Assembly: GCF_003568845.1 (NCBI RefSeq)
Contig: NZ_CP030126.1
Span: forward strand, 596,501 to 660,500
From: Indioceanicola profundi
Lineage (GTDB): Bacteria; Pseudomonadota; Alphaproteobacteria; Azospirillales; Azospirillaceae
Length of the DNA: 64,000 nucleotides
Direction of reading: 5' to 3'
This document shows, piece after piece, positions 1 to 64,000 of this stretch. The translations under genes were made by a program, and so were the position numbers. Position 1 is the first letter of the stretch; the number at the start of each line of letters is the position of its first letter. The notes under the pieces were generated by a model. That model made no database searches and was not told the origin of the DNA. It saw only the letters and a list, made by a program, of their open reading frames with translations.

Positions 1-327
1 CTCGTTGAAAATCTCGTAGCCAACCGTGCCGCCGCTGGGCAGCCCCTGGTCCGCCAACTGCATGCGCAACCTGCCGACCTGATCCGTCGGCACTTCGATC
101 CGCGTGCCGTCGGGACTGGCACGGTAGGGGATGTTCTGCGCCTCGAGTTGCTGGATGATCGCGCCGCCGTCGGCCGGGGCGAGGTCGTCGTAGAGCAGCC
201 CCATGCCCTGGCTGGAGAAAGTCGAGGCCATATAGAGCAGGCCGCCGACAATGACGACGGCAGCCACGCCGAACGCGGCGAGACGTGCCGTGCCGAGGTT
301 GCGCAGTGTCTGGAGGAACGAGTCCAC
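1..327 (-). CDS. fliF: Flagellar M-ring protein FliF, N-terminal part (runs off the left edge)
   Basis: FliF forms the MS ring of the flagellar basal body in the inner membrane and anchors the rotor and export gate. About 109 N-terminal residues are visible. There is one membrane segment at roughly residues 16-36, followed by the periplasmic ring-building motif typical of the YscJ/FliF N-terminus (LLYDDLAPADGGAII, then an IPYRASPDGT strand). I chose the GTG at 327 because GGGAG lies about nine bases upstream and there is no better in-frame start. The gene continues beyond the window, so the second membrane segment and the FliG-binding tail cannot be seen. Flagellar genes presumably follow to the left. 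Identification is from sequence character. Confidence 0.85.
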   Translation of the reverse strand, partial: MDSFLQTLRNLGTARLAAFGVAAVVIVGGLLYMASTFSSQGMGLLYDDLAPADGGAIIQQLEAQNIPYRASPDGTRIEVPTDQVGRLRMQLADQGLPSGGTVGYEIFNE

Positions 328-376
328 GAGGCGATGCTCCCGAATGGCGATGCCCGACCGCCGAGGAATCTACACG

Positions 377-386
377 GGGTTAACCC
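377..386. promoter_or_regulatory. Palindrome GGGTTAACCC upstream of fliF
   Basis: A perfect 10-bp palindrome sits about 50 bases upstream of the fliF start. Its TTAACC core matches the half-site recognised by the cell-cycle regulator CtrA, which controls class II flagellar genes in several alphaproteobacteria. Only one half-site is visible and there is no TTAA-N7-TTAA pair, so this is a weak suggestion. No sigma-54 promoter was found between fliF and this site. Confidence 0.2.
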
Positions 387-437
387 GTATTTCGAGGTAG
401 CATGCGACCATTCGATGAAACAAACATGACCAGGATA

Positions 438-450
438 GGCAAAATTTGCC
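438..450. promoter_or_regulatory. Inverted repeat GGCAAA-A-TTTGCC
   Basis: A 6-bp perfect inverted repeat around a central A lies in the AT-richer part of the gap upstream of fliF. It has the shape of a dimeric repressor site, but I recognise no specific regulator motif and there is no second copy in the window. Confidence 0.15.
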
Positions 451-1459
451 CATTTAGGGCTATGTGTGGCGGTGGAAGCACACAATCCGCGCTCAATGTC
501 GCAGGACGTGGTTGTGGGCCCGGGGCCGGCTGCGTGTCCGCTCTCCGCAGCCGTTGCAGCGCTCGGGCCATTGATGCGCGATGCTTCAGTCCTGAGCCTT
601 CGTTCTGTATCGCGCTATGACCTCCGAGGGCGATGTCCTTTCTGCTGTCCAGGGACATCGTCGAACGTTCGGTCGGGGGGATGGAAGGGGAACATGACGC
701 TGCCCGGCATGAACCCGGAGTCGCATTCGACCCAATCTGGCTCCCCCGATCCACTGAGCGTCACCGAAACGGCGCCGGTTCCACTATTAGGAAAAGGCGG
801 GCGGGGAATCTCTCGGGACAGAGGAGCATGCTACGCCTGCGCGCAAGGATCGAGCGGAGCGATCCCTTTGCATGAAACGAAGTTTTACTTTCGTCCGCTT
901 AATCGAAACGTCCTTATCTGCCATGTCCGGCGATCTGAAATTGTGCGTCAAAATCAGCCAGCAAGCGCAAAAAAGGCTAGGTCCGATCAGGTCGAGAAAA
1001 ATTCACACGCCGTTAAACCCTTACGAACAGTGGGATTTCCGGCGGAATAGCTGGAATCTCCCTCCGGCAGCTTAGACTCTTTCGTCCCTCCGCCGCCGCC
1101 GTTCGCATTCCGGCACAATTGACAGCGCAAAACGTGTCGGATATGCCACTGCCCTTGATGTGAGCGGCCCCGCGCCAAGCGGCATGAGAAGGCTAAAAAG
1201 AGGCTGAAAGCCCGACACATCGGAGTGTATGGTGTCTTCCTCGTGACGGTCCGCCGTCATTGGATGACGAGTGCGCCCGCGATAATCAAAAAATGCGGAG
1301 CGGCAGGGCGCCGATACACATGAACAGGGCAAAGCATATGGGACCTCGAAATGTCGATAGTGCGTACCTCGTTCGGTAAAGACGTTTGATCGGCTTCCTG
1401 CACAAATAATGTGCGGTTTGATGCCAAGCCAGGCATCCCCAAGGGCAGTTGGAGACTTC

Positions 1460-2242
1460 ATGACCCAGTCGAACCTCAAGCGGCGAGCGGCTGTCGCGGC
1501 CGTCACCGTGTTCATGCTTTCCGGGGCCGCCACCGTGCAGGCTCAGCAGATCGATCAGCTGCTCACCATTGAGAAGCAGGTCGCGCAGGCCGGAGCCCAG
1601 AGCCAGGCCACGATCGACAAGATCGCGGACGAGACTGACAGGCTGGTGGGCGAGTACCGGTCCGTCACGACCCAGATCGACAACATCAAGGTCTATAACG
1701 ACCAGCTCCAGGAGCTTGTTGCGGCCCAGGAGAAGGAAAAAGCTTCCCTCCAGGCGCAGATCGAGAATGTGAGCGGCGTTGAGCGCGAGATCGTTCCGCT
1801 GATGCAGCGCATGATCGGCACGCTCGAGCAGTTCGTGAAGCTGGATGTTCCGTTCCTGCAGCAGGAGCGCGTCGAGCGCGTCGCCACCCTCCGCGAGCTG
1901 ATGAGCCGCGCCGACGTCTCCACGGCCGAGAAGTACCGCCGTCTGATGGAGGCCTATCAGGTGGAGAACGAGTACGGCTGGACCCTTGAGGCCTATGCCG
2001 GCCCGTTGGAGACCGAAGGCCGGACCCGCCAGGTCGACTTCCTGCGCATCGGTCGCGTCGTTCTGGCCTACCAGACCCTCGACGGCGGCGAGCAGGGCAT
2101 GTGGGATCAGGAAGCCAAGCAGTGGGTCGTCCTGCCGGAATCCTACCGTAACCAGATCCGCCAGGCCATCGCTGTGGCCCGTCGCCAGGCAGCGCCCGAT
2201 CTGCTCGTTCTTCCCGTTTCGGCGCCGGAGTCCGCCCAATGA
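1460..2242 (+). CDS. DUF3450 family periplasmic coiled-coil protein
   Basis: This 260-aa secreted protein has a signal peptide (cleavage near AQA, residue about 28) followed by a long glutamine- and glutamate-rich helix (residues about 30-125) predicted to form a coiled coil. The C-terminal globular part contains FLRIGRVVLAYQTLD and WDQEAKQWVVLP. This pattern is typical of DUF3450 proteins, encoded as the first gene of TonB2/TtpC-type ExbB-ExbD-TonB operons. Its molecular role is unknown; a periplasmic partner of the long ExbB protein is a reasonable guess. The ATG at 1460 has GGAG six bases upstream. It overlaps the next gene by an ATGA junction, so the two are translationally coupled. Confidence 0.8.
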   Translation: MTQSNLKRRAAVAAVTVFMLSGAATVQAQQIDQLLTIEKQVAQAGAQSQATIDKIADETDRLVGEYRSVTTQIDNIKVYNDQLQELVAAQEKEKASLQAQIENVSGVEREIVPLMQRMIGTLEQFVKLDVPFLQQERVERVATLRELMSRADVSTAEKYRRLMEAYQVENEYGWTLEAYAGPLETEGRTRQVDFLRIGRVVLAYQTLDGGEQGMWDQEAKQWVVLPESYRNQIRQAIAVARRQAAPDLLVLPVSAPESAQ

Positions 2243-3624
2243 TCCGCTTCAGCACCAAAGTTCGCAGCCTGCTGATGGCAGGCGCGGTCGCCACCCTTTT
2301 CGCCGGCGTTCCGGCGGTCGCCCAGAACGCCCCGCAGACGCTCGACCAGCTTCTGCAGCAGGTGCGCCGGGGCAGCCAGGAAGCCGCGGAGCGGAACAAG
2401 CAGCGCGAGGCCGAGTTCCGCGCCGCCCGCGACCAGCAGCAGGCTATTCTGGCCAAGGCAAAGGCGCAGCTTGAGGCTGAGCTTGGCCGCTCCCAGCAGC
2501 TCGAAGCGACCTTCGCCGACGGTGAAATCCGCCTCGGTGAGCTCACCGGTCAGCTGCAGGAGCGCATGGGCACCCTGGGCGAGCTGTTCGGCGTCGTCCG
2601 TCAGGTCGCTGGCGATACCCGCGGCGTCATCCAGGAGTCCCTGATCTCCGGCCAGCTTCCGGGCCGCGCCGAGCCGCTTGACGCCCTCGCCAAGAGCAAG
2701 GAGCTGCCGAGCATCCAGCAGCTTCAGGATCTCTGGTTCCTGCTGCAGCAGGAAATGACCGAGACCGGCAAGGTCGTGAAGTTCCCGGGCACCTACGTGA
2801 CCACCGATGGCGAGCAGGTCCAGGCCGATCTGGTCCGCGTCGGTCCGTTCGTCGCCTTCACCGACGGCAAGTATCTCCGCTACGAGTCCGGCCAGGGCAT
2901 TTTTGTCGAGCTGGCCCGCCAGCCGAGCGACCGTCTGGCTGCGATGACCTCGACCTTCATGGGCACCCAGAGCGGCTACGCAGATGTCGGCATCGACCCG
3001 TCGCGCGGTCAGCTCCTCTCGCTGCTGATCCAGGAGCCCACCTTCCTGGAGCGCGTCGACCAGGGCGGTATCGTCGGTTACGTCATCCTGGCCATCGGCG
3101 CCATCGGCGTGCTGCTGGCGCTTGAGCGGATCATCACCCTGACCATCACCTCGGCCAAGGTCCGCGGTCAGATGAAGAGCCGGGAAATCCGCAAGAACAA
3201 CCCGCTGGGCCGCGTTCTGGCCGTGTATGAGGAGAACCGTACCGCCGACGTGGAGACGCTGGAGCTGAAGCTGGACGAGGCGATCCTCAAGGAGATCCCG
3301 CGTCTGGAGCGTGGCATCAGCACCATCAAGGTGTTCGCCGCCATTGCCCCGCTGCTGGGCCTGCTCGGCACCGTGACGGGTATGATCCTGACTTTCCAGG
3401 CCATCACCCTGTTCGGCACCGGTGACCCGAAGCTGATGGCCGGCGGTATCTCCCAGGCGCTCGTGACCACCGTTCAGGGTCTGGTCGTCGCCATCCCGAT
3501 GGTGCTGCTCTACAGCATCTGCAATGGCCGTGCGAAGTCGGTGATCGAGGTTCTCGAGGAGCAGAGCGCCGGGCTGATCGCACAGCGTGCCGACGAGGAG
3601 CATATCCGTGACAGAGCTGCTTGA
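2239..3624 (+). CDS. Long MotA/TolQ/ExbB proton-channel protein (TtpC-like)
   Basis: This 461-aa protein is much longer than classical ExbB (about 240 aa). It has a signal peptide (to about residue 28, AVAQ) and a glutamine-rich periplasmic coiled-coil and globular region of about 245 residues. A normal MotA/TolQ/ExbB core follows, with membrane segments near 278-298, 365-388 (APLLGLLGTVTGMI) and 407-430 (ALVTTVQGLVVAIP). This layout matches TtpC of Vibrio TonB2 systems, where the extra ExbB-like protein is needed together with ExbB2, ExbD2 and TonB2. It probably helps couple the proton motive force to TonB. Its end overlaps the start of the following short ExbB gene. Confidence 0.85.
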   Translation: MIRFSTKVRSLLMAGAVATLFAGVPAVAQNAPQTLDQLLQQVRRGSQEAAERNKQREAEFRAARDQQQAILAKAKAQLEAELGRSQQLEATFADGEIRLGELTGQLQERMGTLGELFGVVRQVAGDTRGVIQESLISGQLPGRAEPLDALAKSKELPSIQQLQDLWFLLQQEMTETGKVVKFPGTYVTTDGEQVQADLVRVGPFVAFTDGKYLRYESGQGIFVELARQPSDRLAAMTSTFMGTQSGYADVGIDPSRGQLLSLLIQEPTFLERVDQGGIVGYVILAIGAIGVLLALERIITLTITSAKVRGQMKSREIRKNNPLGRVLAVYEENRTADVETLELKLDEAILKEIPRLERGISTIKVFAAIAPLLGLLGTVTGMILTFQAITLFGTGDPKLMAGGISQALVTTVQGLVVAIPMVLLYSICNGRAKSVIEVLEEQSAGLIAQRADEEHIRDRAA

Positions 3625-4132
3625 GGCATACAGGGCTATCCAGACGTTCCTCGGCCAGGGCGGCTGGGTCTTGAACTGGATCCTGATCCTGACCTTTGCC
3701 CTCTGGGTTCTGATTGCTGAGCGTGCCGCGTACTACCTCTTCTCCCACCGGAAGGTGTTCAACGACGCGGTGGCGAAGTGGGAAGCGCGCCCGGACAAGC
3801 GGTCCTGGCACGCCGCCCAGTACCGGACGATGCTGATTTCGCAAGCGAAGCAGCACATCGAGGCGAACGTCGCGCTGATCAAGACGCTGGTCGCCATGGC
3901 CCCGCTGTTCGGGCTTCTCGGCACCGTCACCGGCATGGTGGCCGTGTTCGAGGTCATGAAAGTGCTTGGCACGGGTAATGCCCGTGCCATGGCTTCTGGC
4001 GTCTCCCAGGCAACCATCCCGACGATGGCCGGGATGGTGGTCGCGATCTCCGGCCTGTATTTCAGCTTCGCGCTGAAGCGCAAGGCCGACCGTGAGGTCG
4101 AGCGTCTCTCCGACACCCTGGTTCAGGAGTAA
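3608..4132 (+). CDS. MotA/TolQ/ExbB proton-channel protein (short ExbB2)
   Basis: This 174-aa inner-membrane protein has three membrane segments (about 21-41, 94-115 and 135-155). It carries the family signature APLFGLLGTVTGMV and the ATIPTMAGMVVAI helix. It should form the pentameric stator channel with the downstream ExbD. The frame could open at 3587, but the GTG at 3608 has GAGGAG seven bases upstream and matches ExbB2 lengths, so I prefer it. It overlaps the 3' end of the long ExbB gene by 17 bases and is followed five bases later by exbD. Confidence 0.88.
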   Translation: MTELLEAYRAIQTFLGQGGWVLNWILILTFALWVLIAERAAYYLFSHRKVFNDAVAKWEARPDKRSWHAAQYRTMLISQAKQHIEANVALIKTLVAMAPLFGLLGTVTGMVAVFEVMKVLGTGNARAMASGVSQATIPTMAGMVVAISGLYFSFALKRKADREVERLSDTLVQE

Positions 4133-4137
4133 GTAGC

Positions 4138-4539
4138 ATGCGAGCAAAGCGCCACGGGACGGCGGAAGAGACCGAGATCGATCTGACACCGATGCTCGAC
4201 GTCGTCTTCATCATGCTGATCTTCTTCATCGTGACGGCGTCGTTTATCAAGGAGTCGGGCATCGACGTTTCGCGTCCGGACGCGGTTACCGCCGTCGTCC
4301 AGGAACGCGCCAACATCGTCGTTGCTGTCACTGAGACCGGACAGATCTGGATCAACCGCCGCGAGGTTGACCGCCGGGCCGTCCGTGCCAACATCGAACG
4401 TCTCCATGCGGAGAATCCGCAAGGCGCGGTGGTCATCACCGCCGACGAGAAGGCCGATGTCGGTATCTTGGTCGAGGTCATGGACCAAGCTCGTCAGGCC
4501 GGCGTGTTCAACGTCTCGATCGCCGCGGACGAGTCCTGA
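4138..4539 (+). CDS. exbD: ExbD/TolR family biopolymer transport protein
   Basis: This 133-aa protein has a short cytoplasmic N-terminus, one membrane helix (about 18-40) and a periplasmic domain. The helix begins with the hallmark DLTPMLDVVFIML. Asp21 within it corresponds to the proton-carrying aspartate of ExbD/TolR. The periplasmic part (VVITADEKADVGILVEVMDQAR) is the conserved TolR/ExbD fold. It works with the adjacent ExbB proteins to energise TonB. The gene is tightly packed between the short exbB and tonB. Confidence 0.92.
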   Translation: MRAKRHGTAEETEIDLTPMLDVVFIMLIFFIVTASFIKESGIDVSRPDAVTAVVQERANIVVAVTETGQIWINRREVDRRAVRANIERLHAENPQGAVVITADEKADVGILVEVMDQARQAGVFNVSIAADES

Positions 4540-4560
4540 GCCGCGGAAGGAGGTAAAGCC

Positions 4561-5175
4561 ATGATCGGACGCTATCTCAGCGCCTTGGCTTTCGCTGCCG
4601 TTGTCACCTTCGGTCTCTTCTGGCTGATGCAGTACCTCATCATCGGCCAGAAGATGTCCCTGGATGAGAGCGACCGTGTCCGCCTGATCGACTTCGTTCG
4701 GTTGCAGCGCGATACGCAGACGGAAACCAAGGACCGCAAGCCGCCAGACCGGCCGCCGCCGCCGGAGGCTCCGCCCGAGCCGCCGAAGATGACGGCCGAT
4801 CCCACCGCGGCGCCGACCGCCAACACTGTCGGCATCGATGCCGCCGGGCTGGATGCGGGCATGGATCTGGCTGGTCCGGGCGCGCTCGGCCCGCCGGCGG
4901 ACGCGGAAGCCATTCCGCTGTTCCGTATGAACCCGCAGTATCCCGACCGGGCGGCCAGCCGCGGCATCGAGGGTTACGTGATCATGGAGTTCACGATCAC
5001 GGAAACCGGTGCTGTGACGAACATCCAGGTTGTCGAGGCGAGCCCGCCGGGCATCTTCGACCGCGCCGCCATCCGCGCGATGGAGCGTTGGAAGTACAAG
5101 CCGAAGATCGTCGACGGCAAGCCGGTGCCGCGCCACGGCGTGCGTAACCAGCTGACCTTCAAGCTCGGCGAATAG
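4561..5175 (+). CDS. tonB: TonB family energy transducer
   Basis: This 204-aa protein has an N-terminal membrane anchor (about 5-27) and a proline-rich spacer (about 60-80, PPDRPPPPEAPPEPP). The C-terminal TonB domain (about 118-204) contains NPQYPDRAASRGIEGYV, AIRAMERWKYKPKI and a final NQLTFKLGE. It should span the periplasm and deliver energy from ExbB/ExbD to outer-membrane TonB-dependent receptors. It is short, like TonB2 proteins. A strong GGAGG site precedes the ATG. No receptor gene lies in this operon, so the substrate cannot be told from context. Confidence 0.92.
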   Translation: MIGRYLSALAFAAVVTFGLFWLMQYLIIGQKMSLDESDRVRLIDFVRLQRDTQTETKDRKPPDRPPPPEAPPEPPKMTADPTAAPTANTVGIDAAGLDAGMDLAGPGALGPPADAEAIPLFRMNPQYPDRAASRGIEGYVIMEFTITETGAVTNIQVVEASPPGIFDRAAIRAMERWKYKPKIVDGKPVPRHGVRNQLTFKLGE

Positions 5176-5194
5176 TGCGGGAGGTATCAGACAC

Positions 5195-6514
5195 ATGACC
5201 GACCAGAACTACGCGCCGCGGTCCTCCCGCCGGAATGCCCGTTGGCTGCTGGCAGCGCTCCTAGCGCTACCGGTGGTCGGCGCCGGCGTCTCCGGCACCG
5301 CCTTCGCCCAGCAGCAGGGCGGGGAGGAGAAGAAGCAGGAGACGACGCAGGGGCAGGTGCTGACCGAGCGGACCTTCAAGCAGCTCACCGAGGCCAACAA
5401 GGCCATCGAGGAGAGCCGCTTCAAGGACGCCGCCCCGATCCTGGACCGGCTGATCGCGGATGATCGTCTCACCCCGTACGAAAAGGCGATCGCGTTCCAG
5501 ACGCGCGCCCACCTCTATACGGAGATGGACGATTACCGTGGCGCCGCAGCCATGTTCGAAAAGGCCCTGGCCCTGAACATCCTGCCGCCGGACCAGCAGA
5601 TGACCCTGATCTACAATCTGGGTCAGATCTATGCCGGGACGGAGCAGTATCAGAAGGCCGTCGACAAGTTCAAACTGTGGTTCTCGCAGGCGCAGAACCC
5701 GCAGGCGAGCGCCTATCTGCCCTACGCGAACTCTCTGTTCCGCCTGGACCGCCCGAAGGAAGCCATCCCGCTGGTCGAGAAGGCAATCCAGATTTCGGAC
5801 GATCCGAAGCGTGAATGGTACGACTTCCTGGCCGGCCTGTATTACGAGACCAAGCAGATCGACAAGGTCGGCGAGGTTCTTGAGCTGCTGATCTCCAAGT
5901 ATCCATCCGAAAAGCGCTATTACAATCAGCTCGCGGGCGTTTATTCCGAGCTGAAGCGTGAAAGGGACATGCTTGCGATCATGGAACTGGCCCATAAGGC
6001 CGGGCACCTGGAGAAGAGCACCGAGTTCGTTCAGCTCGCCCAACTCTGGATGTACTTCGAGAACCCCTACCGCGCTGCCGCCCTCCTGGACGACAAGCTG
6101 AAGAAGGGGCAGGTCGACAGCACGAAGGAGAACTGGGAGCTTCTGGCGAACGCCTGGATCGCGTCGCGCGAAATCCCGAAATCCATCGATCCGCTGGCCC
6201 GCGCGGCCGAGCTGGACTCGAAGGGTGAAGGCTTTGTGCGGCTGGCCCAGGCTTATCTGGAGCGCGAGGACTGGAACAAGGCCCATGACGCTCTGCAGAA
6301 GGCCATCAACAAAGGCGGGCTGGAAAAGCGCGGACAGGTCTTCATGCTTGAAGGCGTGGCCCTGTTCAACCTGGACCGGATCGAGGACAGCCGCCGTGCC
6401 TTCCTGAAGGCCGCCGAGTCCAAGGAGCAACAGCGCGTTGCCAGCCAGTGGGTCCGCCACATCGACAAGATGCTGGAGGAAAAGGCCGCTCGTCAGGCCG
6501 CTGCCGTCCAGTAA
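5195..6514 (+). CDS. Secreted tetratricopeptide-repeat protein of the TonB2-like operon
   Basis: This 439-aa protein has a long signal peptide (hydrophobic core near residues 16-36, cleavage near AFAQ). The rest is mostly TPR-type helical hairpins, for example YEKAIAFQTRAHLYTEMDDY, MTLIYNLGQIYAGTEQYQ and GQVFMLEGVALFNLDR. TPR proteins are common last members of DUF3450-ExbB-ExbB-ExbD-TonB operons. A periplasmic scaffold for TonB or a receptor is inferred, not shown. GGAGG lies about ten bases before the ATG. The gene is followed by the operon terminator. Confidence 0.85.
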   Translation: MTDQNYAPRSSRRNARWLLAALLALPVVGAGVSGTAFAQQQGGEEKKQETTQGQVLTERTFKQLTEANKAIEESRFKDAAPILDRLIADDRLTPYEKAIAFQTRAHLYTEMDDYRGAAAMFEKALALNILPPDQQMTLIYNLGQIYAGTEQYQKAVDKFKLWFSQAQNPQASAYLPYANSLFRLDRPKEAIPLVEKAIQISDDPKREWYDFLAGLYYETKQIDKVGEVLELLISKYPSEKRYYNQLAGVYSELKRERDMLAIMELAHKAGHLEKSTEFVQLAQLWMYFENPYRAAALLDDKLKKGQVDSTKENWELLANAWIASREIPKSIDPLARAAELDSKGEGFVRLAQAYLEREDWNKAHDALQKAINKGGLEKRGQVFMLEGVALFNLDRIEDSRRAFLKAAESKEQQRVASQWVRHIDKMLEEKAARQAAAVQ

Positions 6515-6537
6515 TCTCCACGGTCACCAGACCGTAC

Positions 6538-6574
6538 AACGCCGGGTCCCTTCGGGGCCCGGCGTTTTCTTTTT
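6538..6574 (+). terminator. Rho-independent terminator of the TonB2-like operon
   Basis: A 13-bp stem (AACGCCGGGTCCC, loop TTC, GGGGCCCGGCGTT, with one U-G pair) runs directly into TTTTCTTTTT. It begins 24 bases after the TPR gene stop, as expected for the end of the six-gene transcript. Confidence 0.9.
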
Positions 6575-6712
6575 CGGGACAAGCACCGCCTGCTTGGAGA
6601 CAAGGCTGGGACACGGCGGCATCCGCCCTTGTTTGGCCGGATTCCGATGCATAGGCTAGGGAATATGGCTCCAGCACGGAGCCACTGCGCGCCCCGCCGG
6701 AGTATTCCCATC

Positions 6713-7525
6713 ATGTGCCGTTGGCTGGCCTATGGCGGCGATCCGATCGCCATGGATACGCTCCTGTTCAAGCCCTGCAATTCCCTGATCCGGCAGTCCC
6801 TGTCGGCACAGCGCAGCATCGCCCCCACGAACGGGGACGGCTTCGGCCTTGGCTGGTACGGTCATCTGGAGCGGCCAGGCCTCTATCGGGACACGATGCC
6901 CGCCTGGAATGACGCCAACCTGCGCTCATTGGCGGAGCAGATCCATTCACCGCTTTTCTTCGCCCATGTCCGCGCCTCCACCGGGCCGGCGACGGCCCGG
7001 CTGAACTGCCATCCGTTCCGCTATGGCCGTTGGCTGTTCATGCACAATGGCCAGATCGGCGGCTGGACCGACGTGCGCCAGGGGGTGGAGCGCAGCATCG
7101 ACAAGCTGCTCTACAAGCACCGGGAAGGCTCGACGGACAGCGAGGCGCTGTTCTACCTGCTGGTCGGAAATGGCGTGGAGGAAGATCCCGCCGGCGCGTT
7201 CCGGCGGACCATTTCCCAGATCACCGACCTGATGGCGGGGGAGGGCGTGACGGAGCCCTTCCGTATGGCGGCAGCCCTGACCGACGGCCGGCGCATCTTC
7301 TCCGTCCGCTGGTCCAGCGACGGCAGGTCGCCCAGCCTGTTCTGGGCTGCTGGCGGTCGGGTCGGCTGCACCGAAAACAGCATCCAGTTCGGGCCGGGCC
7401 GGGGCAGCGTCCTCGTGCTCTCCGAACCGCTGGACAGCGACAACAGCCACTGGACCGAGGTGCCGGAAGGAAGTTTCCTCACCGCCCAGAGCGGAGAGGT
7501 CACGGTCGAGCCGTTCGGACCCTGA
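6713..7525 (+). CDS. Class II glutamine amidotransferase (YafJ/EgtC-like)
   Basis: This 270-aa protein starts MCRWLAYGG, so removal of Met1 leaves Cys2 as the N-terminal nucleophile of a class II glutaminase. Other conserved parts are NGDGFGLGWYG, FFAHVRASTG, NCHPFRYGRWLFMHNGQIGG and STDSEALFYLL. The frame stays open upstream, but only the ATG at 6713 places Cys at position 2. The acceptor of the released ammonia is unknown. YafJ-type and EgtC (ergothioneine) proteins share this fold and no ergothioneine genes are nearby. It faces rnd convergently across a short hairpin. Confidence 0.85.
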   Translation: MCRWLAYGGDPIAMDTLLFKPCNSLIRQSLSAQRSIAPTNGDGFGLGWYGHLERPGLYRDTMPAWNDANLRSLAEQIHSPLFFAHVRASTGPATARLNCHPFRYGRWLFMHNGQIGGWTDVRQGVERSIDKLLYKHREGSTDSEALFYLLVGNGVEEDPAGAFRRTISQITDLMAGEGVTEPFRMAAALTDGRRIFSVRWSSDGRSPSLFWAAGGRVGCTENSIQFGPGRGSVLVLSEPLDSDNSHWTEVPEGSFLTAQSGEVTVEPFGP

Positions 7526-7526
7526 A

Positions 7527-7549
7527 TTGCCGGGCGTTCAGCCCGGCAA
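7527..7549. terminator. Hairpin between convergent amidotransferase and rnd genes
   Basis: A perfect 9-bp stem (TTGCCGGGC, loop GTTCA, GCCCGGCAA) begins two bases after the amidotransferase stop and covers the last codons of rnd. There is no good T tract on either strand, so it may act as a weak bidirectional terminator or mRNA end stabiliser. Confidence 0.4.
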
Positions 7550-8692
7550 CTCCACCAGCTTCACCTTCTTGCCAGTCACGGCCAGCGCCAGCCGCCCATG
7601 CTTCAGCTTGAGCGCCGCTTCGCCGAAGACCTCGCGCCGCCAGCCCTTCAGGGTCGGGACGTCCGCATCGTCGTCCGCGGCGATCAACTCCAGGTCGCTG
7701 GCATTGGCGATCAGGCGCGCCGCGACCTCGTTCTCGTCGCTGACCATCTTCAGCAGAACGCGCAGCAACTCGACGATGGGGCCAAGGCCCTGGGGGGTCT
7801 CCACCCGCGGGGCTGGACGAGGCAGTTCCTTGTCGGGAATGGCCAACGCGGCGCTGACGGCCTGCAGCAGTTCGGTCCCCTGGCGGCCATTCGCCATCCC
7901 TCCGCCAAGACCGCGGGTGCGCGCCAGATCCTCCACGTTGGTAGGCGCATGGGCCGCGATCTCGACCAGCGCCTCGTCACGCAGGATACGGTTGCGGGGG
8001 ATGTCCTTGCGCTGCGCCTCCCGCTCCCGCCAAGCGGCGACCTCCTTCAGGATGGCCAGGAAGCGCGGCTTCTCCGTCCGGACCTTCAGCCGCCGCCAGG
8101 CATCCTCCGGCTCCAGGCGGTAGGTGGCCGGGTCGGTGAGGATCGCCATCTCCTCTTCCAGCCAATGCTCCCGTCCGGTCTTGACGAGGCGGCGGCGGAT
8201 TTTCTCATAGGCCGGGCGCAGATGGGTCACGTCCGAGAGCGCGTAGGTGAGCTGCCGCTCGGTCAGTGGCCGGTGCGACCAGTCTGTGAAGCGGCTGGAC
8301 TTGTCGATCCGCGCCGGAGTCAGCTTGGTGATCAGCGTTTCATACCCGACCTGATCCCCGAAGCCACAGACCATAGCTGCCACCTGGGTATCGAACAGGG
8401 GCTTGGGAATGCTCCCGGTCAGGTGGAAGAAGATTTCGATGTCCTGCCGGGCGGCATGGAAGACCTTCAGGGTCCGCTCATCCCGCATCAACTCGAACAG
8501 GGGGGCGAGGTCGATGCCGGGGGCCAGCGGATCGATGGCGGCGGCCTCTTCCGGCCCGCCGATCTGCACGAGGCAGAGCTGCGGCCAGTAGGTCTTCTCG
8601 CGCATGAATTCGGTATCGACGGTGACGTAGTCGGCACCCTTCAGGCGGTCGATGAAAGCGGCGAGGTGGTCGGTCGTGGTGATCAGCGTCAT
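7538..8692 (-). CDS. rnd: Ribonuclease D
   Basis: This 384-aa protein is a DEDD-type 3'-5' exoribonuclease that trims tRNA and other small RNA 3' ends. The N-terminal half has the exonuclease motifs (VTVDTEFMREKTYWPQLCLV; KVFHAARQDIEIF; LTYALSDVTHLRPAYEKI). HRDC-type helical regions follow (AWREREAQRKDIPRNRILRDEALVEIA). Two ATG codons lie six bases apart (8698 and 8692); the AAGAGA site is correctly spaced for the second, which I use. The length fits alphaproteobacterial RNase D. Confidence 0.92.
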   Translation of the reverse strand: MTLITTTDHLAAFIDRLKGADYVTVDTEFMREKTYWPQLCLVQIGGPEEAAAIDPLAPGIDLAPLFELMRDERTLKVFHAARQDIEIFFHLTGSIPKPLFDTQVAAMVCGFGDQVGYETLITKLTPARIDKSSRFTDWSHRPLTERQLTYALSDVTHLRPAYEKIRRRLVKTGREHWLEEEMAILTDPATYRLEPEDAWRRLKVRTEKPRFLAILKEVAAWREREAQRKDIPRNRILRDEALVEIAAHAPTNVEDLARTRGLGGGMANGRQGTELLQAVSAALAIPDKELPRPAPRVETPQGLGPIVELLRVLLKMVSDENEVAARLIANASDLELIAADDDADVPTLKGWRREVFGEAALKLKHGRLALAVTGKKVKLVELPG

Positions 8693-8826
8693 GACCATTC
8701 TCTTACACGACAGCCGGGCGAACAGAAAGGGTCCGAACGAGCCGCAATGCAGCCGGTCTTGTTACCGGGCGGCGGCACCCCAGTTTGGTGGAGCAACTCC
8801 TCCCACGGCACAAGGCGCGCCCTCGC

Positions 8827-9828
8827 ATGCATTCCACGGCCAAGCCCTGGCACCATACGGACAAGGGCTTCCGCAACCCGCCCGGCAGCCCGGAACGGCA
8901 GCCCGGCTCCTGGCGACCCATGTTGGCCTTCCTCTGGCGGCTCCACCGTCGCAGAGGCCGTCCTGTGGAGGTCAGGGACGGGCATGTCCTTGACCAGGAA
9001 GCGGCGCTGGAGGGCTGGAGGGCCATGGCGGGGGCCGACGGGCTCTGCTGGCTGGGACATGTGGCCTTCCTGCTGAGAATCGGCGGGATCACGGTGCTGA
9101 CCGATCCCTGGCTGTCCGACTATGCATCGCCGTTCCAGGGCTACGGGCCGAAGCGCTACGTCCCGCCGGGAATAGCCGTGGACGAACTGCCGCCCGTCGA
9201 CGTGCTCCTGCTGTCCCACAGCCATTACGACCATCTGTGCGGGCCGACCTTGCGGCGGCTTGCCGGGCGCATGCAGCCGCTGGTGCTGGCGCCGCTGGGC
9301 CTGGGGCCGCTCCTGCGCGGCTTCGGCTTCCGACATGTGGAGGAAATGGACTGGGAGCAGGCGCGCCGGTTGGAGTTGCCCGACGGTCGCGCGGCGGACT
9401 TCACCTCCTTGCCGGCCATCCATCAGTCCGCCCGTACGCTGTCTGACCGCAACCGGACCCTCTGGTGCTCCTGGTCGATCCGCGCCGGCGGGCGGAATGT
9501 CTGGTTCGGCGGCGACACCGCATATGGACCGGTCATGGGGGATATCGGGGCGCGGCACGGGCCGTTCGATCTGGCGCTGATCGGGATCGGAGCTTATGAG
9601 CCCAGGTCGCTGATGCGCTCCGTCCACGCCAATCCGGAAGATGCGGTGATGATCGCCCGCGATCTCCGTGCGGCCCGGATCGTCGGCATGCACTGGGGCA
9701 CGGTGGTGCTGACGGAAGAGGACCCGTTCGAACCGCCGGTGCGGTTCCAGACCGCCGCTGGAGCAGCGGGCTACGGCGCGGAGGAGGCCTTGATCATGAA
9801 GATCGGGGAGAGCCGGCTGCTCCCTTGA
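8827..9828 (+). CDS. MBL-fold metal-dependent hydrolase (UlaG/NAPE-PLD-like)
   Basis: This 333-aa protein begins with HHTDKGFRNPPGSPE, a start typical of NAPE-PLD-like bacterial hydrolases. It has the metallo-beta-lactamase metal motif SHSHYDHLCG (HxHxDH), a further His at PAIHQSARTL, and the Asp region GGDTAYGPVMGDI. MHWGTVVLTEEDPFEPP closes the site. These residues predict a two-metal phosphodiesterase or lactonase-like enzyme; the substrate cannot be told. The ATG at 8827 is the first ATG of the frame and fits the family N-terminus. It diverges from rnd. Confidence 0.85.
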   Translation: MHSTAKPWHHTDKGFRNPPGSPERQPGSWRPMLAFLWRLHRRRGRPVEVRDGHVLDQEAALEGWRAMAGADGLCWLGHVAFLLRIGGITVLTDPWLSDYASPFQGYGPKRYVPPGIAVDELPPVDVLLLSHSHYDHLCGPTLRRLAGRMQPLVLAPLGLGPLLRGFGFRHVEEMDWEQARRLELPDGRAADFTSLPAIHQSARTLSDRNRTLWCSWSIRAGGRNVWFGGDTAYGPVMGDIGARHGPFDLALIGIGAYEPRSLMRSVHANPEDAVMIARDLRAARIVGMHWGTVVLTEEDPFEPPVRFQTAAGAAGYGAEEALIMKIGESRLLP

Positions 9829-9843
9829 ACCGGCAGGACCGGA

Positions 9844-11097
9844 TCAGACATCCGGAAGACTGATCAGCAGGGCGGTGACCATGGTCACCAGCAGCAGGAC
9901 GGAATAGACGCTGCCGACCAGGAACCACTTGATGGTGGTCTTGATCGCGCCCTGCCCATAGGCCCAGCGCATCGCCACCCAGTTATAGAGGGCGATGATG
10001 CCGAAGAAGACCTGCGCGCCCGTCAGGGAGGTCAATGCGGCGGTCAGACCGGGCGCCAACTCCTGTGTCAGCACGATGATGGTGAGAAATACGAACAGGA
10101 AAGCGTGCAGGTGCAGGGCGAAGATCAGGTGGTCCACCATGAACAGCCGCCGCCGGATGTTCACGAGGCTGAGCAGCAGGGCGTAGAGCGGCATCAGGAC
10201 GAACATCGCCTTCGCCAGATTGTCGCCCATCACCTTGTTCAGGTTCTCCGGATGGTCCAGGCTGACGGCGATGCCGCGCAGCAGGCGCCGCGCCCAATCC
10301 GCGCCGAACAGGGAAGAAAGCTCATCCCGGGACGCCGGGGTGCCTGCGGCCGAATCTTCGGCGCTTTCGTCGGCATCCGCGTCCTCGGACACTGCTCCAG
10401 AAAGGTCCAGCCCCTCCAGAAGGGCCCCGGTCTGCGCCCGGGCGAAGGTGCTGGCGCTGAGGTTCGGCTTCCAGTCGTCCAGATCGACGAAGAAGCGGAG
10501 CTGCATGCCGACGCCGGGCGGCAGCACGAAGCTCTCATTCCCGATTTCGAGGCGCATCGGCTCCGGCACTTCGCCCAGGTCGCGCAGCCCGGCTTCAAGA
10601 CGGGCCATCGCCTCCGGGTTGTGCTCGCCCTCGCCGATGCGACCCACGGCTTCCCGGACGCGCTCCTCAATGGCGCGCGGCGTGGCCGCAGGCTGCAACT
10701 CGACCAGATCGACGACGAACAGCGCTACGTTGGCAAGCGACAGGATCAGGAAAAAGATCAGCGAACTGAACAGGTAAAGTCTCAGCGGCGGCACGAAGCT
10801 GACCCGCCGGCCATCCATGAACTGCCGGGTCATCTTGCCCGGAAGAAACAGCAGCATGCCCAGGGTGCGCAGCACCCGACTGTCGAGATGCAGAAAATCC
10901 TGCGCCGCGTCGCCAATCACCCGCGCCAGGGACTTGCTGCGGTCGGTGGCCGACTGGCCGCATTCGGCGCAGTAGCGGCCGGTCAGTCGCGCGCCGCAAT
11001 TGCCGCAGGCGAGGCTTCCCATCTGGACCGCCACCGATTCCACGGCAGTGGCGGTCACCAGCGTTTCAATGGCGTCGGACTGGCTCACGACCGGCAT
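9844..11097 (-). CDS. DUF3667-type membrane protein with N-terminal zinc ribbon
   Basis: This 417-aa protein has a zinc-ribbon signature near residues 31-48 (CGNCGARLTGRYCAECGQ). A conserved cytoplasmic stretch follows (SKSLARVIGDAAQDFLHLDSR, then GKMTRQFMDGRRVSFVPPLR). A first membrane helix lies near 108-128 and four or so hydrophobic helices fill the C-terminal 130 residues. The arrangement matches the DUF3667 family of unknown function. An acidic central linker of about 150 residues is probably outside the membrane. The gene is alone between convergent and co-directional neighbours. Confidence 0.75.
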   Translation of the reverse strand: MPVVSQSDAIETLVTATAVESVAVQMGSLACGNCGARLTGRYCAECGQSATDRSKSLARVIGDAAQDFLHLDSRVLRTLGMLLFLPGKMTRQFMDGRRVSFVPPLRLYLFSSLIFFLILSLANVALFVVDLVELQPAATPRAIEERVREAVGRIGEGEHNPEAMARLEAGLRDLGEVPEPMRLEIGNESFVLPPGVGMQLRFFVDLDDWKPNLSASTFARAQTGALLEGLDLSGAVSEDADADESAEDSAAGTPASRDELSSLFGADWARRLLRGIAVSLDHPENLNKVMGDNLAKAMFVLMPLYALLLSLVNIRRRLFMVDHLIFALHLHAFLFVFLTIIVLTQELAPGLTAALTSLTGAQVFFGIIALYNWVAMRWAYGQGAIKTTIKWFLVGSVYSVLLLVTMVTALLISLPDV

Positions 11098-11150
11098 TCC
11101 TACACGAAAGGGGTAACTTAGCAGGGATGCGCGCCGTCGGGGAGGGGCTC

Positions 11151-11798
11151 TCAGCCCGAAGCCTTCATCTCCTTGATGACCTGCTTGAGCAGGGCGATCC
11201 GATCATTGCCGAACACCATTTCCTTGGCCCCGTTCGGGCCCTTGACCACGAAGCTCGGAACGCCGAAGCAGCCGTCTGCCACTGCCGTGGCAATGGTGCT
11301 GTCGAGGATTCGGGCGGTTTCCCCATCCTCCATCATCGGCTGGAATAGATGCGGCTCGATTCCGGCCGTGTCGTTGGCGATGCGGATGCAAAGATCGGTG
11401 TCGGCGCGCGGCGCGCCGTCCACGAAGATCGCCTTCATCAGGGCTCGGGCGAAGACCTGGCCGGCGTCGAACCGGCGCGCCGCGACCCCTGCGAGCGCCA
11501 GCAGGCGCGGGTCCGGAATCGCCGTTTCCGTATCGCTACGGAAGGGCACCTTGTACAGCTTGGCCCAGCGCGCGGTGTCCAGGCGGCGGTAGGCCGGCTG
11601 CAAGGCGCCCGAGGTGGGAATGGCGGCGGAGAAATCGTAGCCGGCAGCGCTGATCACGCCGCGGCCCCACAGCGGATACCAGTCTACCCGGCAGCCCGTC
11701 TCGATCTGCAGCGGCAGCATCTGCGTGCTGGCCAGATAGGCATAGGGGCTGGAGGCGCTGAAATAGAAATCCACGGTGATCGGGGCGGGCATCGGCAT
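11151..11798 (-). CDS. 2-hydroxychromene-2-carboxylate isomerase-like DsbA-family protein
   Basis: This 215-aa protein has a thioredoxin-like (DsbA/GST-kappa) fold. It opens with ITVDFYFSASSPYAYLAS, in which a serine pair replaces the CxxC of disulfide enzymes, as in HCCA isomerases. GCFGVPSFVVKG and FGNDRIALL near the C-terminus are typical of the family. HCCA isomerases act with glutathione in naphthalene catabolism, but many family members occur outside such pathways and no catabolic genes are nearby, so the substrate is open. AAGGAG five bases before the ATG supports the start. Confidence 0.82.
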   Translation of the reverse strand: MPMPAPITVDFYFSASSPYAYLASTQMLPLQIETGCRVDWYPLWGRGVISAAGYDFSAAIPTSGALQPAYRRLDTARWAKLYKVPFRSDTETAIPDPRLLALAGVAARRFDAGQVFARALMKAIFVDGAPRADTDLCIRIANDTAGIEPHLFQPMMEDGETARILDSTIATAVADGCFGVPSFVVKGPNGAKEMVFGNDRIALLKQVIKEMKASG

Positions 11799-11994
11799 GC
11801 TTCTCCTTCGAATGCTGGCGAAGCGGTGCCATGGAACGGGATGTCGCGCAAGGGCGGCGGAAGCGGTCCTTTCACTTGGCCGGTTGACGCGGACGCTGGA
11901 AATACCGACATGCTCATCATCACCAGAACCGGCGGCCGCCCCCGCCCGGACCCCTGCGGCAGACGCCGCGGCAACGGACGAGGACAGGAGTGCG

Positions 11995-12348
11995 ATGAGC
12001 TACGATCCCTATGTTTCCCGCCGGCAGGAGCAGCTCCGGAATGCTGCGCTGATTGCCTGGATTTCCTATGCGGTCGGTCTTGCCACCTCATGGGTGACGG
12101 GGCCGATCGGATTCATCATCGCTCTGGTAAAGCGGGGCGATTCCGTCGGCACCATCTGGGAAAGCCATTTCGACGCGCTGTTCCGCAGCGGCGTGCTCTG
12201 TTTCCTGGGCTATACCATCGGCTGGCTTCTGGTGTTCACCGTGATCGGGGCCATCATCGGGTTCCCGCTGCTTCTGGTGACCTGGATCTACAACGTCTAT
12301 GTGGTGGTGAGGGGCGGTCTTCGGCTGTTCGACGGGCGTCCCTACTGA
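11995..12348 (+). CDS. DUF4870-like small membrane protein
   Basis: This 117-aa protein has about three hydrophobic segments (near 22-45, 60-80 and 82-102). The pattern is a membrane helix, a VKRGDSVGTIWESHF loop, then LLVTWIYNVYVVVRGGLRLFDGRPY. The ending resembles DUF4870-family membrane proteins (typically RxVKGWLRLNDGKP). The frame is open for 73 codons upstream, but the ATG at 11995 has AGGAG five bases before it. No function is known. Confidence 0.75.
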   Translation: MSYDPYVSRRQEQLRNAALIAWISYAVGLATSWVTGPIGFIIALVKRGDSVGTIWESHFDALFRSGVLCFLGYTIGWLLVFTVIGAIIGFPLLLVTWIYNVYVVVRGGLRLFDGRPY

Positions 12349-12611
12349 CGGACTGACCGGCGGGCCGGCATCAGGGAGATCAGGCGGGAGCTGCCGGTCC
12401 CGCCAGGATATCTGGCGACCAAGGCTCCGTCTTTCAGTTCACATGGCCGGTACGACCGTGGTCGTGCGGCTACAGGGACGGGATTCGCGCCCTGTTGCGA
12501 TCGGGACTGCGATCAGGGTTGAATCCGTCGCGCTGCCAAGGCAGATTGCGCCTCCGCGGTGTCGTGCCGCCTGTATGGGCGGATGGAACGGCACAGCGGT
12601 GGCACTGGTGG

Positions 12612-12688
12612 GGGCCTGTAGCTCAATTGGTTAGAGCCGGCCGCTCATAACGGTCTGGTTGCAGGTTCAAGTCCTGCCGGGCCCACCA
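12612..12688 (+). tRNA. tRNA-Ile (CAU anticodon, lysidine type)
   Basis: The 77 bases fold as a full cloverleaf with an encoded CCA end: acceptor GGGCCTG/CGGGCCC, D stem GCTC/GAGC, anticodon stem GGCCG/CGGTC with loop CTCATAA, and T stem GCAGG/CCTGC. The anticodon is CAT. The GGGCCTG acceptor is that of alphaproteobacterial isoleucine tRNAs, not of elongator or initiator tRNA-Met. I therefore call the minor tRNA-Ile whose C34 is changed to lysidine by TilS so that it reads AUA. A tRNA-Met reading is the alternative. Confidence 0.85.
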
Positions 12689-12778
12689 ACCCTCCCTGAA
12701 CGTGGCGCAGAAGAACCGCATTCCTGATGGAACCGCACTCCCCCGATGGGAAGGGTGGTGCGCTGCATGCCTTTCCCA

Positions 12779-13552
12779 TCAGGTGCCGACAGCCGGTCTG
12801 ATCGTGTCGACGATGAGCGACAGTTCCCGCTCGTCCAAAGTGCCGACGACAACGAAGGTCTGACCACTCTCCACCCAGCTGGCCACGCTCAGCCCATGGT
12901 GGCTGTCGCTGATGGGGGGGCGATCCCCGTCCTCCGCCTTCGTGACGCAGACGGCAATGGGCAGCCGCCCTTCCGCCCGGTACATCAACTGGGCCACCGG
13001 CGCCGTGCCCAGCGTCATCAGCCGGGCTCCCGCAAAGCTGAAACCCGCATTCTCCAGGTCAGGCACCTGGAGCGGCCGTTCGAGGCGCCCGCCCAACCAG
13101 TGCTCGATATAGCCCTGCCGGCTGGCGGGCACCTCCACGAGATGCTCGGTCTCGGTCATGTAGACCGTGTGGTAGGCGGCGACCTCCTCATGCAGGTAGG
13201 CGATCTCGCTGCTGGGCGTGCCTGGAAGCGGCCCGGCCCGTACGGACAGGATCAGCACGATGGCCGCCGCGACGGCCAGACCCGCCACGACCGACCGCCG
13301 CCGCGTGGAGACCGACCGGCGCCGTGCCGGGGCCGCGGTATCGGCAACCCGCGTCTGACTGTCAGCGAAAGCCGCCCGCAGCAACACCCGCGACCGCCTC
13401 AGATCCTCCACCATGGCCTGGACCCGCGGGTCGGCAGCGATGCTGGCTTCGACCTCTGCCACCAGTTCGGGCGGTAATTCTCCGTCCACATAAGCGACGA
13501 GACGCTCCGGCCACACGACAACGGACGCTGGCCTGCCCTGTTGCTTGTTCAT
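12779..13552 (-). CDS. Anti-sigma factor-like membrane protein, second paralogue
   Basis: This 257-aa protein has a short N-terminal anti-sigma-type domain (residues about 14-60, AYVDGELPPELVAEVEAS), one membrane helix (about 86-106) and a periplasmic domain of about 145 residues. The domain shows no HxxxCxxC zinc motif. The periplasmic part (WLGGRLERPLQVPDL, GLSVASWVESGQTFVVVGTLD) is clearly related to the protein encoded upstream of the sigma gene. The ATG overlaps the sigma stop by four bases (ATGA), which is classic sigma/anti-sigma coupling. It should hold the ECF sigma factor at the membrane until a periplasmic signal arrives; the signal is unknown. Confidence 0.78.
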   Translation of the reverse strand: MNKQQGRPASVVVWPERLVAYVDGELPPELVAEVEASIAADPRVQAMVEDLRRSRVLLRAAFADSQTRVADTAAPARRRSVSTRRRSVVAGLAVAAAIVLILSVRAGPLPGTPSSEIAYLHEEVAAYHTVYMTETEHLVEVPASRQGYIEHWLGGRLERPLQVPDLENAGFSFAGARLMTLGTAPVAQLMYRAEGRLPIAVCVTKAEDGDRPPISDSHHGLSVASWVESGQTFVVVGTLDERELSLIVDTIRPAVGT

Positions 13553-14052
13553 TCCGCGGCCCTCCAGTGAGACGGCTTGGACCGGCTGCGCAGGTTCCTC
13601 ATCAGGGCCAGACGCCCCCTGGCCAGCCTGCTCATCACCGTGCCGACCGGGATGCCGAGCTGGTCGGCCGCTTCCTGGTAGGAGAGGCCATCCACGCAGA
13701 CCAGGATCATTACCGTCCGCTGTTCCGCTGGAAGCGTGCCGAGCACCTTGCGCACCGCCCCCAGGGTAATATGTGACTCGAGGTTCTGCCACCCGTCGCT
13801 GCTGGTCGCCTCACACGCTGCGTCCAACTGCTCGGCTGAAACCTGTTGTCGCATTTCCCGCTCCCTGTCGCTCCAGAGATTGAGGATTATGCGTCTCATC
13901 CATTGGTCGAATCCCTGGGGCTCCGGCGGATTCCCCTGGGACAGCGCGCGCTCGCAGGCTTCCTGGACCAGATCGTCGGCCGTGTCCTGCGATGGCGTCA
14001 GGCTGCGGGCGATGCGGCGGAGCATGGGAAGGGATCGGATGAGATCTCTCAT
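13549..14052 (-). CDS. ECF-type RNA polymerase sigma factor
   Basis: This 167-aa protein has the two-domain ECF layout. Region 2 (about 20-85) includes DTADDLVQEACERAL and FDQWMRRIILNLWSDRER. Region 4 (about 105-160) has a helix-turn-helix (LSYQEAADQLGIPVGTVMSRLARGR). It redirects RNA polymerase to an extracytoplasmic stress or envelope regulon. The frame extends 26 codons further upstream, but AAGGTG six bases before the ATG at 14052 and normal ECF length support this start. Anti-sigma-like genes lie on both sides in the same orientation, nine bases upstream and overlapping downstream. Confidence 0.9.
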   Translation of the reverse strand: MRDLIRSLPMLRRIARSLTPSQDTADDLVQEACERALSQGNPPEPQGFDQWMRRIILNLWSDREREMRQQVSAEQLDAACEATSSDGWQNLESHITLGAVRKVLGTLPAEQRTVMILVCVDGLSYQEAADQLGIPVGTVMSRLARGRLALMRNLRSRSKPSHWRAAE

Positions 14053-14060
14053 GACGCACC

Positions 14061-14981
14061 TTAAACGGCTCTGGGCATCGTTCCAGCGGTCGCGCCGCCA
14101 TGCGGATGGATCGTCCGGATGGTTGCCCAAGCCGGGCGGTGAGTGCGGATCGCATCGTCGACGATGACATCCGCGCTCGATCCAAGGTTCGCGCTGCCGG
14201 TCCCTCGGCGGCCAGCCTGCGTTCCGAGGACGGCCCCGATCCGTCGCGCATGACGGATGGCCAGGTCCTTCTGGACATGGCTGGACAACTGGTCCAGCTC
14301 CTCGCCGCTCAACTGGCCAAGCAGGGCCAGGAAATGTCCGTCTTGATCCCAGGCGGCGACGCGCAGGCCGTGGATGATGGTTGCGGTCGGGGGATGATCG
14401 GCCCGCTCCGAACGGGTGATGCAGATGGCGATCGGCTGTCGGCCCGGCGCCGAATAAACCAGCTCGACCAGGGGTGGCGGGCCGTACTTCAGAATTTGTC
14501 CGCTGGTGAATGTCCAGCCCGGCAGAAGCGGGACATCCACGGTCCTGCCGAGTTGCCGGCTCAACCAGCCGCTGGCCGACTCAAGGGACGCCGATTGCAC
14601 GGCCATGCGGGGCAGGGAACTGCTCCCCTCTCTGGTGAACTGCTCCACCACCTCGTGAAGCAGACGTCGGCGGGACAGGTCGACCTCCCGGTCCAGCATA
14701 CCGCTTCCGGCCCAGAGCAGGCCGGCCACACAGGCGGAAGCCAGTCCTGTCCTGGCAAACCGCCATCGCTGGTCCCGACGGGCCGTTCCCTGTACCCCGC
14801 CGGGGCGGCGCGCCTGGGCTGCGCCGGATGTCTGAAGCAATACGGAGAGCTGCCGGAACGCCTGCAACCTCGCGCGCGCCTCACTGTCCCTGGCCAGCGC
14901 CTCATCAACGGACGCAACTTCCTGAGCGTTCAGCTCTCCATCCAGATAGGCAGCCAGAAGCTCGTCGGTCAGTTTTATCAT
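14061..14981 (-). CDS. Anti-sigma factor-like membrane protein, first paralogue
   Basis: This 306-aa protein is the first gene of the three-gene sigma operon. Its N-terminus (LTDELLAAYLDGELNAQEV) is an anti-sigma-type helical domain without the zinc motif. A membrane helix lies near 76-95. The periplasmic domain (SGWLSRQLGRTVDVPLLPGW, PIAICITRSE, GLRVAAWDQDGHFLALLGQLS) parallels the downstream anti-sigma protein almost motif by motif. About 60 extra C-terminal residues of low-complexity character run to within eight bases of the sigma start. Whether it binds sigma, binds the other anti-sigma, or senses the signal cannot be told from sequence. Confidence 0.75.
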   Translation of the reverse strand: MIKLTDELLAAYLDGELNAQEVASVDEALARDSEARARLQAFRQLSVLLQTSGAAQARRPGGVQGTARRDQRWRFARTGLASACVAGLLWAGSGMLDREVDLSRRRLLHEVVEQFTREGSSSLPRMAVQSASLESASGWLSRQLGRTVDVPLLPGWTFTSGQILKYGPPPLVELVYSAPGRQPIAICITRSERADHPPTATIIHGLRVAAWDQDGHFLALLGQLSGEELDQLSSHVQKDLAIRHARRIGAVLGTQAGRRGTGSANLGSSADVIVDDAIRTHRPAWATIRTIHPHGGATAGTMPRAV

Positions 14982-15449
14982 TGTCTTTCTCTCGAAGCTT
15001 CTTTGTGGCTTCCCCTACTGGAGCCGATGCGTGGCTGGCCCAAGTTTCGGGGTTTGTAACTGTCCCTGTCCTCTCCTCTATGGGGGACCCTGTCGAAGCG
15101 TCCTGGCAGCGAGCAATCCATGCCGACCTCCCGATATGCATGGAGACGACGCAGGCCTTTGCTCCTTCCGAGCGGCACAGGAGGTACCGCCGAGGGGCGG
15201 CATGTCTGTTTCCGGCAACGGCCGGCATTCCATGGAGAATGGCCGGCCCATCCTGACCGGCCGTACGCCGGCCTGGGGCAGCTTCCGAATGCCGATAGCT
15301 TGACCTGGGACAAGTAGTGGATCGAGGCGGGGTAAATATATTTACGCGTATCCGTCCTATGAATCTGCTTCCGGACGGCGAGAAGTATCGATATAAGAGG
15401 TGCAAATCTAATACGACCGAATTACTCCCGGTGCGTATGGGGGCGTGGC
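14982..15449. other. Divergent 468-bp control region between sigma operon and DUF2589 cluster
   Basis: No gene is supported here; short open frames lack ribosome sites and motifs. The right third is distinctly AT-rich and holds a perfect 14-bp palindrome (listed separately). Promoters for both diverging operons must lie in this gap. I could not fit a confident GGAAC-type ECF -35 element to either side, so autoregulation by the neighbouring sigma factor is not shown. Confidence 0.5.
15332..15345. promoter_or_regulatory. Perfect palindrome GTAAATATATTTAC
   Basis: This 14-bp perfect palindrome sits in an AT-rich patch of an otherwise G+C-rich region, about 105 bases upstream of the first DUF2589 gene. 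Its size and symmetry suggest a dimeric repressor or activator operator. I recognise no specific regulator. It is nearer the DUF2589 operon than the sigma operon. Confidence 0.4.
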
Positions 15450-15980
15450 GTGGCCAGTTTGGGACTTCATCATCTGATCCAGGCGATCGCCAGTGCCGTG
15501 GCGGAAGCCCAGGACAAGATTCACCGGTTCCAGATCGCGACCGTGCGGGACTATTTCGACGAGAAGAATCGTCCGAAGTCAGTCGATGTCCGCATGCCGT
15601 CACTGGCTGCCGATGCCGAGCCCGGTGATGAGCAAATCGTGCGCGTGCCGCTCCTGGCGTTGGTCGGGCCGCAGCTTCTGTCGATCAAGGAGGCGGAAAT
15701 CTCGTTCGAGGTCGGCCTGACCGGGATCGATGACAGTCCTGCGGAAGCGCCCGCCAAGCCCAATCCCGGTGCGGTGGGAAAAGATGACTCTGCCAAGGAC
15801 CCGAATGCCGGAGGGCAGGGGTGGCGCGGAGTCGGTCTGGAACGTGTGCTCGGCGTCGATGTCGCCGGCGCGAAAGGTCGGGGGCCCGGGGCAGTCGCCA
15901 AGGTGACCCTGAAGGTCGAGAGCCAGCCACCGTCCGATGGGATGGCGCGGCTGATCCAGCACCTCGACAAGATGATCTGA
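15450..15980 (+). CDS. DUF2589 family protein (first)
   Basis: This 176-aa cytoplasmic protein has no signal peptide or membrane helix. It begins with a helix (LHHLIQAIASAVAEAQDKIH), then YFDEKNRPKSVDVRMPS and the family core VPLLALVGPQLLSIKEAEISFEVGL. A flexible glycine/alanine linker (about 100-135) separates this from a last strand and helix, VTLKVESQPPSDGMARLIQHLD. This is the DUF2589 pattern, a beta-rich family of unknown function. The GTG start at 15450 follows a GGGGG stretch. The same core recurs in the next gene and, weakly, in a third. Confidence 0.78.
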   Translation: MASLGLHHLIQAIASAVAEAQDKIHRFQIATVRDYFDEKNRPKSVDVRMPSLAADAEPGDEQIVRVPLLALVGPQLLSIKEAEISFEVGLTGIDDSPAEAPAKPNPGAVGKDDSAKDPNAGGQGWRGVGLERVLGVDVAGAKGRGPGAVAKVTLKVESQPPSDGMARLIQHLDKMI

Positions 15981-16007
15981 AACTAGCATTCGAGGGGAGA
16001 AAGACAT

Positions 16008-16637
16008 ATGGCAACGATCGCTGATCAGTTCCGCGGCCTTCCGATGGGCGACCTCATCGGCGGCCCGCTCATGGCCGCCTGTGATGCCCAGGTCAAGCTG
16101 GCAAACGCCACGGCCAATTTCATCCGCGTGGTCGGTTTCAATCCGCCGACGGCGATCGATCCGAACGACCCGAACAAGGTCGGCGACATTCGGATGGTCA
16201 GCTTCAAGTACAACCGCCCGGCGGAGGACCAGACGGGGGCGTCGAACGGCGTCACCAAGCAGGAGACTGTGGAACTGGAAGTTCCGCTGCTCGCCGTGGT
16301 GAAGGTGCCGGCGCTGGCCATCAACACCGTGGACATCACCTTCGACATGGAGGTGAAGAACAGTGAGTCCTCCACCGAGAAGCAGGATGCGCAGGCTTCG
16401 CTGGACGCCTCCATGAAGTTCGGCTGGGGCATGTTCTCCGGCACCGTCCGCATCCAGGGCTCCGTCTCCAGCTCCAAGGAGAACCAGCGCTCCAGCGACA
16501 GCTCGGCCAAGTACACGGTCAACGTGAAGGCCGAGGACAAGGGCATGCCCGAAGGTCTGGCCCGTGTGCTTGACATGATGAACCAGGCCGTCGCGCCGAA
16601 GGCCATCGCCGCCAGGCCTGCCGCTCAGGCGGCGTGA
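16008..16637 (+). CDS. DUF2589 family protein (second)
   Basis: This 209-aa protein starts FRGLPMGDLIGGPLMAACDAQVKLANATANFI, then has VGDIRMVSFKYNRP and the core VPLLAVVKVPALAINTVDITFDMEV. That core parallels the first DUF2589 protein closely. A serine/lysine-rich middle (SESSTEKQD to SSSKENQRSSDSSAKY) leads into YTVNVKAEDKGMPEGLARVLDMMNQAV. The alternating pattern suggests beta strands followed by a C-terminal helix. GGGGAGAAA precedes the ATG. It is 27 bases after the first DUF2589 gene and surely co-transcribed. Function unknown. Confidence 0.8.
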   Translation: MATIADQFRGLPMGDLIGGPLMAACDAQVKLANATANFIRVVGFNPPTAIDPNDPNKVGDIRMVSFKYNRPAEDQTGASNGVTKQETVELEVPLLAVVKVPALAINTVDITFDMEVKNSESSTEKQDAQASLDASMKFGWGMFSGTVRIQGSVSSSKENQRSSDSSAKYTVNVKAEDKGMPEGLARVLDMMNQAVAPKAIAARPAAQAA

Positions 16638-16677
16638 TCCTTGAGTCTGAACCGTCCTCTCCGGAAGGGCTGCTGCG

Positions 16678-16932
16678 ATGTTCGATTTGACGGATGTGGG
16701 ATTTGTCAAACGGATCACCTTGGGCAGTACCAATCCGGAGAGGATGGATACAGAGGAAGAAGTCCAGAAGGCAGCGGAACTATTGAACCGCTGCCTTTCG
16801 GATACGCCAAAGGGGCGGATCATCGGCGTCGAGAAAAATTTCTCGATTCTGAACATCGGCGAGCATCAAGTCGTCCTCCAATGCATTGTCTATCATGTGG
16901 GATTTCCGCGGAAGCCATACTGGCTCGAGTGA
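16678..16932 (+). CDS. 84-aa protein of unknown function in the DUF2589 cluster
   Basis: I do not recognise this protein. It has no signal peptide, membrane helix or cysteine pair. The N-terminal half is helical (TEEEVQKAAELLNRCLSD). The C-terminal half looks like beta strands (GRIIGVEKNFSILNI, then EHQVVLQCIVYHVGF) ending in PRKPYWLE. The ATG has GGAAGGG in front. It lies between DUF2589-type genes with gaps of 40 and 27 bases, so it probably works with them. Confidence 0.7.
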   Translation: MFDLTDVGFVKRITLGSTNPERMDTEEEVQKAAELLNRCLSDTPKGRIIGVEKNFSILNIGEHQVVLQCIVYHVGFPRKPYWLE

Positions 16933-16959
16933 ACCCTGGATGGGGAGCTCCGCATTCAC

Positions 16960-17478
16960 ATGTCGACGATCAGCCTCGACGACTTCGTCCTGCGGCTTCA
17001 GACGGCTGCCGGCCTCGCACAGGATGCCCTGGCGGCACGGGAACGCAGCCGCGTCGCCCGCGATCTGCTGCTCGACGGGCAGAGCAATGTCGAGGCCGAG
17101 ACATGGTGCCTGAAAGTCGACATGACCCCGCCCGGCGGCGGTGCGCCGCGGACCATTTCGATACCCTTCGCGACGCTCTACAATCTCGGCGAAACGAAGA
17201 TCACCCAGTTCCGGGTGGAGACCACGGCCACGGTGGAGGCGGTGCCTTCGCCTGTCGATCCCGCGCGGGAGGAGCTGCAACTGCGTATCGGCCCGCCGAA
17301 GTCACGGCGCGAGCGCCTGCACAATCTGGTGATCGACATCTTCGGCGTCCGCTTCGAGAAGGCGGAGGTGCGGATCAATGACCGCATTCTCCGCGTCTTC
17401 GGCTTCCGCCCGGGCGAGCGGGAGGGCAGGCCGCAGGACGGGCAGCCCGCTGCTGCGCCGCCTCGTTCCGAAACGTAG
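16960..17478 (+). CDS. DUF2589-like protein (third, divergent)
   Basis: This 172-aa protein starts with ISLDDFVLRLQTAAGLAQDALAARE, a helix like that of the first DUF2589 protein. SIPFATLYNLGETKITQFRVETT then sits where the others have VPLLA...I....F.V. The match is weak but in the same order and spacing, so I infer a diverged DUF2589 member. The C-terminal 25 residues are a polar tail. The last 101 bases overlap the next reading frame. No membrane or secretion signal is seen. Confidence 0.65.
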   Translation: MSTISLDDFVLRLQTAAGLAQDALAARERSRVARDLLLDGQSNVEAETWCLKVDMTPPGGGAPRTISIPFATLYNLGETKITQFRVETTATVEAVPSPVDPAREELQLRIGPPKSRRERLHNLVIDIFGVRFEKAEVRINDRILRVFGFRPGEREGRPQDGQPAAAPPRSET

Positions 17479-17719
17479 GTCCGACAACGGCATCACCCTG
17501 CGCCTGTCCCAGCAGGAGCAGGACGTGCTGCGCGCCATCCTTGCCGAAACGGAACCCTTGCCGGAGCCGCTGCCGGAACGCCGGACTGCGCCTGCCCTGA
17601 TCGCGGCGCTGCTGCTGCTTCTGGTCTGCGGGGCGGCCGGCTGGCTCGTCCTGAATCCCGGCGCCTTGGCCGCCATCCTGGCCTTTTTCAAACAACAACT
17701 CGGCACCATCGGCGGCTGA
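17378..17719 (+). CDS. Small single-pass membrane protein overlapping the third DUF2589-like gene
   Basis: This 113-aa frame has a basic, serine-rich N-terminus, a helix (LRLSQQEQDVLRAILAE), a Pro/Glu stretch and a strong membrane segment near 71-92 (APALIAALLLLLVCGAAGW), with a hydrophobic tail. The ATG at 17378 has GGAGG nine bases before it, which supports the 101-base overlap with the preceding gene. A shorter version from the GTG near 17526, which also has AGGAG upstream, is the alternative. It could anchor the cytoplasmic DUF2589 proteins to the membrane, but that is a guess from context. Confidence 0.55.
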   Translation: MTAFSASSASARASGRAGRRTGSPLLRRLVPKRRSDNGITLRLSQQEQDVLRAILAETEPLPEPLPERRTAPALIAALLLLLVCGAAGWLVLNPGALAAILAFFKQQLGTIGG

Positions 17720-17760
17720 TCGCTGGCGCGCGGCCGGATGTGGCACAAGGGAGATCATCC

Positions 17761-18519
17761 ATGACCGTCCAGAAGACCCGTTCCAGCCTCGCCGCGCTGA
17801 TGCTGGCGCTTGTCTTGGCGCCGACGGCGGCATCGGCTGCCGATCTGTCCGCGATCAAGGGGGAGTGGCTCGGCACTCTCGACCGCAGGGGACGGCCCGT
17901 CCCGGTCATGCTGAAGATCAATCCGGCGGCAGCCGGCGCGCCGGCGGGCGAACTCGAGTTCGGAGAGCCGGACGGGTGTCGGAACCCGATCACCTTCAAC
18001 GGCGGAACAGGCGACAATTTCACCTTCACGCTGGAGCCTTCCAACGGTGGTCGTTGCGAAGCCTATTCGCTTGGCCGGATGAGCCTCACCGTCATGGCGG
18101 ATGGCGATCTTTCCCTGGCCGTGACCCAGGCCGACCACAAGCCGGGTCCGGCGGCGACGCTCAGCCTCGCAACCAAGGCGCCGGTCTCGAAGGCCGTCAT
18201 CGGCAAGTGGTCGGGCAGCTACGTCGGTCGCGGCAGCGTTGTACCGCTGACGCTTGCCCTGAATTCGGTGAGGCCCGGGCAGCCGTCCGGCACGCTGATC
18301 TTCGCCGGCGACGACGACTGCTCCAACCCGCTGGAGTTCTCCGGCATGCTTGGCGACGGTTCCTACGTCTTCACGCCGTTCGCCTCGGACGGTGGGCGTT
18401 GCGAGCTTGACGTCTTCGGCACGCTGACAGTTCGGCCGGGCGCGGACGGGGTTACTGCCACCCTGGTCCAGCGGAACGGGGTGAAGCGCTTCGACGCGGT
18501 GCTCTCTGGCGCGAAATGA
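17761..18519 (+). CDS. Secreted protein with two copies of one cysteine-containing domain
   Basis: This 252-aa protein has a signal peptide (cleavage near ASA, about residue 27) and two tandem domains of roughly 110 residues. Each reads G.W.G, then V.L.L.....G.P.G.L.F, then C.NP..F.G..GD...F, then GGRC, then a repeat of short strands, so each has two matching cysteines that may form a disulfide. No family is recognised; the look is of a small beta-barrel or lipocalin-like fold. AAGGGAG precedes the ATG at 17761. It lies 41 bases after the membrane protein gene and closes the DUF2589 cluster, suggesting an envelope role. Confidence 0.72.
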   Translation: MTVQKTRSSLAALMLALVLAPTAASAADLSAIKGEWLGTLDRRGRPVPVMLKINPAAAGAPAGELEFGEPDGCRNPITFNGGTGDNFTFTLEPSNGGRCEAYSLGRMSLTVMADGDLSLAVTQADHKPGPAATLSLATKAPVSKAVIGKWSGSYVGRGSVVPLTLALNSVRPGQPSGTLIFAGDDDCSNPLEFSGMLGDGSYVFTPFASDGGRCELDVFGTLTVRPGADGVTATLVQRNGVKRFDAVLSGAK

Positions 18520-18523
18520 CAGG

Positions 18524-18558
18524 GGATGGCTGCTGCGGTATGTCCGCAGCAGCCATCC
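18524..18558. terminator. Long perfect hairpin at the end of the DUF2589 cluster
   Basis: A 15-bp perfect stem (GGATGGCTGCTGCGG and its complement) with a five-base loop TATGT begins six bases after the secreted-protein stop and lies between convergent genes. There is no T tract on either strand. It probably ends or protects both transcripts. Confidence 0.55.
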
Positions 18559-18576
18559 GATCCGCCGCCCAGGCCC

Positions 18577-18732
18577 TCAATGCGCAAGCGCCGGGCTCGG
18601 CGTAGGCGCGGCAATCATGGACTGCAGGACCTGCAGAACGCCGCAGCAGATGGCGAGGAAGCCGACGCCCATCACCGCGGCGACGCCGGTGAGCAGGATG
18701 CCGAAAAGCGTGAACAGGATGATGGTGGCCAT
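18577..18732 (-). CDS. 51-aa membrane mini-protein
   Basis: The peptide MATIILFTLFGILLTGVAAV continues hydrophobic to about residue 38, with a Cys-Cys pair (AICCGVL), and ends in a proline/alanine tail. It should be one or two membrane helices. The frame extends 11 codons further, but GGGAGAG six bases before the ATG at 18732 fixes this start. No function is recognised. It stands alone between the DUF2589 cluster (convergent) and the yaiI-type gene. Confidence 0.6.
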   Translation of the reverse strand: MATIILFTLFGILLTGVAAVMGVGFLAICCGVLQVLQSMIAAPTPSPALAH

Positions 18733-18842
18733 GATCGCTCTCCCGTGACTGGATGAGCTCAGCATGGTCTCCTTTGCGGCCGTTGTGATTGAGCTGCCTC
18801 AATCAGGATGCGATTTCACAGGCGGGGCGGAATAAGCGTCGG

Positions 18843-19316
18843 CTACTTCCCGGTCCGTCGGATCGCAACGACGGCCTTGTCCAGCTCCTGCAGGAACTTC
18901 GACCGGTCGGCCTTGGCGAAGGGAGCGGGGCCGCCGAGATTGCCGGGCCCGCCCTCCGCCCGCGCAATCTCCCGCAGGTCCTGCATCAGGGACCGCATGG
19001 CCATGGCCGATCCGATGGAGTTTGGCGTGAAGGGAACGCCCTTCGGTCCGATGGCGCGCGCCCCCTTTTCCAGGCATCGTTTCGCCAGCGGAATGTCCGC
19101 TGTGATGCAGATGTCGCCCACGCCGATGCTCTCCGCGATCCAGTCGTCGGCCGCGTCGAACCCGTCCGTCACCACGACCAGCTCGACCCGGCCTTCCGCC
19201 GGCACCCGCAGGGGCGCGTTGGAGACGAGATAGACCTTGAGGTCGTAGCGCAGCGCCACCTTGAAGGTCTCCTCCTTCACGGGGCAGGCATCGGCGTCGA
19301 TGTAGATGTCCAGCAT
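18843..19316 (-). CDS. YaiI/YqxD family protein (UPF0178, DUF188)
   Basis: This 157-aa protein starts with the family signature [21 protein letters not shown]. It also has [22 protein letters not shown] and [19 protein letters not shown]. The fold is PIN-like with conserved aspartates (Asp7, Asp9), so a nuclease role is possible, though none is established for this family. The frame continues 76 codons upstream, but only the ATG at 19316 gives the conserved N-terminus. It diverges from ettA. Confidence 0.9.
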
Positions 19317-19555
19317 GGAAGCAGGAATACAGGATTGGTCGCAGTGCTGCCAACCCCGACGGCGAGGGAGCCCGGAACCCCTCGTCAGAGGCGTGCGCGG
19401 AACCCATATGGCGGCTGCGCCGCCCTGCGTTGCGCCCATGTGCGGGGTGGGGTACAACGCCGCGCAAAGAGACCACGCGCCGGCTCCGTCCGGCCTATCC
19501 GAATTTTCGTGCGGTGCGCCCGACCCGGCTGCCGCACCAGTCACAAGGGACCGCC

Positions 19556-21235
<1,680 letters not shown>

Positions 21236-21257
21236 CCCGCTCCACGCCGCAGACCGC

Positions 21258-21283
21258 AAGGCCGCCCCTCACCGGGCGGCCTT
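21258..21283 (+). terminator. Hairpin terminator after ettA
   Basis: A 10-bp perfect stem AAGGCCGCCC / GGGCGGCCTT with loop CTCACC starts 22 bases after the ettA stop, followed by GTCGTTTC, a poor T tract. It is probably the ettA terminator. Confidence 0.65.
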
Positions 21284-21378
21284 GTCGTTTCAGGTCATGG
21301 GCATCGGAATGCTGTCACAGCTTTGCCATGCTTTGCGCTTGTACTGGATGACGGTCGCCACCAACTCCGGTTGATCCC

Positions 21379-22248
21379 ATGCACTCGTCGTCCCGCAGAA
21401 CCCTTGCCGCACTGCTCCTTCCCCTGACGCTTTCCGCCTGCGTCACGACGATGGAGGGGGGAGGTGGATCGGATGTGGTCTGGGGAGCGCCCGGTCCCGG
21501 CCACGCATATCCGGGGCGCTCGCCGCACGGCTATGGCGGACCCGGATGGGGGCCGCCGCCCTGGGCCTTCAACGGCCTGTGCGAGGATACGCGGTACGAA
21601 ACGTCCCGCGGCGGCGGGGCGGACACCGGAACCGACGAATATGACTGTCTGCTGTTCGGCAACGGGCTGAAGCTCGGCAATCTGGGCAAGGAACAGCAAG
21701 GCTTCGCTCGGAACGGTGTCTGCGACGATCCGGCCTACGCCTATACCACCGGTCTCGGCAGGCCGGGCCGGGACCAGTATGACTGCACCCGTCTCGGTCG
21801 CGGCCTGAAGAGCTTCTACCGCCCGCACGAACTGCCGCCCCCGATCGTCGTCGGCCAGCCGTCCCCGCCGTCCAAGCCTCCCTATGCCGGCCGGCCGCCG
21901 CGCTCCGACCATGGCGGGCGGCACGACCGCCGTGCGGCGGAGGAACGCCAGAGAGAGCAAGAGCGCAGGGAGCAGGCGGAGGCACGGCGCGCCGCCGATG
22001 CCGAGCGGGCTGCCCGCGACATGGAGGAGCAGGCTGAGCGCCAGCGGCAGATGCAGGAACAGGCGCGGCGGGCAGCCGATGCGAGGGAGGAGGCTGCGCG
22101 CGCTGCCGAGGCCCAGCGTGCGGCCGAGCGGGCGGCCGCCGACGCCCGTGCACGCGAGGCGGCGGAGCAGAGGCGCAAGGCGTCCGCCAATCCGCCGAGG
22201 AATACATCTCCCAAGAATGAGGATTTCGGCCGCATTCTGCCCCAGTGA
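21379..22248 (+). CDS. Lipoprotein with two Cys-pair repeats and a long charged helix
   Basis: This 289-aa protein has a lipoprotein signal peptide (LTLSAC, lipidation at Cys21). A glycine/proline-rich segment follows, then two related repeats: NGLCEDTRYE with DEYDCLLFGNGLK, and NGVCDDPAYAYTTG with DQYDCTRLGRGLK. Each holds a Cys pair and acidic residues. After a proline-rich spacer, residues about 185-270 are an Ala/Arg/Glu-rich segment predicted to be a long helix or coiled coil. I do not recognise a named family. An outer-membrane-tethered periplasmic protein is inferred. Confidence 0.7.
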   Translation: MHSSSRRTLAALLLPLTLSACVTTMEGGGGSDVVWGAPGPGHAYPGRSPHGYGGPGWGPPPWAFNGLCEDTRYETSRGGGADTGTDEYDCLLFGNGLKLGNLGKEQQGFARNGVCDDPAYAYTTGLGRPGRDQYDCTRLGRGLKSFYRPHELPPPIVVGQPSPPSKPPYAGRPPRSDHGGRHDRRAAEERQREQERREQAEARRAADAERAARDMEEQAERQRQMQEQARRAADAREEAARAAEAQRAAERAAADARAREAAEQRRKASANPPRNTSPKNEDFGRILPQ

Positions 22249-22392
22249 TCCGATCCGGACCCGGCTGGACCATCGCTTCCTGACAGCAGCCGTGCCATGC
22301 GGCCGGGCCGGTTGCCGGGGCGGCGAGCCAGCGATAGCGTCTATGCCATCGCGGCCCGCATCGGGACGGGCCGGCCAAGGGGAGGCGCGTCG

Positions 22393-23592
22393 ATGACCTT
22401 GTCACGGTCGCTGCTGGTGCTGGTCTGCGGGTCCATCGCACTGGCGCTGGCGCTGGGCATCCGCCAGAGCTTCGGCCTTTTCCTGGTGCCGGTCAGCCAT
22501 GATGCCGGCTGGACCGTTCCGGCCCTGACCGTCGGCTTCGCGGTCCAGCAGCTCGTCTGGGGGGCGGTTCAGCCCGTGATCGGCGCTGTCGCGGACACCA
22601 GGGGACCGCGGGCCGTCGTGGCGGGCGGCGGACTTGCTTACGCTGCCGGCCTTCTGCTGATGGCCTATGGAGGGTCGGTCGCAGCATTCCAGATCGGCGC
22701 CGGACTGCTGGTTGGCATAGCCCTGGGGGCGGTGGGCTTCTCCGTCGTGCTGGGGGCTGTGGCCAGGGCCACGCCCGAGGACCGGCGCAGCGCCCGCCTC
22801 GGCATCGCCAGCGCCGGCGGCAGCTTCGGCATGTTCGCCATGGTGCCGATCGGGCAGATCCTCATCGATACCGTGGGCTGGCAGGAGGCCCTGACGGTGC
22901 TGGCCCTGTTCGCCCTGGCGATCGCCGTGCTGGCTATGCCGCTTGGAGGCGCATCGCGCACGGCTTCCGCTGCCGGGCCGACAGGACCCGGCCTGAAGGA
23001 TGCGCTGGGCGCCGCCATGCGCCATGAGGGCTTCTGGCTGTTGACCGCCGGATTCTTCGTCTGCGGTTTCCACCTCGCCTTCATCAGCGTCCACCTGCCG
23101 GGCTACGTGGCGAGCTGCGGACTTCCGCCGGAGGTGGGCACATGGGCCCTGGCCCTGGTCGGGCTCTCGAACGTGGTCGGCAGTCTGGTGGCGGGGCAAC
23201 TTGGCGGGAAGCATCGGCCGAAGTACCTGCTGGCGGGCATCTACGGCCTGCGCGGGGTGGTTATTCTCGGCTTCATGCTGTTGCCCAAGACCCCGGCCGT
23301 GGTGGTGGGCTTCGCCTTCCTGATGGGCTTCCTGTGGCTCAGCACCGTGCCGCTGACCACCGGCATCGTGGCAGGCATCTTCGGGCCGCGATTCGTCTCC
23401 ACCCTGTTCGGGCTGGTCTTCTTCGGCCATCAGGTCGGCGCGTTCCTGGGCGCGCTGTCTGGCGGCCTGTCCCTTGCCTGGTTCGGCGATTACGACGCTG
23501 TCTGGTGGGTCAGCCTCGGGCTGGCGGTCGCCTCTGCCCTTCTGCACCTTCCCATCCGGGATGCCCGTCTCCCCCGTTTTGCACCGGCATGA
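22393..23592 (+). CDS. MFS transporter
   Basis: This 399-aa protein has about 12 hydrophobic segments. The N-terminus (LALGIRQSFGLFLVPVSHDAGW, then VQQLVWGAVQPVIGAVADTRGPR) is typical of the OFA/MCT-like branch of the major facilitator superfamily. The loop GAVADTRGPR matches the MFS motif between helices 2 and 3. Such proteins move small organic acids or unknown metabolites; the substrate is not predictable here. AAGGGGAGG eight bases before the ATG at 22393 fixes the start inside a longer frame. Confidence 0.88.
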   Translation: MTLSRSLLVLVCGSIALALALGIRQSFGLFLVPVSHDAGWTVPALTVGFAVQQLVWGAVQPVIGAVADTRGPRAVVAGGGLAYAAGLLLMAYGGSVAAFQIGAGLLVGIALGAVGFSVVLGAVARATPEDRRSARLGIASAGGSFGMFAMVPIGQILIDTVGWQEALTVLALFALAIAVLAMPLGGASRTASAAGPTGPGLKDALGAAMRHEGFWLLTAGFFVCGFHLAFISVHLPGYVASCGLPPEVGTWALALVGLSNVVGSLVAGQLGGKHRPKYLLAGIYGLRGVVILGFMLLPKTPAVVVGFAFLMGFLWLSTVPLTTGIVAGIFGPRFVSTLFGLVFFGHQVGAFLGALSGGLSLAWFGDYDAVWWVSLGLAVASALLHLPIRDARLPRFAPA

Positions 23593-23707
23593 CCTGAACG
23601 GTCGGATACAGCTTCCAAACGAAATTAGTACGCTTTATGATCAAATTGGATGAAAGGCGCGGGGTCCGCCGCTGCCTGTCCTGCGTGCAGAGGTGGCTCC
23701 GTCCGGG

Positions 23708-24487
23708 ATGTCTGTATCCTTCCCACGACGCACCTTCCTGACAGGTTTGGGAGCCGCTGCCGCCGCGGGGCTGCAGGGCCTGCCGCCGGCCAGGGGAATG
23801 GTCAGCGGCCGTCGTATTCCGTTCGGCTTCCGGCCGGCGGATCCGCTGCTGATGGTGGGGCAGGATGGAAAGCTGTCCGGCCTCGAATACGAAATCATCG
23901 TCGCCGCGATGGCCGTTCCCGGCCATCAGGTGCTGCCCTATCTTGGTCCGAATGCGCGCCTGACGCAGGCGCTGTTCCGCGCTGCGGTGGACGCCATCGC
24001 GCCGGCCGTGGCGCTGGGTAATACACAGTTCACCCTCAGCGATTCGTACCTCACCTACAGCAACGTCGCGATCAGCCTGGCCCGCAGGGGACTGTCCATC
24101 AATTCCCCAGCCGATCTGGCGGGATACCGGATATCTGCGTTCCAACGGGCCCGGCAGGCGCTCGGACCCGACTTCGCCAAGGCGGTCGTGGAGAGCGACG
24201 ACTACCGGGAGGAGGGGCAGCAGCATCGCCAAGCGCTGGCCCTGCTGCATGGCCGTGCGGACGTGATCGTCGGCGACCGGCGGATTCTGCTGCACTATGC
24301 CCGCCTGTCCATGCTGGAGGCCGGCATCTGGGAAGAGATGGCCGTGCATCCGATCTTCCCCATCAGCGAATATGCCGCCGCTTTCCGGGAAGCCGCCATC
24401 GCTGCGGACTTCAACCGGGGACTCGCCGCCATTCGTGCGGATGGCACCTATGGAAGCATCCTGGAACGCTACGCCACGCCGGACTAG
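23708..24487 (+). CDS. Periplasmic solute-binding protein (SBP_bac_3-like)
   Basis: This 259-aa protein has a signal peptide with a twin-arginine look (FPRRTFLTGLGAAAAAGL). A bacterial amino-acid-type binding-protein fold follows: FGFRPADPLLMVGQDGKLSGLEYEII, ALFRAAVDAIAPAVALGN, SDSYLTYSNVAISLARR, LHGRADVIVGDRRIL, ending IRADGTYGSILERY. The last motif is typical of the family. No ABC permease or ATPase is adjacent, so it may be an orphan sensor or binding protein. A GTG 15 bases upstream is an alternative start. The stop overlaps the end of a transposase remnant on the other strand. Confidence 0.8.
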   Translation: MSVSFPRRTFLTGLGAAAAAGLQGLPPARGMVSGRRIPFGFRPADPLLMVGQDGKLSGLEYEIIVAAMAVPGHQVLPYLGPNARLTQALFRAAVDAIAPAVALGNTQFTLSDSYLTYSNVAISLARRGLSINSPADLAGYRISAFQRARQALGPDFAKAVVESDDYREEGQQHRQALALLHGRADVIVGDRRILLHYARLSMLEAGIWEEMAVHPIFPISEYAAAFREAAIAADFNRGLAAIRADGTYGSILERYATPD

Positions 24488-24611
24488 CATCGAAGGATGG
24501 CGGCGACGGTGGTCATGGCGAGGTGGTTGGCCTCCCAGTTAGCGGCTTTACGGAAGGAAGCAGCTGCTCCAACCGCTTCCACTGCGCATCCGTCAACTCA
24601 GAACATTCCAT
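24484..24611 (-). pseudogene. IS5-type transposase remnant with internal deletion
   Basis: Reading from 24611, the frame gives MECSELTDAQWKRLEQLLPS then VKPLTGRP, a typical IS5-family transposase N-terminus. Within the same 128 bases, after a frame change near the middle, RKAANWEANHLAMTTVAAIL appears and stops at 24484. That looks like the C-terminal end of the same transposase class. Nearly the whole catalytic domain, some 200 or more codons, is missing between the two. It is a dead scar of an insertion that abuts the binding-protein stop codon. I could not identify terminal inverted repeats. Confidence 0.65.
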
Positions 24612-24740
24612 CCGAACCAGATGGGGAGTAAACGTCCGACGGCCATCGATTTTCAGATGACCCGTTCGCTGAGGTGATGGGGGCCTTGTAGGGATAATAT
24701 GAGCCCTCGTCCTGGTGTCCCTTGTTGCTAGGAAATCGAT

Positions 24741-25385
24741 TTGACGACTGTGGAAGCGCTGATCGCGTTCACCCTGGCGGCAGGGTTGATGACCCTGACG
24801 CCTGGGCTGGATACGGCTCTGGTCCTGCGAACCGCTGCCGTGGAAGGCGGACATCGGGCCTTCCTCGCGGGCACTGGCATCTGCGCTGGTTGCCTTGCAT
24901 GGGGGCTTATCGCAGCGTTCGGCCTCGGCGCTCTTCTTGCAGCATCGGAGGCCGCCTACACGGCTCTACGGTGGGCGGGGGCGGCTTACCTGCTCTACCT
25001 GGGAGGCCGGATGGTGCTCAGAGCCCGCTCCGGACTGGACGGGACTATGGACCTGGGCGAGAGCGCCAGATCGGACACGTCGCCGAGAGATTGGCTGGTT
25101 CGTGGATTCATCACGAACATCCTGAACCCAAAGGTTGGCGTGTTCTATGTGACCTTCCTACCCCAGTTCGTCCCGGCTGGAGCTGACGTGCTTTCCTTCA
25201 CTGTCCTGCTCGCCGCTATCCATGCTCTTGAAGGTATCCTCTGGTTCGTAGCGCTCATTGCGGCCACCCAACCGCTCGCAGCGGTACTCCGTCGTCCAAG
25301 CATCATGCGTGCTCTGGACCGCATCACCGGGGGAGTACTGATCGCGTTCGGCCTCAAACTGGTTCTCGAAGCTAAGCGCTCCTGA
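24741..25385 (+). CDS. LysE/RhtB family amino-acid exporter
   Basis: This 214-aa protein has about six membrane helices. LMTLTPGLDTALVLRTAAVEG is the family motif (TPGPxxxxV type), followed by GTGICAGCLAWGLIAAFG, RWAGAAYLLYLGGRMV and FITNILNPKVGVFYVTFLPQF. It should export amino acids or related metabolites. The start is a TTG at 24741 with AGGA seven bases upstream; the N-terminus MTTVEALIAFTLAAG fits the family, and no ATG is suitably placed. Its G+C content looks lower than that of its neighbours and it sits next to an insertion-sequence scar, so acquisition by transfer is possible. Confidence 0.85.
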   Translation: MTTVEALIAFTLAAGLMTLTPGLDTALVLRTAAVEGGHRAFLAGTGICAGCLAWGLIAAFGLGALLAASEAAYTALRWAGAAYLLYLGGRMVLRARSGLDGTMDLGESARSDTSPRDWLVRGFITNILNPKVGVFYVTFLPQFVPAGADVLSFTVLLAAIHALEGILWFVALIAATQPLAAVLRRPSIMRALDRITGGVLIAFGLKLVLEAKRS

Positions 25386-25586
25386 TGCCGTGAATGGATT
25401 TTTCGTCGGGGTAGCGCTTAGAGGACCTTTCGACACACCGAACATGCAATCGTAGCCCACCGGGGCTTTGCAGAAGCGCCCTGGCGTCACCTGATGCTTC
25501 AGCCCAGCGTCCAGATAGAGGAGGGGTGGGCACGTAGCGGCAGGTTGAAGCGTTGAGATCAGGATGACGGCATCAGGGATGAGGGG

Positions 25587-26471
25587 ATGGCGCACCTGAC
25601 GGCAGCAGGCTGGGAGTCCAAGGGCGGGTACATCGCCCTGACCGACCGGAACGGCGATCCGCAGCGCATTTTCGTGGTCCAGGTCGGCCCGCGGGACGGC
25701 CGGCCCGTCCTGATGCTGCACGGCTTTCCCACCAGCGGATATGACTGGTCACGGATCGTTCCCCTGTTGCCGGACCGCCGCCTCATCATTCCGGACTTTC
25801 TTGGCTTCGGCCTGTCGGACAAGCCGGCGGACCATGGCTACAGCCTGATCGAGCAGGCGGAGTTCATGATCCAGCTCGTGGGCAGGCTCGGATTGTCCTC
25901 GGTCCAGGTGGTGGCCCATGACTACGGCGTGTCGGTGGCGCAGGAGCTGCTGTACAGGGCGACCGTGGGCACCCTGTCCTTCAGCCTCACACGCGTGGCC
26001 TTCCTGAATGGAGGGCTGTTTCCCGACCTGCACCGGCTGCGGCCGATTCAGCGGTTGTTGCTGTCGCCGCTCGGCGCCGCGGCGGGGCGGCTGGTGACCC
26101 GCCGCGCCTTCGGCCGGGCAATGAGGGACCTCCTGTCCCCGTCGCACCCCATGACGGGGGCGGAGCTGGACGAGCACTGGGGTCTGGTCCGCCGGGCTGG
26201 CGGCCTTCGGATCGCGCACAGGCTGATCCGCTATGTGGTCGATCGTCGGGAGAACGGGGTTCAGTGGGTCGCGGCTCTGGAAGGAAGTCCGGTTCCGCTG
26301 GCCTTCATCTGGGGCATGCTGGACCCGGTCTCCGGCGACCATGTGATGGAACGGTTGGAGCGGATTTTGCCCGAGGCGGTACTGGCTCCGCTGCCGGATG
26401 TCGGCCACTACCCGCAATGGGAGACGCCGGAGCGGGTGGCGGAAGCGCTTCACGCTTTCCTGGAACGCTGA
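25587..26471 (+). CDS. Alpha/beta hydrolase resembling MEST/epoxide hydrolase
   Basis: This 294-aa protein has an alpha/beta-hydrolase fold. It shows the oxyanion motif MLHGFPTSGYDW, a nucleophile elbow VVAHDYGVSVAQ with Asp rather than Ser, the acid at GMLDPVSGDH, and His in PDVGHYPQWE. HDYG is the elbow of the MEST (mesoderm-specific transcript) branch. AFLNGGLFPDLHRLRPIQRL and GHYPQWETP also recall that branch more than haloalkane dehalogenases. An Asp nucleophile suggests epoxide or C-halogen bond hydrolysis; MEST substrates are not settled. It ends 17 bases before a hairpin shared with mlaC. Confidence 0.82.
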   Translation: MAHLTAAGWESKGGYIALTDRNGDPQRIFVVQVGPRDGRPVLMLHGFPTSGYDWSRIVPLLPDRRLIIPDFLGFGLSDKPADHGYSLIEQAEFMIQLVGRLGLSSVQVVAHDYGVSVAQELLYRATVGTLSFSLTRVAFLNGGLFPDLHRLRPIQRLLLSPLGAAAGRLVTRRAFGRAMRDLLSPSHPMTGAELDEHWGLVRRAGGLRIAHRLIRYVVDRRENGVQWVAALEGSPVPLAFIWGMLDPVSGDHVMERLERILPEAVLAPLPDVGHYPQWETPERVAEALHAFLER

Positions 26472-26487
26472 GCAGTCCGGAATCGAA

Positions 26488-26511
26488 ACGGCCCGCCATT
26501 GGGCGGGCCGT
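26488..26511. terminator. Hairpin between the hydrolase and mlaC
   Basis: A perfect 10-bp stem ACGGCCCGCC / GGCGGGCCGT with loop ATTG lies between these convergent genes. There is no T tract on either strand, so the termination role is tentative. Confidence 0.45.
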
Positions 26512-26536
26512 CCGGTAGGTTGAGCGGCAGAGCGGC

Positions 26537-27175
26537 TTACTTGCCGTCGGCCGTCTGGATGCGCTGCCGCAGAGCGTTCAGAAGGGCATCGAAGCGCCCG
26601 CCATTGTTGTCGATCACGCTGGAGAACTCGCTCCGCTGCGTCTGGCTCATGCTGACGTTCTCGACGATCACGTCGACGATCTTGAAGCTGTCATCGCGGC
26701 CCCGGACGCGCCAGGCGACGTTCACCGGCGGACCGTTCGGGCGCAGTACCTGACTGGTCACCACGGCGTCGCGGCTGCCGGCCGGCTGGGCGCCGGTCAC
26801 CTTGAACTGCTCGCCCGAATATTCGCTGAAGCGCTGCGCATAGACCTCGACGATCATGCGCTGGAACAGGTCCATATACTCGGACTGCTGCTCCGGCGTC
26901 GCGTTGCGCCAATGGGGGCCAAGGACGAAGCGTCCGATGGTCTGGACGTCGAAATTCTCGGTCAGCAGATCACGGAATACCTGCTTGCGCTCCGCCTCGC
27001 CGACACTCCGGTCGGCAAGGGTGGAGATAACGCGGTCACCCAGGCCCTGGACGAACTCCGAGGCGGCCTTGGTTTCGGTCTGGGCCCAGGCCGGGCCGGC
27101 GAAGGCGACGAAGCCGGCAACGATGGTGCCAAGCGCGCCGCGCAGAAAGTTTCGACGGGTATTCATGCCAATCAC
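26537..27175 (-). CDS. mlaC: Phospholipid-binding protein MlaC
   Basis: This 212-aa protein belongs to the MlaC/Ttg2D family of periplasmic shuttles that carry phospholipids between the outer-membrane MlaA complex and the inner-membrane MlaFEDB transporter. Typical parts are RDLLTENFDVQTIGRFVLG, YMDLFQRMIVEVYAQRFSEY, WRVRGRDDSFKIVDVIVEN and FSSVIDNNGG. The signal peptide has a twin-arginine pattern (TRRNFLRGALG). The GTG at 27175 has AAGGA seven bases ahead; an ATG nine bases inside is the alternative. mlaA follows upstream on the same strand, 61 bases away. Confidence 0.9.
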   Translation of the reverse strand: MIGMNTRRNFLRGALGTIVAGFVAFAGPAWAQTETKAASEFVQGLGDRVISTLADRSVGEAERKQVFRDLLTENFDVQTIGRFVLGPHWRNATPEQQSEYMDLFQRMIVEVYAQRFSEYSGEQFKVTGAQPAGSRDAVVTSQVLRPNGPPVNVAWRVRGRDDSFKIVDVIVENVSMSQTQRSEFSSVIDNNGGRFDALLNALRQRIQTADGK

Positions 27176-27236
27176 GTGGAAATCCTTGTCCGGATGTCAG
27201 TGTGACCGAACCGGCTCAACGGGGGAGTGACCCCGG

Positions 27237-28040
27237 TCACGGCTCGGCGTCGAATTCGTCATCGTAGTCCGGGATGTCCGGGAATGTGTTCGGATCGGGC
27301 GCACCGTCGCGGATCCAGCCATCGCGCCGCTGCCGGTACAAGGACCGCATGGCGGCGTAATAATCGAAGCTGTTGCGCCGCAGATCCTCGATGACTCCCA
27401 GATAGGTCGCCCGCGTATCCACGCCGACCAGGATGGTGCGCGTCCAGTTGAACCATTCGGCATCCGCCTCCTGTGCCGTCAAACGCACAGGATCGGCGAA
27501 AGTTTCGGCCAGCAGCGCCGGGCCGTCCCGCAGGGATGAGCTGCCGATCACCGGGAGGACCAGATACGGCCCCTCGGGCACGCCCCAGATGGCCAGGGTC
27601 TGTTCGAAGCTTTCATACTCGTAGGGCATGCCCATATCGGCCGCCACGTCGAAGATGCCGGCCAGTCCTATGGTGCTGTTGATGCCGAACCGCTTGACCG
27701 CGGTGCCGGCCCCGTTCCAGTCGCCCTGCAGGGCCTGATTCGCCAGGTTCAGGGGCTCGCGCAGGTTCTGAAGAACGTTGGTGACGCCGCGTTCCACCGG
27801 ATCGGGCAGGACGGCGTGGTAGATTTGCGCCACCGGCTTGATCAGCACCACGTCCAACGCTTCGTTGAACCAGAAAACCGCACGGTTCACCGGTTCCAGC
27901 GGATCGTTGATGCCCTGGGCGGCCGGTGCGGATTGGGCGGGGCCGGCCGGTCCTTCCTCCGGGGCGGAGGCGCAGCCCGCCAGCATGGCCAGGGCCATGA
28001 GGCCGGCGGCAAGCGTGGGAATGGTTCTGCGGCGAAGCAT
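27237..28040 (-). CDS. mlaA: Outer-membrane lipoprotein MlaA (VacJ)
   Basis: This 267-aa lipoprotein (LAGC lipobox, Cys near residue 23) has the VacJ domain: INDPLEPVNRAVFWFNEALD, VLQNLREPLNLANQALQGD, FGINSTIGLAGIFDVAADMG and GPYLVLPVIGSSSLRDG. It removes misplaced phospholipid from the outer leaflet and passes it to MlaC, whose gene follows it in the same transcript. The MlaFED genes are not in the window. The C-terminus is acidic (DIPDYDDEFDAEP). Confidence 0.92.
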   Translation of the reverse strand: MLRRRTIPTLAAGLMALAMLAGCASAPEEGPAGPAQSAPAAQGINDPLEPVNRAVFWFNEALDVVLIKPVAQIYHAVLPDPVERGVTNVLQNLREPLNLANQALQGDWNGAGTAVKRFGINSTIGLAGIFDVAADMGMPYEYESFEQTLAIWGVPEGPYLVLPVIGSSSLRDGPALLAETFADPVRLTAQEADAEWFNWTRTILVGVDTRATYLGVIEDLRRNSFDYYAAMRSLYRQRRDGWIRDGAPDPNTFPDIPDYDDEFDAEP

Positions 28041-28378
28041 GGGAGGACCGGTCCTTCGTCAGACACTTATGGAGAGTGGCGGTACTGGCAGGCGATAGGA
28101 AGGCGGGATTGTGGCGTTTCGCCCGTTAAATCGGGATATAAGCCAACAGGCATTTCACGCAATGGCTACCCGTAAGCGGCTGCCATGCATGGTTGAGTGT
28201 GTCACTTTAGTGCTAAGTGGAACACTGCAGCGATGGGAAAGGTTGCCTGCGGCCGGTTGGAACGCCGCCATCCATCCTTCCAACCTGTCGCTTCCCGACA
28301 TTGGAACAGCATAAAGACATCTTTATATGTTGATCCCTCTGTGGCATGGTGCCGGCCATGGAAAGGGACTCGCGTGCA
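28041..28378. other. Divergent control region between mlaA and the ArsR-methyltransferase operon
   Basis: No gene is supported in this roughly 340-base gap. It must hold the promoters of mlaA (leftward) and the regulator-metF operon (rightward). The clear element is the CATAAAGACATCTTTAT operator near 28310. A small CCCG-TTAAAT-CGGG hairpin lies near 28119. ATG codons at 28346 and 28358 are alternative starts of the regulator gene. Confidence 0.5.
28310..28326. promoter_or_regulatory. Operator palindrome CATAAAGACATCTTTAT upstream of the regulator-metF operon
   Basis: Arms ATAAAGA and TCTTTAT surround a central CA. Sixteen of the seventeen bases are the same as in the element upstream of metH at 37170. 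It lies 20-53 bases before the possible starts of the ArsR-type gene, a position suited to autorepression. SahR-type ArsR regulators of methionine metabolism bind palindromes of this AT-rich kind; the assignment here is inferred from context. Confidence 0.7.
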
Positions 28379-29362
28379 ATGGATGTGCTGCTGAATGCCT
28401 TGAAGGCTGCGGCGGAGCCGACCCGGCTGCGGCTGCTGTCGCTCTGCGCCCATGGGGAGCTGACGGTGACGGAACTGACCCAGATTCTGGGGCAGAGCCA
28501 GCCGCGCGTGTCCCGCCATCTGAAGCTTCTGTGCGAGGCCGGGTTGCTGGAGCGGTTCCGGGAAGGCATCTGGGCCTATTACCGGCTGGGGGGCAGAGGG
28601 GCGATGGCCGAACTGGCGCGCACCCTGGTCGATGCCGTCCCCGCCGACGATCCCACCCTGGCGCTCGACCTGGAGCGGCTGGAGCAGACCCGGCGTTTGC
28701 GGCGCGAAGCGGCGGCCCAGTATTTCCGGGAGAATGCCGAACGGTGGCACGAGATCCGCTCCCTCCACGTTCCGGAACGCGAGGTGGAGGAAGCGCTCGG
28801 CCGCATGCTGCCCGCCAGCGGCCTGCACGACCTGCTGGATGTGGGCACCGGCACCGGCCGCATGCTGGAGCTGTTCGGCCCGCGGGTGGAGCGCGCCATC
28901 GGCGTCGATGCCTCACGCGAGATGCTGTCCGTTGCCCGCGTGAACCTGGACCGCGCCGGCCTTCGCCACTGTCAGGTTCGCCTGGCCGACATGTACCAGT
29001 TGCCGCTGCCGAGCCAGAGCCAGGATGCCGTGATCTTCCACCAGGTCCTCCACTTTGCCGAAGACCCGGCGGAGGCTCTGGGCGAGGCTGCCCGGGTGCT
29101 GCGCCCCGGCGGAACCATGCTGGTGGTGGATTTCGCCCGGCATGAGCTGGACTACCTGCGGGACCAGCACGCCCACCGCCGCCTGGGCTTCGGTTCGGCG
29201 GAGGTGGAGGGCTGGCTGCGCGCGGCCGGCCTGTCCACGGAGCCGGCGCTCGAATTGCCCGGCGATCCCCTGACCGTCTGCATCTGGCGGGCCACCCGGC
29301 CGACAGCGGCCGTCCCCGTCCAAACCCCGACCCAAGCCGTCGAGACCGGAGCCTTGACATGA
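28379..29362 (+). CDS. ArsR-family regulator fused to a SAM-dependent methyltransferase
   Basis: This protein of about 327 aa has an N-terminal ArsR winged helix (about 5-90: ALKAAAEPTRLRLLSLC, LTQILGQSQPRVSRHLKLLC) and a C-terminal class I methyltransferase domain (LLDVGTGTGRMLELFG about 160, GVDASREML, VLRPGGTMLVVDF). Fusions of this kind occur next to methionine-cycle genes, where the second domain is thought to sense SAM or S-adenosylhomocysteine. It overlaps metF by four bases and has a palindromic operator just upstream. I chose the ATG at 28379 because family members begin there; ATGs at 28346 and 28358 are possible. Confidence 0.88.
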   Translation: MDVLLNALKAAAEPTRLRLLSLCAHGELTVTELTQILGQSQPRVSRHLKLLCEAGLLERFREGIWAYYRLGGRGAMAELARTLVDAVPADDPTLALDLERLEQTRRLRREAAAQYFRENAERWHEIRSLHVPEREVEEALGRMLPASGLHDLLDVGTGTGRMLELFGPRVERAIGVDASREMLSVARVNLDRAGLRHCQVRLADMYQLPLPSQSQDAVIFHQVLHFAEDPAEALGEAARVLRPGGTMLVVDFARHELDYLRDQHAHRRLGFGSAEVEGWLRAAGLSTEPALELPGDPLTVCIWRATRPTAAVPVQTPTQAVETGALT

Positions 29363-30306
29363 CCCTCGCCAGCCTGATGGACGCCGATCAGCAGCACCCG
29401 CCGCTGGTCACGACGCCCAGCGGCCTGACCGTGAGCTTTGAATTCTTCCCGCCCAAGACGGAGAAGATGAATGAGAACCTCTGGCACGCCATCCGGCGTC
29501 TGGCGCCGCTGAAGCCCGCCTTCGTCTCGGTGACCTATGGCGCCGGCGGCACGACGCGGGAGCGGACGCACGCCACGGTGACGGAAATCCAGAAGGAGAC
29601 CGGAATCCCGGCGGCGGCCCACCTGACCTGCGTGGCCGCCACGAAGGAGGAGATCGACGAGATCGCGCGCTCCTACTGGGACGCCGGCATCCGTCACATC
29701 GTGGCCCTGCGCGGCGACCCACCGCCGCGGCCGGACGGCACCGGCGGCCTTGGCGGCACCGGCTATGAGCCGCATCCCGGCGGCTACGCCTATGCTGCCG
29801 ATCTGGTGGCCGGGCTGAAGCGGGTGGCGGATTTCGAGATTTCCGTCGCCTGCTTCCCCGAGGTGCATCCGGAGGCGGTGAATGCCGAGATCGACCTGGA
29901 CAATCTGAAGCGCAAGGTCGATGCCGGCGCCAGCCGCGCCATCAGCCAGTTCTTCTTCGATCCGGAAGCCTTCCTGCGCTTCCGCGACCGGGCAGAGGCT
30001 GCCGGGATCACCATCCCGCTGGTTCCGGGCATCATGCCGATCCTGAACTACGCCAAGGCCACGGAGATGGGCCGCCGCTGCAATTGCGCGGTGCCGGAGT
30101 GGATGGAGGAGCTGTTCGACGGGCTGGACGATGTGCCGGAAACCCGCCAACTCGTCGCCGCCACGGTGGCCGTGCAGCAGTGCCGCTATCTGGAGCGGGA
30201 AGGGGTGAAGCAGTTCCACTTCTACACCCTGAACAAGGCCGACCTGACCGTCGCCATCTGCCACATGCTGGGCGTTCGGGCGAAGACGGCAGCGCAGAAG
30301 GGGTAG
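29359..30306 (+). CDS. metF: 5,10-methylenetetrahydrofolate reductase
   Basis: This 315-aa flavoprotein makes 5-methyltetrahydrofolate, the methyl donor for methionine synthase. It is a full-length TIM-barrel MetF with VSFEFFPPKTEKMNENLW (catalytic Glu), PAFVSVTYGAGGTTRERT, HLTCVAATKEEIDEI, ALRGDPPP, CFPEVHPEAV and ISQFFFDPEAFLRF. Its ATG overlaps the stop of the ArsR-methyltransferase gene (ATGA), so expression should follow that regulator. Split metH lies 3-7 kb downstream on the other strand with the same operator. Confidence 0.96.
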   Translation: MTLASLMDADQQHPPLVTTPSGLTVSFEFFPPKTEKMNENLWHAIRRLAPLKPAFVSVTYGAGGTTRERTHATVTEIQKETGIPAAAHLTCVAATKEEIDEIARSYWDAGIRHIVALRGDPPPRPDGTGGLGGTGYEPHPGGYAYAADLVAGLKRVADFEISVACFPEVHPEAVNAEIDLDNLKRKVDAGASRAISQFFFDPEAFLRFRDRAEAAGITIPLVPGIMPILNYAKATEMGRRCNCAVPEWMEELFDGLDDVPETRQLVAATVAVQQCRYLEREGVKQFHFYTLNKADLTVAICHMLGVRAKTAAQKG

Positions 30307-30383
30307 CTTCCGTCTCGGGTACTTGGCGCGGGGTGGGGCAGGGGGCAGGTTGCTTCCGTCCCCTCCCGCCGGAGAACGTGAGA

Positions 30384-30830
30384 ATGCCGTCCGCCTTCCG
30401 ACCCGCCCTGCATCTGGCCCCGATCCTGGCGGGCGGGTGCCTGCTGGCCGCCTTGCCGGCCCAGGCGGGAGAGATGACCATCCAGGTCAGCAACACCTAT
30501 GAGACGGAGGGCGATCTCCGCGCCGCCGTCTACGACAATGCGGAGGCGTTCGAGGATGGCGGGACGCCGGTGGCCGCCCTGGTGCTGCGCCTGTCCCAGC
30601 CCGGCGCGCAGGTGAGCTTCGGCCCGCTGCCGCCCGGCCGTTACGCCGTGCGGGTGTTCCAGGACATCAACCGGAACGGGGAGATCGACCGGAACATGCT
30701 GGGCATGCCGCGCGAGCCCTTCGGCTTCTCCAACGACGCCATGGGCTCCATGGGCCCGCCCAGCTTCGACCAGGCGGCGGTCATGGTGGAGGATGGCACG
30801 ACCGATGTGCCGGTGAAGCTTCACCGCTAG
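30384..30830 (+). CDS. DUF2141 family secreted protein
   Basis: This 148-aa protein has a signal peptide (cleavage near AQAG, residue 29) and a beta-sandwich DUF2141 domain. MTIQVSNTYETEGDLRAAVYD is followed by PPGRYAVRVFQDINRNGEIDRN, the diagnostic segment, then MLGMPREPFGFSNDA and VEDGTTDVPVKL. The DINRNGEID loop could bind calcium. Function is unknown. The ATG at 30384 has GGAGAA about eight bases upstream. It follows metF by 77 bases and may be read from the same promoter. Confidence 0.85.
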   Translation: MPSAFRPALHLAPILAGGCLLAALPAQAGEMTIQVSNTYETEGDLRAAVYDNAEAFEDGGTPVAALVLRLSQPGAQVSFGPLPPGRYAVRVFQDINRNGEIDRNMLGMPREPFGFSNDAMGSMGPPSFDQAAVMVEDGTTDVPVKLHR

Positions 30831-30977
30831 CTCCTGCGGTTCGTGGACCGGTCCTTCCCGAGAATGCCCAGGACCCGCCCAAGGACCGCCACAAACCAGC
30901 GCGACCTTTCGACTGTTAGGCTTGTGGGTCGCATCGGTTTCGCCGACGCGGCGCGGCTGGCAACAAAAGGTGCCGAA

Positions 30978-31640
30978 ATGCTGAAGCGCTTCCTCGGTGC
31001 GCTGATGGCAGCGATGGTGACGGCGGGTGCCGCCCAGGCTGCCACCATCACCCTCTATTCCGAACCCGGCTTCCGGGGCGATCGGATCACCCTGCGCCAC
31101 GATATCGGCAACTTCGCCGAAGTGCCGCCCTGGAACGACAGGGCCCGCTCCCTGATCGTGGAGTCCGGGAGCTGGGAGGTCTGCAAGAATGCCGGCTTCG
31201 ACAAGTGCCGCACGCTGACCCCCGGCACCAAGATCGCCCATCTGGGTGAGATCAAGTATCTGGGCGAGATATCCTCGCTCCGCCTGCTCGACAATTATGC
31301 CAGGGACGATCGTTGGGACCGGGATGACCGCTGGAATGATCGACGGTGGGATGACGACCGTTGGGGCCGCCAGCCCCAGCCGCGTCCGCCGGTGAACCGC
31401 CCGCCGCCGCGCTGGGATGACGATGTGGTCTGGGACAATCCCCGGCGTCCCACTCCGGTCAACAACCTGACCGCCTGCCAGCGTAGCGTCTATGACGGGT
31501 TCTTGGACCGGTACGGCCGCCACGGCAAAGTGGAATTCAGCGGCGGCGGCCGTGACGGCACCGTCTGGTGGAACGGGGAGCCGTGGCGCTACCGCTGCAC
31601 ACCCGACCGGATCAACATCTGGCAGGAAGGTCGCTGGTAG
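30978..31640 (+). CDS. Beta/gamma-crystallin-like secreted protein with Asp-Arg-Trp repeats
   Basis: This 220-aa protein has a signal peptide (cleavage near AQA). A crystallin-type Greek-key segment follows (ITLYSEPGFRGDRITLRHDI; WNDRARSLIVESGSWEVC; GEIKYLGEISSLRLL). A central run of repeats (DDRWDRDDRWNDRRWDDDRW) and a proline-rich part lead to a C-terminal domain (ACQRSVYDGFLDRYGRHGKVEFSG...WRYRCTPDRIN). Beta/gamma-crystallins often bind calcium; the acidic repeat may add to this. AAGG seven bases before the ATG supports the start. Role unknown. Confidence 0.75.
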   Translation: MLKRFLGALMAAMVTAGAAQAATITLYSEPGFRGDRITLRHDIGNFAEVPPWNDRARSLIVESGSWEVCKNAGFDKCRTLTPGTKIAHLGEIKYLGEISSLRLLDNYARDDRWDRDDRWNDRRWDDDRWGRQPQPRPPVNRPPPRWDDDVVWDNPRRPTPVNNLTACQRSVYDGFLDRYGRHGKVEFSGGGRDGTVWWNGEPWRYRCTPDRINIWQEGRW

Positions 31641-31643
31641 ACT

Positions 31644-31826
31644 TCAGCCTTCCTCTTCCTGATCGGCGCGGGCCAGCGTCTCATAGCCCGCGCCGACCAT
31701 GACCCCGGCCATGGCCGCCACGATCTGCGCCTCCAGCCCGGGCGTCACGCCCATCAGCCCGGTCGCGATGTGATGCGCCGCAAAGGCCGAAACCAGGGCC
31801 AGCACCCCCGCCAATAGCCAACGCAT
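31644..31826 (-). CDS. 60-aa membrane mini-protein
   Basis: The peptide MRWLLAGVLALVSAFAAHHI continues with TGLMGVTPGLEAQIVAAMAGVM and ends in an acidic tail DQEEEG. It has two hydrophobic segments. GGGGAGAGGCGG before the ATG at 31826 is a strong ribosome site, which is why I call it although it is short. It is convergent with the crystallin-like gene (three bases apart) and lies downstream of the M42 peptidase gene. No function known. Confidence 0.6.
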   Translation of the reverse strand: MRWLLAGVLALVSAFAAHHIATGLMGVTPGLEAQIVAAMAGVMVGAGYETLARADQEEEG

Positions 31827-31903
31827 GATCCGCCTCTCCCCTGTAGGAGGAAGGCAAACAAGGCAGCGGAGCCTTGGTTTCACGTGGGACGGTCGAGGCG
31901 GTC

Positions 31904-32971
31904 TTATCGGGGAGTGAAGTCCGTATCCGGCGTCACCAGCCGGCAATAGGCGGCCATCAGGCGGGCGCAATCCTCCACATCCTTCAAGCTCAGCACCTCG
32001 CACGGCGTGTGCATGTAGCGCAGCGGAATGCCGAGCAGGCCGGTCGCCATGCCCGGCCCGTTGATCTGCATGGCACCGGCATCGGTCGGCGTGGCCCCGG
32101 GGGTCACGCGCACCTGGAACGGAATCCCTTCCTCCATCGCGGCTCTGCGGATCAGGTCGAAGACGATGGGATTGGTGTTCGCGCCACGGGAGACGCTGGG
32201 CCCCTTTCCGACGTCGAGCTGCCCGTACTGAGCCTTGCTGACGCCGGGATAGTCGACCGCATGATCCACATCGACCGCCAGCCCGGTCTGCGCCCCGATT
32301 GCGAAGGCGGCCGTCTTGGCGCCGCGCGACCCGATTTCCTCCTGCACCGTTCCAACGGCATGGACCCCGACGCCGCGCGCCAGCCCGCCCTCCTCCTTGA
32401 GGAGGCGCAAGGTCTCGGCGACGATGAACAGGCCCACCTTGTTGTCGAAGGCGCGTGCCATGGCACGGTCGCCCAGAAGCGGCTGGAACTCGTACTGGTA
32501 GGTGACGACATCCCCGACCTGGACCGCGGCTTCGGCCTCGGCGCGGGAGCTTGCGCCGATGTCGATCCACAGATCCTTGAGTTCCGGCTTCTTCTTGCCT
32601 TCCTCCGTGCTCAGGAGATGGATGGCCTTGCGTCCGATGCATCCGGCGGTGCGCTGCCGGCCATGCACCCAGACCATCTGTCCAACGGGGATGATGCTGT
32701 CATGCCCGCCGATAGCGCTGAAGTAAAGGAGGCCTTCATCGCTGATGTGGTGAACGATGAAGCCGATCTCGTCCATATGCCCGGCGAGCATGATCTTCAT
32801 CGGCGCGTCCGGGTTCACCACCGCGGTCACGTTGCCATGCACGTCGGTAGCGACCCGGTCGGCATAAGGTCCGGCATATTCCCGGTACAGCTTCGCCACC
32901 CTATGTTCGTACCCGCTTGGCGAGGGGGCGTTCACGAGGCTTCTCAGGAATTCGAGCGATTGATCCCGCAT
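31904..32971 (-). CDS. M42 family metallo-aminopeptidase
   Basis: This 355-aa cytoplasmic peptidase has the M42/M28-type dinuclear metal site: LAGHMDEIGFIVHHI (His, Asp), MARAFDNKVGLF (bridging Asp), GTVQEEIGSRGAKTAA (catalytic Glu pair), LAVDVDHAVDYPG, and YMHTPCEVLSLKDVEDC. These match TET-like glutamyl aminopeptidases that form dodecameric cages and process short peptides. It is full length. The ATG fits the family N-terminus, MRDQSLEFLRSLVNAPSPSGYE. Confidence 0.92.
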   Translation of the reverse strand: MRDQSLEFLRSLVNAPSPSGYEHRVAKLYREYAGPYADRVATDVHGNVTAVVNPDAPMKIMLAGHMDEIGFIVHHISDEGLLYFSAIGGHDSIIPVGQMVWVHGRQRTAGCIGRKAIHLLSTEEGKKKPELKDLWIDIGASSRAEAEAAVQVGDVVTYQYEFQPLLGDRAMARAFDNKVGLFIVAETLRLLKEEGGLARGVGVHAVGTVQEEIGSRGAKTAAFAIGAQTGLAVDVDHAVDYPGVSKAQYGQLDVGKGPSVSRGANTNPIVFDLIRRAAMEEGIPFQVRVTPGATPTDAGAMQINGPGMATGLLGIPLRYMHTPCEVLSLKDVEDCARLMAAYCRLVTPDTDFTPR

Positions 32972-33174
32972 GGTCCGAACGTCTCCCGACTGGAACCGGC
33001 AAGGTCAGAACGCCGGATTTTGGCCATCGCGGCAGCAAACTGCCGACAGCAGAATACGTTCCGGCCAGTCGTGCGACATACTGAGGCCTTGAGGGCTCTC
33101 CTGATCAAGCGCAGAGCCGATCGGGCCCGGCGGTTTCAGCGGTGCGGTAGGGCAGGGCCATTTGGAGAGGGGAT

Positions 33175-33205
33175 GTCGGATCGTCGCCTCAGGGCTCGAT
33201 CCGAC
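33175..33205. repeat. Dispersed hairpin repeat GTCGGATCG...CGATCCGAC, copy 1
   Basis: Nine-base perfect arms flank 13 bases, and the right arm continues into CTACA. It lies 12 bases beyond the metH stop in a gene-free gap. The same arms, with the same TAGGTCGGATCG edge, recur near 46307. It has the look of a REP-like intergenic repeat; it may also help end the metH transcript. Confidence 0.5.
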
Positions 33206-33216
33206 CTACATTTCCC

Positions 33217-35913
33217 TTACGCCGCCTTGGCGTCCTTCGCCTTTTCGCCCGCGGCGTCGGGGTCGTAGTTCAGGTTGGGGGCGAGCCAGCGTTCCATGGT
33301 GGCGAGGTCCATGCCCTTGCGGCGGGCGTAATCCTCCACCTGGTCGCGCTCCACCTTGCCGAGGCCGAAATATTTGGCGTCCGGGTGGGCGAAGTACCAG
33401 CCGCTCACCGCCGCCGTCGGCATCATGGCGAAACTCTCAGTGAGCTGCAGCCCGGTATTGGCCGGCGCGTCCAGCAGGGAGAACAAGGTGGCCTTTTCCG
33501 TATGGTCGGGGCAGGCGGGATAGCCGGGGGCAGGGCGGATGCCGCGGTATTCCTCGGCGATGAGCTGCTCGTTGCTCAGCTCCTCGCCGGCGGCGTAACC
33601 CCAGAACTCCTTGCGCACCCGCTCATGCAGCCGCTCGGCGAAGGCCTCCGCCAGCCGGTCGCCCAGGGCCTTCAGCAGGATGGAGCTGTAATCGTCCTGC
33701 ACCGCCTCGAACGCCTTGGCGCGCTCATCCAGCCCGTGGCCGGCGGTGACGGCGAAGGCGCCGACCCAGTCCTGCACGCCGGTCTCCTTCGGGGCCACGA
33801 AATCGGCCAGGCACATATGGGGACGCTCGCGCGACGCCTCGCGGGCCATCTGCTGGCGCAGCATGTGCAGGCGCGCCTTCACCGTGCCGCGGCCCTCGTC
33901 GGCGTAAAGCTCGATATCGTCGCCAACGGCGTTGGCCGGGAACAGGCCGACGACGCCGCGCGCCGTCAGCCACTTCTCGCCCACGATCTTCTGGAGCATG
34001 GCCTGCGCGTCGTTGTAGAGGGCGCGGGCGGTCTCGCCGACCTTGGGATCGTCCAGGATGGTGGGGAAGTTGCCGTGCAGCTCCCAGGCCTGGAAGAAGG
34101 GCTTCCAGTCGATGCGGGTCACCAGCTCGGCCAGATCGTAATCCTCGAACACGGTGATGCCGGGCTGGATCGGCTTCGGCGGCTCATAGGCGGCCCAGTC
34201 CGGCTTGGCCCGGTTGGCCCGCGCCTCCGCGATGGGCAGGCGGGCGCGTCCCTGCTGGCCGCGGGCATGGGCCTCCCGCATGCGGGCATAGTCGGCCTTG
34301 ATGCCCTGGACATAGGCGGGGCCATTCTCCTTGGAGAGCAAGTGCTGCGCCACGCCCACGGCGCGGGAGGCGTCGATCACATGCACCACGGCGCCGTGAT
34401 AGCCGGGATCGATCTTCACCGCCGTGTGGATCTTCGAGGTGGTTGCGCCGCCGATCAGCAGGGGGATGTCCATTCCCTCCCGCTCCATCTCCTTGGCCAC
34501 ATAGACCATCTCGTCCAGCGACGGGGTGATCAGGCCGGACAGGCCGATGATGTCGACCTTGTGCTTTTTCGCCTCTTCCAGGATCTTCGCCGTGGGCACC
34601 ATGACGCCCAGGTCGACGACCTCGAAGTTGTTGCACTGGAGCACGACGCCCACGATGTTCTTGCCGATGTCGTGGACATCGCCCTTCACCGTGGCCATCA
34701 GCACCTTGCCGGCCGTCTGGGCCGGGCCGCCGCCTTCCTTCTCCGCCTCGATATAGGGCAGCAGATAGGCCACGGCCTTCTTCATCACGCGGGCGGACTT
34801 CACCACCTGGGGCAGGAACATCTTGCCGGCGCCGAACAGGTCGCCGACCACGTTCATGCCGTCCATCAGCGGACCTTCGATGACGTGCAGCGGCCGCTCC
34901 GCCTGCTGGCGCGCCTCCTCCGTGTCCTCGGTGATGTATTCGTCGATGCCGTGGACCAGCGCATGGGCGAGGCGGGAGCGCACATCGGCCTGACGCCAGG
35001 ACAGGTCCGCGGCCTTCTTCTTCTCGCCGCCCTTGTACTTGTCCGCGACCTCCAGCAGCCGGTCGGTGGCGTCCGGCCGGCGGTTCAGGATCACATCCTC
35101 GACCCGCTCGCGCAGCTCCTCGGGAATGTCGTCATAGACCGGCAGCTCGCCCGCATTGACGATGCCCATATCCATGCCGGCCGGGATGGCGTGGTACAGG
35201 AACACGCTGTGCATCGCCGCGCGCACGGTGTTGTTGCCGCGGAAGCTGAAGGACACGTTCGAAAGACCGCCGGAGATATGGCAACCTGGGCATTGCCGGC
35301 GGATGATCGCGGTCGCCTCGATGAAGTCGACGGCGTAGTTGTTGTGCTCCTCGATGCCCGTCGCGACCGCGAAGACGTTGGGGTCGAAGATGATGTCCTC
35401 GGGCGGGAATCCGACCTTGTCGACCAGGATGTCGTAGCTGCGCTTGCAGATCTCCACCTTGCGGTCGCGGGTGTCGGCCTGTCCGGTCTCGTCGAACGCC
35501 ATCACCACCACGGCGGCGCCGTAGCGGCGGATCTTCTTCGCATACTTCACGAACTCCGCCTCCCCCTCCTTCAGGGAGATGGAGTTGACGATGGCCTTGC
35601 CCTGGACGTTCTTCAGACCCGCCTCGATCACGCTCCATTTGGAGCTGTCGATCATCACGGGCACGCGGGCGATGTCCGGCTCCGACGCGATCAGGCGCAG
35701 GAAGCGGACCATCGCCGCCTCGCTGTCCAGCATCGCCTCATCCATGTTGACGTCGATGACCTGGGCGCCGTTCTCCACCTGCTGGCGGGCGACGTCGAGG
35801 GCGGCCTCGTAATTGCCCTCCATGATCAGCTTCTTGAACTTCGCCGATCCGGTGACGTTCGTGCGCTCGCCGACATTGACGAAGATGGCGGTGCGGGGGG
35901 CGGTGTCGGACAT
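33217..35913 (-). CDS. metH: Methionine synthase, pterin/B12/activation polypeptide (second half of split MetH)
   Basis: This 898-aa protein corresponds to MetH from about residue 350 onward. The pterin domain starts [20 protein letters not shown]. The cap and B12 domain carries the cobalamin His in [13 protein letters not shown] (about 411) and the GGATTSKIH loop. The C-terminal activation domain has [15 protein letters not shown] for SAM binding (about 795). It lacks the homocysteine domain, which is encoded separately 86 bases upstream. The split falls between domains and both halves look intact, so this is a working two-subunit enzyme, not a frameshift. The ATG at 35913 fits the domain start. 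Confidence 0.93.
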
Positions 35914-35999
35914 GGGCGGGCTGTTCCATGGGTCGGACCGGACGAGATACCGATCCGACATGACGGGGAAGGGGGCGTGGTTCGAGAGAGAGGGCGCGC

Positions 36000-37067
<1,068 letters not shown>

Positions 37068-37169
37068 GGCAGATCCCCAAATCTGAATACGGTCGGTGCA
37101 ACACAGATAGCCGCCGACTCCGACGGTTCACAGGGCCGTTCTTACCATCCGGCCGGCAACGCATGCAAA

Positions 37170-37187
37170 CATAAAGATATCTTTATG
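37170..37187. promoter_or_regulatory. Operator palindrome CATAAAGATATCTTTATG upstream of metH
   Basis: This is a perfect 18-bp palindrome, 103 bases upstream of the first metH gene and 81 bases before the divergent pentapeptide gene. It shares all but one base over 17 positions with the element ahead of the ArsR-methyltransferase/metF operon. It is the likely binding site of that regulator for metH control. Confidence 0.75.
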
Positions 37188-37267
37188 CGACGTTGCCGCC
37201 AGCCTGTACGGGCTGCTGACCAAAGGGGCTTATTGGAAGAAGGGACCTCACACCCTATTTCTGGCAC

Positions 37268-37780
37268 ATGATGTCGAACCGCCTTGCCCGCCTCCGCGCC
37301 ATTCCCCTGATCCTTGCCCTGTCCATGCTGCCCGCCGCCGCGATGGCGGCCTGCACCGACCCTGCGGCGCCGGAGGTGAACTGGCGACGCTGCTATCTGG
37401 ACGGGCGCAATCTGGCCAAGGTGGATTTGACCGGGGCCATGCTGCGCGAGGCGACGTTCCAGCGCGCCCTGTTGACCGCGGCCAATCTAACCGGGGCCGA
37501 CGCCTACCGTGCCAAGTTCGTCAGCGCCGACATGCGCGAAGCGGTGCTGGATGAGGTCAGGCTGATCGAGGCAGACCTGACCCGGGCGGTATTGGGCGGG
37601 GCATCCCTGAAGGATGCGGATCTGCGCAATGCCAAGCTGGTCGGGACCGATCTCCGCGGGGCCGACCTCACCGATGCTCGGCTCCAGGGCGCCGATCTGC
37701 GTCATGCCGACCTGACCGGAGCTACCTGGGTGGACGGACAGAGGATCTGCGACGCAGGGTCCATCGGCCAGTGCAATTAG
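37268..37780 (+). CDS. Secreted pentapeptide-repeat protein
   Basis: This 170-aa protein has a signal peptide (cleavage near AMAA, residue 28). About 20 pentapeptide units of the A(D/N)Lxx type run through most of the mature part, for example LTGAMLREATF, TAANLTGADAY and LRGADLTDARLQGADLRHADL. These form a right-handed quadrilateral beta helix. A Cys near each end (CTDP, and CYLD or ICDAG) may lock the fold. Function unknown. Two ATGs lie side by side at the start; no clear ribosome site is seen. Confidence 0.85.
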   Translation: MMSNRLARLRAIPLILALSMLPAAAMAACTDPAAPEVNWRRCYLDGRNLAKVDLTGAMLREATFQRALLTAANLTGADAYRAKFVSADMREAVLDEVRLIEADLTRAVLGGASLKDADLRNAKLVGTDLRGADLTDARLQGADLRHADLTGATWVDGQRICDAGSIGQCN

Positions 37781-37964
37781 CCCGCCCTCGCTCCCACTCA
37801 ACGGTTGTGCGGGCTGATATGTAAGGCGGGTTTACTGTTCGCCCAGGAGTGGTTGATTTCTAGCGGTGTCCCTTGGCGGAAGCGGGCTCTTCGGCCTATC
37901 ATATCGTTGGGATCAGTCGTGCAGTCCGGATGCGTGCCGGACTGGAAATGGGGGCGGGGCTGTG

Positions 37965-39008
37965 GTGATTTCGGCTTCCATGGAAGAAGCTGCCAGTGTG
38001 GCGGATCGGGCGATCGGGCGGATGCAGGCCGACGGGCTGCCGGCGACGCCGAACAACTACGCTGTCTGGTACGCATATTACAGCGGGCACTATCCCGATC
38101 TGGTCCGGACCATGGATATCCTGGTCTCCAACGGCCAGACCATCACGGATGAGCGGTGCGCCGATCTCCACCGCAAATTCCTCGGGGCCGATTTCGAAGC
38201 GGACGCCGTGCGGGACATCGGCCAGAAGCTGCAGGCGGCGCTGGAAGGCGTGCTGTCCTCCCTGGATGCGGCGGGCGCGGATGTCGGCCGCTACAGCGAC
38301 ACGCTGAACCGTCTGGGCGGGCAGATCGACCTGTCCCGAACGCTGGAGCAGTTGCGCGAGCTGGTGCGCTCTGTAGCGTCCGAGACGAGCCAGATGGCCG
38401 AGAGGAACCGCAGTCTCCAGGATCAGCTCACCGACAGCACCAGCCGGATCGAGGCGATGCGCCGCGACCTGGACGATGTCCGGCGTGAGGCCATGACCGA
38501 CGCGCTGACCGGGCTGGCAAACCGGAAGCAGTTCGATATCGCGCTGCGGGAGGCGGCGGCGGCGGCCATGGAACAGGACCAGCCCTTGGCGCTGCTGATG
38601 GTCGATATCGACCATTTCAAGAAATTCAACGACACCCACGGCCATGTCACCGGCGATCAGGTGCTGAAGCTGGTCGCCCGCACGCTGGCGGAGCACGCCA
38701 CCGACAAGGTCACGGCGGCCCGCTATGGCGGAGAGGAATTCGCCTTCATCATGCGGGACACCCCGATCCGCGATGCCGCCGCGATGGGGGAGAAAATCCG
38801 CAGGGCAGTCGCCAGCCGGCAGATCGTGAAGCGGTCCACGTCGGAGAAGCTGGGCGCCATCACCCTGTCCATCGGTGTTGCGAGCTACCAGCTTGGCGAA
38901 TCATTGGGTCGGCTGGTCCAGCGCGCCGATGCCGCACTGTACAGGGCGAAGAAGAGCGGCCGGAACCGCGTCCTGGCCGACGCCGAGGATGTCAGCCGGG
39001 CAGCCTGA
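37965..39008 (+). CDS. Diguanylate cyclase (GGDEF domain)
   Basis: This protein of about 347 aa has a helical N-terminal region (about 1-160, GLPATPNNYAVWYAYYSG then a coiled coil ending in IEAMRRDLDDVRREAM). The C-terminal GGDEF domain has DALTGLANRKQFD, LLMVDIDHFKKFNDTHGH and the active loop ARYGGEEF. GGEEF is a catalytic variant, so it should make cyclic-di-GMP. The inhibitory I-site position reads HATD, not RxxD, so product inhibition may be lost. No membrane segment is seen. The start could be GTG at 37965 or ATG at 37980. Confidence 0.88.
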   Translation: MISASMEEAASVADRAIGRMQADGLPATPNNYAVWYAYYSGHYPDLVRTMDILVSNGQTITDERCADLHRKFLGADFEADAVRDIGQKLQAALEGVLSSLDAAGADVGRYSDTLNRLGGQIDLSRTLEQLRELVRSVASETSQMAERNRSLQDQLTDSTSRIEAMRRDLDDVRREAMTDALTGLANRKQFDIALREAAAAAMEQDQPLALLMVDIDHFKKFNDTHGHVTGDQVLKLVARTLAEHATDKVTAARYGGEEFAFIMRDTPIRDAAAMGEKIRRAVASRQIVKRSTSEKLGAITLSIGVASYQLGESLGRLVQRADAALYRAKKSGRNRVLADAEDVSRAA

Positions 39009-39032
39009 GCCGCCGCGTTTGCCATCGGCGGA

Positions 39033-39061
39033 AAAAGCCGCCTCCCGGTACGGGAGGCGGG
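39033..39061 (-). terminator. Rho-independent terminator of the 121-aa protein gene
   Basis: On the minus strand a 10-bp stem CCGCCTCCCG / CGGGAGGCGG with a three-base loop is followed by GC and TTTTT. It begins seven bases after the stop of the gene at 39068-39433. On the plus strand it lies downstream of the cyclase gene but lacks a T tract there. Confidence 0.75.
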
Positions 39062-39067
39062 GCAATC

Positions 39068-39433
39068 CTACCATTTGCGCTCGGTGCGCATCCCGCCGGA
39101 ATTGATCGCGTCCAGCACGGAGCTGCCGCTGGATTTCGGCACCGCGGGCCTCTGAAGCAGGGGGGGCACGCTGCGGCGCGACCGCTCAATGAACTGGACG
39201 GCCGTATCCGTGGCATCGGACTGGATGCGACGGCGCACGTCGCCGTCCAGCGACTCGAAGGCTTGGCGGGCGAAGTTCAACGCCGTTTCCGACTTGGTCT
39301 CCACCACCTGGCGCAGGGCATTGGCAGCCATCAAGCACTCCAGCCGCTCCGGCCCCGTGATCTCATCCAGCACGCCGGCCAGGATTCCGATCGCTTCCAG
39401 CGTCTTCGGATCGTTCAACCGCACGGACACCAT
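39068..39433 (-). CDS. Conserved hypothetical protein, 121 aa
   Basis: I do not recognise this protein. It is soluble and helical, with VRLNDPKTLEAIGILAGVLDEI, LECLMAANALRQVVETKSE, NFARQAFESLDGDVRRRI and a basic, Ser/Pro-containing tail. GGAGGAGCAAGG directly before the ATG at 39433 is a strong ribosome site, and a terminator follows, so the gene is real. It diverges from the UvrD-type helicase and converges with the cyclase. Confidence 0.6.
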   Translation of the reverse strand: MVSVRLNDPKTLEAIGILAGVLDEITGPERLECLMAANALRQVVETKSETALNFARQAFESLDGDVRRRIQSDATDTAVQFIERSRRSVPPLLQRPAVPKSSGSSVLDAINSGGMRTERKW

Positions 39434-39601
39434 CCCTTGCTCCTCCACGCCCGCCATCGGGCCTCGCCATCTTCCCACCCCGCCGCAGCTTCCGCAACGA
39501 AATCGGTCGTGACATGCGGGCGGCAGGAGCAACAACGGGGAAGGGCGATCGTGCCGCCGGGGGGATGACCGGCCGCGGCTTGTGCTATATATGTTCCGGC
39601 C

Positions 39602-41959
39602 ATGGCCGACCTGTTCTCCACACCCCCCGCCCGCCCGCCCGTTCCCGCCAAGCCGCGGGACCGCGACGATCACGACGCCCCGCCGCCGATGCCGCCGGCG
39701 CTGGGCCGTCACATGTCCTATCTGGACGGGCTGAACCCGGTCCAGCGGGAGGCGGTGGAGGCCGTGGACGGACCGGTGCTGGTGCTGGCCGGCGCCGGCA
39801 CCGGAAAGACGCGGGTGCTGACCACCCGGCTGGCCCATATCCTGCTGACCCGCCGCGCGACGCCCTGGCAGATCCTGACCGTCACCTTCACCAACAAGGC
39901 GGCGAAGGAGATGCGGGACCGGGTGGACAATCTGCTGGGCAGCCAGTCGGAAGGCTGGTGGATGGGCACCTTCCACGCGCTCGCCGCTCGCATTCTGCGC
40001 CGCCATGCCGAGCTGGTGGGGCTGAAGCCCAACTTCACCATCCTGGACACCGACGACCAGATCCGCCTGCTGAAGCAGTTGATGGAGGCGGAGAATGTGG
40101 ATTCGAAGAAGTGGCCGGCCCGTGTGCTGCTGTCCGCCATCGAGCGGTGGAAGGACCGCGCGCTGACCCCCGACCGGCTGAAGTCCCAGGATGCCGGCGA
40201 CATGGCGAACGGCCGCCTGCTAGAGTTGTACCGCCAATATCAGGAGCGGCTGCGCACCCTGAACGCCTGCGACTTCGGCGATCTGCTGCTGCACAACATC
40301 ACCTTGTTCCAGCAGCATATCGATGTGCTGGCCGAATACCACCGGCGCTTCCACTACATCCTGGTGGACGAGTACCAGGACACCAACGTGGCCCAGTATC
40401 TGTGGCTGCGCCTGCTGGCCCAGGCCCACAAGAACATCTGCTGCGTCGGGGATGACGATCAGTCGATCTATGGCTGGCGCGGGGCGGAGGTCGGCAACAT
40501 CCTGCGGTTCGAGCAGGATTTCCCCGGCGCGGCCGTGATCCGGCTGGAGCAGAACTATCGCTCCACCGCCCATATCCTGGGCGCTGCCCACGGCATCATC
40601 GCCAACAACCAGGGCCGGCTCGGCAAGCAGCTCTGGACCGAATTCGAAGGCGGGGAGAAGGTCAGGGTCCGCGGCCTCTGGGATGCGGAGGAGGAGGCCC
40701 GCTGGGTCGGGGACGAGGTCGAGGCGCTGCAACGCAAGGGCATCAAGCTGTCGGAGATCGCGGTGCTGGTCCGCGCCGGCTTCCAGACCCGCGAGTTCGA
40801 GGAACGGTTCATCACGCTGGGCCTGCCTTACAAGGTGGTCGGCGGCCCCCGCTTCTATGAGCGGCTGGAGATCCGCGACGCCCTGGCCTATCTGCGGGTC
40901 GTCTCGCAGCCCGACGACGATCTGGCGTTCGAGCGGATCATCAATACGCCGAAGCGTGGCATCGGCCCCGCCACCGTGCAGCAGCTCTACCAAGCCGCCC
41001 GTGCGCTGGGCGTTCCCCTGACGGAGGCCGCGTGGCGGCTGACGGAAACGGACGAGCTGAAGCCCAAGATGCGCGCCACGCTGCGCGCGCTCATGCAGGA
41101 CATCGCCCGCTGGCAGGGCCAGATCGAAACGCTGGACCATACCGACCTCGCCCAGACCATCCTGGATGAGAGCGGCTATACCCGCATGTGGCAGGAGGAC
41201 AAAACGCCCGAGGCGCCCGGCCGGCTGGAGAACCTGAAGGAACTCATCAACGCCATGGGCGAGTTCGAGAACCTGACCGGGTTCCTGGAACACGTCTCTC
41301 TGGTGATGGAAAATGCCGACAGCAGCGGGGCGGAGCAGGTCAGCCTGATGACCCTGCACGGGGCCAAGGGGCTGGAGTTCGATGTCGTCTTCCTGCCCGG
41401 CTGGGAGGAGGGCGTCTTCCCCAGTCAGCGCACCCTGGACGAGAACGGCATCGCCGGGCTGGAGGAGGAGCGGCGGCTGGCCTATGTCGGCATCACCCGC
41501 GGCCGCAAGCGCGTCCATATCAGCCACGCCGCCAACCGCCGCATCCACGGCTCCTGGGCCAGCTCCATCGCTTCCCGCTTCGTGGAGGAGCTGCCGCCGG
41601 AGCATATCGAGGTGGAGAACAATCCCGGCATCGCCGGCGGCGGTTTCGGCGGGTACGGGGCCGGCTACGGCGCACAGGGCGGCACCTGGGCGGCATCCGG
41701 CTTCAATGAGCGCTTCAACCGCATGGGCCAGCGGGCACCCCAGGCCCCGGCCCGGGTGATCGAGGGCACCGCCTATGAGGTGAAGCCCCGCTCCCGCCCC
41801 GACCGGGCCTACAATCCCGGCAGCCGGGTCTTCCACCAGAAGTTCGGCTACGGCACGGTGCGCACCGTGGACAATGACAAGCTCGAGATCGCCTTCGACG
41901 CCGCGGGCCTGAAGAAGGTGATCGACAGCTTCGTGGTCCCGGCGGATCAGGCCGGGTGA
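39602..41959 (+). CDS. uvrD: UvrD/PcrA-type ATP-dependent DNA helicase
   Basis: This 785-aa superfamily 1A 3'-5' helicase acts in nucleotide excision and mismatch repair. All motifs are present: Walker A GAGTGKTRVLTTR (about 62), TVTFTNKAAKEM, WMGTFHALAARIL, LVDEYQDTN, GDDDQSIYGWRGA, LEQNYRSTAHIL, MTLHGAKGLEFDVVFLPGW and YVGITRGRKRV. The C-terminus has a glycine-rich linker and a small domain (FHQKFGYGTVRTVDNDKLEIAF) like the RNA polymerase-binding end of PcrA/UvrD. Length is slightly above the usual 720-730 because of a Pro-rich N-terminal tail. Confidence 0.94.
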   Translation: MADLFSTPPARPPVPAKPRDRDDHDAPPPMPPALGRHMSYLDGLNPVQREAVEAVDGPVLVLAGAGTGKTRVLTTRLAHILLTRRATPWQILTVTFTNKAAKEMRDRVDNLLGSQSEGWWMGTFHALAARILRRHAELVGLKPNFTILDTDDQIRLLKQLMEAENVDSKKWPARVLLSAIERWKDRALTPDRLKSQDAGDMANGRLLELYRQYQERLRTLNACDFGDLLLHNITLFQQHIDVLAEYHRRFHYILVDEYQDTNVAQYLWLRLLAQAHKNICCVGDDDQSIYGWRGAEVGNILRFEQDFPGAAVIRLEQNYRSTAHILGAAHGIIANNQGRLGKQLWTEFEGGEKVRVRGLWDAEEEARWVGDEVEALQRKGIKLSEIAVLVRAGFQTREFEERFITLGLPYKVVGGPRFYERLEIRDALAYLRVVSQPDDDLAFERIINTPKRGIGPATVQQLYQAARALGVPLTEAAWRLTETDELKPKMRATLRALMQDIARWQGQIETLDHTDLAQTILDESGYTRMWQEDKTPEAPGRLENLKELINAMGEFENLTGFLEHVSLVMENADSSGAEQVSLMTLHGAKGLEFDVVFLPGWEEGVFPSQRTLDENGIAGLEEERRLAYVGITRGRKRVHISHAANRRIHGSWASSIASRFVEELPPEHIEVENNPGIAGGGFGGYGAGYGAQGGTWAASGFNERFNRMGQRAPQAPARVIEGTAYEVKPRSRPDRAYNPGSRVFHQKFGYGTVRTVDNDKLEIAFDAAGLKKVIDSFVVPADQAG

Positions 41960-42077
41960 GCAGGCGGCCGTCCGCCACCTGCCAACGCCGCAGTTGACGG
42001 TTCACGCGCCGGACCCCAGAAAGACGGGATGACCGCGCGTGCCGTCCTGCGCGCGCCAGCAGAAGAAGACCGCCGCC

Positions 42078-42917
42078 ATGTTCAATATCGAAACCGTGGA
42101 TTTCGCGTCGCCGGACGCCGCCGCCCAGTTCACCCGGTCCCTGCACAGCACCGGCTTCGCCGTGCTGCGCAACCACCCCATCGATGCCGGGCTGATCCGG
42201 CAGCTCTATGCCGAATGGGCGGCCTTCTTCGCGTCGGAGGAGAAGCACGGGTTCCTGTTCGATCCGGTTGCCCAGGACGGCTACTTCCCCTTCAAGTCCG
42301 AGAACGCCAAGGACAGTAAGGTCAAGGACCTGAAGGAGTTCTACCACGTCTATCCGAACCGCCGCCTGCCGGCCGGCGTCAAGGACTCCACCGACCGGAT
42401 GTATGCGGCCCTCAACGAACTCGGCATCACCCTGCTTGAATGGATCCAGAGCACGATCCCGGCGGATGTGCGTGACCACCTGTCGGAGCCGCTGCCGGAC
42501 ATGATGCGCGGCAGCGACCGCAGCCTGTTCCGCGTGCTGCACTACCCGCCGGTGGGGGAGGGGTTCGAGCCGGGCGCCGTGCGCGCCGCCGCGCATGAGG
42601 ACATCAACCTTGTCACCCTGCTGGTCACCGGCAGCGAGCCCGGCCTGCAGGCGCAGGACACGGCCGGCAACTGGCACGACGTGCCCTGCGATGCCGGGAT
42701 GATCGCGGTGAATGGCGGCGACATGCTGAAGCTGGCGACCCGCGGCTGGTTCCCGGCCACCACCCACCGCGTGGTGAACCCGCCGCCGGAGCACAATGTC
42801 TCCCGCTATTCCATGCCCATGTTCTGCCATCCCCGCGCCGAGGTGCAACTGAGCCCCGAGATGACGGCGGAGCAGTATCTGGATCAGCGCCTGCGCGAGA
42901 TCGGGCTGAAGAAGTAG
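42078..42917 (+). CDS. 2-oxoglutarate/Fe(II)-dependent oxygenase (isopenicillin N synthase family)
   Basis: This 279-aa protein has the IPNS/2OG-Fe(II) layout. The N-terminal cap holds LHSTGFAVLRNHPID, and the jelly roll carries iron ligands in AAHEDINLVTLL (HxD) and TTHRVVNPP (distal His). RYSMPMFCH supplies the Arg/Ser that binds the 2-oxoglutarate carboxylate. It is a full-length oxygenase of unknown substrate. The ATG at 42078 is preferred over an upstream frame start because it matches family N-termini. Confidence 0.87.
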   Translation: MFNIETVDFASPDAAAQFTRSLHSTGFAVLRNHPIDAGLIRQLYAEWAAFFASEEKHGFLFDPVAQDGYFPFKSENAKDSKVKDLKEFYHVYPNRRLPAGVKDSTDRMYAALNELGITLLEWIQSTIPADVRDHLSEPLPDMMRGSDRSLFRVLHYPPVGEGFEPGAVRAAAHEDINLVTLLVTGSEPGLQAQDTAGNWHDVPCDAGMIAVNGGDMLKLATRGWFPATTHRVVNPPPEHNVSRYSMPMFCHPRAEVQLSPEMTAEQYLDQRLREIGLKK

Positions 42918-43091
42918 TGACCTTCGCGGCTCCCCGCCCAGTGCCGGCAGGCGACGACGGGCGGGGATGCCGAAGCGGTACACCGGTCCGACAGGGCACG
43001 AGCGCCCACGCGGCAAAGGGACCGGGAACCGGCGGCACCGTCCGGGGGTTCCTTCTGCGGACGCGCGGAAGGAAAGCCGCAGGAGGCCGGA

Positions 43092-43265
43092 GTGCTGGAA
43101 CTCGCCATCGTTGCCCTTGTCATCGCGGTTATCGCGGGTGCATTGGGCTTTACCGGAATCTCTGCAGCCGCTGCAGGCGTGGCGAAGATCATATTCGGCA
43201 TCTTCATCGTGCTGTTTATTGTTCTTCTGCTTGCAGCACTCCTGTTCGGGGCGGCGGTAACCTAG
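43092..43265 (+). CDS. DUF1328 family small membrane protein (YtjA-like)
   Basis: This 57-aa protein starts MLELAIVALVIAVIAGALGF, continues TGISAAAAGVAKIIFGIFIV and ends LLFGAAVT. This is a textbook DUF1328/YtjA protein with two membrane helices. The start is a GTG with AGGAGG five to six bases upstream. Some family members respond to envelope or osmotic stress; the function is not known. It precedes pmtA by 37 bases. Confidence 0.88.
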   Translation: MLELAIVALVIAVIAGALGFTGISAAAAGVAKIIFGIFIVLFIVLLLAALLFGAAVT

Positions 43266-43302
43266 GTTTCGCGCCCGCTGGGCGGTAATGAGGAGGAAGT
43301 GA

Positions 43303-43956
43303 ATGGACGCGGAGGCGGTCCGCACGGCGTATCGGCGCTGGGCGGGCATCTATGACCGGATCTTCGGCCAGGTGTTCGCGGCCGGACGGCGGGCGGCGGT
43401 GGACCGGATCAACCGGCAGGGCGGGCAGCGCGTTCTGGAAGTCGGGGTCGGCACCGGCCTCTCGCTGCCGCAGTACCGGCCAGACAACCGGATCGTCGGC
43501 ATCGACCTGTCCACGGACATGCTGGAGATCGCGCGCCAGCGCGCCACGGAGTTGCACCTCACCAACGTGGATGCGCTGCTGGAGATGGATGCCGGGCAGC
43601 TGGCCTTTGCGGATAACAGCTTCGACGTGGTCGTGGCCATGTATGTCATGACCGTGGTTCCCCACCCGCAGGAAACCCTTGCGGAGCTGGAGCGGGTCTG
43701 CCGCCCCGGCGGCCAGATTCTGATCATCAACCACTTCGAATCCACCAAGCCCGGCCCGCGCCGGATTGTGGAACGTGCGCTGGGCCGCTATTCCCGCGAT
43801 CTCGGTTGGCGTCCGGACTATCCGATGGAAACGTTGCTGGAAGGCTCCTCCCTCGAACTGGTGGGCGTGCAGCCGGTGCCGCCGTTCGGCCTGTTCAGCT
43901 TCGTGGAGTGTCGCAAGCGCATCCCGGTGACCATGCAAGCCAACGTGGCCGAGTAG
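43303..43956 (+). CDS. pmtA: Phosphatidylethanolamine N-methyltransferase
   Basis: This 217-aa protein makes phosphatidylcholine by three SAM-dependent methylations of phosphatidylethanolamine. It has the Rhodobacter-type PmtA start (YRRWAGIYDRIFGQVFAAGRRAAV), the SAM motif VLEVGVGTGLSLPQY, GIDLSTDMLEIAR, and FDVVVAMYVMTVVPHPQETL. RPGGQILIINHFES is followed by the PmtA-typical tail WRPDYPMETLL. It is immediately followed (3 bases) by a PAP2 phosphatase gene, so both may act in phospholipid metabolism. Confidence 0.9.
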   Translation: MDAEAVRTAYRRWAGIYDRIFGQVFAAGRRAAVDRINRQGGQRVLEVGVGTGLSLPQYRPDNRIVGIDLSTDMLEIARQRATELHLTNVDALLEMDAGQLAFADNSFDVVVAMYVMTVVPHPQETLAELERVCRPGGQILIINHFESTKPGPRRIVERALGRYSRDLGWRPDYPMETLLEGSSLELVGVQPVPPFGLFSFVECRKRIPVTMQANVAE

Positions 43957-43959
43957 GAC

Positions 43960-44688
43960 ATGGGGTGGCGCGATCGCCTTCTGACCGCGCGGGAACGGCT
44001 GGAGCTGATGCCCCTCTTGCTGGTCGGAACCGTCGTCGGTTCCGTCTGGGCCTTCATCGAGCTGGCTGACAGCGTGGTGGAGGGGGAGACGGAGGCGATC
44101 GACCGCGCATTGCTGCTGTCCCTCCGAAATCCCGATGACGTGACCGATCCTCTCGGCCCCGGCTGGGTGGAGGAGATCGGGCGGGACTTCACGGCGCTGG
44201 GCGGGCTTGGCCTGCTGACCTGCCTGACCCTTGCCATCGCGGGTTACCTTGCGCTGATGCGGAAGTTCCGAACGGTGCTGCTGCTGGCCGTCTCCATCGG
44301 GGGCGGCATCCTGGTCAGCACCCTGCTGAAGGAGGCGTTCAGCCGGACGCGACCGGATCTGGTGCCCCATGGCAGCATCGTCTACACCGCCAGCTTTCCA
44401 AGCGGCCATTCGATGATGGCGGCAGTGACCTATCTGACCCTTGGCGCGCTTCTGGCGCGGACCCAGCCGAACCGGACCCTCAAGGCATATCTGCTGACCA
44501 TGGCCATTCTGCTGACCGGAGCGGTCGGGGTCAGCCGTGTCTATCTCGGCGTGCACTGGCCGACGGACGTGCTGGCCGGCTGGACCGTGGGGGCCGCTTG
44601 GGCGACGGGCGTCTGGCTCGCCGCGCGGTGGCTGCAGCGGAACCGGCGGATCGAACAGGCCGGGGAAGTGCCTCCCGACCGGCCTTGA
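43960..44688 (+). CDS. PAP2-family membrane phosphatase
   Basis: This 242-aa integral membrane protein has about six helices and the three phosphatase motifs KEAFSRTRPD (KxxxxxxRP type), FPSGHSMMA (PSGH) and SRVYLGVHWPTDVLAG (SRxxxxxHxxxD). It probably dephosphorylates phosphatidic acid, PGP or undecaprenyl pyrophosphate at the periplasmic face. Its tight linkage to pmtA favours a phospholipid substrate. Confidence 0.9.
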   Translation: MGWRDRLLTARERLELMPLLLVGTVVGSVWAFIELADSVVEGETEAIDRALLLSLRNPDDVTDPLGPGWVEEIGRDFTALGGLGLLTCLTLAIAGYLALMRKFRTVLLLAVSIGGGILVSTLLKEAFSRTRPDLVPHGSIVYTASFPSGHSMMAAVTYLTLGALLARTQPNRTLKAYLLTMAILLTGAVGVSRVYLGVHWPTDVLAGWTVGAAWATGVWLAARWLQRNRRIEQAGEVPPDRP

Positions 44689-44698
44689 TCCGCCGGAC

Positions 44699-45121
44699 CT
44701 ACTCCTCCCCGAATCGGCCGCCCGGGGACCGGGGGGACAGGCGGATCAGCCGGCTGTCCTCCACCGCCGCTTGCCGGTGCTTCACCGCCTCGCGGTAGGC
44801 GGGGTCGCGGACCATCTCGATGAAGGCGTCGGCTGACGGATACTCGGCTACGAAGACCAGGTCCCAACGCTCATCCTCGGGTCCGATCAGAGTCTGCTCG
44901 AACTTGCCGATCCAGACCTGACGGCCGCCGACGCGGTGGAAGACGGGTGCGGCCTCGCGGCCGTAGGTGCTGTACGCCTCCAGCCCCGTCGCTTCCCGCC
45001 CGTCCTCATAGGCGGCGCGACCACGAAGGCGAACCAGATTCAGCATCTGAATCGGTCCGGTGCGCGGCAGGTCCGCGAATTCGGCGAAGCGTTCCCTTGT
45101 CGGATCGACATGTCCGGTCAC
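44699..45121 (-). CDS. DUF1330 family protein
   Basis: This 140-aa protein has the dimeric ferredoxin-like alpha/beta fold of DUF1330: GPIQMLNLVRLRGRAAYEDG, YSTYGREAAPVFHRVGGRQVW, WDLVFVAEYPSADAFIEMVRDPAY and RQAAVEDSRLI. Function unknown. The GTG at 45121 has GGGAGGAA four to five bases upstream. It lies 28 bases after the Zur-like regulator gene and is probably co-transcribed with it. Confidence 0.85.
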   Translation of the reverse strand: MTGHVDPTRERFAEFADLPRTGPIQMLNLVRLRGRAAYEDGREATGLEAYSTYGREAAPVFHRVGGRQVWIGKFEQTLIGPEDERWDLVFVAEYPSADAFIEMVRDPAYREAVKHRQAAVEDSRLIRLSPRSPGGRFGEE

Positions 45122-45149
45122 GGCTTCCTCCCGATTCTTATATTGTTGT

Positions 45150-45629
45150 TCAGCCGCGGCAGGCTGGGCAGAGGCCGGCCACTTCGACCGTCTGGCGGGT
45201 GACCTGGAAACCCAGCGCGCCTGCCGCTTCGGCCACCGCCTTCGCAATGCGGGGATCATCCAGCTCCGCGGCATTGCCGCAGCGCTCGCATACCAGGAAC
45301 TGGCCGGTATGGGCCGTGCCGGGATCGGCACAGCCGACATAGGCGTTCAGGCTCTCGATCCGATGAACCAGCCCTTGCTCCACCAGAAAATCCAGGGCGC
45401 GATAGACGGTGAGGGGGGCGGGCCGCCGCCCGCCTTCCTCCGCCAGATCCTCCAGGATTGCATAGGCCCCGCGCGGCTTGTGCCCGGACCAGACCAGTTC
45501 CAGCACCCGTTCCCGCAACGGGGTCAGCCGTACGCCCCGTGCATCGCACAGGGCACGGGCACGGCCAAGAGCCGTACCGACGCAGGTGGCGTGGTCGTGG
45601 GAGTCCTGGGGGAGGGTGCCTGTATCCAT
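45150..45629 (-). CDS. zur: Fur-family regulator, Zur-like
   Basis: This 159-aa protein has a Fur winged helix (LTPLRERVLELVWSGHKPRGAYAILEDL; RPAPLTVYRALDFLVEQGLVHRIES) and a dimerisation domain with CERCGNAAELDDP and CPACRG, which form the structural zinc site. KPRGAY and the spacing of the cysteines are closer to Zur than to Fur, so it likely represses zinc-uptake genes when zinc is plentiful. The frame is open further upstream, but the ATG at 45629 gives the usual length. No zinc transporter lies nearby. Confidence 0.82.
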   Translation of the reverse strand: MDTGTLPQDSHDHATCVGTALGRARALCDARGVRLTPLRERVLELVWSGHKPRGAYAILEDLAEEGGRRPAPLTVYRALDFLVEQGLVHRIESLNAYVGCADPGTAHTGQFLVCERCGNAAELDDPRIAKAVAEAAGALGFQVTRQTVEVAGLCPACRG

Positions 45630-45826
45630 GCGCCTGGATACCACACCGGACCGATCCTGTCCAAATAGGGCGAGGCGCATGGCGGGATCGGCCTCATCCA
45701 GCAGTGGTATTTCACATTCGTGTTGCAGGGCCGGTGCCTGCTGCCCTATCCGCTGTAGCTCACGCCTGCCCTTCAAGGCATGTCAAAATGACCGGGGACG
45801 GCGGCGGATGGCGGAAGGGAGCGGTC

Positions 45827-46267
45827 ATGGCGGATCGGGTGCCGGTGGATCAGGCTGTGGCGGTCTATCTCCGCTACTTTGCGGAACTGACGCCGGACAA
45901 TGTGGGCCGCATCGACCGTCTGGTCGTGCCCGACCTGCATTTCAGGGGACCGCTCGGCGAGTTCCGAAGCCGGGAAAAGCTTCGCCGGTTGCTGGAACGC
46001 ATGTTCGAGAGGCTGAAATCACCCCGCTTCATCATGCGCGACCATGCGCTGAGCGGACAGATCGCCTACATACGCTGGACCTTCACATTCCGCCTGGGCG
46101 GCAGCCCCAAGCCCTGGCTGGTCGAGGGCGTGTCGGAGGTGCGGTTCGACCATGCCGGCCACGCCATGAGCCATTTCGACCACTGGGACGCGGCGGAGCA
46201 GCTCTATGAAAAGCTGCCGGCCCTCGGTTGGGTGATGCGGCAGATCAAGCGGCGGATCGCCGATTAG
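45827..46267 (+). CDS. NTF2/SnoaL-like protein
   Basis: This 146-aa protein has the cone-shaped NTF2-like pattern: VAVYLRYFAELTPDNVGRIDRLV, DLHFRGPLGEFRSREKLRRLLERMF, YIRWTFTFRLGG, then EVRFDHAGHAMSHFDHWDAAEQLYEKLP. Such proteins are isomerases, dehydratases or small-ligand binders; the role here is unknown. GGAAGGGAG before the ATG at 45827 sets the start. Confidence 0.8.
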   Translation: MADRVPVDQAVAVYLRYFAELTPDNVGRIDRLVVPDLHFRGPLGEFRSREKLRRLLERMFERLKSPRFIMRDHALSGQIAYIRWTFTFRLGGSPKPWLVEGVSEVRFDHAGHAMSHFDHWDAAEQLYEKLPALGWVMRQIKRRIAD

Positions 46268-46306
46268 GTCTTGTGAAGGAACTGGACGGTAGCGTAGGTG
46301 GCGTAG

Positions 46307-46384
46307 GTCGGATCGCGGCGGCGCCGAGGTCCGACGTTGCAGCCGCAAAGCATCCAGATCGAACCCCGCTGCGTTCGATCCGAC
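46307..46384. repeat. Dispersed hairpin repeat GTCGGATCG...CGATCCGAC, copy 2
   Basis: The same nine-base arms as the copy at 33175 occur here 60 bases apart, preceded by TAG. A partial AGGTCCGAC lies between them. It fills the gap between the NTF2-like gene and panC. It looks like a longer or expanded member of the same intergenic repeat family. Confidence 0.5.
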
Positions 46385-46412
46385 TTGTACTTTCGACTCC
46401 GGACCGCCTCCC

Positions 46413-47279
46413 ATGACCACCCCGCTTCCCACTGTCCGCACCATCGCAGAGCTGCGCGCCCAGGTGGCCGACTGGCGTCGCCAGGGACTGCGCATCGCCA
46501 TGGTTCCCACCATGGGAGCCCTGCATGAGGGGCATCTCACGCTGGTGCGGCGGGGCCGGGAACTGGCCGACCGGGTGCTGGCGAGCGTCTTCGTCAACCC
46601 TACCCAGTTCGGCCCGAACGAGGATTTCGGGCGATATCCGCGCGATGAGGCCGGGGATGCCGCCAAGCTGGCCGCAGCAGGCTGCGACCTGCTCTACGCG
46701 CCGGGGATGGACCAGATCTATCCTCAGGGCTTCACGACCAGCATCGATGTCGGCCCCGTGACCCGCCGCTGGGAAGGAGAGTTCCGGCCCGGCCACTTCA
46801 ACGGCGTCGCCACCGTGGTGACAAAGCTGCTGATGCAGGCCCAGCCCGACATCGCCTGCTTCGGGGAAAAGGACTATCAGCAGCTTCAGACCATCAAGCG
46901 GCTCGTGGCCGATCTGGATATTGCGGTGCGGATCGAAGGCGTTCCGACGGTGCGGGAAGCAGACGGTCTCGCCATGTCCTCGCGCAACGCCTATCTGACA
47001 GCGGAGCAGCGCAGCCGGGCGGCCGGGCTGAACCGGGTGCTACGGACCATCGCCGGACGGCTGGCGGAAGACCCTGGAACGGTTGTGGCCGCGTGCGAAT
47101 GGGGCAGGGGGGAACTGCTGGCCGGCGGCTTCGATGCCGTCGACTATCTGGCGGTGGTGGATGCGGCCAATCTGGAGCCGCTGGAGCGGGTCGACCGCCC
47201 CGGCCGCATCCTGGCCGTAGCCCGCATCGGCGGGGTACGGCTGTTGGACAACGCGGCCGTAGGGGCGCCTTCCGCATAA
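46413..47279 (+). CDS. panC: Pantothenate synthetase
   Basis: This 288-aa enzyme joins pantoate and beta-alanine with ATP, the last step of pantothenate synthesis. Conserved motifs are MVPTMGALHEGHLTLVRRG (HxGH), SVFVNPTQFGPNEDF, RRWEGEFRPGHFNGVATVV, CFGEKDYQQLQTIKRLV and GLAMSSRNAYL (the KMSKS-like loop). It is full length. panB is not adjacent. Confidence 0.95.
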   Translation: MTTPLPTVRTIAELRAQVADWRRQGLRIAMVPTMGALHEGHLTLVRRGRELADRVLASVFVNPTQFGPNEDFGRYPRDEAGDAAKLAAAGCDLLYAPGMDQIYPQGFTTSIDVGPVTRRWEGEFRPGHFNGVATVVTKLLMQAQPDIACFGEKDYQQLQTIKRLVADLDIAVRIEGVPTVREADGLAMSSRNAYLTAEQRSRAAGLNRVLRTIAGRLAEDPGTVVAACEWGRGELLAGGFDAVDYLAVVDAANLEPLERVDRPGRILAVARIGGVRLLDNAAVGAPSA

Positions 47280-47312
47280 GCGGACAGTGCGCAAAGCGTC
47301 GCCGGCATCCTC

Positions 47313-48056
47313 CTATCCTTGGACTTCCGCCAGGAACTCCCGGATACGGGCGGCATTGGCGCCGAGGTCGCTGCGGCCGACGCGGGACTTGCTGCGCACG
47401 TCCAGAACCGTGCCGCCCTCCGCCGGGCGCAGGCGGATCACAACGTCATCCTTGAAGCCCCACCACATGGTCGTGGCCGTGGCCTCGATCCGTCCCTCGG
47501 CCGGTTCGGCGGCCACGATCTCCCACCCCATCTCCCGCGCCGCCGACTCGGCCCGGGCGAAGGCTTGGTCCGGCGGCATGGAAAGGGTGGCGGGGCCCAG
47601 CTCGGGATAGGCCGCCTTCTGCTGGGCGGCGGTGTCGGGACCTGCATACTCCACCGGATTTGGCGCATCCGCGCGCAGCGGGGCAACGGCGACAAAGGCC
47701 GGCGGGTCCTCCATATCGGTACTGATATCATGGATGGGGGGAACGGACTGGGCCGTCTGGCGCAGGCTGATGGGCAGATAGACGGCGGCGCCGGCGGCGA
47801 TCAGTCCGACCAGCGCCAGGATGACGCCCCGTCCGCGCTTCCTGACCAGCGCCACGATCCCTGCCAGCAGGCAGAGCGCCGCCCCCGCCATTCCCGCATA
47901 GACGCCCCAGCGCATGCTGGTGAAGGCGGCTGGAAGTTCCAGCATGCCGATACGGTACAGCGGACCGGCCAGAGCCACCATCAGCGCGGCGGCCAGCGCC
48001 ACTAGAAAGGCCAGGACCACATACCAAGGTGTGGCTGCCCGTGTATTCGTCGCCAT
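47313..48056 (-). CDS. DUF1499 membrane protein
   Basis: This 247-aa protein has three membrane helices in the first 105 residues. A soluble DUF1499 domain follows (IHDISTDMEDPPAFVA, YPELGPATLSMPPDQAFARAE, WEIVAAEPAEGRIEATATT, DVVIRLRPAEGGTVLDVRSKSR). The DISTDxxxPP and RIEAT motifs are diagnostic. Function is unknown. The small 34-aa membrane gene lies upstream on the same strand. Confidence 0.88.
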   Translation of the reverse strand: MATNTRAATPWYVVLAFLVALAAALMVALAGPLYRIGMLELPAAFTSMRWGVYAGMAGAALCLLAGIVALVRKRGRGVILALVGLIAAGAAVYLPISLRQTAQSVPPIHDISTDMEDPPAFVAVAPLRADAPNPVEYAGPDTAAQQKAAYPELGPATLSMPPDQAFARAESAAREMGWEIVAAEPAEGRIEATATTMWWGFKDDVVIRLRPAEGGTVLDVRSKSRVGRSDLGANAARIREFLAEVQG

Positions 48057-48141
48057 CCGCCGCTTCCCCCTTCGTCATGGGCCGGCGTCCGGCCCTTCGG
48101 GGAAGCCTATCCCAAGTCGCGGGCTGCGGCGACGGGGCAGG

Positions 48142-48246
48142 TCACTTCCGGTTCCGGCGGGTCGCGAACCAGTAGACGAACGCCGCAAGCACAGGGATGA
48201 ACCCCACCATCAGCATGAAAACCCAGATGTGATCGCTGACCGCCAT
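48142..48246 (-). CDS. 34-aa single-helix membrane peptide
   Basis: The frame reads MAVSDHIWVFMLMVGFIPVL, then AAFVYWFATRRNRK and a stop: one membrane helix with a positively charged end. GGGAGGGGAG about eight bases before the ATG is a strong ribosome site and is the main reason for the call. It lies between DUF1499 and gloA on the same strand. No function is recognised; short peptides of this shape often associate with larger membrane proteins. Confidence 0.5.
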   Translation of the reverse strand: MAVSDHIWVFMLMVGFIPVLAAFVYWFATRRNRK

Positions 48247-48278
48247 CGTCCGCTCCCCTCCCGATCCGGGAAAGCAAC

Positions 48279-48312
48279 AGCGGAAGCCGGCAAATGGTCA
48301 CCGGCTTCCGCT
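48279..48312. terminator. Hairpin between gloA and the 34-aa gene
   Basis: A 12-bp stem AGCGGAAGCCGG / CCGGCTTCCGCT with a ten-base loop lies about 60 bases downstream of gloA. There is only a weak T tract on the minus strand (GTTGCTTTCC). It probably ends the gloA transcript. Confidence 0.4.
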
Positions 48313-48371
48313 TTGGTTCGGAACGCTGCGCCCCGCCGGACCGGGGCGCGGGGCGGCCGGTCAGCCGGTGA

Positions 48372-48791
48372 TTACCACACGCCGGTATTGGGCATGCTCG
48401 CCCAGGGCTCCTGCGGCTCCGTGCGCTCTCCCTTCTGCAGCAGCTCGATGGAGATGTTGTCGGGGGAGCGGATGAAGGCCATGTAGCCGTCACGCGGCGG
48501 CCGGTTGATGGTGACGCCCTTGTCCATCAGCCGCTGGCAGGTCTCGTAGATATCGTCCACCGCGTAGGCGAGGTGGCCGAAGTTGCGCCCGCCCGTATAC
48601 TCCTCCGGGTCCCAGTTGTAGGTCAGTTCCACCTGGGCATCGGGCGTTTCATCCGGCGCCAGGAACACCAGGGTGAAGCGGCCTTTCTCGTTATCCATGC
48701 GCCGGACCTCCTTCAGGCCCAGCTTGTTGCAGTAGAAGTCCAGGCTCTCCTCCAGGTTCGTCACGCGGACCATGGTGTGCAGGTACTTCAT
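48372..48791 (-). CDS. gloA: Lactoylglutathione lyase (glyoxalase I)
   Basis: This 139-aa enzyme converts the methylglyoxal-glutathione hemithioacetal to S-lactoylglutathione. The four metal ligands are visible: His in KYLHTMVRV, Glu in [10 protein letters not shown], His in NFGHLAYAV and Glu in [32 protein letters not shown] is the family signature. The ATG at 48791 has GAGG eight bases upstream; a start five codons earlier is less likely. Confidence 0.94.
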
Positions 48792-49043
48792 CGTCGTGCC
48801 TCGCATTTTTTCGGGTCTCGGGATGTCGCCCGTCTAACATAGCGGCCCCGCCGCTCCAACCCACCTGGACGGCTGATCAATATGGGCGCTCCGCTACCCT
48901 GGCGATGATTTCCTTGTTTGCCGCTGCACGTCGTTGTTGCATTGCGGCAGGAGTCATGCCCACCATAATGGGGTAGGCCCGGCCTCGTTCGGACAGGTCT
49001 CCGGACATTGAAGATTGCCGCAGGCCATCGGGAAAGCGGGGCG

Positions 49044-51176
49044 ATGCCAACCGAACCGGTAGTCCTTCTCTGGATACTGACCGCCACCGGGCTGGTCTTC
49101 CTGATGCAGGTGGGCTTCTGTCTGCTGGAGATAGGATTCGTCCGGCCGAAGAACACCATCAACGTCGCCATCAAGAACGTGATGGATTTCTGCCTGGCCG
49201 GCTTCATGTTCTGGCTTGGCGGCTACGCCCTGATGTTCGGCCCCAGCATCGCCGGTCTGGTGGGATGGGGCGGTTTCATGCCGGACCATTCCTGGCCAAC
49301 CGGGCTGCTGGCCTTCGTCCTCTTCCAGATGGTTTTCTGCGGAACCGCGGCCACAATCGTGTCCGGTGCCGTGGCGGAGCGCATGGGCTATTCCAGCTAC
49401 ATCGCGGTCACGGCCCTGCTCTCCGGCCTGATCTATCCCATCTTCGGGCACTGGGCCTGGGGCGGTCTGGCAGGAATGGAATCGGCCGGCTGGCTGGGAT
49501 CGCTGGGCTTCATCGACTTCGCCGGGTCCACAGTGGTTCATTCGGTCGGCGGGTGGATGGCGCTGGCGGCCTGCCTTGTCATCGGCCCGCGGCTGGGCAG
49601 GTTCGAGCCTGACGGCCGGGCGCTGTCGGGTTCCAACCTCGCCATCGCGGCGGCCGGCGTGCTGATCCTGTGGCTCGGCTGGATCGGGTTCAATGGCGGC
49701 AGCGTGATGTCCGACCTTGGCCGGGCGCCGGGGGTCATCCTCAACACCATGGTGGCCGCCTGTTCCGGTGGACTGGCGGCGCAGATTCTGTCGGTGTCGA
49801 TCTGGGGCCGTACACGGGTCGAGCATTTCCTGAACGGCATCCTCGCCGGGCTAGTGGCGATCACGGCCTGCGCCACCGTCGTCGCGACGCTGGAAGCGGC
49901 GCTGGTCGGGGCCATCGGCGGGCTGATCGCCCTGCGTGGCCAGGAGCTGCTGGAATGGCTGCGGATCGACGATGCCGTGGGGGCCGTGCCGGTTCATCTC
50001 TTCGCCGGCATCTGGGGCACGCTTGCCGTGGCGATACTCGGCGACCCGGCCCTGTTCGGCACCGGCCTCGACCGTTGGGACCAACTTCGCGTGCAGTTCA
50101 TCGGCGTGGCGTCCTGCGGCCTTCTTGCCTTCGGCGGAGGTTATGCCCTGCTGCTACTGCTGAACTGCCTGCATCCGCTCCGCATTTCGGTCGAGGCCGA
50201 GCGGATGGGTCTGAACGTGTCGGAGCACGACGCCTATTCGCCCATGCTGGCTCTTGCGGCGGAGATGGAGCGGCATCGGCTGGGCGGCCGGTTCGACCGC
50301 CATGTGCATGTGGAACCGGAGTCGGACGTCCAGCTCATTGCCGCGCAGTACAACCGGGTCATCGACCGGGTTGCGGAGGATCACAAGCGGCAGGAGAAGC
50401 TGCTGGACGAGCTGTCGCGCGCCAAGCTGGAGGCCGAGGCATCGGCCCAGGCCAAGTCCCGTTTCCTCGCCACCATGAGCCATGAGCTGAGGACGCCGCT
50501 GAACGCCGTCATCGGTTTCTCCCATCTCATCGCCGACGAGGCTTATGGCCGGATCGACGAGCGGTATGTGGAGCATGCCCGCGACATCCATGATGGCGGG
50601 CGGCATCTGCTGGATCTGGTCAACGACGTGCTGGACTTCTCCCGCATCGAAGCGGGGCGCTACCAGCTCCAGGAGCAGCAGGTGGATGTTGGCCGGCTAT
50701 TATACAGCGTGCAGCGCATGCTGCAGAACCTGGCCGACTCGGCCGGCGTCGCCATGTCCGTCGTTCCGCGTTCGGATCTGCCGGCGCTCATGGCGGACGA
50801 ACGGGTGCTCCGCCAGATCATGATCAATCTTGTCGGGAATGCCGTGAAGTTCACGCCGCCCGGCGGGCACATCCGCGTTGCCGCCGTGAAGGAACCGGAC
50901 CGTCGCATTTGTCTGATCGTGGCGGATACCGGCATCGGAATGGACCCGAAGCAGGTTCCCAAGGCGCTGGAGCCCTTCACCCAGCTCGAAAGCGGCCATG
51001 CCAAGGGCAAGCAGGGGACCGGGCTGGGCCTGTCGCTGGTGCGGGCGCTGGTGACGCTGCATGGGGGGACGCTGGTGATCCAGACGTCCCCCGGCCAGGG
51101 CACCACGGTTCATGTCCGCTTCCCCGCCGACCGCACCATGGACGAAATACCCGTCATTGATGCGGCGGCGGTCTGA
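49044..51176 (+). CDS. Ammonium transporter domain fused to a histidine kinase
   Basis: This 710-aa protein joins an Amt/MEP/Rh module (about 1-395, about 11 membrane helices) to a HisKA-HATPase module (about 470-700). The Amt part keeps FQMVFCGTAATIVSGAVAERM, FIDFAGSTVVHSVGG (Asp and first twin His) and VPVHLFAGIWGTLAV (second twin His). The kinase has the H box FLATMSHELRTPLNAVIGF, N box MINLVGNAVKFTPPGG, and G boxes VADTGIGMD and GTGLGLSLVRAL. Such fusions are ammonium sensors rather than plain transporters. No response regulator is adjacent. The ATG at 49044 is preferred over a TTG 36 bases upstream. Confidence 0.92.
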   Translation: MPTEPVVLLWILTATGLVFLMQVGFCLLEIGFVRPKNTINVAIKNVMDFCLAGFMFWLGGYALMFGPSIAGLVGWGGFMPDHSWPTGLLAFVLFQMVFCGTAATIVSGAVAERMGYSSYIAVTALLSGLIYPIFGHWAWGGLAGMESAGWLGSLGFIDFAGSTVVHSVGGWMALAACLVIGPRLGRFEPDGRALSGSNLAIAAAGVLILWLGWIGFNGGSVMSDLGRAPGVILNTMVAACSGGLAAQILSVSIWGRTRVEHFLNGILAGLVAITACATVVATLEAALVGAIGGLIALRGQELLEWLRIDDAVGAVPVHLFAGIWGTLAVAILGDPALFGTGLDRWDQLRVQFIGVASCGLLAFGGGYALLLLLNCLHPLRISVEAERMGLNVSEHDAYSPMLALAAEMERHRLGGRFDRHVHVEPESDVQLIAAQYNRVIDRVAEDHKRQEKLLDELSRAKLEAEASAQAKSRFLATMSHELRTPLNAVIGFSHLIADEAYGRIDERYVEHARDIHDGGRHLLDLVNDVLDFSRIEAGRYQLQEQQVDVGRLLYSVQRMLQNLADSAGVAMSVVPRSDLPALMADERVLRQIMINLVGNAVKFTPPGGHIRVAAVKEPDRRICLIVADTGIGMDPKQVPKALEPFTQLESGHAKGKQGTGLGLSLVRALVTLHGGTLVIQTSPGQGTTVHVRFPADRTMDEIPVIDAAAV

Positions 51177-51179
51177 TTC

Positions 51180-51968
51180 TCACATGCTTTTGCCCTGATA
51201 GCTGACGCTGGCGAAGCCGGACTTGTTGATGCGCTTGGTGCCGGCCTCGCCGTCGAAGCTGACGGCGCCCATGCCGGCCACCTCGATCTCCAGCGTGTCC
51301 GCCCGGCCGCCCTCCACGGCGATATGCCCCATGCCGTTCAGGCTGATGCTCACCGGACCGTCAACGCGGTCGACCTCGATGTTGCCGACGCCCTTCACGG
51401 CCATGTCGGCCGGACCCGTCACGCGACCGACCTCGATATTGCCAGCGCCGTGCAGGGCGAGATTCATCCCGTTCTGCACCTCATCCACTTCCAGATTGAG
51501 GGCGCCTTGCGCATTCACATTCATGCTGCGGACCTGTCCGAACTCCATGGTGGCTGCGGATCGAAGGGAGACGCGGACGTCAGCCAGCCCGGATTGGGCC
51601 TTCAACTCCCCGATCATGTCCTCGACCTCCAAGCCGGTTCCTGCCGGCACGGTGACGACCACCTCCGGCGCGTCATCCTCGACATTTATGTTCCGGTTGT
51701 GGTCCCGGGGCATGTCCATGTCGATGACCACGGCGCGTCCGCGCTGGCGGATGTTGAGCCGGTCCAGCAGTTCGCGGTTCTTTCCGTCGGCGCTGACGGT
51801 GATGTCCTTGGCGTTCGCATCAACGCGGATGTCCAGGGTGCCGAGCAGGTTCTCCACCTCGATGGAGTCCGCCTGGAACCGTTCCGGCCCGAAGGCGAAA
51901 GCCGGAAACGTTGCGAGGGAGAAGAGGGCGGCCGTGCCGGCCACGCGGCAGAAGCGGGAAAGGGTCAT
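51180..51968 (-). CDS. Secreted GIN-domain (DUF2807-like) protein, first of a tandem pair
   Basis: This 262-aa protein has a signal peptide (cleavage near AFA) and a repeat-rich body of short strands with G.GN/G.G.. turns (LALHGAGNIEVGRV, MAVKGVGNIEVDRV, ISLNGMGHIAVEGG, VEVAGMGAVSFDG-type). This is the putative auto-transporter adhesin head (GIN/DUF2807) pattern, a beta-helix-like fold. It is a paralogue of the next gene upstream, from which it is separated by 50 bases. Function unknown; an envelope or surface role is likely. Confidence 0.8.
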   Translation of the reverse strand: MTLSRFCRVAGTAALFSLATFPAFAFGPERFQADSIEVENLLGTLDIRVDANAKDITVSADGKNRELLDRLNIRQRGRAVVIDMDMPRDHNRNINVEDDAPEVVVTVPAGTGLEVEDMIGELKAQSGLADVRVSLRSAATMEFGQVRSMNVNAQGALNLEVDEVQNGMNLALHGAGNIEVGRVTGPADMAVKGVGNIEVDRVDGPVSISLNGMGHIAVEGGRADTLEIEVAGMGAVSFDGEAGTKRINKSGFASVSYQGKSM

Positions 51969-52018
51969 GGCGTCGGTCCTTTCGGGGTGGACGGTCGGTC
52001 GCGGCTTGAAGCTGCGGA

Positions 52019-52843
52019 TCAGCGGTCGTTGTTGGCGACGCGCACGCTGCCGGAGCCGGACTGGTTGATGGTCTGGTTGCGGGCCATGCCGTCCATGCTC
52101 ACATTGCCGGAGCCGGAGATGGACACGTTGAAAGGATCGGCGACCCCGCCGCGGAAGCGGACATCGCCGGAGCCGCTGATGCCGGCAGAGACAGGGCCGT
52201 TCACCTCCGTGACCTCCACATCGCCGGAACCGTTGATCGCCAGTTCCACCTTGCCGGTCGTGCGGCCGACCTGGATGTCCCCGGACCCGCTGATGGCGAC
52301 GGACAGGTCGCGGCTCACATCGCCCAGATCCACATCGCCGCTGCCGCTGATGGCGATGCTGGCCGTATCGGCCGATGCGACCGTCACGTCGCCGCTTCCG
52401 GAGATGCCGAGGTCCAGCACGGTCACGCGGCCGACCTTCAGATTGCCGGCTTGCATGTCGTCCACGGTCAGCGCCCCGGCCAGATCGCCGATCTCGCCCT
52501 CGCCGATATAGTCGATCAGGCTCAGTTCGGTACCGGCCGGCACAGTCATGGTGACGGCCAGCCAGTCCTCCCGGTCCTTCATCCGGACGCGGTTCGGCCG
52601 GTCGTCCTGCACGATCTCAACCCGGTCGCCGTCCAGGCTCACGCTGATCTCTTCCAACCAGCGTTGCGGCCCGTCGATATTGACCGAGACCTGGGTGGCG
52701 GCTGGATCGACGGTGACCTGCAGAGTGCCCAGAAGCCCGTCCAGGCTGACTTCCTTGGCCGCGAAGCTATGGCTCTCGGCACCCAGGGCGGGGGCGGCGG
52801 TCAGGGCCAGGAGGGCAATCGCTGCGGCGGTGGTGCGGAACAT
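52019..52843 (-). CDS. Secreted GIN-domain (DUF2807-like) protein with GSGD repeats
   Basis: This 274-aa protein has a signal peptide (cleavage near ALGAES, about residue 22). Six or more repeats of about 19-20 residues follow, with an exact IxGSGD core (GISGSGDVTV, AISGSGDVDL, AISGSGDIQV, AINGSGDVEV, GISGSGDVRF, SISGSGNVSM, QSGSGSV). They should stack into a beta helix, and the Asp-rich turns may bind calcium. AAGGGA before the ATG at 52843 fixes the start. It is first in a two-gene operon with the diverged paralogue. Confidence 0.83.
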   Translation of the reverse strand: MFRTTAAAIALLALTAAPALGAESHSFAAKEVSLDGLLGTLQVTVDPAATQVSVNIDGPQRWLEEISVSLDGDRVEIVQDDRPNRVRMKDREDWLAVTMTVPAGTELSLIDYIGEGEIGDLAGALTVDDMQAGNLKVGRVTVLDLGISGSGDVTVASADTASIAISGSGDVDLGDVSRDLSVAISGSGDIQVGRTTGKVELAINGSGDVEVTEVNGPVSAGISGSGDVRFRGGVADPFNVSISGSGNVSMDGMARNQTINQSGSGSVRVANNDR

Positions 52844-53014
52844 GGCGGTATCCCTTGCTGAAGGCATGATCTGGCCTTGGGATCAGCAAGGGGCGTGCCA
52901 ATGGCGGAAAGCTTGGAAATCTGCGAAACATGGACTGCGGGTGCGTGGCGATTTACGCCACCGCATGGCGGGAGCGGCGAAAAGGTGGTGGTGATTTTCC
53001 CGCCGCCCCGGCCA

Positions 53015-55198
<2,184 letters not shown>

Positions 55199-55242
55199 TC
55201 ATCCGCCGGGGGCGGGCAGGTCAAGCGGCAGGTGGGGGCTTT

Positions 55243-56103
55243 CTACCGGAACACCACCGTCTTCCGCCCGGCCTGGATCACCCGCCGCTCCAGATGCCAG
55301 CGCACGGCGCGGGCCAGGACGGAGCATTCGATGTCGCGGCCGATCTCCACAAGCTGGTCCGGCGTGTGGGTGTGGTCCACGCGCTGGATGTCCTGCTCGA
55401 TGATCGGGCCCTCATCCAGGTCGTTGGTAACGTAGTGGGCGGTGGCGCCGATGATCTTCACCCCGCGCTCGAAAGCCTGGTGGTAGGGCTTGGCGCCCTT
55501 GAAGCTCGGCAGGAAGGAATGGTGGATGTTGATGCAGCGCCCGGCCAGCCTGGACGACAGTTCCGGCGACAGCACCTGCATGTAGCGGGCCAGCACCACC
55601 AGATCGATCCGCTGCTCCTCCACGATCCGCACGATCTCCGCCTCCTGCTCGGCGCGGTTCGCGGCCTTGACGGGCAGATGGTGGTAGGGGATGCCGCTCC
55701 ACTCCGTGAAGGAGCGCATGTCCTCATGGTTGGAGATGACGGCGGGAATGTCCATGCGGATGGCCCCCGACCGCTGCCGGTGCAGCAGATCGTACAGGCA
55801 ATGCCCGAAACCGGAGACCAGGATCAGGACCCGCGGCACGGTGGTGACGTCGTGCAGCTCCCAATCCATGCCGTAGCGGTAGGCGATGGGCTGGAAACCC
55901 TGGCGCAGCACGTCCAGCGGCGGCATCGGCCCGTCCGGCCGGAACACCGTGCGCATGTAGAAATAATCGGCCAGGGCGTCGTTGAAATGGTTCGACTCGG
56001 TGATGGACGCGCCGTTGTCCGCCAGATAGCCGGCCACGGCCGCCACGATGCCCTTCCGGTCCGGGCAGCGTACGATGAGGATATAGCTCTGGTCGTCGGT
56101 CAT
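55243..56103 (-). CDS. purU: Formyltetrahydrofolate deformylase
   Basis: This 286-aa enzyme hydrolyses 10-formyl-THF to formate and THF, balancing one-carbon pools. It has an N-terminal ACT domain (YILIVRCPDRKGIVAAVAGYLAD) and a formyltransferase-type catalytic domain: GHCLYDLL, ISNHEDM, LARYMQVLSPEL, NIHHSFLPSFKGAKPYHQAF and VTNDLDEGPIIEQD. The catalytic Asn/His/Asp set is visible in the last two. The start at 56103 gives the standard MTDDQSYIL N-terminus. Confidence 0.95.
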   Translation of the reverse strand: MTDDQSYILIVRCPDRKGIVAAVAGYLADNGASITESNHFNDALADYFYMRTVFRPDGPMPPLDVLRQGFQPIAYRYGMDWELHDVTTVPRVLILVSGFGHCLYDLLHRQRSGAIRMDIPAVISNHEDMRSFTEWSGIPYHHLPVKAANRAEQEAEIVRIVEEQRIDLVVLARYMQVLSPELSSRLAGRCINIHHSFLPSFKGAKPYHQAFERGVKIIGATAHYVTNDLDEGPIIEQDIQRVDHTHTPDQLVEIGRDIECSVLARAVRWHLERRVIQAGRKTVVFR

Positions 56104-56200
56104 GGTCGCATCCCTGGAAGGCGGCTGGCCCGAGCAGCATAGCCCCGTGGCGACAGGCGTCACCGGACAAATCGTCCTATCTCCCGCCCGTGCGGTGCTG

Positions 56201-56713
56201 TCATCCGCGCCGGAACAGGGTTTCCGCCACCGGCTCCCACGGCCCGCCGAGATAGCGCCAGAGCAGCAGCCCCTCGCCGCGAGCCGTGAAGGGCGTGAAG
56301 CTGGCCTGCAACAGGGTCAGCGTCTCCTTGGCAAGCTTCGGCTCCACCTTGTTCTGCACCGTGACATGGGGTCGGAAACCCTGACGGTCCTGCGGCAGCA
56401 GCCAGTCGAACCACAGATCGGACAGCCGGTCGCGCAACTCGTCCAGCGCCCGGCTGCGGAGATGGTAGGCGACGCCGCGGCCCAGCGACTTGATGGCATT
56501 CACCTCGACGGGGAAGGGCTCGGTATCCCGGCAGACCCGGCGCAGATCGCCCCGGATCGCCTCCGCCTGCGGACCCGGAAGGTGGTGGAACAGGGTCACA
56601 TGCGCCGGAATCAGGTTCCGCTCCGCCGGGAAATGCGCCCGGCGGAGATCATCGAACAGGCGGAAGCTGGCGGCATCCAGCTTCAGGGTGAGGATCAGGG
56701 GCTCGGCATACAT
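56201..56713 (-). CDS. 2'-5' RNA ligase-fold (2H phosphoesterase) protein
   Basis: This 170-aa protein has the two HxT motifs of the 2H phosphoesterase superfamily: IPAHVTLFHHLPG (about 38) and FRPHVTVQNKVEP (about 115). ILTLKLDAASFRLFDDLRRAHFP at the start and LWRYLGGPWEPVAETLF at the end fit bacterial members. These hydrolyse or form 2'-5' or cyclic phosphate bonds in RNA or nucleotides; the substrate is unknown. Confidence 0.85.
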   Translation of the reverse strand: MYAEPLILTLKLDAASFRLFDDLRRAHFPAERNLIPAHVTLFHHLPGPQAEAIRGDLRRVCRDTEPFPVEVNAIKSLGRGVAYHLRSRALDELRDRLSDLWFDWLLPQDRQGFRPHVTVQNKVEPKLAKETLTLLQASFTPFTARGEGLLLWRYLGGPWEPVAETLFRRG

Positions 56714-56761
56714 AAGTGCCGAGATGGGACGCGCCGCGCGCTGGGCAAGGGGGCGTGCCGG

Positions 56762-57013
56762 TCAGGCGGCCTCTGCGATCCCGCGGGATGAGCGGAGTGC
56801 GGCAAAGGCTCTGGCCACCAAATCCGGCCGCTTGGACGCATGCTCCACTTCCCAGGCCCAGGGCTTGCCGTCCGGTGCATAATGGATGACCAGATCGTCT
56901 TCCTCATCTTCGCCGCCAGCATCCATGGCATTGCCACCGGCCGGCCAGGGGCGCAACTCGACGCGCAGCATGTCGGCATCCGGGTCATAGAAGACGGGAT
57001 TGTCACCGATCAT
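56762..57013 (-). CDS. DUF2283 family small protein (possible antitoxin partner)
   Basis: This 83-aa protein has the DUF2283 pattern: VFYDPDADMLRVELRP, an acidic middle (AGGEDEEDD), then LVIHYAPDGKPWAWEVEHAS. Its ATG overlaps the stop of the upstream 87-aa gene by four bases. DUF2283 and DUF4258 genes often occur as pairs and are suspected toxin-antitoxin modules; the role is unproven. Confidence 0.72.
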   Translation of the reverse strand: MIGDNPVFYDPDADMLRVELRPWPAGGNAMDAGGEDEEDDLVIHYAPDGKPWAWEVEHASKRPDLVARAFAALRSSRGIAEAA

Positions 57014-57273
57014 GGTTTGAACCTCCGGTCCCAGAAGGCGTTGAGAACCGTCTCGCCATCAGGTTCAACAACAACCCGAAGCCATCTGGCTTCCCTCTCA
57101 ATCCAGCCCCAGTATCGCATGCGACCGTCCGCCTGTCGCATCTGCGTTATGGGGCCGCCCAGCGTCCTGAGGATATCGTCAGCCGTGATGTCCTGCCGGT
57201 CCGGCCTGCTCATCGCTGCTTCGAAATAGGGCAGCCGCCAGAATGGTGGAGGTGGGAGTCGCTCGCCGGGCAC
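57010..57273 (-). CDS. DUF4258-like small protein (possible toxin partner)
   Basis: This 87-aa protein reads ITADDILRTLGGPITQMRQA, then GRMRYWGWIEREARWLRVVVEP and TVLNAFWDRR. It resembles DUF4258 proteins (helix, then the three-strand RY.G....LRVVVE core). The GTG at 57273 has a near-perfect AAGGAGGT six bases upstream, so I prefer it to the internal ATG 20 codons later. It overlaps the DUF2283 gene by ATGA and lies 24 bases after recN. Confidence 0.68.
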   Translation of the reverse strand: MPGERLPPPPFWRLPYFEAAMSRPDRQDITADDILRTLGGPITQMRQADGRMRYWGWIEREARWLRVVVEPDGETVLNAFWDRRFKP

Positions 57274-57297
57274 CCTCGACCTCCTTGCAGCGCTTGT

Positions 57298-58983
57298 CTA
57301 AAGCAACCTGTCGCGCGGCCCGATCAGGCTTTCCGCCGCCGCACGCGCGGCTTCGGTGATCTCCGCGCCGGAGAGCATGCGGGCGATCTCCTCCTTGCGT
57401 TCGGCGTCGGAAAGTTCGACCACTTCCGTTTTCACGCGGCTGCCGGCGGCGTGCTTGCGGACCTGCCAGTGATAGGCCCCGCGGGCGGCGACCTGCGGGC
57501 TATGGGTGACGACCAGCACCTGCAGGCCGCTGCCGCCCAGCCGGCCCAGCCGCTCCCCGATGGCGTCCGCGACGGCCCCGCCGACGCCGGTATCCACCTC
57601 GTCGAACACCAGGGTCGGGACGGTGCCGACCTGGGCCAGCACCACCTTCAGCGCCAGCATGAAGCGCGCCAGCTCACCGCCCGACGCGATCTTGTGCAGC
57701 GGACCCGGAGGCGCGCCGGGATTGGTGGCGACCTGGAAGGCGATGTCGTCGATGCCCTGCGGACCCCAGCCATCCTCCCCGGTCTGGGCAACGCGGGTGG
57801 TGAATCTTGCCTTCTCCATGCGCAGCGGCTTCAACTCGTCCGCCACCGCCTTGTCCAGCTTGCCCGCCGCTTTGGAACGGGCGGCGGAGAGGGCCCTCGC
57901 CGCCTCGAGATAAGCCGCCTTGGCCTCGTCCGCCTGCTTGGCCAGCCGTTGCAGCAGATCGCCCTGATCCTCGATCAGCGCCAGCTTGCGGGCCATGTCG
58001 GCGCGCAGCGGGGCCAGCCCGTCCACCTCCACCCCATGCTTGCGGGCGGCGGCGCGCAGGGCGAACAGCCGGTCCTCGATCTTCTCCAGGCTGCCGCCAT
58101 CCATGTCGATGTCGGCGCTCAGCGCCTGGAGGGAGCGTGCCGCCTCCGCCACCTCGGCCGCGGCCTCGTCCAGCACCTGGATCACGGGGTCCAGCCGGCC
58201 GCCGGCCTTGTCCGCGATGCGGATCAGGGATTTCAGCGCCGCGGCCAACCCACGCTCCGCCCCGCGGTCTCCGGACAGCTCGCCATAGGCGCCGTTGATG
58301 GCGTCGATCAGCTTTTCCCGGTGCTGGAGCGTGACGCGCTTTTCGGCAAGCTCCTCCTCCTCGCCCGCCTTCGGATCGAGGGCGTCCAGCTCCGCCGCGG
58401 CGTGGCGCAGGAAATCCTCTTCCGCCCGGGCGCGGGTCGCATCTTCGGCGGCCTGGAGGCGGGCCTGCTCAACCTGCCTCCAGGACCGCCAGAGGCTGGA
58501 AACCTTCTCACCGGACTTGCGCAGGTTGGCGTAATCGTCCAGCAGGTCGCGATGGGTGCGCGGGTCCAGCAGGCCGTGGGTCTCGAACTGCCCATGCACC
58601 TCCACCAGCGTCTCACCCAGTCGGCGCAGCAGGGTCACGCCCACCGGCTGATCGTTGACGAAGCAGCGGGAGCGGCCGTCGGAGGTCAGCGTCCGGCGCA
58701 GGACGAGCGTGTCCTCCACCTCCAACTCCTGCTCTCGCAGAATGGCGAAGGCCGGGTGGTCGGCGCGGGCGGAGAGGTCAAATTCGGCGGTGACGGAGGC
58801 CTGGTCGCTGCCATGACGGACCAGCGCGCTGTCGCCGCGCGCACCCAGCGCCAGCCCGAGGCTGTCCAGCAGGATGGACTTGCCGGCGCCCGTCTCGCCC
58901 GTCAGCACGCACAAGCCGGGACGGAACGCGAGCGTCAATCTTTCGATCAGAACCACGTCCCGGATCGAGAGCGTGACGAGCAT
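57298..58983 (-). CDS. recN: DNA repair protein RecN
   Basis: This 561-aa SMC-like ATPase acts in double-strand break repair. It has Walker A GETGAGKSILLDSLGLALG (near residue 31), a long central coiled coil, the signature LHKIASGGELARFMLALK and Walker B LVFDEVDTGVGG. IRDVVLIERLTLAFRPGLCVLTG is the standard N-terminus. The ATG at 58983 is used; a GTG six bases upstream is possible. Confidence 0.96.
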   Translation of the reverse strand: MLVTLSIRDVVLIERLTLAFRPGLCVLTGETGAGKSILLDSLGLALGARGDSALVRHGSDQASVTAEFDLSARADHPAFAILREQELEVEDTLVLRRTLTSDGRSRCFVNDQPVGVTLLRRLGETLVEVHGQFETHGLLDPRTHRDLLDDYANLRKSGEKVSSLWRSWRQVEQARLQAAEDATRARAEEDFLRHAAAELDALDPKAGEEEELAEKRVTLQHREKLIDAINGAYGELSGDRGAERGLAAALKSLIRIADKAGGRLDPVIQVLDEAAAEVAEAARSLQALSADIDMDGGSLEKIEDRLFALRAAARKHGVEVDGLAPLRADMARKLALIEDQGDLLQRLAKQADEAKAAYLEAARALSAARSKAAGKLDKAVADELKPLRMEKARFTTRVAQTGEDGWGPQGIDDIAFQVATNPGAPPGPLHKIASGGELARFMLALKVVLAQVGTVPTLVFDEVDTGVGGAVADAIGERLGRLGGSGLQVLVVTHSPQVAARGAYHWQVRKHAAGSRVKTEVVELSDAERKEEIARMLSGAEITEAARAAAESLIGPRDRLL

Positions 58984-59054
58984 GGGCACACTTCAGGCTG
59001 GGCGCCCGCCCCTGTGAAGGGCGGGCAGGGAAGGCGGCGGGGGCAGTTGGTGTC

Positions 59055-59882
59055 TCAGAATACCCAATTCCAGGCCTTGGATACAAAGGACCGCTCTTCC
59101 GCCGGAACGGAGTTGGTCACCAGGGCATAGGTATCCTCATACCACGGGCTGCCGGGGTAGTTGTGGCCCAACAGAGCCGCGGTGGCCTGCGCCTCGTCTA
59201 CGATGCCGAGCGCCAGATAAGCCTCCGCCATGCGGTGCAGGGCCTCCGGCACATGGCTGGTGTCCTGGTAATTGTCCACCACGGCGCGGAAACGCTTCAG
59301 CGCCGCCATGTACTGGCCGATGCGCAGGTAATGGCGGCCGACCTCCATGTCCTTGCCGGCCAAGTGGTCGCGCACGAGGTCAAGCTTCAACTGGGCATCG
59401 CGGGCGTAGGGCGTGGTGGGGAAGCGGCGGACCACCTCCTCCAGCCCGGCGCGGGCATTCTGGGTCATGCTCTGGTCGCGGCGGACGTCGGAAATCTGCT
59501 CATAATAGGAGAGCGCCTTGAGATAATAGGCGTAGGCGACGTTCTTGTTGCCGGGATGCAGGGCGATGAAGCCGTCCAGCTTGGTGATGGCGTCGTCGTA
59601 CCGCTGCGCCTCATACAGCGAATAGGCGGTCATGAGCTGGCTGCGCACGGCCCACTGGGAGTAGGGGTGCTGCCGCTCCACCTCCTCGAACAGGACGGCG
59701 GCCCGCAGATGGTTGCCGCGGTCGATGGCGTTCGACGCCTCTGTGTAAATCTCCTCAACCGGGCGCTCGACATACGGAATCTCTTCCGGGGTGCCTGCAC
59801 AAGCGGCCAGCAAGAGCAGGGCCGCAGGCGCCAGGAACCGGGAGGCACGGACCGGGAGGTCGGAACGAGGCTTGGAAGTCAT
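59055..59882 (-). CDS. bamD: Outer-membrane assembly lipoprotein BamD
   Basis: This 275-aa lipoprotein (LLLAAC lipobox, Cys near 28) has five TPR-like units: EEIYTEASNAIDRGNHLRAA, HPYSQWAVRSQLMTAYSLYEA, YDDAITKLDGFIALHPGN, YYEQISDVRRDQSMTQ and AALKRFRAVVDNYQDTSH. The YYEQI and RDQSMT segments are hallmarks of BamD (ComL). It works with BamA to insert outer-membrane proteins. Confidence 0.95.
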   Translation of the reverse strand: MTSKPRSDLPVRASRFLAPAALLLLAACAGTPEEIPYVERPVEEIYTEASNAIDRGNHLRAAVLFEEVERQHPYSQWAVRSQLMTAYSLYEAQRYDDAITKLDGFIALHPGNKNVAYAYYLKALSYYEQISDVRRDQSMTQNARAGLEEVVRRFPTTPYARDAQLKLDLVRDHLAGKDMEVGRHYLRIGQYMAALKRFRAVVDNYQDTSHVPEALHRMAEAYLALGIVDEAQATAALLGHNYPGSPWYEDTYALVTNSVPAEERSFVSKAWNWVF

Positions 59883-60088
59883 GTGTGCGAACAGCCAGAC
59901 AGCGAGCGAGAGGGCGACTTATAGCACGCGGACGGCAATTCCCGCCAAGCGCCATTGTGCGGTCGGCGAAAGGCGGGCGATACCGGCGCACCCCGAATGT
60001 GGGCAGGAATGGCGGCGGAACAAAGGCGGCGATGCTGAAGCCGCCATTCGCGCCCACGAAACGGAAACCCCGCCTGCCCGGAACCGGG

Positions 60089-60982
60089 TCAGGCCGTGGC
60101 GGCCAGAGGCTCCTCGCTCCAGGCCGCGTCCTCCAGCCGCCATGCGGTGGCATCGGCGAAAAGGGCGCGCAGCAGCCGGTTGTTCATGGCGTGGCCGGGG
60201 CGGACGCCTTGGAAGCGGCCCAGAATCTGATGGCCGGCCATGTACAGGTCGCCGACAGCGTCCAGAATCTTGTGCCGGACGAACTCATCCGCGTAACGCA
60301 GCCCGCCCTCGTTCATGACCCGGTCGCCATTGATGATCACGGCATTGTCCAGGGAGCCGCCGCGGGCGAGGCCGGCCTGACGCATCGCCTCCACCTCGTG
60401 CAGGAAGCCGAAGGTGCGGGCGCGGGATACCTCCGACTTGAAGGCGCCCTCGCTCAGGACCAGGGAGCCCTGCTGCCGCCGGATGGCATTGCTGGCGAAG
60501 TCGATCTCCACATGGAAGGAGCTGACCGGGGCCGGGCTCAGCGCGGCGAGTTTCTCACCGTCCTCGACCCGGACATCCTTCAGCACCCGGATCACGCGAC
60601 GGGAAGCCGGCTGCGCCACGATGCCGGCGCACTCGATCAGGAAGACGAAAGGCGCGGAGCTGCCATCCATGATCGGCACCTCGGGCGCGTCCAGCTCGAC
60701 ATACAGATTGTCGATCTCCGCGGCGCGCAGGGCGGCCATCAGATGCTCCACCGTGCCGACGGCCGCCTTGCCCTCGTTGCTGATCACGGTGCAGAGGCGG
60801 GTGTCGCTGACCAGATCCCAGCGGGCCGGAACAGTAGCGCGCTCGACGGGCAGATCGGTGCGGATGAAGACGATGCCGGTATCGACGGGCGCGGGCCGCA
60901 GGGTCATCCGCACGCGGCTGCCGGAATGCAGGCCGATGCCGGTGCAGTTGATCGGGGCCTTCAGGGTGCGCTGCCGGGTCAT
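60089..60982 (-). CDS. lpxC: UDP-3-O-acyl-N-acetylglucosamine deacetylase
   Basis: This 297-aa zinc enzyme commits lipid A synthesis. Zinc ligands and catalytic residues are visible in [31 protein letters not shown] and [35 protein letters not shown] starts the protein and [17 protein letters not shown] lies in domain I. The frame extends 44 codons upstream, but the ATG at 60982 fits all LpxC proteins. Confidence 0.96.
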
Positions 60983-61176
60983 GTCGTCGTCATCCGGTTT
61001 CAAGGGACCGGACCCGGGACGGGTCCGCCGGGAGACTGCCTGGCTCGCCGTGTTGCGGCGCAGCAGGCTGGAACTCCACACTGCTGAGATAACAACTGGG
61101 ATTCCCAGTCTCAAATCACTCTTTGTTGCAGATTGTTACGACCGGGCCGTTCGTGACGGCGACGCGGGCCAATGGA

Positions 61177-61206
61177 AAGGGGCCGGCCCTCGCGGGCCGG
61201 CCCCTT
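61177..61206 (-). terminator. Rho-independent terminator after ftsZ
   Basis: A perfect 13-bp stem AAGGGGCCGGCCC / GGGCCGGCCCCTT with a four-base loop is followed on the minus strand by TCCATT (short T run). It begins 29 bases after the ftsZ stop and separates ftsZ from lpxC, so lpxC probably has its own promoter. Confidence 0.75.
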
Positions 61207-61234
61207 CTGCAATGCGGAAGAACCGATCAGGGGA

Positions 61235-62890
61235 TCAGTTGGCCTGACGGCGCAGGAAGGCCGGAATGTCGAGCATGTCGTCCTCCGTGGCCGGCTTGGC
61301 GCGCGGAGCGTGCTCCACGCCCGTCGGCTGCTGCGGGGCGGGCTGCGGCGCCGGGCGGGACATCTGCGGCTGCGGGGCAGGCGCGGGGCGGGCCTGCTGG
61401 GGAGCGGGCTCGGAAGCGCCGGTCACGCGACCGAACAGATTGCCGAGGAAGCCCTTCTTCTTCGGCTCCGGCTGGGCCGGCTGGAAGCGCTGCGGGTTCG
61501 TTGCGCCGGCGCGCGGGCCGGCCTCGGCCGGACGCGGGGCGATGAAGGCGCCTTCCTTGCGCTCACCGCGCAGCGGGCCGGTCGGGGCCGGAGCAGGCTG
61601 CGGCATGGCCGGCTGCATCGGAGCGACCGGCATTTCCTCCATGTGCATCTCCGGAGCGGCAGCGGCCTCCTGCATCGGCGCATAGGCCTCTTCCATCCGT
61701 GCCGCCTGCTCGGCGTCCGGGGTCAATCCTGCGGTCGGGGCCGGAGCCATCGGAGCGGGCTGCAGCGTGGCGAAGTGGCTGGGCTGCGTCATGGCGGCAG
61801 CCCCGCCCATGGCCGGACGCATGGCCGGAGCGGCCGTCGGGAAGTGGCGCTTCGCCTCGGCGGCGCGGTCATGCACCACGGTCAGGGTGGGCTGGGCCTG
61901 CGGGCGGGACTGCTGGGCGGCGACGGTCTCGATGCCGGTGGCGACCACCGACACGCGCATCTTGCCTTCCATCGACTCGTCGAAGGTGGAGCCGAAGATG
62001 ATGTTGGCTTCCGGATCGACCTCGTCGCGGATGCGGTTCGCCGCCTCATCCACCTCGAACAGGGTCATGTCCATGCCGCCGGTGATGTTGATCAGCACGC
62101 CGCGCGCGCCGCGCATGGAGATGTCGTCCAGCAGCGGGTTGCTGATGGCGGCCTCCGCGGCCTCCACGGCGCGGCGCTCGCCGGACGCCTCGCCGGTGCC
62201 CATCATCGCCTTGCCCATTTCCGTCATCACGGTGCGGATGTCAGCGAAGTCCAGGTTGATCAGGCCGGGCATGACCATCAGGTCGGTCACGCCGCGCACG
62301 CCGGCATGCAGCACGTCATCCGCCATCTTGAAGGCGTCGGCGAAGGTGGTGCGCTCGTTGGCGATGCGGAACAGGTTCTGGTTCGGAATGATGATCAGGG
62401 TGTCGACATACTGCGCCAGCTCCTGAATCCCGTTCTCCGCGGTGCGCATGCGGTGCGCGCCCTCGAAGTTGAAGGGCTTGGTCACCACGCCGACGGTCAG
62501 GATGCCCTGCTCACGCGCCGCACGGGCGATGACCGGGGCCGCGCCCGTGCCGGTGCCGCCGCCCATGCCGGCGGTGATGAAGCACATGTTGGTGCCCGAG
62601 AGATGGTTCATGATCTCTTCGAGCTGCTCCTCCGCCGCGGCCCGGCCCACATCGGGGCGGGAACCGGCGCCGAGGCCGCGGGTGATGGTGCTGCCGAGCT
62701 GCACCCGCTGGGGCGCGAGGCTGTTGGCCAGCGCCTGCGCATCGGTGTTGCTGACGACGAACTCAACGCCTTCCAGGTTGGAGCGGATCATGTTGTTGAC
62801 CGCATTGCCGCCAGCGCCGCCGACACCGAACACGGTGATGCGCGGCTTGGTCTGCACGTCCACGGAGGGGATGGTCACTTTGATGGTCAT
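61235..62890 (-). CDS. ftsZ: Cell division protein FtsZ
   Basis: This 551-aa tubulin-like GTPase forms the division ring. The GTPase core (about 1-320) has [18 protein letters not shown], the GGGTGTG loop at [12 protein letters not shown] (about 105) and the T7 loop [15 protein letters not shown] long Pro/Ala/Met-rich linker of about 210 residues follows, then [13 protein letters not shown] and the conserved end [15 protein letters not shown] that binds FtsA and other partners. The long linker is usual in alphaproteobacteria. AAGGAG eight bases before the ATG fixes the start. Confidence 0.97.
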
Positions 62891-63029
62891 CGTCGGGCTC
62901 CTTAGCGTAGGAGGAAAATGGGGGTCGCGGCGGATATCCATGGCGGCCGAAATCCGGCCCTATTCGCTCAAGTCTGGTGCGCTTCCGGCTGAGGTCGCCA
63001 TCGACGCACCTGGCATCTAGATCGGGCGG

Positions 63030-64000
63030 TCACAGGTTCTCCCTCAGCCACATGTTCACCCGACCCCAGAGACCGGTGGGCTGCTCCACCAGCGGGGCCA
63101 GGGCGGGAAGGTCGGCATGGTGCTGCACCGCATAGGACAGCAGCCCGGCGGCCGCCGCGAAGGCGGGACCGCCCATATTCTCGGCCAGGCCGCCGATGCG
63201 GAGCGGGCGGCCCATGCGCACCTGCTTGTCCAGCACCTGGGCGGCCAGATCGCGCATCCCGGTCATCTGGGACGCGCCGCCGGTCAGGACGACGCGGCGG
63301 CCGGCCATCTTGGCCATGCCGGACGCCTCAAGCCTGCCGCGGACCAGCTCGAAAATCTCCTCGAGCCGGGGCTGGACGATGCCGACCAGCAGGGATTTCG
63401 GAACATGATTGGCGGTGCCGCGCTCCTCCTCCCCCACCTGCGGGACATCAATGATCTCCCGCTCGTCGGAGCCGGCGACCATGGCGCTGCCGTAGAGCGT
63501 CTTCAGCCTCTCCGCATGGACGAGAGGGGTGGTCAGGCCGCGGGCGATGTCGTTGGTCACATGGGCTCCGCCCAGCGGAACGCTGTCGCACCAGACCATC
63601 TTGCCATCGAAGAAGACGGAAATACTGGTGGTGCCGCCGCCCATGTCGATCAGGGTGACGCCAAGGTCCATCTCGTCCTCGACCAGACAGGACAGGCCGG
63701 CGGCATAGGGGCTCATGACGAAGCCCTCGACGCCCAGATGGCAGCGGCCGATGCAGCTCATCAGGTTGCGTACCGGATTGGCGGCGGCGGTGACGACGTT
63801 CAGACGCACGCCCAACCGCTCTCCCACCATGCCGCGCGGATCGCGAATGCCCTTGGAGCCGTCGACGGTATAGCCGACCGGGATGGAATGGATCAGCTCC
63901 GCATCCGGCGAGATGGTCAGGTTCCGGGCCTGCGCCAGGGCGCGCTTCAGGTCACCGTCGCCGATCTCATGCCCGTTCACAGGCGACTCGATGGTCAGTG
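63030..64000 (-). CDS. ftsA: Cell division protein FtsA (5' end beyond the right edge)
   Basis: At least 323 C-terminal residues of this actin-like protein are visible; it anchors FtsZ to the membrane. Seen are the phosphate loop region VTLIDMGGGTTSISVFFDGKM, RVVLTGGASQMTGMRDLAAQVL and the ending LWGRVNMWLRENL, an amphipathic membrane-targeting helix. The frame stays open through the edge (reading ...LTIESPVNGHEIGDGD), so the start is not in the window. It lies 139 bases upstream of ftsZ. Confidence 0.95.
   Translation of the reverse strand, partial: LTIESPVNGHEIGDGDLKRALAQARNLTISPDAELIHSIPVGYTVDGSKGIRDPRGMVGERLGVRLNVVTAAANPVRNLMSCIGRCHLGVEGFVMSPYAAGLSCLVEDEMDLGVTLIDMGGGTTSISVFFDGKMVWCDSVPLGGAHVTNDIARGLTTPLVHAERLKTLYGSAMVAGSDEREIIDVPQVGEEERGTANHVPKSLLVGIVQPRLEEIFELVRGRLEASGMAKMAGRRVVLTGGASQMTGMRDLAAQVLDKQVRMGRPLRIGGLAENMGGPAFAAAAGLLSYAVQHHADLPALAPLVEQPTGLWGRVNMWLRENL

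What the first reader, a model, noticed from the sequence alone, without database searches (positions are those of the whole stretch)
15450..18519. DUF2589 gene cluster: candidate undescribed envelope-linked system
Six consecutive plus-strand genes combine two clear DUF2589 proteins, a third diverged one with the same core order (helix, then VPLLA..I....F.V), an 84-aa orphan, a single-pass membrane protein and a secreted two-domain protein. Gaps are 27-41 bases or overlaps, so they form one operon. Three paralogues of a soluble beta-rich family plus a membrane and a periplasmic partner suggest a multi-subunit assembly crossing the envelope. I know of no assigned function for DUF2589. The adjacent divergent ECF sigma operon strengthens the case for a regulated system.
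Basis: partly seen in the sequence, partly recalled or inferred. Interest (0 to 1): 0.75.

Follow-up and report, generated by a model that had tools for sequence, protein, structure and literature searches.

The report
DUF2589 pore-and-cell-wall-lysis gene module
A widely scattered but undescribed set of bacterial genes (DUF2589) keeps recruiting unrelated cell-wall-cutting enzymes and has one protein whose sequence looks like a pore-forming hairpin, so it may be a new kind of self-lysis or protein-export cassette; the copy in this window has kept the conserved core but has no wall-cutting enzyme beside it.

Summary
The six genes are real. A and B are DUF2589 (Pfam 3e-19, 8e-44); D is a diverged relative (hhalign 96%, E 3e-9); C (84 aa) has no family; E has one membrane helix; F has a signal-peptide-like N-terminus. 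The cluster is a conserved module, A-B-C, found in Pseudomonas, Azospirillum, Sphingomonas, Collimonas, Vibrio, Succinivibrionaceae and Bacteroidetes. In 399 Pseudomonadota genomes C occurs in 5, all 5 of which have the DUF2589 pair. D-E-F occur in one subtype only. New here: in 21 of 29 A-B-C loci (23 counting two anchored MltF-like proteins) a peptidoglycan hydrolase sits in the cassette. The leaderless ones come from five unrelated families (GH19, GH24, N-acetylmuramidase, Amidase_3, an endolysin-like protein). Hydrolase family changes at least 7 times on the B tree. B has a conserved amphipathic beta-hairpin in a 75-residue Ser/Thr-rich stretch, close to the published aerolysin-family signature. 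Best guess: B, aided by A and C, makes an inner-membrane pore that lets a partner hydrolase reach the wall, for lysis or export. The focal copy and its sister lack any adjacent hydrolase. The pore function is inferred. The ECF sigma link is not conserved. No published function for DUF2589 was found.

The parts
15450..15980 (+). A: DUF2589 paralogue without the hairpin; N-terminal helix, VPLLALVGPQLL strand core
   Evidence: PF11655 3.4e-19; dN/dS 0.18 vs L053
16008..16637 (+). B: DUF2589 paralogue with conserved amphipathic beta-hairpin; proposed pore-forming subunit
   Evidence: PF11655 8.1e-44; AF2 H13-43, E63-71, E85-93, E103-116, E165-177, H182-194, pLDDT 65.9
16371..16538 (+). B residues about 122-177: polar Ser-rich flanks and the hairpin (129-140 / 143-154)
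   Evidence: hydrophobic/polar alternation 1.00 and 0.92, permutation p 0.002 and 0.004; segment 103-177 Ser+Thr 24% vs 10% elsewhere
16678..16932 (+). C: 84-aa core protein, beta-alpha-beta-beta, no known family
   Evidence: AF2 pLDDT 91.5; found only with A+B, 5 of 5 genomes in 399; dN/dS 0.05
16960..17478 (+). D: third, diverged DUF2589-like protein; shortened in Pseudomonas
   Evidence: hhalign to A profile 96.1%, E 3e-9
17378..17719 (+). E: single membrane helix then short amphipathic C-terminal segment (start uncertain)
   Evidence: KD19 2.70 at residues 74-92; similar layout in homologues
17761..18519 (+). F: protein with signal-peptide-like N-terminus; two tandem copies of a domain that is single in Azospirillum and Pseudomonas
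   Evidence: alignment A4; N-terminal hydrophobicity of homologues

Best explanation
A-B-C is a host-encoded cassette that lets a peptidoglycan hydrolase made in the cytoplasm reach the cell wall. B is a soluble protein that, with A and C, oligomerises and pushes its amphipathic hairpin into the inner membrane as a beta-barrel-like pore, doing the job that holins do in phages. The linked leaderless hydrolase then passes through and opens the wall, causing regulated lysis or release of co-produced cargo (in Pseudomonas, an EndoU-family RNase). E (membrane helix plus amphipathic segment) and F (periplasmic) would tune or complete this in the Azospirillum/Pseudomonas subtype. The focal locus is a hydrolase-less derivative: it must use a hydrolase encoded elsewhere, or serve as a pore or regulator alone. 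Shown: conserved module, hydrolase association, absence of leader on those hydrolases, hairpin pattern, absence of such a hydrolase in the focal window. Inferred: oligomerisation, membrane insertion, direction of action, lysis versus export, roles of A, C, D, E, F.
For: Linkage: 21 of 29 A-B-C loci carry a leaderless hydrolase in the cassette, same strand (GH19, GH24, PF11860, Amidase_3, or a PHROG endolysin-like protein), and two Vibrio loci an MltF-like SLT protein. Loci without C (L036 B-A-GH24, L061 B-A-GH19) show the same. Of 26 such hits in all loci read, 25 are in the cassette. Within two genes 11/112 vs 0/87 five to six genes away, p 0.003. Hydrolase family changes at least 7 times on the B tree, so this is recurrent recruitment. 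No leader: all have low N-terminal hydrophobicity, unlike EndoU and F controls. Pore: B residues 129-140 and 143-154 alternate between hydrophobic and polar in opposite phase, as in a hairpin with turn 141-142 and aromatic tip; AF2 leaves 118-164 unplaced. Segment 103-177, bounded by AF2 strands, is 74.7 +/- 2.1 residues with Ser+Thr 24%; PMC4823867 gives 75 +/- 8 and 23-44% for aerolysin-family insertion regions. C co-occurs 5/5.
Against: The focal locus, its sister L053, L056 and L018 have no adjacent peptidoglycan hydrolase, and the own genome has no GH19 match, though that control search rang nowhere. Amphipathic alternation is typical of any beta-sheet, including other strands of B. No solved fold resembles B; model confidence is modest. 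B lacks the aerolysin-family domain layout. Bacteroidales-type DUF2589 loci have neither C nor hydrolase. Sphingomonas loci carry a weakly astacin-like metallopeptidase instead.
Confidence: 0.4

Rival explanations
1. Effector operon: the hydrolases, EndoU and metallopeptidases are antibacterial effectors delivered into neighbours, and A-B-C are chaperones, adaptors or carriers for a contractile or type VI system.
For: The enzyme types (GH19, lysozymes, amidases, EndoU) are common effector domains (general knowledge); cargo is variable while A-B-C is conserved; a small 86-97 aa gene follows EndoU like an immunity gene.
Against: Nine of 16 module-bearing genomes, the focal one included, lack VipB, and the focal, sister and three others lack both VipB and contractile sheath matches. 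EndoU and F have signal-peptide-like N-termini, so they do not need injection to leave the cytoplasm.
Confidence: 0.2
2. Released particle: A-B-C(-D) self-assemble into a cytoplasmic particle or toxin complex, and the hydrolase is a lysis enzyme that frees it, as with tailocins or Tc toxins in the type 10 system.
For: Two or three paralogous subunits plus a small conserved subunit; endolysin-type partners without leaders; T10SS precedent PMC10847048.
Against: No separate holin is apparent in the compact cassettes (L025, L036, L061), so A/B/C would still have to breach the membrane; no similarity to capsid, tail or toxin families.
Confidence: 0.2
3. Envelope-stress or cell-wall homeostasis module: DUF2589 proteins bind and regulate or inhibit murein hydrolases and respond to an ECF or LytTR signal.
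For: Regulators such as ECF sigma, AraC and LytTR sit beside the loci; two Vibrio loci have an anchored MltF-like protein; focal copy lacks a hydrolase.
Against: Partner enzymes are phage-type and unrelated to each other, which does not fit one binding inhibitor; regulators are not conserved.
Confidence: 0.15
4. Degraded or domesticated remnant: the focal cassette lost its hydrolase and is decaying.
For: No hydrolase nearby; F is weakly conserved, dN/dS 0.69.
Against: All six frames open; C dN/dS 0.05 and A 0.18 against L053, which shares the same hydrolase-less layout.
Confidence: 0.05

Closest known systems
PF11655 (DUF2589), protein family of unknown function
   Same: A and B are clear members, D a distant relative
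   Different: Pfam gives no function; here a pair rule, partner C, hydrolase linkage and a hairpin are described
Type 10 secretion / host holin-endolysin cassettes (Serratia chitinase, Yersinia entomophaga YenLC)
   Same: Leaderless peptidoglycan hydrolase encoded with proteins that must let it cross the inner membrane; sometimes with a secreted cargo (PMC10847048, PMC9527704)
   Different: No alpha-helical holin or spanin family is found; the core proteins are soluble beta-rich DUF2589 proteins
Aerolysin-family beta pore-forming proteins
   Same: Amphipathic alternating loop between two strands, about 75 residues, Ser/Thr rich (PMC4823867)
   Different: No sequence or fold match; no signal peptide; different domain layout
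TpeE-type small holins (one membrane helix plus amphipathic helix)
   Same: E has one membrane helix then a short amphipathic segment (PMC9527704)
   Different: No sequence link tested; E is absent from most other hydrolase cassettes

Membership tests
DUF2589 (PF11655) | Match above the curated cut-off of 23 bits | tested here: met
   A 70.1 bits, B 150.1 bits; D and C not matched by Pfam; D by profile-profile only
Holin-endolysin / type 10 secretion cassette | Leaderless peptidoglycan hydrolase in the operon | tested here: not met
   Met in 21 of 29 related A-B-C loci but not in the focal locus
Holin-endolysin / type 10 secretion cassette | Holin with transmembrane helices | tested here: inconclusive
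   E is a single-helix protein in the focal subtype, but other hydrolase-bearing cassettes have no E; A, B, C show no strongly hydrophobic N-terminus
Holin-endolysin / type 10 secretion cassette | Spanin or outer-membrane disruption protein | not tested
   F has a signal-peptide-like start but no family match
Aerolysin-family beta pore-forming proteins | Amphipathic insertion loop in a Ser/Thr-rich stretch of about 75 residues | tested here: met
   Mean 74.7 residues, Ser+Thr 24% (range 17-35), alternation p 0.002 and 0.004
Aerolysin-family beta pore-forming proteins | Homologous pore-forming module fold | tested here: not met
   No PDB match by profile or fold at any useful score
Type VI / contractile injection effector operon | Injection apparatus in the genome | tested here: not met
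   No VipB and no sheath match in the focal genome
Phage defence systems (PADLOC) | Match to a defence protein model | tested here: not met
   No significant match for A-F

The most novel reading that the evidence does not exclude
DUF2589 proteins are a new class of bacterial intracellular beta-hairpin pore formers, which have repeatedly and independently paired with unrelated peptidoglycan hydrolases to make host-owned lysis or export cassettes without any classical holin.
Probability: 0.3. Interest if true: 0.85.

Novelty: new variant of a known kind. Interest (0 to 1): 0.62.

Why it matters
DUF2589 has had no assigned function; the only paper in the library searched mentions it once, in an archaeal transcriptome. 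If the reading is right, it gives this family a testable job, adds a beta-type route by which cytoplasmic enzymes cross the inner membrane, and points to a scattered lysis or release system in many bacteria. The recurrence of five unrelated leaderless hydrolase families beside the same core is the kind of pattern that makes function directly testable.

Tried and rejected
Phage origin: B and C gave no PHROG match and no viral-contig relatives; one unverified phage scaffold holds two DUF2589 genes and a muramidase. Structure route: B fold searches gave nothing in PDB; in the viral library the one strong hit, A0A516MP19 (36% identity, unnamed), looks like a DUF2589 protein itself; C gave only weak Alba-like matches. 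Profile searches of PDB for A, B, C, F found nothing. T6SS or sheath dependence rejected as general. Early clustering that joined Azospirillum downstream genes to EndoU was caused by shadow ORFs and was dropped; those loci carry GH19 instead. My first Fisher test used a near set to which I had added known hydrolases beyond two genes; the strict count is.

Full report
WHAT IS THERE. The six ORFs are present as described. A and B match DUF2589 (PF11655) with E 3e-19 and 8e-44; C, D, E and F match nothing in Pfam or NCBIfam. D is nevertheless a distant DUF2589 relative: its profile aligns to the A profile with 96.1% probability, E 3e-9, over 143 columns, while B against A gives 98.2% and C against A nothing. 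C is a confident small beta-alpha-beta-beta fold (pLDDT 91.5). E has one membrane helix followed by a short amphipathic segment. F has a signal-peptide-like start and two copies of a domain that is single elsewhere.

IT IS A CONSERVED MODULE. DUF2589 is rare and patchy: 6 of 82 genomes in the family, 9 of 399 in the phylum, 3 of 349 in one betaproteobacterial order, 19 of 297 in the phylum of the Fulvivirga locus. Among relatives close to B it comes as a pair of unlike paralogues, A and B, nearly always adjacent. C is tied to the pair: in a sample of 399 genomes C occurs in five, and all five have DUF2589 beside it (chance about 1e-9, or 7e-8 without the own genome). On plasmids C occurs in exactly the three records that carry the close A-B pair. 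Gene order varies: A-B-C in most Proteobacteria, A-C-x-B in Collimonas, B-C-A in Bacteroidetes. D-E-F follow A-B-C only in the Azospirillum/Pseudomonas subtype. The flanks of the focal locus and of its sister L053 differ, so the operon moves between sites.

RECURRENT PEPTIDOGLYCAN HYDROLASES. Of 29 loci with A, B and C, 21 contain, on the same strand and in the cassette, a hydrolase without a signal peptide: GH19 (Pseudomonas, Azospirillum, Collimonas, L012), GH24 phage-type lysozyme (L025, L028, L058), PF11860 N-acetylmuramidase (L033), Amidase_3 (L059), or a protein matching a PHROG endolysin family at 3e-14 (Bacteroidetes L026, L027, L031). Two Vibrio loci have instead a membrane-anchored SBP_bac_3+SLT protein like MltF, divergent in one of them. 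Loci without C repeat the pattern: B-A-GH24 on a Burkholderia megaplasmid, B-A-GH19 in L061, DUF2589-muramidase in L037. Of 26 hits to these hydrolase models in all loci read, 25 lie in the cassette. Because the models were seeded from neighbours, an independent check was made with Pfam: within two genes 11 of 112 against 0 of 87 at five to six genes, p 0.003. The hydrolase family changes at least seven times on the B tree (several forks are weak), so the association has arisen repeatedly. N-terminal hydrophobicity of these enzymes is low, while EndoU and F score like exported proteins. Sphingomonas loci carry a weakly astacin-like leaderless metallopeptidase; six Pseudomonas loci and L018 also carry an EndoU-family RNase.

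B LOOKS LIKE A HAIRPIN PORE FORMER. The AF2 model of B (pLDDT 65.9) has a long helix (13-43), strands up to 103-116 and 165-177, and leaves 118-164 unplaced. In that gap, averaged over 23 homologues, residues 129-140 and 143-154 alternate between hydrophobic and polar, in opposite phase, so that 140/143, 138/145, 136/147, 134/149, 132/151 and 130/153 face one side of a hairpin with a two-residue turn and aromatic tip. The stretch 103-177, bounded by the AF2 strands before the comparison was made, is 74.7 +/- 2.1 residues with 24% Ser+Thr against 10% in the rest. The lysenin paper reports for aerolysin-family pre-insertion strands plus loops 75 +/- 8 residues, 23-44% Ser+Thr and alternating character (PMC4823867). 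A lacks this hairpin. This is resemblance, not homology: no fold or sequence match was found.

HOW IT MAY WORK. A soluble pore former that delivers a leaderless hydrolase to the wall would explain why unrelated hydrolases keep being recruited. It works like a holin-endolysin or type 10 cassette (PMC10847048, PMC9527704) but is not a member: no holin or spanin family is present. Type VI delivery is not general, since 9 of 16 module-bearing genomes lack VipB and the focal genome lacks sheath genes too.

THE FOCAL COPY. Neither the 64 kb window nor the sister locus holds a hydrolase of these kinds near the cassette, although the closest subtype in Azospirillum has GH19 directly after F. C and A are under strong purifying selection, so the cassette is probably functional with a partner elsewhere or in a different role. 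This is the weakest point of the explanation for this locus. The divergent ECF sigma operon is not conserved with the module.

Noticed in passing
L116, L118-L124, L128, L129; also L060, L063, L067: A second DUF2589 subtype, mostly in the Bacteroidetes draw: B followed by a ~230-aa A-like protein with a long insertion and a ~190-aa helical protein, with no C and no hydrolase.
   Followed up: partly
L013, L014, L015, L020-L022, L018 downstream of F: Signal-peptide EndoU-family RNase followed by an 86-97 aa protein that may be its immunity protein.
   Followed up: partly
window 12779-14981, minus strand: ECF sigma gene flanked on both sides by anti-sigma-like genes with zinc-finger-type N-termini; two anti-sigma candidates for one sigma factor is unusual.
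   Followed up: no
L137 413-1324: Leaderless 303-aa protein beside a DUF2589 pair that by eye resembles a peptidoglycan-binding plus NlpC/P60-like enzyme, but no Pfam match.
   Followed up: no
L037 (MT839761.1): Unverified phage scaffold from human faeces with two DUF2589 genes, a weakly fimbrillin-like gene and a muramidase; probably bacterial DNA.
   Followed up: partly
L034 9425-9844, L035 11667-12083, L061 5656-6123: A Mor-like HTH regulator family recurs beside DUF2589 loci in Vibrio and an alphaproteobacterium.
   Followed up: no
window 18577-18765, minus strand: Small convergent, apparently membrane-spanning protein of about 60 aa directly after F, no family.
   Followed up: no
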